DNA of 27,983 nucleotides from a virus, in IMG/VR virus record IMGVR_UViG_3300020430_001411, positions 1-27,983 of that record; one strand, 5' to 3'. The translations under genes and the position numbers were made by a program. Below, in pieces: positions 1-27,983 of this stretch. Below the pieces are notes generated by a model. It was given only the letters and a program-made list of their open reading frames with translations. It was not told the DNA's origin and made no database searches. Numbering within the stretch: position 1 is the first letter of the stretch; the number at the start of each line of letters is the position of its first letter.

Positions 1-2
1 GT

Positions 3-710
3 GGAGGAATAGGTTCTTTCATAGGACTACTTCCAGGACTGGGTGGGGCAATGGCTGACTGGTTAGCCTATGGTGCCACAGTGGCGGCCAATCCTAAAGA
101 AAAGTTTGGAGAAGGTAACGTGAAAGGTGTTGTCGGAGCCGAAGGAGCCAACAATGCTCAGAAAGCCTCTTCGTTCATTCCAACAGTTTTATTTGGTATC
201 CCAGGAGCACCATTCGCCGCAATATTGATGGGACTATTTTTATATCTAGGGATAGACCTAGGATCTCCTGATACATTTTATGACGACAGATTATTTGACA
301 GCATGACCTACGCATTCTTGCTAGGAACATTTATCACTGCTGTCGTTTGTTATGGACTGGCATATTTTGCAGGGTGGGTGACACGTATTCCATATGTGTA
401 TTACTTTCCTTTCATACTTGCTGTTATTGTTTGGGCAACCTTACAGTACACAGGCGGGTGGGAAGACCTTGCTGTACTTGTAGCATTCTCAATATTGGGA
501 TTGCTTTGTAAAAAATTCCAGGTCAGCAGGCCAGCACTGTTGATTGGGTACCTGTTAAGTGACAGGATATACAACCTCACTTACCAACTAACATCACTCC
601 ATTCAGTAAATGATTTAATCTCTAGACCACTCTTTATTTCTATAATGATCTGTGTTATACTTTTACTATATTGGGGAATAACAAAACGGAGTAGACTAAA
701 CTATGCTTAA
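3..710 (+). CDS. tctA: TctA-type tripartite tricarboxylate transporter large permease (C-terminal part)
   Basis: The reading frame is open to the left edge, so the start lies outside the window; an internal ATG at 51 is not the start. The visible 235 residues begin with the glycine-rich TctA signature GGIGSFIGLLPGLGGA. They continue with FGEGNVKGVVGAEGANNA and the FGIPGAPFAAILMG loop, both typical of TctA, and then several hydrophobic membrane segments to the end. In the family TctA is the roughly 12-helix permease that works with a periplasmic TctC and a small membrane TctB to import citrate or related carboxylates. The stop overlaps the start of the TctC-like gene by 8 bases, so the two are translationally coupled. 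No TctB gene is visible; it may lie upstream. The family call is firm, the substrate is unknown. Confidence 0.88.
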   Translation, partial: GGIGSFIGLLPGLGGAMADWLAYGATVAANPKEKFGEGNVKGVVGAEGANNAQKASSFIPTVLFGIPGAPFAAILMGLFLYLGIDLGSPDTFYDDRLFDSMTYAFLLGTFITAVVCYGLAYFAGWVTRIPYVYYFPFILAVIVWATLQYTGGWEDLAVLVAFSILGLLCKKFQVSRPALLIGYLLSDRIYNLTYQLTSLHSVNDLISRPLFISIMICVILLLYWGITKRSRLNYA

Positions 711-1749
711 GAAAATAATAATGGCTTTGTTTATAATGACAACAACAGCCATGGCAGATTTCAATTTAATCGTGCCACAAAAACCATCTGGTGGAACTTC
801 TGTGTGGGCACAGATAGTTGTAGCAGAATGGGAGAAACATCTAGGTGAGAAGATTAATCTTATCTACAAGCCAGGTGCAAGAGATCAACTGGGACCTAAT
901 GAGTTCCAAAACAAATTAAGATTCGACGACAAGACAATACTTGTATCACATGGTGGTAACGGTATATCATATCTTGTTGAACCTGTTGATTACAATTATT
1001 TAGATTGGGAATCAATTGGACAAATGAATCTAAACATAATTGTGGGTGCAAGAAACAAAGCCGATACCAAAAACGGTCCTATACAGTTTCCATCAGGATC
1101 TGGTATGACGCCAGAAGTAATGGCTATTGTAATGTTACTGACAGGACCAAACGGTGACCCTATCAAAACATTTGAGGAAAAAGTGGTATGGGTAAAAGGA
1201 ATGAAAGGCTCTGAGAGAAGACTAGCATTTATCCGAGGTGACCTAAACGCAACCAGGGAGAACCCTGCCGCATACAAGAAACACGTCATACCTGTAATTG
1301 AAAAGGGAGACGCTTACACATGGTTCCATCATGGACTACTTGATGTAAGCACAGGACAACACGGGAAGGATCCTAACTTCAGTGAACCTACGTTTGAGGC
1401 TTTGTATGAAGCAACATATGGAGTTGCGCCACGTGGTGACTTCTACGATGCATATAAACTTGTAAAGAGTTGGAGAGATGCACTTCAAAAAGCATTTTGG
1501 GTCAACTCAGGCAATCCAAACAAAGACAAACTTGTTGCCGCCTTAAACAAAATGATTAAAGATCCAGAGTCAGTTGCCGCTATAGAAAAAAAAGTTGGCA
1601 AATACGAATGGAGAACAGGAGTAGAAGGTGATGACGCAGTAAGAACACTAAAGTCATTTATAACACCTGAAGCACTTAAAACTTTGGCAGATTTCAAAAG
1701 TAAGCAGTTGGGTTATAATACTGTATACAAAGAAGAACTGACAAAATAA
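703..1749 (+). CDS. tctC: TctC/Bug-family periplasmic tricarboxylate-binding protein
   Basis: A 348-residue protein with a Sec signal peptide: MLKKIIMALFIMTTTAMA, with a likely cleavage after AMA at about residue 18. The mature part begins with DFNLIVPQKPSGGTSVWAQ, which matches the 'P...GG..D..AR' opening of TctC/Bug solute-binding proteins, followed by a family-like GARDQLGPNEF segment. Its length is somewhat above the usual 300-330. It overlaps the upstream TctA-like permease by 8 bases, which fits a binding protein feeding that permease. The ligand cannot be told from sequence. The protein is divergent from bacterial TctC, so the call rests on the N-terminal motif, the signal peptide and the neighbour. 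Confidence 0.75.
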   Translation: MLKKIIMALFIMTTTAMADFNLIVPQKPSGGTSVWAQIVVAEWEKHLGEKINLIYKPGARDQLGPNEFQNKLRFDDKTILVSHGGNGISYLVEPVDYNYLDWESIGQMNLNIIVGARNKADTKNGPIQFPSGSGMTPEVMAIVMLLTGPNGDPIKTFEEKVVWVKGMKGSERRLAFIRGDLNATRENPAAYKKHVIPVIEKGDAYTWFHHGLLDVSTGQHGKDPNFSEPTFEALYEATYGVAPRGDFYDAYKLVKSWRDALQKAFWVNSGNPNKDKLVAALNKMIKDPESVAAIEKKVGKYEWRTGVEGDDAVRTLKSFITPEALKTLADFKSKQLGYNTVYKEELTK

Positions 1750-2321
1750 TGTATATACTTTTTACTGGTGCACCAGGATCAAAATGGAGCAGTGTAGCCG
1801 CAAACATTTATAGGTCATCTGACATTGATCAATCTGATGGCACCAGTGAAAGGGCATACAAAAAAGATGTAGTAAGACACATAGGATCATACTTTGATCC
1901 AGGTATGGAGTTTAGAAATACCAGAGACAACTGGGATCTGCCTTTCTCAGGTAAGGGTAAAAGAATTATCAAATCACATACATTTGCACACGAACTTGAT
2001 GAACTTTCCACGTTGGGTTATCCGATTGTGATGGTATATCGTAATGACATCGAATGTCTTAAATGGTGGATAGATGCTGGTGGATTCAGTATTACATACC
2101 CCGATTACAGTTATTTCAAAGATCAAGAAACAATGTGGACTCATATACAATCTGAGAACAAAGACATAATGCAGTTTATCAAAGACAATCAAGACAGGGT
2201 AACTTGTCTGGCAGACAACGTGGACCTTTGTAGAGCACTCAATATTAGTTTTCCTCACACCAAAGGCAGGATACATAATTACGAACAAAACGATATCAAA
2301 GTTTACTTGTACAAACAATGA
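1749..2321 (+). CDS. Sulfotransferase-like P-loop protein
   Basis: 190 residues. The N-terminus MYILFTGAPGSKWS resembles the 5'-phosphosulfate-binding loop of PAPS-dependent sulfotransferases. The central segments RIIKSHTFAHEL and PIVMVYRNDIECLKWW resemble the 3'-phosphate-binding region, where an Arg follows a hydrophobic strand. Sulfotransferase-like proteins of this size are frequent in marine T4-like phages. The start shares one base with the TctC stop and the end overlaps the methyltransferase start by 4 bases, so the gene is part of one operon. The acceptor is unknown. It could instead be a different P-loop kinase, because no Walker B or lid is obvious. Confidence 0.55.
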   Translation: MYILFTGAPGSKWSSVAANIYRSSDIDQSDGTSERAYKKDVVRHIGSYFDPGMEFRNTRDNWDLPFSGKGKRIIKSHTFAHELDELSTLGYPIVMVYRNDIECLKWWIDAGGFSITYPDYSYFKDQETMWTHIQSENKDIMQFIKDNQDRVTCLADNVDLCRALNISFPHTKGRIHNYEQNDIKVYLYKQ

Positions 2322-2983
2322 ACAAAAAAATCTTTGCAAAATTATTAGGATACAGTCAAAACAATCTCTCAAAAATTACACAACCTTGGATCAAAGAAAC
2401 ATTTGGTGTTGAAGTAAAACGGTGTGACACTTTAGAACAATATTCAGAAGCAATAGACGATGCCTGCCTACACAAATACTTTTCCAAGTATTGGCAGAAC
2501 GACATGAAGAAATGGAAGTATTCTGGACTTGCATTAATAGACGAAGTAAACAATCTTAAACCAAGGGCGGTGCTTGATGTAGGCTGTGGATACAATGAAT
2601 TCAGAGGCAAGATAAACAATCTAGTGGGTATCGATCCTTACAACAAAAATGCAGATTTAGAAGTTGGCACTTTAGAGTACAAAACTGACAAACTTTTTGA
2701 TGTGATACTTTGTCTAGGTTCGGTGAATTTTGGTAGCAAAGAAAAAATAATCGCTGAGGTTGGCAGGTGTGTGCAGTTACTTGCAAAAAATGGTATTATG
2801 TTCTTTCGGGTCAATCCTGGATTATCACATGACAAGCCAGAAGCAGACTGGATTGAGTTTTTTACATGGAACGTGCCATTTATAATAGAACTATCCGAGA
2901 TGTACAACTTAAAAATACTAGATATACGTGATGATACCAATCAACGTAAGTATTTTGTGTATAAAAAGCAACAGACCCAATAG
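2318..2983 (+). CDS. Class I SAM-dependent methyltransferase
   Basis: 221 residues. Motif I is AVLDVGCG at about residues 84-91, followed by the acidic strand LVGIDPYN at about 102-109, the DVILCLGSVNFG motif IV-like segment and GIMFFRVNPG. This is the order expected for a Rossmann-fold methyltransferase. The ATG overlaps the previous stop by 4 bases (ATGA). No target-recognition domain is visible, so a small molecule, glycan or protein substrate is more likely than DNA, but that is inference. Neighbouring sulfotransferase- and amidinotransferase-like genes suggest a small modification cluster. Confidence 0.75.
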   Translation: MNKKIFAKLLGYSQNNLSKITQPWIKETFGVEVKRCDTLEQYSEAIDDACLHKYFSKYWQNDMKKWKYSGLALIDEVNNLKPRAVLDVGCGYNEFRGKINNLVGIDPYNKNADLEVGTLEYKTDKLFDVILCLGSVNFGSKEKIIAEVGRCVQLLAKNGIMFFRVNPGLSHDKPEADWIEFFTWNVPFIIELSEMYNLKILDIRDDTNQRKYFVYKKQQTQ

Positions 2984-2999
2984 ACTTTTGTTATTATTA

Positions 3000-3008
3000 T
3001 GTTATAAT
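3000..3008 (+). promoter_or_regulatory. Putative extended -10 promoter (TGTTATAAT)
   Basis: TGT followed by a perfect TATAAT lies 18 bases before the ATG at 3027. It sits in one of the few non-coding gaps of this region, directly after the methyltransferase stop. No good -35 element is present at 17 bases. The TGn extension is also seen in two other early-type promoters in this window. Confidence 0.4.
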
Positions 3009-3026
3009 AAGAAGTAAATACCTTTG

Positions 3027-3326
3027 ATGCAAAAACACACAAAAAGTCTATTAGAAGAACTGAGCTCTATGCCTCTAAAAAGAGACAAGGAAGAGGTCGT
3101 TGAAAGTAGAGCATCTCACATATTAGAGAGTGCGATTCGACTAATGACATACATTAGAGAAAACTTTGATCAGGACACAGCGTTCAAGTTGGAAAAAAAG
3201 TTCAATTCCGCACTTAAGAATATGGACGCTTCCAAGTTCACCAAAGGGGTGGCACGGATCAAGGAGAACAAAGATATCAAAAACAATGTGTTAAAGATCA
3301 AGGACGGCGAATATCAGGAGGAGTAG
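3027..3326 (+). CDS. Conserved phage hypothetical protein (helical, 99 aa)
   Basis: I do not recognise a function. The ATG at 3027 is preferred over the in-frame TTG at 3024. The protein opens with KHTKSLLEELSSMPLKRDKEEVVESRASHILESAIRL. Its highly charged, alternating hydrophobic pattern predicts helices throughout, with no membrane segment. Small proteins with this opening (LLEEL ... RDK ... VESRA) are, from memory, common in T4-like marine phages. The stop codon shares its last base with the GTG start of the amidinotransferase gene, so the two are coupled. Confidence 0.65.
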   Translation: MQKHTKSLLEELSSMPLKRDKEEVVESRASHILESAIRLMTYIRENFDQDTAFKLEKKFNSALKNMDASKFTKGVARIKENKDIKNNVLKIKDGEYQEE

Positions 3327-4354
3327 TGCCTGGTAAAATTAAAATATCAACACACTCCCCATTTCAACCCTTAGAAGCAGTGTTAGTCGGGCAAGGTGTC
3401 AGTGACAACTTTTTTGACTGGGTATCAGATTCACGGGTGCGTGATCCTTTGAATAAAATCGTGCGTGAAACTAGAGAGGACTTGGACAATATCAAACGCA
3501 TCTGTCAGCAATTTGGAGCGGAAGTTTATCAAACTGATCCGCTGGAATACAACACATCTTTATTGAAAAATGCAGAAGCATTGCCTGTGCCACCTATTCA
3601 ACCAAGAGATGTGCATCTTACACTGGCCGACAAAGTGTACTGTACATCCACTGAGCCGGCATGGCGATACATTTATGACATTGTTGATGATTCGAGCATA
3701 ATAAATTTGTTTGATCTCGCATACACATCAGGAAATCAATACGCAGGCGGCGAAATGATAAACGGTGCCAACTGTTACAGGCTTGGTGACACAATTATAA
3801 TACCACACATGGTTGATCCTGGTATGAGGAAGTTCGGAACAGAGTTCTTTGAAAGCAGAGGTTACAATGTGATAATGACAAATGATGAAGGGCATTCGGA
3901 TGGTTGCATGTCGGTTCTTAAACCAGGGGTTCTTGTATCGATAATGGACGTAATGAATTATAAAAAAACTTTTCCCAATTGGGAAGTGCTTACAATCAAA
4001 GAACAAGGATGGGCCAAAGTGCAGGGTTGGTTGGACTTTAAAAATAACAGTAAAGGCCGATGGTGGGTTGAAGGCGAGGAGACGAACGAGTACCTAACCC
4101 ACTTTGTGGACAAGTGGCTTAACAATTGGGTTGGTCTTGTTGAAGAAACTGTGTTTGATGTGAACATGTTCAGTCTATCTGAGGATGTTGTATTAGTTAA
4201 CAATTACAACGCAGAAGTGTTTGCATATTTCAAAAAGCATAAGATAGAACCTGTGATATGCCCAATCAGGCATAGGTATTTTTGGGACGGTGGCCTGCAT
4301 TGTTTCACACTTGACCTGAGACGTAAAGGTGGTAAGGAGAAATATTTCGCATGA
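3326..4354 (+). CDS. Amidinotransferase-family protein
   Basis: 342 residues. It starts at GTG with a strong AGGAGG Shine-Dalgarno at about 3316-3323, which lies in the end of the previous gene. The features of the arginine:glycine amidinotransferase / arginine deiminase (GME) superfamily appear in order: FQPLEAVLVG at the N-terminus, PPIQPRD at 89-94, GGE at 141-143, HSDG with His190 and Asp192, and GGLHCFTLDLR with the nucleophile Cys326. All catalytic residues are therefore present and the length fits an amidinotransferase. These enzymes move an amidino group from arginine to an amine via a cysteine adduct, or hydrolyse it. The acceptor cannot be told from the sequence. The end overlaps the next gene by 4 bases. 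Confidence 0.8.
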   Translation: MPGKIKISTHSPFQPLEAVLVGQGVSDNFFDWVSDSRVRDPLNKIVRETREDLDNIKRICQQFGAEVYQTDPLEYNTSLLKNAEALPVPPIQPRDVHLTLADKVYCTSTEPAWRYIYDIVDDSSIINLFDLAYTSGNQYAGGEMINGANCYRLGDTIIIPHMVDPGMRKFGTEFFESRGYNVIMTNDEGHSDGCMSVLKPGVLVSIMDVMNYKKTFPNWEVLTIKEQGWAKVQGWLDFKNNSKGRWWVEGEETNEYLTHFVDKWLNNWVGLVEETVFDVNMFSLSEDVVLVNNYNAEVFAYFKKHKIEPVICPIRHRYFWDGGLHCFTLDLRRKGGKEKYFA

Positions 4355-5022
4355 AGTTGTTAGGAGTAGCAGGATCGAATGTTGCATACATTGGTATGGT
4401 CATAAACAAATTGCCAATAACTAAGACACTTACCTATCACGGCCAATACTATGATTCGAAGAGAAATAAAACGCCAAGGTTTGGCTATATTCATGATATG
4501 GCATCGCAGGATAGGGATATAAAAATTGCATTTGACTTTTGGCAGGAGTTGCCGGTTATTAATTGGCATGTCAAATTTAGATTGCATCCTCAAACAAATT
4601 ATGATGCCAGAGTCGGTGAACGATGGAATCGCCAGCAGAAGCCATTATGGAATGCATACGATGACTTATGGGAATCTAGGTCTATACTTAGGTGGACTAG
4701 CACTTGGTTGAACGATCCCTATATGAAATCTAATGCAGATAACATTGGCAAAATTTTCCATGGGACATGTTTATATGAAGGCTACGAATCTGCCCGTGCT
4801 GAATTTAAAAAATTTGACATTGATTACACAAAAGATTCATATGACAGTTGGAGGGAGAGTCAGAATGTGGTGTTAGAATATTGGCAACAAGTCAAAGATG
4901 CAGTGAATGTGGAAAAGGCTAGGAAATTAGGGACACAGACCTTAACTGGAGTTGCACTTGGAATGATTGCATCTAAAAACAAAATTACCGAAGACGAAGT
5001 GTGGGAAACTTACCTTAAATAA
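4351..5022 (+). CDS. Hypothetical protein (223 aa)
   Basis: I do not recognise this protein. It is soluble, tryptophan- and tyrosine-rich (WQELPVINWHVKFRLHP, WRESQNVVLEYWQQV), with a helical C-terminus ending GVALGMIASKNKITEDEVWETYLK. It overlaps the amidinotransferase gene by 4 bases (ATGA) and ends 4 bases before the next start, so it is in the same transcription unit. No catalytic motif stands out. A role linked to the amidinotransferase is possible only by association. Confidence 0.6.
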   Translation: MKLLGVAGSNVAYIGMVINKLPITKTLTYHGQYYDSKRNKTPRFGYIHDMASQDRDIKIAFDFWQELPVINWHVKFRLHPQTNYDARVGERWNRQQKPLWNAYDDLWESRSILRWTSTWLNDPYMKSNADNIGKIFHGTCLYEGYESARAEFKKFDIDYTKDSYDSWRESQNVVLEYWQQVKDAVNVEKARKLGTQTLTGVALGMIASKNKITEDEVWETYLK

Positions 5023-5026
5023 AGTT

Positions 5027-6241
5027 ATGATAATAGAAGACATTTTAAACGAATTCAAACGAACACATTTGGAGCACATAGAAGATATCGTAATTACGGA
5101 CGGTTATGAAGGTGGTAAAGCGGTAGTTGAATATTTTAGAGGATTACTGTTAACATTAAAAGGCACTAGTTCCGAGGCAATGAGTGTTTCTGTGAAGTGG
5201 GATGGAGCACCAGCGGTGGTATGTGGGACCAATCCAGACAATGGAAAATTTTTCGTTGGCACTAAATCTGTATTTGCCCAGAATGCCAAAATAAATTATA
5301 CCAAGCGGGACATTGCCAACAATCACGGCACGGATGATCTTGGACAAAAATTATTGAAGTGTCTTGTGCATTTGAAAAAATTAAACATTACCGGTGTTGT
5401 ACAGGGTGATTTGCTTTTCACAGATGAAGACATTACTAGGAGAAACATCGACGGTAAGCCACATTTGACTTTTAATCCTAACACAATTACCTATGCTGTT
5501 CCTGAGGGTGGCGACCTTGGCAACAAAATTGACAGGGCAAAAGTAGGTATCATATTTCACACTACCTACACGGGAGACAACATTGCCGACATGAATGCAA
5601 AAGGTGGAGCCGATGTTAGTGGCTTTACAGAAAGTCCTGATGTTTTCTTTGACAATGCCACCTATAAAGATGTATCTGGCAGTGCGAAGTTTACAGACGA
5701 AGAGACCAAAAAATTTGTTGGCGGCATTGAAAGACTTGAACAATTGCTCGGCAATGTGCCTAACAATCTATCTAGTGTGCTTGGACAAAACCAGGATTTC
5801 ATTCCTACCTTTCAGATGTACATAAACGCAATGGTCAAGCAAGGCCAACTACCATCAGATGTGAACAAGTTCTTACAGGGCTATAGAAAATTTTACGATG
5901 ATCGAATTCAAAAACAGATGTCAGCTCTGAAGGCACAGAAAGCCTTACAACTGAGGCAGGATAAAATTAAACAGATGCCTGTCTTCCTTAGTAAAGCCAA
6001 AAAACCATTGCAGGCCATGTTGACTTTTTATAAAGCGGTGCAGACAATGAAAGCATTTGTTCTAAAGAAAATGAATCAAGCAATGGCCATTGGATCATTC
6101 TCACAGACCGATAGTGGCTTGAAGGTCACCGAGCCGGAAGGATTTGTTGCAGTTGATAAGTCTGGCAATGCAGTAAAACTTGTTGATAGGTTAGGATTCT
6201 CAAGAAGGAATCTTACCGCTGTCAGCAAATTCAAGAAATAG
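5027..6241 (+). CDS. Conserved phage protein with nucleotidyltransferase (ligase-like) motifs
   Basis: 404 residues. The ATG at 5027 is chosen because it follows the previous stop by 4 bases; a longer frame from 4967 would run into that gene. Residues 55-64 read VSVKWDGAPA, which matches motif I (KxDG) of DNA/RNA ligases and capping enzymes with Lys57 as candidate AMP acceptor. Further candidates follow in order: GTKS at 78-81, VVQGDLLF at 124-131 (III-like), VGIIFHTTY at 173-181 (IIIa-like), EGFVAV at 371-376 (IV-like) and AVKLVDR at 382-388 (V-like). A lysine- and glutamine-rich helical insertion of about 170 residues separates IIIa from IV. The SVKWDGxPA protein family is, from memory, widespread in T4-like marine phages as an unknown (a DUF6267-type protein). 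Ligase activity is inference. Confidence 0.72.
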   Translation: MIIEDILNEFKRTHLEHIEDIVITDGYEGGKAVVEYFRGLLLTLKGTSSEAMSVSVKWDGAPAVVCGTNPDNGKFFVGTKSVFAQNAKINYTKRDIANNHGTDDLGQKLLKCLVHLKKLNITGVVQGDLLFTDEDITRRNIDGKPHLTFNPNTITYAVPEGGDLGNKIDRAKVGIIFHTTYTGDNIADMNAKGGADVSGFTESPDVFFDNATYKDVSGSAKFTDEETKKFVGGIERLEQLLGNVPNNLSSVLGQNQDFIPTFQMYINAMVKQGQLPSDVNKFLQGYRKFYDDRIQKQMSALKAQKALQLRQDKIKQMPVFLSKAKKPLQAMLTFYKAVQTMKAFVLKKMNQAMAIGSFSQTDSGLKVTEPEGFVAVDKSGNAVKLVDRLGFSRRNLTAVSKFKK

Positions 6242-7312
6242 GTTAACGGTTTTATTGATTTCCTTGCCCAGTGCAACTGGATTAAACATCAAGTCGTAAT
6301 TGTGTTGTCTCAAGGCCTTGGTCTGTAAATAGATATCATGCCATTTTTTATTTCCGGCGTTGACCTTGCTAACATTGTTATCACATAAACGGCTTTTCAA
6401 ATCCTGTAGAAGTGATGCAATCTTTTGTATTCTTTTATCTCTATCACGTTCTATATCATATGTCTCGTCTATGAATGACGCAAAAGTTTTGAATCCCATC
6501 TCTCTTAACTTCTGTAGGTACAGATAGTTACCATGCACCACAAATATGTGTTGTGCCATTATTGGTTTCCAAATTTTTTCAGTCATAAAGATATCATTGT
6601 TATTATCATTTGTTTCAGACACTATTGAACACACTGTATCAATATACGGCAGTTCCGTTATGTCTTGATCTTTTCCAAATCTAGGATAATCTTCGGGGTC
6701 GATGCCTGGTAGCTCATATTCTTTCGGTAGGCGTCTTTTTGTGGGTCCTTCAATGAATGTGTGTATGCTGTTTTCTAAAACGTTGTGTTCTATCAATTCG
6801 TTATAAAGTTTTACCCTGTGTGGCCTTGGTTGCTTGTTTAGATAAAGGAAGTCATGTTTCTTATGCCAATAACTTCCGTCATGGTCATGAGTAAAATTGA
6901 ATTTGTTTGATTTATGTTTTTCATACATGTAGAACCAAAACCAACTGGTATCAGCAGTCCATTTCACATGTGCGATATCTATCTTTGGATATATGTCCGA
7001 ATTTTCAATGTTTTCTTTTGACTCCCACGGAGTGGCTTTGATGAATACAAAGCCTTGGCTATGGAGAAGTTTTACCCTATGCTTCAGTGTGTCGTCGTAC
7101 TCAGGATTGAATGCCAACCCGGCATTGGCAGTGCGGCAGTCTATCACGGCAAATTTCCTATCATAAGTGTCCAAATCATAATTGTGCAGTGAGAAGTATT
7201 CTCCTGTCATATCAAAAGACTGATTTGGTAAAGTATGATGATTTATAAAATTTTCGAGATCCAAATGATAGCCCGATTTCATTATGTCTGTAAGAATAAA
7301 GTTACGTTGCAT
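6200..7312 (-). CDS. Fucosyltransferase-like glycosyltransferase (GT10-type C-terminus)
   Basis: 370 residues on the minus strand, the only long minus-strand gene of the window. The C-terminal half contains SIVSETNDNNNDIFMTEKIWKPIMAQHIFVVHGN and LREMGFKTFASFIDETYD. This is the 'S.E......TEKi.kP......v..g......l...GF.tF' pattern of GT10 fucosyltransferase-like proteins that bind a GDP-sugar. The N-terminal half is not recognised. An alternative start is the ATG at codon 11. The 3' end overlaps the convergent upstream gene by 42 bases, and the 5' end is 19 bases from the divergent gene at 7332. The donor sugar and acceptor are unknown; phage glycan or host surface modification is possible. Confidence 0.6.
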   Translation of the reverse strand: MQRNFILTDIMKSGYHLDLENFINHHTLPNQSFDMTGEYFSLHNYDLDTYDRKFAVIDCRTANAGLAFNPEYDDTLKHRVKLLHSQGFVFIKATPWESKENIENSDIYPKIDIAHVKWTADTSWFWFYMYEKHKSNKFNFTHDHDGSYWHKKHDFLYLNKQPRPHRVKLYNELIEHNVLENSIHTFIEGPTKRRLPKEYELPGIDPEDYPRFGKDQDITELPYIDTVCSIVSETNDNNNDIFMTEKIWKPIMAQHIFVVHGNYLYLQKLREMGFKTFASFIDETYDIERDRDKRIQKIASLLQDLKSRLCDNNVSKVNAGNKKWHDIYLQTKALRQHNYDLMFNPVALGKEINKTVNLFLEFADSGKIPS

Positions 7313-7318
7313 ATTCTC

Positions 7319-7326
7319 AATAAATA
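7319..7326 (+). promoter_or_regulatory. Putative T4-type late promoter AATAAATA
   Basis: AATAAATA followed by C lies 5 bases before the ATG at 7332. It matches the T4-type late promoter core TATAAATA at seven of eight positions. A start point 6-7 bases downstream would fall on the ATG itself and give a nearly leaderless mRNA. Confidence 0.5.
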
Positions 7327-7331
7327 CTAAT

Positions 7332-7898
7332 ATGTTGACACCATTTCTAAAGTATGTATCAGAAGGTAAAGTGATTAGGCGGCATAGTGACTTGCAGAGA
7401 TTCAGTTTTCCCGAAGTTACCGAGAGGATCTATTTAAGTTTTTTAGCCCTTGCAGTGTTGAGCCAAAACAGCGACACAAAGTCTTTTGCCAAACAGTATG
7501 CCGATGACACAATGGCCAAGGGCACATTTGATCAAGTGAGAATGATAAACAATGATCTGGCAAACATGTTGGCGATTGTCTCTGGTGATCCTGAGATTAC
7601 AAAAAAACTTAAGAACAAGAATCAAGCACAAGCCATGCGACAGAGACAACCTGTGCCTGTGATGGCATTGCGAAGATACATGCACACATGGGAGGATCAT
7701 TACAAATATCTAACCATGCTTGAAAGAGCCTTGAACATTGTGGATGCCAATTACAAAAATGTGAGACGTGCAGTGGCTAACTTTTCAAGCCTAAATTCAA
7801 GAGCAAGGACCCAGGTATTGGGCAGACTTAATCAAATGCTGAGATCGAAACTACCATACACCGATATTCAAAAGAAATTCAAGGAATTGCAAAAATGA
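7332..7898 (+). CDS. Conserved phage hypothetical protein, probably virion-associated (188 aa)
   Basis: The ATG at 7332 is chosen over an upstream in-frame start at 7284 because the late-promoter motif lies directly before it and the protein then begins MLTPFLKYVSEGKVIRRH. The sequence is helical and basic, with LALAVLSQ, a QAMRQRQPVPVMALRRY stretch and a coiled C-terminus (TQVLGRLNQMLRSKLPYTDIQKKFKELQK). No catalytic motif or membrane segment is seen. The late promoter and the structural genes downstream suggest a virion or assembly role, which is inference. Its stop overlaps the next small gene (ATGA). Confidence 0.62.
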   Translation: MLTPFLKYVSEGKVIRRHSDLQRFSFPEVTERIYLSFLALAVLSQNSDTKSFAKQYADDTMAKGTFDQVRMINNDLANMLAIVSGDPEITKKLKNKNQAQAMRQRQPVPVMALRRYMHTWEDHYKYLTMLERALNIVDANYKNVRRAVANFSSLNSRARTQVLGRLNQMLRSKLPYTDIQKKFKELQK

Positions 7899-8017
7899 GC
7901 AAATTTGTTTGTGAGAAGTGCCTTTGTGAACCACACTGTAGAAAATCGTGTGATGAATGCAACGATTGTCCTGACTGCGACTGCAAAGAGTGCCAAAAAA
8001 GCACCAGATCGTTATAA
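7895..8017 (+). CDS. Cysteine-rich 40-residue protein (zinc-ribbon or metallothionein-like)
   Basis: The frame starts at an ATG that overlaps the previous stop (ATGA) and ends at TAA 8015-8017. It encodes 40 residues with ten cysteines at positions 6, 9, 11, 15, 19, 22, 25, 28, 30 and 33, arranged as CxxC, CxC and CxxxC pairs, plus one histidine at 14 and many acidic and basic residues. The density and spacing suggest metal binding rather than disulfides, because there is no signal peptide. Translational coupling to the upstream gene supports that it is expressed. The function is unknown. Confidence 0.6.
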   Translation: MSKFVCEKCLCEPHCRKSCDECNDCPDCDCKECQKSTRSL

Positions 8018-8042
8018 TACAGCATAATTTACCAAACTATAC

Positions 8043-8050
8043 TATAAATA
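8043..8050 (+). promoter_or_regulatory. T4-type late promoter TATAAATA
   Basis: An exact match to the T4 late promoter consensus, located 62 bases before the first gene of a three-gene operon with strong ribosome-binding sites. The predicted start at about 8056-8057 lies just before a perfect hairpin. Confidence 0.65.
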
Positions 8051-8058
8051 CACTTAAC

Positions 8059-8079
8059 ATGATGTCTGAGCGACATCAT
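8059..8079 (+). promoter_or_regulatory. 5' leader stem-loop of the structural operon
   Basis: ATGATGTC (8059-8066) pairs perfectly with GACATCAT (8072-8079) around the loop TGAGC. It would form at the very 5' end of the late transcript started from TATAAATA. Such 5'-terminal hairpins are known to stabilise mRNA. It lies between the promoter and the strong ribosome-binding site. Confidence 0.5.
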
Positions 8080-8112
8080 AGTCATTTTATCAGATAACAA
8101 GGAGGATTAAAA

Positions 8113-8544
8113 ATGGCATATGACGGTACACTCGTTGCCGGTGGTGAGGGCAACACAACTTTCAATGCATCTGGTGAATTTTTGGGAAGAGATTTAGAAT
8201 TCTTGAACCAAACATTTCCTAGTTCTGTAGCGGCAAAAACTGCTAAAGACAGCACAATAGATGTAGTTGAAAAAACGATCCAGACCTTTGCTAACATTGT
8301 TGGTGCAGGTCCGTTAGTGAATTCAGGTGCAGAAAAAAACTACATCATTGAACACGCTGACGCATTCGTTGGATCACCAGCAAGTTCTGGTGGTTCCTTT
8401 ACATTAACAACATCAACAGCAAATGCTACAGGTGGAACACTGCAAACAGCGGTACAAGCCTTAGGCACAGTTGACTCTATCAATATGGGTTCAGAGACAT
8501 CATTTGTAACTAACCTTGCGATGAGAAAAGCAACGCTGGAATAA
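8113..8544 (+). CDS. Putative virion structural protein, MAYDGTL family member 1
   Basis: 143 residues with a very strong AAGGAGG ribosome-binding site about 7 bases before the ATG. The protein starts MAYDGTLVAGGEGN and shares this opening with the product of the next gene (MAYDGTLPAGGRGN), so the two are tandem paralogues. It is rich in Ala, Gly, Ser and Thr, with few charged residues and no cysteine (e.g. SGGSFTLTTSTANATGG), which suits an abundant capsid or tail component. The exact late promoter, leader hairpin and terminator at the end of the operon support high expression. I cannot assign it to a named T4 protein. Confidence 0.65.
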   Translation: MAYDGTLVAGGEGNTTFNASGEFLGRDLEFLNQTFPSSVAAKTAKDSTIDVVEKTIQTFANIVGAGPLVNSGAEKNYIIEHADAFVGSPASSGGSFTLTTSTANATGGTLQTAVQALGTVDSINMGSETSFVTNLAMRKATLE

Positions 8545-8563
8545 TACATAGGAGATATTTAAA

Positions 8564-8986
8564 ATGGCTTATGACGGAACATTACCAGCGGGCGGAAGAG
8601 GAAACTTTCAATCACAGTCAGTGGCAGAGTTAGAGGGTGTAGAAATCGCTTTCTTATCAGTTGACTTTGCGGCAAACGTGAGTTCAGAGACTACTCATCC
8701 AGATGCTTCGGCAAACACAGCGGCATTGCACCTTGCAAAAGAGGCAATCCAGAACCAAGGTGTTAACATTCTAGGTGAAGGATCCATTAAGGCATCTAAC
8801 ACTGCGAAAGTGTTTATGGTCAGAGCAGACGCTCTTGACACAATCAGTGGCACAACAACTGCGGCGGCTATCCAAACTGCCATCCAAGGTTTGAATGCAC
8901 TGACACCAGACAAAGTAACGGCTAACATCGCATCAGCAGTAGTGGCGACAAAAGATCTGTCTGACACTTCTGAAGGTGTAAGTTAA
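8564..8986 (+). CDS. Putative virion structural protein, MAYDGTL family member 2
   Basis: 140 residues, preceded by an AGGAGA ribosome-binding site and separated by 19 bases from its paralogue upstream. The shared N-terminal motif MAYDGTL-AGG-GN is followed by diverged sequence (ELEGVEIAFLSVDFAAN against EFLGRDLEFLNQTFPSS in the paralogue). The middle is alanine-rich (TTTAAAIQTAIQGLNAL). Composition and context suggest a virion protein made in large amounts. The function is not identified beyond that. Confidence 0.65.
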   Translation: MAYDGTLPAGGRGNFQSQSVAELEGVEIAFLSVDFAANVSSETTHPDASANTAALHLAKEAIQNQGVNILGEGSIKASNTAKVFMVRADALDTISGTTTAAAIQTAIQGLNALTPDKVTANIASAVVATKDLSDTSEGVS

Positions 8987-9011
8987 TAGTTAATTAGAGG
9001 AGAAACAACAA

Positions 9012-9536
9012 ATGCCAATTACAAGAAATAGATCAACAGACATGATCAGAAGACAGGCTTACAACGGTAAAGGTCTTACTTTTATCGAAGTTATCTTTGC
9101 TCAGTCTAACACAGACTCTGCAACAGCACCAGAGAGCAACGATTCTGTATTTGATCAAGTAACAAAAGTTGTTAACAAGAACGGTACGCTTTTAGCATCA
9201 TCTTACAGACTAGGTGCAAAAGCAACTGCCAACGACGCGGCTGAGGCGAGTGAGATTACAGCAAACAACTCAATCGACTCATTCCAATACATTGTTGAAG
9301 GAACGCCAGGACAATTTAACGCGGCGGATTCAGCAGGAGATGTGAACATGGACGTTGACGCGACAGTAATCGCTGATGCAGAAGCAGACATCGAAGCCGA
9401 CATCAGAGCAGTGTTAGACAGTGACTCATCAAACAACACACAACACGTGAAGGTAAGAACATTATTACCTGAAGGTTCAGTGAACGGTACTGCTGACACA
9501 ATCATTGGAATGTTTGACCAAAGAGGTGATGCGTAA
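9012..9536 (+). CDS. Putative virion structural protein (174 aa)
   Basis: The third and last gene of the late operon, with an AGAGGAG ribosome-binding site. The protein starts MPITRNRSTDMIRRQAYNGKGLTFIEVIFAQ and then becomes strongly acidic and low in aromatic residues (DVNMDVDATVIADAEADIEADIRAVLD), ending TIIGMFDQRGDA. It is not obviously related to the two upstream paralogues. A strong rho-independent terminator follows 32 bases after the stop. A structural role is inferred from the operon; no family was recognised. Confidence 0.62.
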   Translation: MPITRNRSTDMIRRQAYNGKGLTFIEVIFAQSNTDSATAPESNDSVFDQVTKVVNKNGTLLASSYRLGAKATANDAAEASEITANNSIDSFQYIVEGTPGQFNAADSAGDVNMDVDATVIADAEADIEADIRAVLDSDSSNNTQHVKVRTLLPEGSVNGTADTIIGMFDQRGDA

Positions 9537-9568
9537 TAATCATTCTTAGTCACACAGACTAAATTACC

Positions 9569-9605
9569 AAAGGGCGGATCTTTAATTAGGTTCGCCCTTT
9601 TTTTT
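9569..9605 (+). terminator. Rho-independent terminator
   Basis: AAAGGGCG (9569-9576) pairs with CGCCCTTT (9593-9600). G-T wobble and further pairs extend the stem to about 12 base pairs around an AT-rich loop (9581-9588), followed by a run of eight T. It ends the three-gene structural operon. Confidence 0.85.
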
Positions 9606-9608
9606 ATG

Positions 9609-9616
9609 ATTAAATA
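9609..9616 (+). promoter_or_regulatory. Putative late promoter ATTAAATA
   Basis: ATTAAATA followed by TCACAA lies 6 bases before the ATG at 9623, directly after the terminator. The core differs from TATAAATA but its position is the same as for the other late-type motifs in this window. Confidence 0.35.
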
Positions 9617-9622
9617 TCACAA

Positions 9623-10282
9623 ATGCCAACAGCGATTGAACAGACACTTGCGATAATAAATTCTCCGGACAGCAAACTGAGAGACCTAACACCCATCATC
9701 TATAGGCTTAAGGATAATCAATCTGAGAATATAAAACGTTTCAGGTATCTAGATCAAACTTGCTGTGCCTCAGGTACCATGAGGAACTGGCTAATGACTG
9801 AATATGGTGATAAGTGGCACATGCAAACTGATCAACAAGATGAGTCTATGCTGTTTGCGTTAGTTCGTAACCCGCATGAGCGTTGGTGGTCAGGCATTAG
9901 ATCATGGATGAACAACCTGCCATGGTACTCTTGGTGGGAGAATGAACAACTGATGGAAAAGTTCTTCCCACACTTCAACAGGTTCACCACCAGTCAGTGG
10001 CAGATACTAGATCAAGTAAAGGTTGATCATTACATCAAAGTCGATACAAATCTCGATGAAAGATTTTCTAAGTTCTGTAGAAAGCATGGCCTATTGCAGT
10101 TTGGAAGGTTGAAGAAATACAAGAACCACAGGCATGTTGATGAAAAAGTCAAAGCAATGGAAGACAAAGGAAGGCTACAATTCGAAAGATTTTTAAGATC
10201 TAACAAAAAATATAACAATATACTAGAAGAATTTTTAGCACCTGATTACAAATATTGGGACAAGGTCAGTGGACAGGAATAA
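9623..10282 (+). CDS. Sulfotransferase family protein (Sulfotransfer_2-like)
   Basis: 219 residues. The segment RYLDQTCCASGTMRNWLM resembles the 5'-phosphosulfate loop, and SMLFALVRNPHERWWSGIRSWM matches the 3'-phosphate motif (F.VRNP.ER..S) of the Sulfotransfer_2 family, which uses PAPS to sulfate glycans. The tail is basic. It is a different subfamily from the sulfotransferase-like protein near the left end. The TAA stop overlaps the next ATG by one base. The substrate is unknown; host or phage glycan is possible. Confidence 0.7.
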   Translation: MPTAIEQTLAIINSPDSKLRDLTPIIYRLKDNQSENIKRFRYLDQTCCASGTMRNWLMTEYGDKWHMQTDQQDESMLFALVRNPHERWWSGIRSWMNNLPWYSWWENEQLMEKFFPHFNRFTTSQWQILDQVKVDHYIKVDTNLDERFSKFCRKHGLLQFGRLKKYKNHRHVDEKVKAMEDKGRLQFERFLRSNKKYNNILEEFLAPDYKYWDKVSGQE

Positions 10283-10755
10283 TGCACGAGTACCATATCC
10301 ATACCTTGATCGATATCACCGATAACGGTAACCTCAAACAGCAGTTTCCATTTAAGACAAAGTCAGGAGATATTGTCCATGACAAGCACTCACTCGCCGT
10401 TGCCCGTAATCAGAACAGTAACTTCAATACTATGTTACAATTGCTTCAGATGAGGGGAAACATTGTTTGGGAATCTTCGCCAATGCGTCTTGAATTACAA
10501 ACCTTGGGTAACCATAAATTTGGCACTTTCTATGAAGGAAAACAAACCACTTGGCATTTTCAATTTTTCACAGAACAATCTGGTGTATACGGTGATGACA
10601 TTGAACCCACTGCTTTCCTTAAGGACGATTTTCATCATGTACCCATTGTGAGTTTTTGTAAAGAAACCGCTACCTTTCCGTTGTCCACTTTTGATACACA
10701 GGAATACAAGACCATAAACACGTACTTTTCATACGCCGGCCCTAGCGATAAATAA
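10282..10755 (+). CDS. Conserved phage hypothetical protein (157 aa)
   Basis: The start at ATG 10282 (TAATG overlap with the previous stop) is preferred over an in-frame ATG at 10255. The protein begins MHEYHIHTLIDITDNGNLKQQFPFKTKSGD, continues HDKHSLAVARNQNSNFNTMLQLLQMRGNIVWE, and has a mixed alpha/beta look without membrane segments. From memory, this opening is typical of an unannotated protein conserved in T4-like marine phages. No enzyme motif is visible and the function is unknown. Confidence 0.65.
   Translation: MHEYHIHTLIDITDNGNLKQQFPFKTKSGDIVHDKHSLAVARNQNSNFNTMLQLLQMRGNIVWESSPMRLELQTLGNHKFGTFYEGKQTTWHFQFFTEQSGVYGDDIEPTAFLKDDFHHVPIVSFCKETATFPLSTFDTQEYKTINTYFSYAGPSDK
10747..10754 (+). 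promoter_or_regulatory. Putative late promoter GATAAATA
   Basis: GATAAATA overlaps the end of the preceding gene and lies about 50 bases before the ATG at 10806. It matches TATAAATA at seven of eight positions. Confidence 0.35.
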
Positions 10756-10805
10756 TAATACATTTTAGGCACACTTTACAAACTTACAGAGGCTCATCTA
10801 AGGCA

Positions 10806-11120
10806 ATGCACCAGGCACAATTCCAGGCAATAAGTCAAGAGATCGGAGAGATCAAAAAGGAATTAAGAGAATATATTAGATTAATGAGTACAACAGATTT
10901 AGAAAAACAAAATTTAGAAGCACACGTTGACCTGTGTAGTGAGAGATATAAAGGTTTGCATGATAGGTTAAGTGCTATTGAGATCCGTCTAGGTAAAATG
11001 AATGAGGACATGATTGCCGGACAAAAAAGTTCATCAAAAACAATAATTGCAACAGCAGGCACAGTCGTCGCAGGTTTGCTATCAACAGTGGTAGTGATCT
11101 TGATGAAGATGCCAGGCTAA
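10806..11120 (+). CDS. Coiled-coil protein with C-terminal membrane segment (holin/XhlA-like candidate)
   Basis: 104 residues. Positions 1-70 form an amphipathic helical or coiled-coil region (FQAISQEIGEIKKELREYIRLM ... LHDRLSAIEIRLGKMNEDM). This is followed by a short polar SSSK and a single hydrophobic segment TIIATAGTVVAGLLSTVVVILM before a two-residue tail. This architecture is that of XhlA-type hemolysin/holin accessory proteins and other small phage membrane proteins. A role in lysis is possible but unproven, as no endolysin is next to it. Confidence 0.6.
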   Translation: MHQAQFQAISQEIGEIKKELREYIRLMSTTDLEKQNLEAHVDLCSERYKGLHDRLSAIEIRLGKMNEDMIAGQKSSSKTIIATAGTVVAGLLSTVVVILMKMPG

Positions 11121-11133
11121 TTTTTCCCAGTAC

Positions 11134-11364
11134 ATGTTTATACAGATAGCACCCAGAGCCAAAGTCTACGTGACAGATTTGGACGTAGAATTTATTAAAC
11201 AAAATTATACAAAGCCTTTCAAAGGTAGTAGCCTTTCTAAAGAGAACGCGACAAGGGCCAAGATGTTGGCTGACAAATCTGTGTTCGTTAGGAAAAAACT
11301 TGACGATGACGTGCAATATGCTTTAAATAGGAAGATAAAGTTTATTGTTAATGAAAGCAAATAA
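11134..11364 (+). CDS. Small hypothetical protein (76 aa)
   Basis: Starts MFIQIAPRAKVYVTDLDVEFIKQNY and is basic (SLSKENATRAKMLADKSVFVRKKLDDDVQYALNRKIKF). It lies 13 bases after the holin-like gene and overlaps the next gene by 14 bases. I recognise no family. The gene packing and the absence of an alternative frame support that it is real. Confidence 0.55.
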   Translation: MFIQIAPRAKVYVTDLDVEFIKQNYTKPFKGSSLSKENATRAKMLADKSVFVRKKLDDDVQYALNRKIKFIVNESK

Positions 11365-11854
11365 TAAGTCAGAACTGGTAAAACAAATCGAGGCCTACGG
11401 GCTTAAAGGCAAACTCGCGGATCTGGCACACAAGGAACAGGCACGCAGGCCCTTCCGCCATTTACCCAAACAGTTCTCCAAAGGAATACTGATAGGCAAC
11501 ATCGCCATAGTCCCCAAGAAGCACACAGGCACAAGATATGTGTATGTGATTGCCGACATGATGGAGGCAAAGGTCTTGCATGAAGATATAAATTTAAAAC
11601 AAACTGCTATATTGGTCGCACATTATCTTGCAGACGGCAAGAGCCTACCAAATAACATATTAGAATTAGATACGAAACATGCTTCACAGTTGTTTGATAT
11701 CCAAAGTGCCAAACGCATGATAAAGGAGGCCCAGAAAGAGAATGATACACAAACAGAAGATGTGTATTGGGACAGGTTAGACGTCGCTAACCGCCTAGCG
11801 GACGAGTGCAAAGGACGAATACAGCAAATCTTTAATGACACGTTCGGAGCCTAA
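11351..11854 (+). CDS. Conserved phage hypothetical protein (167 aa)
   Basis: The ATG at 11351 (MKANNKSELVKQIEAYGLKGKLADLAHKEQ) is preferred over a TTG two codons upstream. The N-terminal half contains a strand-rich segment (ILIGNIAIVPKKHTGTRYVYVIADMMEAKVLHEDI), and the C-terminal half is helical, with KRMIKEAQKENDTQTEDVYWDRLDVANRLADECKGRIQQIF. There is no signal, membrane segment or catalytic motif. It sits upstream of a putative scaffold or structural gene and behind it is a late-promoter motif. Confidence 0.6.
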   Translation: MKANNKSELVKQIEAYGLKGKLADLAHKEQARRPFRHLPKQFSKGILIGNIAIVPKKHTGTRYVYVIADMMEAKVLHEDINLKQTAILVAHYLADGKSLPNNILELDTKHASQLFDIQSAKRMIKEAQKENDTQTEDVYWDRLDVANRLADECKGRIQQIFNDTFGA

Positions 11855-11856
11855 AT

Positions 11857-11864
11857 AATAAATA
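11857..11864 (+). promoter_or_regulatory. Putative late promoter AATAAATA
   Basis: The motif AATAAATA lies 8 bases before the ATG at 11873, inside the 18-base gap between two genes. The surrounding sequence CTAAATAATAAATA contains a second overlapping TAAATA. Confidence 0.45.
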
Positions 11865-11872
11865 AACACAGT

Positions 11873-12829
11873 ATGAAGAGTTTAGACCTTACAAAACCAG
11901 TTACAACAGAATCATTGCTAAAAGAATTTGAATCTAGATTCAATATGACCATGGATCTCACACCTTTAAGTGAGGAAGAGTTACAAGACTACGCAAATCA
12001 TGTGAGAACAAAGATACACGAAATCACACAAAACACACATTTTGGCCAAGAATTAAAAAATGACAACTATCAGAAAAATCAAATGATGCTTGACATTATC
12101 AACCAAGCAATACAAGAAAGAAAACTTGCTGAATATGGCGGCAACATGGGCAATTCTATAATTGGCAAAGCGACTGGCGAGATCAAAGACAAACTATCAA
12201 AAGGACAAGCAGTGAGTCCAGCGGATAGAAAAGCGGCGGCTCAAGCAATGAAGACTGAAAACCCTGCAATGGTACTAGGTAAGGTGGCGGCCAAGGCGGC
12301 CGGATCAGCGGCTGGCACGGCAGTGGCAAACAGAGCAATGAATAAATTAGGTATGAAAGAAGGAGTTGAAGAACAATCAGAATTAATATTAGCGGCCAAG
12401 GACATGATGGACAAAGTCACAGGCTACTTGGAAGATCTAGCATCAATGAAGACAGAAGGCATGTTAGAACTAGCCGACAGAATCAGAGACGAAATGGGAG
12501 CGGACAAGGCAGACGCATTCCTACAAAAAATCCAACCAGCGATTGAACAGGCAGAGGCGACTTTAACGACCACTAGACAAGAACTAGACAACGGTGTAAG
12601 GATATTGACCGGAGAAGAAGTTGCTTCAGACCCAATGGGAGCCGATGACACGATGGACATGGACACAGATCTAGACTCACTTGACTCAGAAGTGGATGAT
12701 GAGGCAGATGAGTTTGGAGCCTCTGACGCAGAAGCAGGCGGAACAGAACCGGAAGGCAGAGAGCAGAGAGAATCAAAAGAAGTATTTGAAACTTCAAACA
12801 GACTGTATAGCAAACTAGCAGGGAAGTAG
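11873..12829 (+). CDS. Putative phage structural/scaffold-like protein (318 aa)
   Basis: The N-terminal region (1-90) is helical and polar. The middle has a glycine/alanine-rich segment (LGKVAAKAAGSAAGTAVANRAMNKLG). Residues 165-245 are helical (SELILAAKDMMDKVTGYLEDLASMKTEGMLELADRIRDEMGADKADAFL). The tail (250-300) is extremely acidic (TMDMDTDLDSLDSEVDDEADEF). From memory, the ELILAAKDMMDKV...ELADRIRDEMG block is found in an abundant structural protein of T4-like cyanophages, but I cannot name it. The acidic tail and helical content would also suit a prohead core protein. A late-type promoter precedes it. Confidence 0.6.
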   Translation: MKSLDLTKPVTTESLLKEFESRFNMTMDLTPLSEEELQDYANHVRTKIHEITQNTHFGQELKNDNYQKNQMMLDIINQAIQERKLAEYGGNMGNSIIGKATGEIKDKLSKGQAVSPADRKAAAQAMKTENPAMVLGKVAAKAAGSAAGTAVANRAMNKLGMKEGVEEQSELILAAKDMMDKVTGYLEDLASMKTEGMLELADRIRDEMGADKADAFLQKIQPAIEQAEATLTTTRQELDNGVRILTGEEVASDPMGADDTMDMDTDLDSLDSEVDDEADEFGASDAEAGGTEPEGREQRESKEVFETSNRLYSKLAGK

Positions 12830-12833
12830 TCCT

Positions 12834-13190
12834 GTGAGATTTTACGAATTCAAAAAATCCGATAGCGAATTAGAATCAGCCATAATCAATGTGTTGTTGA
12901 ACATGCGAGGTGATGCAGACGAAAAGAACAAGTCTACAGATATCAGCATGGATGCAGTGAAGCAGATCATGAGCAACACAGGTTATCCAGCATTCAACTA
13001 TGATGTGTTTAAAAGAATATATGATCAGGATGGTGATCTAAAAAACGTAGTGGCAGACTTTGATGACGAAAAAATAATTGTTAAAACTGATAAGGAAGCC
13101 GAAAAGGATCCATCTATGGATTACGACGATCAAGGTAGCACAGACACAGTCAAAAAAATGGCAAGGTCTGCCATGAAAAGACGTCAGTAA
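12834..13190 (+). CDS. Conserved phage hypothetical protein (118 aa)
   Basis: Starts at GTG (read as MRFYEFKKSDSELESAIINVLLNMRGDADEK), 4 bases after the preceding stop. The protein is acidic in the middle (DGDLKNVVADFDDEKIIVKTDKEAEKD) and basic at the end (KKMARSAMKRRQ). The opening MRFYEF is, from memory, shared by several small proteins of T4-like marine phages. No enzymatic motif is seen. It is transcribed with the putative structural gene before it. Confidence 0.6.
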   Translation: MRFYEFKKSDSELESAIINVLLNMRGDADEKNKSTDISMDAVKQIMSNTGYPAFNYDVFKRIYDQDGDLKNVVADFDDEKIIVKTDKEAEKDPSMDYDDQGSTDTVKKMARSAMKRRQ

Positions 13191-13219
13191 TTGACAATCA
13201 ACCAAAAGTATAATAAAAT

Positions 13220-13930
13220 ATGATAATGAAAATACCAACAGATGTCCTGACGAAGAAAGGCATTGTTTATAACAAGAAGTATCCTTACAATGAACTGTCG
13301 AAAGTAATAAAGAACAGTAAGCGGCACTATGCCACTCCGGACGGTAGACAAGTACCATCAGTGACAACTGTGCTAAGTGCCACTAAAGACATGACGCATC
13401 TGAACGCTTGGCGAAAGAGGGTTGGAGTTGAAAAGGCCCAACAGATTACAACAGAAAGTGCAAACATAGGAACAGTGATGCATAGAAGTCTTGAAAAACA
13501 TGTAAAGGGTGAGCAACGAATTCCAGGCTCTAACTTGATACAGCAGAAAGCACATGCAATGGCCAATGTCATAATTGATAACGGGCTCAATGATGTAAGT
13601 GAAGTTTGGGGTTCAGAAGTATCTCTTTACTATCCTGAACTGTATGCAGGAACCACAGACCTTGTAGGCCTGTACAAAGGGGCACCGGCAATTATGGATT
13701 TCAAACAGGCAAGAAGATTAAAAAAGAAAGAATGGGTGGAGGACTATTTTCTTCAGTTGGTGGCATACGCGGAGGCCCATAACAAAATGTATGACACCCA
13801 GATAGCCACTGGACGTATTTTTATATGCACACAAAACAACGAATATCAAACGTTTGACATAGACAACTACGAACATTGGGTAGGCAAATGGTATGCAAAG
13901 TTGGAAGAATATTACAAGAAGATCCTGTAA
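13220..13930 (+). CDS. PD-(D/E)XK superfamily exonuclease (RecB-like)
   Basis: 236 residues. RecB-family nuclease features are in order: SVTTVLSATK at 47-56, GTVMHRSLEKH with His88 at 84-94, GTTDLVGLYKGAPAIMDFKQ at 144-163 with Asp147, Asp160 and Lys162 as metal/catalytic residues, and QLVAYAEAH at 179-187. This is the standard GT.D...I.DFK...QL.AYA arrangement. Such nucleases in T4-like phages are thought to act in DNA repair or recombination, or in degrading host DNA. A second ATG two codons in (13226) is equally possible. Confidence 0.82.
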   Translation: MIMKIPTDVLTKKGIVYNKKYPYNELSKVIKNSKRHYATPDGRQVPSVTTVLSATKDMTHLNAWRKRVGVEKAQQITTESANIGTVMHRSLEKHVKGEQRIPGSNLIQQKAHAMANVIIDNGLNDVSEVWGSEVSLYYPELYAGTTDLVGLYKGAPAIMDFKQARRLKKKEWVEDYFLQLVAYAEAHNKMYDTQIATGRIFICTQNNEYQTFDIDNYEHWVGKWYAKLEEYYKKIL

Positions 13931-13936
13931 TAAATA
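13929..13936 (+). promoter_or_regulatory. Putative late promoter AATAAATA
   Basis: AATAAATA followed by C overlaps the nuclease stop codon and lies 6 bases before the ATG at 13943 of the tail fibre gene. This is the same arrangement as at 7319 and 22612. Confidence 0.5.
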
Positions 13937-13942
13937 CTGCAT

Positions 13943-15562
13943 ATGCCGATAGTACAGATATCAAGAATACAGCACAGACGTGGAAAAAGAACCGATCTGC
14001 CACAGTTGGCCGCAGGTGAACTGGGTTGGGTGATCGATGAGCAAAGACTTTTCATCGGCAATGGCACAGTTTCTGATGGTGCGCCAGCAGTGGGAAACAC
14101 AGAGATTGTCACCACAGGAAGCTCAGCATTTACAACTGCACTGAGCCACACCTACAAAGGCTATCTCGGTGACTCCACACCTATCACAACCTCAGTTTCA
14201 AGATCACTTGCACAGAGACTAGACGAATATGTGTCTGTCAAAGACTTTGGCGCCGTAGGTGATGATTCTACCGCAGATGTCACGGCCATACAGAATGCAA
14301 TAAATGAAATTTACATAGACACAGACACCACCGTTAGCAACGACACAAGAGCAAGAAGAATACTTTTCTTTCCGGCGGGCACTTATAGAATCAACGCCGC
14401 ATTGAAGATACCACCACACGCACACTTGGTAGGTGAGGGCCCGGACAAAACTATAATTAAAAATTCAGGAAGCAATGCAGTAATGGTTATGCAGGACGAC
14501 GAAGGCAATGTTGGAGCGAACATTGGAAACTCGGGAGCCACTACTCCAACACAAATTCAAATCTCAAACATGACATTAAGAAACACAGTTGCTTATGGAG
14601 GAATATCACTAGACAGAGTAACCAAGGGTTATTTCAATAATGTCAAGTTCCAAGGATCATACGCTTCAGGGGGTGTTGATGATTCAAATTCCAAAGGAAT
14701 AACAGTGGCTCATTCAACCGCGGTGTTTTCAACAACCAACGTAATTTTTAATCAATGCCAATTTACAAAATTTGCCAGACTGGTGGATCTTAGTGATGAT
14801 TCAACCCACATAAGATTTCATGACTGCGATTTTTCAACAGCATTTTATGGAGCTCTGATAGGAGAGGAATTTGATGGTAGTACGGCTGGTAAGTTGAACG
14901 GGCCACGAGATGTGCAGTTTAACAGTTCAAGTTGGAGTAACATAGGACAACAGGCGATATTGGTTCAGAGGAGTTCATCAGTAAACACGGCTGACTTCGA
15001 TGACGTGGGTGCTAGAAACATCATCTCACATGGTAACTTTTATGCGAAAGATGTAGCGAATAATTTTGAAGGAGTTGGATCCTTGAGAGAGGTACCCGTA
15101 ATACAATTTGATAGTGATGAATGTACATCAAGCATGGACTTCTTTGAAAGGTCAGACTTGCGTAGAGCGGACGGAAGTTCTGAATTAAATGCCGCTCCAG
15201 AATTACAAGGAATAGGTATACAATCAAAAGCAATTAAATCACAAATTCTTACAAACAACACATCGACGGCCACCACTTTAAATGAATTTCCTGCTTTGGC
15301 GGGCAAAGGTTTAAAGATTGTTTATAAAATTGTAAGAGGGACACTTGATAGAACAGGTGAGTTGGTTGTAAGTGCTTCTACCAATGGTGTGAGTTTTGAT
15401 GATACGTTCACTGAAAGTGGTACAGATGTCGGAGTGACACTGACTGCAGAGCTGGATAATAAAGATTCAACGGCAGGTAGCGAGACAGTTGCATTTAAAT
15501 TTACAACTACCAACACAGGCACCGACGCCAGAATAGATTACCAGACTACAATCCTTGCATAA
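13943..15562 (+). CDS. Tail fibre/tailspike protein with Mtd-like N-terminus and pectate-lyase-type beta-helix
   Basis: 539 residues. Positions 5-50 (RIQHRRGKRTDLPQLAAGELGW ... RLFIGNG) match the small attachment domain found at the N-terminus of the major tropism determinant and many phage fibres. From about residue 93, VKDFGAVGDDSTADVTAIQNAI and ILFFPAGTYRINAALKIPPHAHLVGEG are the hallmarks of the pectate-lyase-3 superfamily right-handed beta-helix. The rest is repetitive beta structure (ISNMTLRNT, NVKFQGSY, NVIFNQCQF, IRFHDCDFS). The C-terminal about 120 residues look like a separate beta-domain. Receptor binding or polysaccharide degradation is the expected role; I cannot identify the active site. 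Confidence 0.82.
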   Translation: MPIVQISRIQHRRGKRTDLPQLAAGELGWVIDEQRLFIGNGTVSDGAPAVGNTEIVTTGSSAFTTALSHTYKGYLGDSTPITTSVSRSLAQRLDEYVSVKDFGAVGDDSTADVTAIQNAINEIYIDTDTTVSNDTRARRILFFPAGTYRINAALKIPPHAHLVGEGPDKTIIKNSGSNAVMVMQDDEGNVGANIGNSGATTPTQIQISNMTLRNTVAYGGISLDRVTKGYFNNVKFQGSYASGGVDDSNSKGITVAHSTAVFSTTNVIFNQCQFTKFARLVDLSDDSTHIRFHDCDFSTAFYGALIGEEFDGSTAGKLNGPRDVQFNSSSWSNIGQQAILVQRSSSVNTADFDDVGARNIISHGNFYAKDVANNFEGVGSLREVPVIQFDSDECTSSMDFFERSDLRRADGSSELNAAPELQGIGIQSKAIKSQILTNNTSTATTLNEFPALAGKGLKIVYKIVRGTLDRTGELVVSASTNGVSFDDTFTESGTDVGVTLTAELDNKDSTAGSETVAFKFTTTNTGTDARIDYQTTILA

Positions 15563-15579
15563 TAACTAACAAACTGATA

Positions 15580-15599
15580 GACAAAAAAGTTTTTTTGTC
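15580..15599 (+). terminator. AT-rich hairpin after the tail fibre gene (possible terminator)
   Basis: GACAAAAAA (15580-15588) is complementary to TTTTTTGTC (15591-15599), with a T-run inside the right arm. It lies 17 bases after the tail fibre stop. The stem is A-T rich and the loop tight, so termination is uncertain. Confidence 0.3.
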
Positions 15600-15616
15600 A
15601 TAATATTAGTACATTA

Positions 15617-15644
15617 TAAAATTACTTCGTAGGTTGTAATTTTA
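15617..15644 (+). promoter_or_regulatory. Perfect 9-bp hairpin upstream of nrdA
   Basis: TAAAATTAC (15617-15625) pairs with GTAATTTTA (15636-15644) around the loop TTCGTAGGTT. It lies about 50 bases before nrdA in the 132-base gap between the tail fibre gene and nrdA. It could be an operator or leader structure. It does not match the NrdR box as I know it. Confidence 0.35.
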
Positions 15645-15694
15645 GTCAAACGATAGGTGACAGAAAAAAATTATAAACACGGATTTAGATAAAT

Positions 15695-18091
15695 ATGGAT
15701 ACAACAAAAACAAAAATCAAAAATAAAAAGTATAAAATTTTAATGCCGAACACCAACTCTAGTACGATCAAAGTTCAAAAAAGAGATGGCAGGCTAGAAG
15801 ACCTCGATATTAATAAAATTCATTTCGTCGTTGAGGAGGCGTGTGAAGGTCTTTCTGGTGTGTCTTCGTCACAAATAGAAATGAATGCAAATATTCAATT
15901 CTATGATGGCATGACAACCAAGGATATTCAAAATGTTTTAGTAAGATCTGCAAATGATTTAATTAGTTTGGAGAGTCCTAACTATCAATACGCCGCGGCG
16001 AGACTACTTTCTTATGATGTGCGAAAGGAAGCACATGGTCAGTACGAATATATTCCTTTACTAAAATTAATTCTTAGAAACATTAGATCTGGTGTATATG
16101 ATAAAGGCATATTAGAAAAATACACAAAGACAGAAATAAAAAAATTTAACACTTGGATAAAAAGAGAAAGAGACCTTAAATTCACTTATGCAGGTTTAAG
16201 ACAGATATGTGACAAATATCTAGTGCAAGACAGAAGTTCAGGACAAATATATGAAACGCCACAAGACATGTACATGATGATTGCGGCAACATTATTTGCG
16301 GACTACCCAACTAAAACAAGGATGAGTTATGTTAAGAAATATTATGACGCCATCAGCCAACACAAAATCAACATACCAACACCTGTTATGGCTGGTGTCA
16401 GGACTCCTATTCGTCAGTTTGCTAGTTGTGTGCTGGTTGATTCTGACGACACTTTACCTAGTATTTTCTCTAGTGATATGGCCATTGGTTTGTATGTTGC
16501 TCGTAGGGCTGGAATCGGTATTAATGCGGGTCGTATCCGTGGCATCAATTCAAAGATAAGAGGAGGTGAGGTACAACACACAGGAGTGATTCCGTTCCTA
16601 AAAAAATTCGAATCAACTGTAAGATGTTGTACACAGAATGGTGTTCGTGGCGGCAACGCAACGGTGCACTTTCCGATATGGCATCCAGAGATAGAAGATA
16701 TCTTGGTGTTAAAAAACAACAAAGGCACAGAAGACAACAGAGTGAGACGAATGGATTATTCCATTCAGATCAGTAAATTATTCTACGAAAGGTTCATGAA
16801 TGAAGAAGATATAACATTGATATCGCCACACCTTGCCCCAGGACTTTACGAGGCTTTTGGTACAGAAGATTTTGATGATTTATATCTAAAGTATGAAGCA
16901 GATAAAACTATTCCAAAGAAAAAAGTTCCTGCCCAAGATTTATTCTTTGACCTATTGAAAGAAAGAGCAGAAACAGGTAGGATCTATATAATGAATCTTG
17001 ATCATTGCAACTCACATTCTAGTTTCAAAGATAAAGTCTCCATGAGTAATTTGTGTCAAGAAATAACTTTGCCTACCACACCAATACAGGACATACATGA
17101 CGAAGAGGGAGAGATTGCCCTTTGCATCCTTTCCGCAGTAAATGTTGGTGCTTTAAATGATTTGAACGAACTAGACAATGTTTGTGATTTATCTGTTAGA
17201 GCTCTTGAACAAATAATTGATTATCAAGATTATCCAGTGCGAGCGGCTGAGGTATCTACCAAGAAGAGAAGAAGTCTCGGCATTGGATATATTGGGTTGG
17301 CACACTATCTAGCAAAGAACGGTGTTAAGTATTCAGATCCAAAGGCGTGGGAGTTAGTAGATAGACTTTCAGAAGCATTTCAATATCATCTTTTAAGAGC
17401 TAGTTGTGATATAGCGATGGAAAAAGGAAAGTGTGAAGGTTTTGAAAGAACAAAATATGCAGACGGACTTCTGCCGATAGATCATTACAAGAAAGATGTT
17501 GACGAAATAGTGCCTCATAAACAGAGAATGGCCTGGGAAAGTTTAAGGAAGGACATTGCCAAGCATGGTCTAAGACACAGCACATTATCTGCACAGATGC
17601 CATCCGAAAGTTCTTCCGTTGTTAGTAACGAAACCAACGGTATAGAACCCCCAAGAGCATTATTGTCAATTAAAAAATCTAAGAAAGGGCCGTTAAAGCA
17701 AATTGCTCCTGGATACCCGAAGCTCAAAAACGATTATACATTATTGTGGGATATGCCAGATAACGAAGGTTATATAAATGTAGTTGCAATGATGCAAAAG
17801 TATTTCGATCAGGCCATTTCAGGAAACTGGAGTTACAATCCATTAAAATTTGAGAATAATGAAGTGCCTTTATCGGCAATGGCACAGGACATGCTGATGG
17901 CGTATAAATTTGGTTGGAAGACCAGTTACTATCAAAATACATATGATTTCAAAGGTGAAGAAGAGGAAGTGCAACCGTCCGGACTCAATGCAGTGAAAGA
18001 AGAGGACGAAGGTGAGGATGTTGAACTACCCGATGAGCTTGTCACTGCTTCTACCGACGACGACGAGAATTGTGACGCCTGCACAATATAA
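15695..18091 (+). CDS. nrdA: Class Ia ribonucleoside-diphosphate reductase, alpha subunit
   Basis: 798 residues, close to E. coli NrdA throughout. It has an ATP-cone at about 25-110 (KVQKRDGRLEDLDINKIHFVVEEA). Active-site cysteines are Cys245 (FASCVLVD) and its partner Cys477 (EIALCILSAVN), with the radical triad Asn452-Cys454-Glu456 (SNLCQEITLP). The tyrosine pair for radical transfer is in SYYQNTYD. The C-terminal redox tail NCDACTI has CxxC where E. coli has CxxxxC. The enzyme makes deoxynucleotides for phage DNA synthesis. An alternative start at 15743 (MPNTNSSTIKVQKRDG) fits the family length better; the first 16 residues are Lys-rich and have no ribosome-binding site. It is followed by a radical SAM gene and nrdB. 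Confidence 0.96.
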   Translation: MDTTKTKIKNKKYKILMPNTNSSTIKVQKRDGRLEDLDINKIHFVVEEACEGLSGVSSSQIEMNANIQFYDGMTTKDIQNVLVRSANDLISLESPNYQYAAARLLSYDVRKEAHGQYEYIPLLKLILRNIRSGVYDKGILEKYTKTEIKKFNTWIKRERDLKFTYAGLRQICDKYLVQDRSSGQIYETPQDMYMMIAATLFADYPTKTRMSYVKKYYDAISQHKINIPTPVMAGVRTPIRQFASCVLVDSDDTLPSIFSSDMAIGLYVARRAGIGINAGRIRGINSKIRGGEVQHTGVIPFLKKFESTVRCCTQNGVRGGNATVHFPIWHPEIEDILVLKNNKGTEDNRVRRMDYSIQISKLFYERFMNEEDITLISPHLAPGLYEAFGTEDFDDLYLKYEADKTIPKKKVPAQDLFFDLLKERAETGRIYIMNLDHCNSHSSFKDKVSMSNLCQEITLPTTPIQDIHDEEGEIALCILSAVNVGALNDLNELDNVCDLSVRALEQIIDYQDYPVRAAEVSTKKRRSLGIGYIGLAHYLAKNGVKYSDPKAWELVDRLSEAFQYHLLRASCDIAMEKGKCEGFERTKYADGLLPIDHYKKDVDEIVPHKQRMAWESLRKDIAKHGLRHSTLSAQMPSESSSVVSNETNGIEPPRALLSIKKSKKGPLKQIAPGYPKLKNDYTLLWDMPDNEGYINVVAMMQKYFDQAISGNWSYNPLKFENNEVPLSAMAQDMLMAYKFGWKTSYYQNTYDFKGEEEEVQPSGLNAVKEEDEGEDVELPDELVTASTDDDENCDACTI

Positions 18092-18096
18092 ATCCA

Positions 18097-20223
18097 ATGA
18101 CATCACCATATGATTATGACATCGTCATCCTAAATGTACCATGGTCCGATCTTAGTGTTCCGTTTTCTGCTCCGGCAGTGCTTAAAGGTATAGCAGAGTC
18201 ACACGGGTATAAGGCAAAAACAATAGATTTCAACGTCGATCTGTATACTAACTTCTGTGATCAAGAAGATGAAAAGTATACACAAGTCCAAGAGTATTAC
18301 ATGACCTATACCAAGGACAAGCCAAAAATAATAAATGAATTTTATGATTATATTATCGCAACCTTGAAAAAATACAAGTTTAGATATTTAGGCATTAGTG
18401 TTTTCTATATTCTTTCTCAAAAGGCTACATATGAACTTTGTAATAGAGTCCGAGAAGATATGCCAGAAACTAAAATAGTGCTAGGAGGTAAAGGCCTAGG
18501 CGTCTATAATCATTTATCGCTTGGACCTTATCTCTCTGAGGATGAAAAAAAATTAAGGTTTGATAGATTGATGGCTGAGAAAGATCTATCTGACTTTTTT
18601 ATTTTAGGTGACGCCGAGGACGCAATAATCGATCTGCTATCTGGTAAACTGGATGACACTGCTGGTGAGATATCAAACTGGTTTGTACCGCAGAAGGACA
18701 ATCTTGAATATCCATTTGCCAACTTTGATGATTATAAATTAGATCAATATATAGAAAAAAATGAACAAGTGCAGATTCCAATCATATCAAGTAAAGGCTG
18801 TGTGAGAAGGTGCGATTTTTGTGACGTGCCGTCGCAGTTCAAAAAATTTCAAAGTAAAAATGGAAAGAGGATGGCAGAAGAAATGCTTCATCTTGCAGAC
18901 AAATACAATATTCAAAAATTTACAATGGCTGATTCAATTGCAAATGGAAATTTAAAAGCCCTAATAGAGTTTGCTGGTATAATTGCAAAGCACAATAGAC
19001 ACTCACCAGAACATAAGAAAATTAAATGGTCATCCAACTGGATTCATAGACCTGTTGGGCAGTTGACAGAAGCGGCATTCAAATTGATAGCAGAATCTGG
19101 GGCAGAGCACTTTACGGTCGGCGCAGAACATTTTAGCGACAATGTTCTAAAATCTATGGGCAAAAAAACAAACATGGCTGGTTTAATGCATGAGTTGGCC
19201 TTGTTCCAGAAGTACGGTGTTCAATGTAGTATTAATCAAATAATTGGACATTGGTCTGAACGATATGATGATTTTATGGAACACATAGATCATTTAATAA
19301 AACTTGGTCCTTACTTTACAAATGACACCATAACTTTTATCAAAGCACATTTGTTCTACATCATGTCGAACACACCCGCGGCGATGAATAGTGAGAAAAC
19401 TGGGCTCGAAATGTTGGATGATGATTTCTCATTGGCATGGTACACTGCTAAAAATCCAAATCTTACACTAAAGCCGAGATTAGCCAGATATTATTTTATG
19501 ATAGTGTTAGCAAGATATCTTAAGTACCCGCTTGATCAAAGAAGTTTTCAAATCAAGAATCATATTCATAGGTTACAGGAATCATTACCAAGAGCTATGA
19601 AGTTGTTTAATTCAAAAGTAAATCAAAACCAATTTGAACCTTGTAAAATATTTGCAAATATTGAAAATATTGAAGCCTATGCTGAAAGTAAACTACAAGA
19701 ATTTTTCCAGGATACAACTGTAAAGTTAAAGTTCAAGTCTAATTCTTACCGAGGAGATCCTGTGTTGTTTGTAAACATAAATGGAAAACAAGCACTAGAA
19801 AAAAGTTTTACACAAGGCACCCATGAAATCACACTAGACATGAAATATGATTACGTATATAATAATAAAATAGAAATAGGGATGAAAGGCAAAAATAAAA
19901 AGTACGATACTATGGTGGATAAGGAAGGCAATATCATGCAAGATAAAAATATTGAATTAGAAGCAATAGAAATTGACTCCGTGAACGTATTAGATTATCC
20001 ACAGTATTTTAACGAAAATGCAAAATTTATTGTAGATGGAAAACCAACAGAGCCAAAGTATGGCTTTTGGCACAACGGAAGCACAACATTAGAATTTGAG
20101 GCGCCTTTTTGGAGGCATTTACAAGGAAAGAAAACTTTGGAAAATTATGCTTTAAAAGATAAATATGACTTTGAACAAAACCTCAACCAATTTAAGAATT
20201 TTTTTACTCGAATAGAGTACTAA
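18097..20223 (+). CDS. Radical SAM protein (B12-binding-type architecture) with extra C-terminal beta-domain
   Basis: 708 residues, 5 bases after nrdA and 7 bases before nrdB. Residues 1-180 form a Rossmann-like N-terminal domain as in B12-binding radical SAM proteins (DIVILNVPWSDLS, APAVLKGIAESHGYKAKTIDFN, IVLGGKG). However, the DxHxxG cobalamin ligand motif is not evident. Residues 229-245 (ISSKGCVRRCDFCDVPS) carry the CxxxCxxC cluster-binding motif (Cys235, Cys239, Cys242). Further TIM-barrel elements follow (FTMADSIANGN, AEHFTVGAEHFSDNVLKSMGK). Residues from about 550 to 690 are a strand-rich extra domain (DPVLFVNINGKQ, HNGSTTLEFEAPFWRHLQGK) that I do not recognise. The reaction is unknown; its position suggests a link to nucleotide metabolism, which is inference. 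Confidence 0.8.
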   Translation: MTSPYDYDIVILNVPWSDLSVPFSAPAVLKGIAESHGYKAKTIDFNVDLYTNFCDQEDEKYTQVQEYYMTYTKDKPKIINEFYDYIIATLKKYKFRYLGISVFYILSQKATYELCNRVREDMPETKIVLGGKGLGVYNHLSLGPYLSEDEKKLRFDRLMAEKDLSDFFILGDAEDAIIDLLSGKLDDTAGEISNWFVPQKDNLEYPFANFDDYKLDQYIEKNEQVQIPIISSKGCVRRCDFCDVPSQFKKFQSKNGKRMAEEMLHLADKYNIQKFTMADSIANGNLKALIEFAGIIAKHNRHSPEHKKIKWSSNWIHRPVGQLTEAAFKLIAESGAEHFTVGAEHFSDNVLKSMGKKTNMAGLMHELALFQKYGVQCSINQIIGHWSERYDDFMEHIDHLIKLGPYFTNDTITFIKAHLFYIMSNTPAAMNSEKTGLEMLDDDFSLAWYTAKNPNLTLKPRLARYYFMIVLARYLKYPLDQRSFQIKNHIHRLQESLPRAMKLFNSKVNQNQFEPCKIFANIENIEAYAESKLQEFFQDTTVKLKFKSNSYRGDPVLFVNINGKQALEKSFTQGTHEITLDMKYDYVYNNKIEIGMKGKNKKYDTMVDKEGNIMQDKNIELEAIEIDSVNVLDYPQYFNENAKFIVDGKPTEPKYGFWHNGSTTLEFEAPFWRHLQGKKTLENYALKDKYDFEQNLNQFKNFFTRIEY

Positions 20224-20230
20224 GGAAAAT

Positions 20231-21331
20231 ATGACGAAAACAGTTTTTAATCAGAGAGAAGTTGACTTTACAAAGCAACCTATGTTCTTTGGAGAGGACG
20301 GCGGCGTTCAGAGATACGACGAATTCAAATATCCGCAGTTTGATAAACTTAATCAAACAATGATTGGATATTTCTGGAGACCAGAAGAAGTATCATTGCA
20401 GAAAGATAGAGCAGACTTTCAAAATTTCAGACCTGAACAAAAACATATCTTTACATCTAATTTGAAATATCAAACATTATTAGATAGTGTACAAGGTAGA
20501 GGTCCGAGTCTAATGTTTTTACCATATGTATCCAATCCTGAATTGGAAGGTTGTATAGTGACCTGGGACTTTTTTGAAACAATCCATTCACGTTCTTACA
20601 CACACATCATGAAGAACGTTTATCCTGATCCCACTGAAGTATTTGATACAATTGTAAATGATAAAGAAATATTGAAAAGAGCAAAATCTGTTACTGGTGA
20701 GTATGACAAATTTGGTAACATGGCCCTAGATTATGCAGTTGGAAAAAAAGTTGATATGTTACAATTAAAAAAACAATTATACCTAGCAATGAACACTGTA
20801 AATTTATTAGAGGGTCTGAGGTTTTACATATCTTTTGCCTGTACTTTCGCATTTGGCGAACTTAAACTTATGGAAGGTTCAGCAAAGATATTGTCATTGA
20901 TTGCAAGAGACGAAGCAACACATTTGAATTTATCAACACACGTGATTAAGGCCTGGCACAAGGGCGACGATCCGGAAATGACGAAAGCAATAAAGGGCAC
21001 AGAAAAAACTGTGATTCAAATGTTCAAAGACTGTGTAGAAGAAGAAAAGGCCTGGGCAAAACATTTATTCAAGGATGGATCTATTATTGGACTTAACGAA
21101 AAATTGTTGGGTTCATATGTGGAATTCATAGCAAACAAAAGATTAAAAGCACTAGGATATGATCCAATATATGACGTGTCAGCAACACAGAATCCACTGC
21201 CATGGACACAACACTGGTTAAGTTCAAAAGGAATGCAAGTGGCGCCACAAGAAACTGAAGTAGAATCATATATCGTTGGTGGTATCAAGCAAGACGTCAA
21301 AAAAGGACAGTTCAGCAAATTCAAACTGTAA
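20231..21331 (+). CDS. nrdB: Class Ia ribonucleoside-diphosphate reductase, beta subunit
   Basis: 366 residues with an AAGGAA ribosome-binding site 7 bases before the ATG. Di-iron ligands and the radical tyrosine are all present: Asp85 (TLLDS), Glu116 and His119 (FFETIHSRSYTHI), Tyr123 in the same segment as the stable radical, Glu194 (LLEGLRFY), and Glu228 and His231 (RDEATHL). Numbering is offset by at most 10 from E. coli NrdB, which it resembles closely. The intact tyrosine means the standard class Ia radical mechanism. It works with NrdA encoded 2.1 kb upstream; the two are separated by the radical SAM gene. Confidence 0.96.
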   Translation: MTKTVFNQREVDFTKQPMFFGEDGGVQRYDEFKYPQFDKLNQTMIGYFWRPEEVSLQKDRADFQNFRPEQKHIFTSNLKYQTLLDSVQGRGPSLMFLPYVSNPELEGCIVTWDFFETIHSRSYTHIMKNVYPDPTEVFDTIVNDKEILKRAKSVTGEYDKFGNMALDYAVGKKVDMLQLKKQLYLAMNTVNLLEGLRFYISFACTFAFGELKLMEGSAKILSLIARDEATHLNLSTHVIKAWHKGDDPEMTKAIKGTEKTVIQMFKDCVEEEKAWAKHLFKDGSIIGLNEKLLGSYVEFIANKRLKALGYDPIYDVSATQNPLPWTQHWLSSKGMQVAPQETEVESYIVGGIKQDVKKGQFSKFKL

Positions 21332-21340
21332 TCAGTTTTT
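21323..21340 (+). terminator. Weak hairpin at the nrdB/cytochrome b junction
   Basis: AAACTG (21323-21328) pairs with CAGTTT (21333-21338) around TAAT, which contains the nrdB stop codon. It is followed by only a few T. It could attenuate transcription into the cytochrome b gene, but the stem is short. Confidence 0.25.
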
Positions 21341-21343
21341 CAT

Positions 21344-22600
21344 ATGGATAATAAGGATTATAAACCAGTTCATACCAATAAGGTAAAAGATAACACATCG
21401 CCTTTCAAAGGTCCTCTGGGATGGCTAGACAACAGACTGCCCATCTTCAGAATGTTTAAACACGAATACCTTGACTTCCAGGTTCCTAAGAACTTGAATT
21501 ACTTTTGGAGTTTTGGTGCAATATTGACATTTACATTATTGGGTTTGATTGCCACAGGCTTGGTGTTAGGTATGCACTACAAACCTAGCGTGGAAGAAGC
21601 ATTCAGCAGTGTGGAACACATCATGAGAGATGTCAACGGAGGTTGGTTATTGCGTTACGCACATATGAACCTTGCATCTTTCTTTTTCATTGCAGTCTAT
21701 ATTCATATGTTTCGCGGATTGTATTTTGGTTCTTACAAAGAGCCTCGACAGTTGATGTGGATATTTGGCATTATAATTTATTTCCTAATGATGGCCACTG
21801 CTTTCCTTGGTTACGTCCTTCCATGGGGACAGATGAGTTATTGGGGAGCAACAGTTATTACAAGCCTCTTTGGAGCCATACCTCTGGTAGGTGATTCTAT
21901 CGTGACACTCCTATGGGGAGACTATGCTGTTGGAGATGCATTCCTAAACAGGGCATTTATATTGCATTGGCTAATTGCATTTATCATTGTACTAGTAGTG
22001 GTGTTTCATGTCATTGCTTTACACATGACCGGATCTAACAATCCAACAGGTGTTGAACCGAAAGACACAAGGGACACCGTGTCATTCCATCCATATGTGA
22101 CAATGAAAGATATGTACGCCTTTCTTGTGTTCTTGCTGGTATTCATGTTATTCCTGTTCAACTTTCCAAATATACTAGGACATCCTGACAACTACATAGA
22201 AGCAAACCCGTTGGTGACTCCGGCACACATTGTTCCTGAATGGTACTTCTTGCCTTGGTATGCTATATTAAGAGCGATACCTGACAAACTTGGTGGTGTA
22301 ATAGCAATGGTATCGGCAATAGGCATCATGGCACTACTTCCATGGCTTGATACGAGTAAAATTAGATCTAATATTTTTCGACCGATATGGAAGCAATTCA
22401 CATGGTTCCTAGTTGGTGATTTCTTTTTGCTGATGTACGTTGGCGCCATGCCTGCAGAAGGTCTATGGATATGGCTAGGAAGGATCGGAACTGCTTATTG
22501 GTTTATATACTTTTTAATCCTTGCTCCGGTGGTAGGATGGTTGGAGAAACCCCATCTTGTGCCAGAAGCAATCCATCTCCATAGTAAGAAAAAACAGTAG
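21344..22600 (+). CDS. petB: Cytochrome b of the cytochrome bc1 complex (phage-encoded, full length)
   Basis: 418 residues, the length of a complete alphaproteobacterial-type cytochrome b with about eight membrane helices. The four haem ligands are present: His107 and His121 (RYAHMNLASFFFIAVYIHMFR), and His208 and His222 (ILHWLIAFIIVLVVVFHVIALH). The 13-residue spacing within the second pair is that of bc1-type, not b6-type. The Qo-site motifs GYVLPWGQMSYWGATV (156-171) and PEWY (298-301) are intact. It is not split into b6 and subunit IV. In bacteria it is the quinol-oxidising core subunit, acting with a Rieske protein and cytochrome c1, neither of which is encoded nearby. It lies between nrdB and a phage PAAR gene, so it is part of the phage genome. 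No clear Shine-Dalgarno is seen. Confidence 0.95.
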   Translation: MDNKDYKPVHTNKVKDNTSPFKGPLGWLDNRLPIFRMFKHEYLDFQVPKNLNYFWSFGAILTFTLLGLIATGLVLGMHYKPSVEEAFSSVEHIMRDVNGGWLLRYAHMNLASFFFIAVYIHMFRGLYFGSYKEPRQLMWIFGIIIYFLMMATAFLGYVLPWGQMSYWGATVITSLFGAIPLVGDSIVTLLWGDYAVGDAFLNRAFILHWLIAFIIVLVVVFHVIALHMTGSNNPTGVEPKDTRDTVSFHPYVTMKDMYAFLVFLLVFMLFLFNFPNILGHPDNYIEANPLVTPAHIVPEWYFLPWYAILRAIPDKLGGVIAMVSAIGIMALLPWLDTSKIRSNIFRPIWKQFTWFLVGDFFLLMYVGAMPAEGLWIWLGRIGTAYWFIYFLILAPVVGWLEKPHLVPEAIHLHSKKKQ

Positions 22601-22611
22601 TTTTTGGCATC

Positions 22612-22619
22612 CATAAATA
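22612..22619 (+). promoter_or_regulatory. Putative late promoter CATAAATA
   Basis: CATAAATA followed by C lies 5 bases before the ATG at 22625 and marks the switch from metabolic genes to virion genes. Confidence 0.5.
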
Positions 22620-22624
22620 CTGGC

Positions 22625-22921
22625 ATGCCAAAGATATCAAGACACAAAGACAGATGTAAAACAGGACATCCTTGCACAGGCAGTGCTCCGGTAAATGCTA
22701 CACAATACACAGTGTTTGCAAATCGTAAGCCTGTCCTAAGAAAGGGTGATCCGGTGCAACCACATACTATTCTGGTGGGAGTAAGATGTCTAATGCATAA
22801 AGCAAAAGTAAGAAGAGGCTCAAGAAAAGTATTTGCTAAAGGTATCGGTGTCGCAAGACGAGGTGATAGTGCAGACAAAGGAGCAATGACAGGTGCCTCT
22901 CAAAATGTTGTTGCAGGTTAA
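22625..22921 (+). CDS. PAAR-motif tail spike tip protein
   Basis: 98 residues; the ATG at 22625 is preferred over 22604 because the late promoter lies directly before it and the protein then begins MPKISRHKDRCKTGHPC. The sequence has the PAAR layout: polar N-terminus, C..GHPC at 11-17, a V.AN..PV.R.GDP...H unit at 30-47, and a second unit with GS..VF..G...AR.GD at 65-81. His15, Cys17 and His47 are candidate zinc ligands. T4 gp5.4, the PAAR tip of the membrane-piercing spike, is of the same size (97 residues). It would sharpen the central baseplate spike. The gene is 2 bases before the next one. Confidence 0.82.
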   Translation: MPKISRHKDRCKTGHPCTGSAPVNATQYTVFANRKPVLRKGDPVQPHTILVGVRCLMHKAKVRRGSRKVFAKGIGVARRGDSADKGAMTGASQNVVAG

Positions 22922-22923
22922 AA

Positions 22924-24195
22924 ATGACAATTAAAAAAGGACTTAGATCACTTGCTGAGAACACACCGAACTTCTCAAATCAGTCTGTGGAAAATGCAAT
23001 CAATGACATCAAAGCAGTTGACAAGGATGACGGGCACCAATTTATTCTTTCTCAATTTTTGCTTGATGAGGCCATTAGAGACAACACTGTCCTAACCACA
23101 TCACAGAAAAACGATGTACTAGATACATTATACAACGCACAGCCTCATCTACAGATTGGACGTTACCTTAATGATGTCATAAGACATACCAATACGATTA
23201 TTGATGGTTCTATTATACCTCTAGATGACGCCGCTAATCCTACTCCTTCAACCTTTTTAGAAATATTGCAAAACGTTCAAACCATACAAGGATTAGTTCC
23301 AGACCTCCTTGGTATATCTGCCGCTGAACAGAAAAGATCTGTAAATGACCATTTGGGAATATTGAACGGAATTTTTTTAAGCACAACTGATAGCACAGCA
23401 CCTGTGTTCACGAGATTGAAAGAAATAATGCAACTGATTGACACTAATTCAAGGACCACAAGTGCTCTTAATACTGCTGTCACTAATGCGGCCGTGGCCA
23501 ATCTTAATTTAAGAACATTTATAAACGGTGTTGTAGCAGACTCCACAGACTTCCAAACAACTTTAGACAACAGGGTAAACTCGGTGGTTACAATGTTTTC
23601 AACCCTGAATACTCGTATATCCGAAATCCCAGGTGATCCCACAGTTGATCTGGCATCAATCAGGGAGGAAGTTAACGTTCAAGTGGCACTAGAAAACAGT
23701 AACCTCTCTGGTATCATAGATTACATAGACACTCTTACCAGCAACATCAGTTTTAGCACTCTAGCCGAAGATGTTGAAATGCGAGAGCTCATGACAAAAG
23801 TTGCAGGTGATCCTAATTGGCAGTCATATTTTAGAGAATATGAGCAAAATCAAAACAATCTAAACCCAATCTATACCACCGAATCAGACTTAGATAAAGA
23901 TTCAATAATAGAAGAAGTTCTGTCAGCAAGGGGCCTGCCCGATGTAACAGACTCTACCAATTTTCAAGCAGTGGTCAATAAAGCCAGAAGAGATAGTAGG
24001 ATTGACACCGCAAATTTTGATAGACTATCGGCTGAGGAGCAAATTATAAAAAGTTGTGAACAGTTGGGAATCACAACTGCCAACAGGACCATTAGCAGTT
24101 TAAGTAATTCTTTGTTAAAAAATCTTAATAAGCACGACAGAGACACTATTGCAAAAGAGCTGGATCTAAACCAGTCATCTGAGACTCATAGTTAA
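22924..24195 (+). CDS. Putative baseplate or tail-associated protein (423 aa)
   Basis: Follows the PAAR gene by 2 bases. The sequence is almost entirely helical and polar, with long repeats of hydrophobic heptads (SNLSGIIDYIDTLTSNISFSTLAEDVEMRELMTKVAGDPNWQSYFREYEQN) and no membrane segment or enzyme motif. It contains no cysteine apart from one near the end (KSCEQLGITTANRT). The position behind the spike-tip gene, under the same late promoter, suggests a tail or baseplate part, but I recognise no family. The end overlaps by 4 bases the 3' end of the convergent minus-strand gene. Confidence 0.6.
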   Translation: MTIKKGLRSLAENTPNFSNQSVENAINDIKAVDKDDGHQFILSQFLLDEAIRDNTVLTTSQKNDVLDTLYNAQPHLQIGRYLNDVIRHTNTIIDGSIIPLDDAANPTPSTFLEILQNVQTIQGLVPDLLGISAAEQKRSVNDHLGILNGIFLSTTDSTAPVFTRLKEIMQLIDTNSRTTSALNTAVTNAAVANLNLRTFINGVVADSTDFQTTLDNRVNSVVTMFSTLNTRISEIPGDPTVDLASIREEVNVQVALENSNLSGIIDYIDTLTSNISFSTLAEDVEMRELMTKVAGDPNWQSYFREYEQNQNNLNPIYTTESDLDKDSIIEEVLSARGLPDVTDSTNFQAVVNKARRDSRIDTANFDRLSAEEQIIKSCEQLGITTANRTISSLSNSLLKNLNKHDRDTIAKELDLNQSSETHS

Positions 24196-24401
24196 TCTTC
24201 TATTTGTTCGCAACCAATTTCAAGTCTCTCATAGGGTATATTATATGCTGTAAAGTAATCAGTGAGTCCATAAAACCTGAATTCTGCCTGTTGTTCGCAC
24301 TGATATTGATATTTGAATACTTGGTTATCACTGTCGCTATAATCCTGACACTGCATTTCACCATTTACTAAAATACACATTATTGCAAATAATTTATACA
24401 T
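24192..24401 (-). CDS. Small four-cysteine protein with signal-like N-terminus
   Basis: 69 residues on the minus strand, with ATG at 24401. The N-terminus MYKLFAIMCILVNGEMQC is hydrophobic and could be a signal or membrane anchor. Cysteines lie at 9, 18, 35 and 64. The spacings from the second to the fourth (17 and 29) are identical to those in the protein encoded at 25508-25720, which also shares the M[YW]K[LV] start and a Cys9. The two are therefore paralogues on opposite strands. The gene follows the tmRNA coding piece on the same strand and may be co-transcribed with it. The function is unknown. Confidence 0.6.
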   Translation of the reverse strand: MYKLFAIMCILVNGEMQCQDYSDSDNQVFKYQYQCEQQAEFRFYGLTDYFTAYNIPYERLEIGCEQIED

Positions 24402-24409
24402 AATTTTTT

Positions 24410-24446
24410 GCCCCACTTCTGTTGCGAGGCAGGGGCCGCCCCAGAA
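24410..24446 (-). other. H-type pseudoknot of the tmRNA coding piece
   Basis: On the minus strand TTCTG (24446-24442) pairs with CAGAA (24421-24417), and GCCCC (24436-24432) pairs with GGGGC (24414-24410). The two helices interlock as an H-type pseudoknot, as expected downstream of the tag frame in tmRNA. Confidence 0.65.
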
Positions 24447-24457
24447 ATTATAGGTTA

Positions 24458-24526
24458 TTACGCCGCTAATCTCAATTCGGACATACCAACTGTTAGGTCA
24501 GCAAATCCTAATGCTCTTTTGTTTGC
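24458..24526 (-). other. tmRNA tag reading frame
   Basis: The resume codon is GCA at 24526-24524. Twenty-two codons encode ANKRALGFAD, then LTVGMSELRLAA, and end at tandem stops TAA TAA (24460-24455). The C-terminal LAA end is the standard ClpXP degron and the AN start is typical of tmRNA tags. The tag is longer than the 10-residue E. coli tag. Confidence 0.8.
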
Positions 24527-24607
24527 ATTTAAAAACTGGCCGTTACCTCGTACCAACTGGGTAGACTCCACATTTCTTTACACACCCGTCGATCCTAGTT
24601 CACCCCC

Positions 24608-24640
24608 GGAAGGGATTACATAAGCCACCAAGTAATAAAT
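24608..24640 (-). other. Internal transcribed spacer between acceptor and coding pieces of tmRNA
   Basis: These 33 bases separate the CCA end from the 5' G of the coding piece and must be removed to give the two mature pieces. The spacer contains TTGGTGG (24631-24625), which is perfectly complementary to the CCACCAA that spans the CCA end (24646-24640). Confidence 0.65.
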
Positions 24641-24709
24641 TGGTGGAGGTGGTCGGTACTGCCCCGACGTCCGTGATGTTTATTCCAAATATTTCAACAT
24701 CTACATAAT

Positions 24710-24738
24710 ATTTAAACATAAAGTTGACCTTTTGTCAA
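24710..24738 (-). promoter_or_regulatory. Putative sigma70 promoter of the tmRNA
   Basis: On the minus strand TTGACA (24738-24733), 17 bases, then TTAAAT (24715-24710). The predicted start at about 24703-24704 coincides with the first base of the P2-like helix strand GTAGAT. The -35 is perfect; the -10 matches at four of six positions. Confidence 0.5.
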
Positions 24739-24752
24739 TCTTATGCTAAATT
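24724..24752 (+). promoter_or_regulatory. Putative extended -10 promoter for the gene at 24759
   Basis: TTGACC (24724-24729), 17 bases, TAAATT (24747-24752), preceded by TGC as an extended -10. The predicted start falls on the ATG at 24759, so the mRNA would be leaderless. It overlaps the divergent tmRNA promoter, and the two -35 elements form the inverted repeat TTGAC-N5-GTCAA. Confidence 0.4.
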
Positions 24753-24758
24753 AGATAT

Positions 24759-24962
24759 ATGCCAAAAATGAGAAAATTTATAATAACTGATGCTGGGGAA
24801 ACCAAAGAGATCGAGGCACTTTCATTTAAGAAGGCTGTGAAGTCATATCAAGGCAATTCTAAGTCCAAGATGATAACTATCGAATGGATGACGAAGGGCG
24901 GAGAGCAGTTCGTCAAGGAACAAAAAATACCATTAGGTAGAAAGAAAAAGATAGGACGATAA
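24759..24962 (+). CDS. Small basic hypothetical protein (67 aa)
   Basis: Begins MPKMRKFIITDAGETKEIEALSFKKAVKSYQGNSKSKMITIEWMTKGGEQFVKEQKIP and ends with a lysine/arginine-rich tail (GRKKKIGR). Short strand-helix-strand content (KFIITDAG, SFKKAVKSY, MITIEWMTK) suggests a compact alpha/beta fold. The function is not recognised. A second in-frame ATG at codon 4 is possible. It begins a run of short plus-strand genes typical of phage early regions. Confidence 0.6.
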   Translation: MPKMRKFIITDAGETKEIEALSFKKAVKSYQGNSKSKMITIEWMTKGGEQFVKEQKIPLGRKKKIGR

Positions 24963-24968
24963 ACAAAA

Positions 24969-25133
24969 GTGAGAGTAAGCCACAACCCATTAATTAAATT
25001 ACTGGTTAAAATCAGAATGGCCTATGCAGACATGAGAGGTCATCACGGACACAAGTGGGACTATGAGCCAGGTGAAAACTATCTTGGAATGAAGAAAAGC
25101 AAATACTGGCAAAAGCATCACCCAAACAAGTAA
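24969..25133 (+). CDS. Small hypothetical protein (54 aa), GTG start
   Basis: GTG at 24969 opens a frame of 54 codons ending at TAA 25131-25133, 6 bases after the previous stop. The product begins MRVSHNPLIKLLVKIRMAYADM and continues RGHHGHKWDYEPGENYLGMKKSKYWQKHHPNK. It is rich in His, Lys, Trp and Tyr. It starts either at the GTG or at an internal ATG at codon 17. The amino acid composition looks like real protein and no other frame is open here. The function is unknown. Confidence 0.5.
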   Translation: MRVSHNPLIKLLVKIRMAYADMRGHHGHKWDYEPGENYLGMKKSKYWQKHHPNK

Positions 25134-25192
25134 GTCTCCGCAGTTTACCACACACATAACTTATAGTAGCACATCACATACAACTTATGGGC

Positions 25193-25200
25193 ATTAAATA
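25193..25200 (+). promoter_or_regulatory. Possible late-type motif ATTAAATA in an 87-base gap
   Basis: ATTAAATA lies 20 bases before the ATG at 25221. The gap 25134-25220 contains nothing else that I can identify. Confidence 0.25.
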
Positions 25201-25220
25201 TTAATGTCAAGGGAAGGTCT

Positions 25221-25499
25221 ATGTGGGAGAAAGTACAAAAGCGAACAAATTATTGGTCTCGAATCAGGAAAAAAGCACCAAAAGTTCCTGACATTACCTG
25301 TCCCGCAATCGACGATGTGCTAAATCAACTGGAAAAACAAGTTGGCAACGAATTCAAACAAAGGAAGTTTAAAGCGATAGAACGTAAACTGGAAAAATTA
25401 CGTTCTGCAAATGAAAAACTCAGGGACAGTGGCAAGTATTGGCACGATGCCTGCAAAGAAACTGTGCGTGATCTCCTAGGTAAGAAAAAAACTAGGTAA
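25221..25499 (+). CDS. Coiled-coil hypothetical protein (92 aa)
   Basis: Preceded by an AGGGAAGG ribosome-binding site. It starts MWEKVQKRTNYWSRIRKKAPKVPDITCPAIDDVLNQLEK. Residues 42-80 form a strongly charged helix (ERKLEKLRSANEKLRDSGKYWHDAC), likely a coiled coil. There is no signal peptide or membrane segment. The CPAID segment before the helix is distinctive but I cannot link it to a named family. It lies 8 bases before the next gene. Confidence 0.6.
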   Translation: MWEKVQKRTNYWSRIRKKAPKVPDITCPAIDDVLNQLEKQVGNEFKQRKFKAIERKLEKLRSANEKLRDSGKYWHDACKETVRDLLGKKKTR

Positions 25500-25507
25500 C
25501 TATTTGT

Positions 25508-25720
25508 ATGTGGAAAGTACTTGTTGTTATATGCACACTAGAACATCCATGCACAATGTTCGAAGAAGATCCAATGAAATACTACCAATCTGAACAAGAA
25601 TGCTGGAGAATTGCTGACGAAAAAGCCAATGCTATGGTCAGAGATTTCAGTGCTAATGGCTATACAATTGAAAGTGCCGCATCGACCTGTGAAATGGAAT
25701 ACTCCCAAGGTTCGGCGTAG
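25508..25720 (+). CDS. Small four-cysteine protein with signal-like N-terminus (paralogue)
   Basis: 70 residues. The N-terminus MWKVLVVICTLEHPCTMF is hydrophobic and short, as in a signal or anchor. Cysteines are at 9, 15, 32 and 61; the 17- and 29-residue spacings equal those of the minus-strand protein at 24192-24401. Acidic and polar residues dominate the rest (EQECWRIADEKANAMVRDF). A periplasmic or membrane-associated role is likely; the function is unknown. Confidence 0.6.
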   Translation: MWKVLVVICTLEHPCTMFEEDPMKYYQSEQECWRIADEKANAMVRDFSANGYTIESAASTCEMEYSQGSA

Positions 25721-25721
25721 G

Positions 25722-25749
25722 TTGACTAATTTATATTTTCTGCTATAAT
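25722..25749 (+). promoter_or_regulatory. Sigma70-like promoter with extended -10
   Basis: TTGACT (25722-25727), 16 bases, TATAAT (25744-25749), with TGC directly before the -10. It lies in the gap before the ParB-like gene and predicts a start at about 25756. Confidence 0.65.
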
Positions 25750-25824
25750 CTTAACGTAATTTGGGTTTATCCTATTGTAGGAAATTTGCCCTTGGTTACA
25801 GCATATAAATCTATAGGAGAATTT

Positions 25825-26901
25825 ATGAGTAAAGTGAAAATGCTTCTCGACGTTGTAAATGAAGTCAAGAAAGAAGCACCAGAAGATGTTCCGAACTGGA
25901 ATGCCAAATTAGCAGAATCAAAGGTAAATCTTAAAAACCAATTAGCAAAAGGCAGGAAATTACCGCTTGGCACAGAAGCTCATCCGCTAGAGGATTTTGC
26001 ATTCAATTACTCTGTGCAAAGAGATGTGAGAGCTGGGCATGTAATGAACATAATGAAAAAGTTTGATCCTAGAGTATGTTGTCCGGTATCTGCTGTTAGG
26101 AGATCTGATAGCAAAACATTGTTCATCTTTGATGGCCAACACAGAGCAGTATCATTAGCACTATTAGGTTATGATAAAATACCTGTCACGATAGTTGAAA
26201 CAGATGAGCCTGCCTTTGATGCAGAAGCATTTGAGATTGTAAACGATTCGGGAATACTAAGAGCAGGCACAGAAGAGATACACAGATGCCTATTGCATAG
26301 ATACAAGATGGGTGAAACAGAAACGGAGAGAGTGGTCACAGCACACATGGTACAACAGGTATTTGACTCTTGTGAGATTGATTTAGAGCCTAAACGTGTG
26401 AGAAAGAGTTCAGGTAAATGTGGTCCTAATAAACATTACTTCTCACATTTTGATTATGCCTACAAGGGAATAAAGATGGCAGGCCCAATTGGTTTGACAG
26501 ACGCATTGTTGTCAATTAAGAACGTGTATGGTGACGAAGAAGGTGGAGAGATCAACCAAGGCCTGTTTATTGGATTAATGAAACAATACCAAATGGGGCA
26601 AGAGGCTAAAAGACTGAAAAGGTTACCCAATGATTGGATGACTAAGATACTGGAGACGGCAAAGAAAGTTTGCCCTAGTGCTACGTTGATACACACTGCC
26701 ACTAAAAAGCAGTGGCAACATGCAAACGGTGTTGGTTGGGACGCACCAGTGGCGATGGCACATATGCTGAGAGAACTGTATCTTCTTGAAGATGGTACGT
26801 TCGAACCAAGTTACATGCCAAATGTCACCTTAAAGTTGGAAGATGGTGACATAGCCAAGGACTCAGAAGCACAAACTGCCTTCAACAAATATGTCAAATA
26901 A
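25825..26901 (+). CDS. ParB-like nuclease/sulfiredoxin-fold domain protein
   Basis: 358 residues. The ATG at 25825 is chosen for its AGGAGA ribosome-binding site; a longer TTG-started frame from 25786 lacks one. Residues 75-135 contain MNIMKKFDPRVCCPVSAVRRSDSKTLFIFDGQHRAVSLALLG. The FDGQHRAVSLALLG part matches the conserved 'G.HR..A...LG' box of ParB N-terminal domains, which bind CTP or act as nucleases in this fold. The rest is helical, with a His/Lys-rich central part (KCGPNKHYFSHFDYAY), and no helix-turn-helix is evident. Possible roles are DNA nicking or regulation; the exact one is unknown. It overlaps the next gene by 11 bases. Confidence 0.62.
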   Translation: MSKVKMLLDVVNEVKKEAPEDVPNWNAKLAESKVNLKNQLAKGRKLPLGTEAHPLEDFAFNYSVQRDVRAGHVMNIMKKFDPRVCCPVSAVRRSDSKTLFIFDGQHRAVSLALLGYDKIPVTIVETDEPAFDAEAFEIVNDSGILRAGTEEIHRCLLHRYKMGETETERVVTAHMVQQVFDSCEIDLEPKRVRKSSGKCGPNKHYFSHFDYAYKGIKMAGPIGLTDALLSIKNVYGDEEGGEINQGLFIGLMKQYQMGQEAKRLKRLPNDWMTKILETAKKVCPSATLIHTATKKQWQHANGVGWDAPVAMAHMLRELYLLEDGTFEPSYMPNVTLKLEDGDIAKDSEAQTAFNKYVK

Positions 26902-27082
26902 GTTATGCTATTACAGATGTTTTGTTACTAAGTCAAACAAAACTGAGGAATATGGCTATGGGTTACCTTGGAGAGATGTGCTAAAAGCAGTTGAACAGCA
27001 TTATGAAGACGGAGCAGACGCAGTTGAATTAGAGATGATTAGTGAAAAGGAGTTCAATGATAGATTACCAAAACCTTACTAA
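26891..27082 (+). CDS. Small acidic hypothetical protein (63 aa)
   Basis: Starts MSNKLCYYRCFVTKSNKTEEYGYGLPWRDVLKAVEQHYEDGADAVELEMISEKEFNDRLPKPY. The strand-helix-strand pattern (CYYRCFVTK, WRDVLKAVEQHYEDG, AVELEMIS) suggests a small alpha/beta fold. It overlaps its neighbours by 11 bases upstream and 26 bases downstream, which is usual for coupled phage genes. No function is recognised. Confidence 0.55.
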   Translation: MSNKLCYYRCFVTKSNKTEEYGYGLPWRDVLKAVEQHYEDGADAVELEMISEKEFNDRLPKPY

Positions 27083-27581
27083 TCTTCCGGAGATTAATTT
27101 TAAAACTAAAGGTAGACCCGAGCTTGACGAATTGGCTGAATACATAGACCACATGAAATCTGATCTATTCAATGACAAATGGAGCCAAGCCACGAAGAAA
27201 CATATCAAAACATCATTGGTGCTCTACATAAGGTCAATGCAAAAACAACTGGCTCCGATGGGCTATCATTACAAAGCTCAGGATATGGTGGGTAAACAAC
27301 ACCTGGAACATGTGATTCCACAAAATAAGATAGTCACTGCATACCTACATGATAAAATTTCAGCAAAACTTGTATTACAGATGCCCTTGTGCATGATTGA
27401 CGATGCGGATAAGCATATCCTCGAAGGCGACTGGCAAACAGCAGGTAACTGGGCACTTCCTTTCCGCAGGTATAGTCTCGCCGGCTTCAAAAAATCTATT
27501 AAAGATGTTCGTGGAAACAACATTGATCTGGACACCTATACATTAGATGACCACTGGAAGATGTTAGGGGTGGTTGACTAA
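27057..27581 (+). CDS. Hypothetical protein with HNH-like EHVIP motif (174 aa)
   Basis: The ATG at 27057 is chosen because AAGGAG lies 4 bases before it; a GTG 15 bases upstream is also in frame. The protein is helical at the start (PELDELAEYIDHMKSDLFNDKWSQATKKHIKTSLVLYIRSMQKQL). The segment GKQHLEHVIPQNKIVTAYLHDK resembles the metal-binding 'EH..P.' element of HNH-type nucleases such as the DUF1524/GmrSD kind. The usual second half of an HNH motif is not clear. A nuclease is possible but unproven. It ends just before a strong promoter. Confidence 0.5.
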   Translation: MIDYQNLTNLPEINFKTKGRPELDELAEYIDHMKSDLFNDKWSQATKKHIKTSLVLYIRSMQKQLAPMGYHYKAQDMVGKQHLEHVIPQNKIVTAYLHDKISAKLVLQMPLCMIDDADKHILEGDWQTAGNWALPFRRYSLAGFKKSIKDVRGNNIDLDTYTLDDHWKMLGVVD

Positions 27582-27602
27582 ATTACCTAATTAGTGTATA
27601 AT
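27574..27602 (+). promoter_or_regulatory. Sigma70-like promoter
   Basis: TTGACT (27574-27579), 17 bases, TATAAT (27597-27602). This is the best sigma70-type promoter of the window. The predicted start at about 27609 lies at the beginning of a structured non-coding region. Confidence 0.75.
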
Positions 27603-27608
27603 TAAGAC

Positions 27609-27761
27609 AGCAATTCACCAGAGGCAGTCAAAGCCAGTCCTCATTTGTAATCTTCATTTGGAGACGCTTTACGTCGATGATGTATTTGAAAGCCGGAGGT
27701 GGGGTGACAGTCCTACGCCGAAGGCGAGTCTGGACAAGCCTGTCCTGGTGTGTGCTATTCT
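27609..27761 (+). ncRNA. Structured 5' leader RNA or riboswitch-like element (unknown class)
   Basis: This non-coding stretch of about 150 bases lies between the strong promoter and the last ORF and is visibly richer in G and C than its surroundings. CACCAG (27616-27621) pairs with CTGGTG (27745-27750) and closes the whole domain. Inside are GACG/CGTC (27663-27666 with 27672-27675), extended by TCAT/ATGA (27654-27657 with 27677-27680), and GACAG/CTGTC (27706-27710 with 27740-27744) enclosing TCC/GGA and a CGCC-GAA-GGCG hairpin (27716-27726). An alternative hairpin GGACA-AGCC-TGTCC (27732-27745) competes with the closing helix. GGTG 11 bases before the ATG lies inside the closing helix, as expected for translational control. 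I cannot assign a known class. Confidence 0.45.
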
Positions 27762-27983
27762 ATGCCAAGCGAAAAAACAAAAAAACTTTTAGAAGAATTA
27801 GGTAATATCACCAGAAAGCCAAGTGCTTTTGAAAAACAAAAGTTGCATTCATACACAAATATGTTTTATACATCTGTGCCTCATGACATACATCAGTTGC
27901 CAAAAAGATATAATCAAGCCAAGAAGCACAAAGATGATGACGGTGACGAATATATCATGATAGACAGAGTTTATGGTAGTATT
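27762..27983 (+). CDS. Hypothetical protein, N-terminal 74 residues (runs off the window)
   Basis: The frame begins at ATG 27762 and is open to the right edge (74 codons). It starts MPSEKTKKLLEELGNITRKPSAFEKQKLHSYTNMFYTSVPHDIHQLPKRY and continues with an acidic stretch (KDDDGDEYIMIDRVYG). The opening is helical and charged. I recognise no family from this part. Its expression is probably governed by the structured leader and promoter directly upstream. Confidence 0.6.
   Translation, partial: MPSEKTKKLLEELGNITRKPSAFEKQKLHSYTNMFYTSVPHDIHQLPKRYNQAKKHKDDDGDEYIMIDRVYGSI

Follow-up and report, generated by a model that had tools for sequence, protein, structure and literature searches.

The reason for tmRNA genes in phages is an open question, and it is raised again by a locus in the window analysed here, the whole 27,983-base stretch of an IMG/VR virus record. 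A first-pass annotation had described the locus as a full tmRNA gene with its own promoter, and had proposed that the phage runs its own ribosome rescue or redirects tagging. The clade to which the gene belongs, characterized by an unusually long tag, gives the question a concrete handle.

Positions 24410-24704 on the minus strand are occupied by a complete, circularly permuted two-piece tmRNA gene of alphaproteobacterial type, found by both Rfam and ARAGORN (Table 1). The Rfam covariance-model search of the window gave 104 bits (E 1.1e-27, threshold 50) for RF01849 alpha_tmRNA and 100.5 bits (E 9.4e-19, threshold 47; match 24704-24493) for RF04321 tmRNA_permuted, and no other Rfam family reached threshold. 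ARAGORN called the tag ANKRALGFADLTVGMSELRLAA, followed by two stops. Structural elements previously read from the letters were all recovered, including the CCA-ended acceptor piece upstream of the coding piece, the perfect acceptor stem with its G3-U70 pair, the 22-codon tag ending in LAA with tandem stops, the H-type pseudoknot, and the P2-like helix joining the two pieces. The P2 helix has two further segments besides GTAGA/TCTAC, and in the pseudoknot S2 (GCCCC/GGGGC) is perfect while S1 (CTGGG/CCTCG) pairs at 4 of 5 positions. Two details of the earlier description are amended: the 33-nt segment between the pieces lies outside both mature pieces, and alpha tmRNA normally has an H-type pseudoknot with GCAACAGAA.

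The gene also has the promoter ascribed to it, in the form TTGACA-17 nt-TTAAAT. Just 5' of the gene, a TTGACA-like box located about 16-18 nt before a TATAAT/TTAAAT-like box is present in almost all related tmRNA loci. A transcript starting about 7 nt past the -10 hexamer would coincide with the 5' end of the acceptor piece, and the 69-aa ORF that follows is possibly co-transcribed with the tmRNA. This ORF and another at 25508-25720 (+) encode small cysteine-containing proteins with hydrophobic N-termini, which look related and flank the tmRNA region.

Table 1. Features of the tmRNA locus, in positions of the window
Feature	Position	Strand	Evidence or remark
Divergent ORF	24759-24962		Translation
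-35 hexamer TTGACA of sigma70-like promoter	24733-24738	-	T(T/A)GACA in almost all related phage loci
-10 hexamer TTAAAT	24710-24715	-	Conserved in related loci; TATAAT in several relatives
Acceptor (tRNA-like 3') piece, CCA-ended at 24641	24641-24704	-	RF04321 match; 5' end approximate
P2 outer 5' strand GTAGA, partner 24561-24565	24700-24704	-	99.5% of cells paired; two-sided changes at 5/5 pairs
T arm GTCGG-GGCAGTA-CCGAC, alpha/SAR11-type T-loop	24652-24668	-	100% paired in 39 homologues; two-sided changes at 4/5 pairs
Acceptor 3' strand CACCTCC (24651-24645) and ACCA	24641-24651	-	Perfect 7-bp pairing with 24601-24607, G3-U70 included
Intervening segment, 33 nt, presumably removed in processing	24608-24640	-	Can pair with CCA end (CCACCAA/TTGGTGG)
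Coding (mRNA-like) piece, beginning with acceptor 5' strand GGGGGTG (24607-24601)	24410-24607	-	Rfam, ARAGORN
P2 outer 3' strand TCTAC	24561-24565	-	Covariation as for GTAGA strand
Tag frame ANKRALGFADLTVGMSELRLAA, 22 codons, Ala resume codon GCA 24526-24524	24461-24526	-	ARAGORN; peptide-level conservation
Tandem stops TAA TAA	24455-24460	-	Directly after tag frame
H-type pseudoknot with conserved GCAACAGAA	24410-24444	-	S1 24444-24440/24429-24425; S2 24436-24432/24414-24410
69-aa ORF directly 3' of tmRNA, same direction	24192-24401	-	Recurrent neighbour; tblastn 30-60% identity in many relatives

Homologues were collected with a spacer query, a DNA pattern lying between the two pieces and not overlapping the tag, which returned 59 viral contigs. 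The covariation alignment comprised 39 distinct phage homologues and 28 proposed pairs. Pairing was observed in 95.6% of cells, compared with 71% in shuffles and 37-46% when the partners were slid by 1-3 columns. Two-sided changes amounted to 256 cells against 69 in shuffles and affected 23 of the 28 pairs, with covariation counted in five helices overall and strong in the acceptor stem, the T stem and P2. The acceptor stem exists as GGGGGTG/CACCTCC, GGGGCTG/CAGCTCC, GGGGCCA/TGGCTCC and GGGGGCG/CGCCTCC, yet the alanine determinant G3-U70 is invariant (39/39). The pseudoknot shows compensatory changes as well, with at least five two-sided replacements of S2 (GGCCC/GGGCC, GGTCC/GGACC, GGCAAC/GTTGCC, TGACTT/AAGTCA and GCAACTTG/CAAGTTGC). 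Neither of the outcomes named in advance as refuting the tmRNA, no score with any tmRNA model or no compensatory changes in the acceptor stem and pseudoknot of homologues, was obtained. The hairpin CCACCAA/TTGGTGG in the spacer was considered as a further helix and rejected; it is paired in 92% of cases but shows no covariation, as five of its seven pairs never vary; the acceptor fixes one arm, and GGTGG is included in the search pattern.

The tRNA-like domain changes in a concerted manner. The GGCAGTA T-loop is accompanied by AG in the D-loop in all 19 sequences that carry it, and the TTC-type T-loop by GG in all 15, while five homologues have a third type of T arm. Such co-switching would be the tertiary-contact signature of a working tRNA elbow, and the clade offers a clean natural series for studying the evolution of this elbow (GGCAGUA with AG, UUC-type with GG). 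Between two near-identical phage tmRNAs (L202 and L208), the T arm and the D-loop that matches it are both swapped, a difference that points to phage tmRNAs recombining in their tRNA-like domains.

The tag sets this gene apart. In the clade, tags are 22-25 residues long and conform to A[NKT]x[KR]A[LF][GR]FAD...[LM]RLAA, while other phages caught by the spacer pattern have tags of 9-15 residues. All variants of the long-tag class end in LAA, a known end recognised by ClpX. The first, tag-based sample was biased towards conserved tags, and selection was therefore measured on the spacer-found set. In 23 distinct 22-codon tags from this spacer-selected sample pS is 0.296 and pN 0.088, with a pN/pS of about 0.3. 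Gly7 is encoded by four codons and Thr12 by three, whereas core residues hardly vary, and for this reason selection acts on the peptide, beyond the RNA alone. Together with the covariation, the pattern indicates purifying selection on both the RNA and the tag. In addition, ARAGORN called permuted tmRNA tags of 29 residues (AKKSTTFASILPVKVERVSLVQEALAASA, AKASTGEVTVSAKNLKFRTLAAKGQSLAV) on three viral contigs (L033, L035 and L061).

The host is probably, albeit with some uncertainty, an alphaproteobacterium related to SAR11, the best clue being a cytochrome b of the window that is 70% identical to a Fonsibacter protein. Among 41 loci from Pelagibacterales and neighbouring alphaproteobacteria, ARAGORN called tags of 9-10 residues in 40 (for example ANDELALAA, ANNKLALAA and ANQKFALAA) and no tag in one. 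The long-tag pattern had no occurrence in the 297 Pelagibacterales genomes searched. A tblastn survey of 50,697 annotated phage records also returned no long tag, a 22-residue query being insensitive in such a search, and at the DNA level the tmRNA gave chance-level matches only to annotated phages.

The long tag is accompanied by a phage-encoded ClpX. It was found in 10 of 10 long-tag contigs of at least 43 kb, and in two shorter ones (G329 and G021) that reach far enough, with clpX placed 10-22 kb from the tmRNA and on the same side in all 12 measured cases. According to contig coordinates, none of the checked long-tag contigs without ClpX reaches as far as 22 kb beyond the tmRNA in that direction. 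The window stops about 3.3 kb past the tmRNA, so the absence of clpX from it is expected; judging from the relatives, its own phage would carry the gene as well. In G320, a 172-kb relative that shares the tmRNA locus and has a phage DNA polymerase, ClpX scores 499.9 bits and passes the NCBIfam cut-off of 370.75. The zinc-finger cysteines, the GYVG pore loop, the RKH loop and an IGF/MGF loop, known elements by which ClpX engages tags and docks with ClpP, are retained in all 15 close-clade ClpX proteins inspected. A ClpA-like protein in G320 was also considered as a component and rejected, being under its NCBIfam cut-off (882 bits against 993) and absent from other long-tag contigs. No ClpP was detected in G320 by a motif scan, which is a weak test.

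The association was also approached from the opposite direction, by retrieving ClpX relatives in viral contigs and testing 50 of these contigs for tmRNA. A permuted tmRNA was present in 27. Of the 15 contigs whose ClpX falls in the close clade (65% identity or more), 13 had it, including three new ones, all three long-tagged; of 35 more distant ClpX carriers, 14 had it, and the tags that ARAGORN was able to call in these were ordinary short ones. For comparison, a published survey reported any tmRNA in 402 of 18,146 phage genomes (PMC9004378). Genome size confounds the comparison with ClpX carriers. Long phage genomes tend to gather host-like genes, so co-occurrence of tag and ClpX need not mean cooperation, and since the tag class is one clade, the link represents roughly a single evolutionary event.

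The reading that we favour, and hold to be likely, is a functional phage-owned tmRNA that adds the phage tag by trans-translation and sends the products to ClpXP through the LAA end, the unfoldase probably being phage ClpX working with host ClpP. The gene would be transcribed by host RNA polymerase from its own promoter, and host tRNA-processing enzymes would excise the 33-nt spacer, leaving two pieces that stay joined through base pairing in the acceptor stem and P2. The molecule would then be charged by host alanyl-tRNA synthetase via G3-U70, and host SmpB would deliver it to stalled ribosomes. A nascent protein would receive ANKRALGFADLTVGMSELRLAA in place of the short ANxxxALAA-type host tag, and its LAA end would route it to ClpXP, in this clade probably composed of phage ClpX and host ClpP. 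The likely benefit would be that ribosomes stay available as mRNAs are broken during infection, and that the phage partly controls how tagged proteins are disposed of.

This outline agrees in part with the suggested phage-run ribosome rescue. The complete tmRNA gene speaks for it; SmpB, however, was not found in 16 related and reference phage records in which positive controls matched (most of them fragments, HTVC008M and Mosig whole), and because of this SmpB and alanyl-tRNA synthetase must be supplied by the host. Redirection of tagging, the other suggestion, is plausible, and it gains from the phage-specific, peptide-conserved long tag and from ClpX in relatives.

An even chance can be given to an explanation that overlaps with the favoured one until the last step, in which an ordinary phage tmRNA supplements host trans-translation, host ClpXP deals with a long tag that is a mildly selected variant, and phage ClpX has no connection with that tag. 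HTVC008M and Mosig, whose permuted tmRNAs have short, host-like tags and in which no ClpX was detected, fit this explanation, as do other ClpX-bearing contigs with ordinary tags such as ANDEMFALAA, whereas the conservation of ALGFADLTVG and RLAA as peptide at sites that vary synonymously, and ClpX in every long-enough clade member, argue against it. Phage ClpX might instead serve virion assembly or replication control, roles proposed for it in other phages (PMC7824862, PMC6102473). A dedicated circuit, in which the phage tag is read better by phage ClpX with host ClpP than by host ClpX, is a tentative proposal that we regard as rather doubtful. If true, the phage would choose which stalled products get destroyed, or would bypass host regulation of ClpX.

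Conservation of a core located away from the C-terminal LAA, in a tag with no similar counterpart in any sampled host, is also what would be expected if the tag stabilised, localised or marked proteins, with the extended ALGFADLTVG binding a partner other than ClpX. The LAA end is nevertheless kept in all variants of the class and no such partner was identified, which makes this reading improbable. Lower still is the probability of a competitor or decoy RNA that binds SmpB or stalled ribosomes and blocks or diverts host trans-translation, the tag being a by-product. DS6A-like molecules consisting of the tRNA domain only do inhibit tmRNA, and this role was proposed for the tag-less DS6A RNA (PMC4131195, PMC11915505), but a decoy does not need the selected complete tag frame, the stops and the pseudoknot found here.

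Although tmRNA genes are common integration sites (PMC11915505), a relic or attachment-site copy of a host gene in a temperate phage is very improbable, given a full gene with compensatory changes throughout, a tag absent from sampled hosts, and no tyrosine integrase (PF00589) in ten related contigs where controls were positive. The locus is, moreover, fixed beside nrdA-nrdB in relatives and under purifying selection, in accordance with the early view of a full gene and not an attachment-site fragment. Equally hard to sustain is a bacterial origin of the contig, to which the Fonsibacter-like cytochrome b and a TctA domain at the contig end could point. Against it, this is an IMG/VR virus record; phage families provide the matches to its NrdA, NrdB and tail-spike-like proteins, and its 424-aa protein has counterparts in HTVC008M, Melnitz and hundreds of cyanophages. 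Dozens of viral contigs repeat its gene order nrdA-nrdB-(cytochrome b)-PAAR-orf423-tmRNA-orf92-orf371, in which the tmRNA can face either way, and the 172-kb relative has a phage DNA polymerase. A Pfam search for T4 Gp23, run without a positive control, matched nowhere and is uninformative.

Several other genes of the window and its relatives were recorded. The cytochrome b (21344-22600, +), placed between nrdB and the PAAR gene, is full-length (418 aa, PF00033 and PF00032), with the heme-ligand histidine pairs and PEWY visible. Relatives at 71-92% identity are encoded by viral contigs L202, L260, L273, L277 and L284, and among annotated phages one record matched, a Helicobacter phage, at the contig edge. 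A cytochrome bc1 subunit in a phage would be an unusual metabolic gene. At the start of the window, a TctA-like membrane subunit (3-710, +; PF01970), cut by the contig end, is followed by a 348-aa protein (703-1749, +) whose likeness to a TctC-type binding protein is by position only; the two are possible carboxylate uptake genes. The 172-kb relative (L324-L331) also encodes a ClpA-like unfoldase, a TonB-dependent receptor-like protein and a CHASE2-guanylate/adenylate cyclase protein, and this phage may make a cyclic nucleotide.

Compared with known systems, the gene of the window belongs to a known kind, since permuted tmRNA in marine myophages has been published and is present in HTVC008M and Mosig. 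The two-piece form was described in 2022, with Melnitz, for marine phages, among them SAR11 myophages, and 50 of the 53 two-piece structures reported came from marine or aquatic phages (PMC9004378). In our search, HTVC008M (145103-145414; L240) and Mosig (111505-111808; L241) both scored above the alpha_tmRNA threshold. Melnitz (a Methylophilales phage) and the pelagimyophages HTVC008M and Mosig are marine T4-like phages with alphaproteobacterial-type permuted tmRNA, as here. The tags are ANFNEYALAA in HTVC008M and GEDNFALAA in Mosig, both without ClpX, in contrast to the long tag and ClpX in the window's clade. For Melnitz, compared by description, and for Mosig a glutamine riboswitch was reported (PMC9004378), whereas none was found in the whole window or in its 24100-25400 segment. 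With bacterial ssrA, represented by RF01849 and RF04321, the gene shares piece order, acceptor G3-U70, the GGCAGTA T-loop, P2, the resume codon and the GCAACAGAA pseudoknot. Bacterial ssrA differs in having a 9-10-aa tag and, in Pelagibacterales, an intervening segment of 5-12 nt, compared with 22 aa and 33 nt in the phage-borne gene.

In the literature searched, with most subscription journals outside the search, we found neither a description of the long tag nor a link of phage ClpX to a phage tag. An unusually long, peptide-conserved tag that likely hosts lack, together with ClpX in relatives, looks new; if the two work together, they would give the phage its own branch of ribosome rescue and targeted proteolysis. 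Phage tmRNAs as such are not new, mycobacteriophages and Bacillus phage G being long-established cases (PMC4131195). The genes of Bxz1-type mycobacteriophages and phage G, compared by description, are phage-encoded ssrA as here (PMC4131195), but these phages are unrelated and do not belong to the marine permuted-tmRNA group; phage G has, in addition, a ClpX relative (gp258). ClpX and ClpA are known in jumbo phages, where a part in assembly or replication has been considered for them (PMC7824862, PMC6102473). The Sinorhizobium jumbo phage AP-J-162 combines tmRNA and clpX in one genome, as do the relatives of the window, although in this 471-kb phage the authors tie ClpX to DNA replication and not to tagging (PMC11242549).
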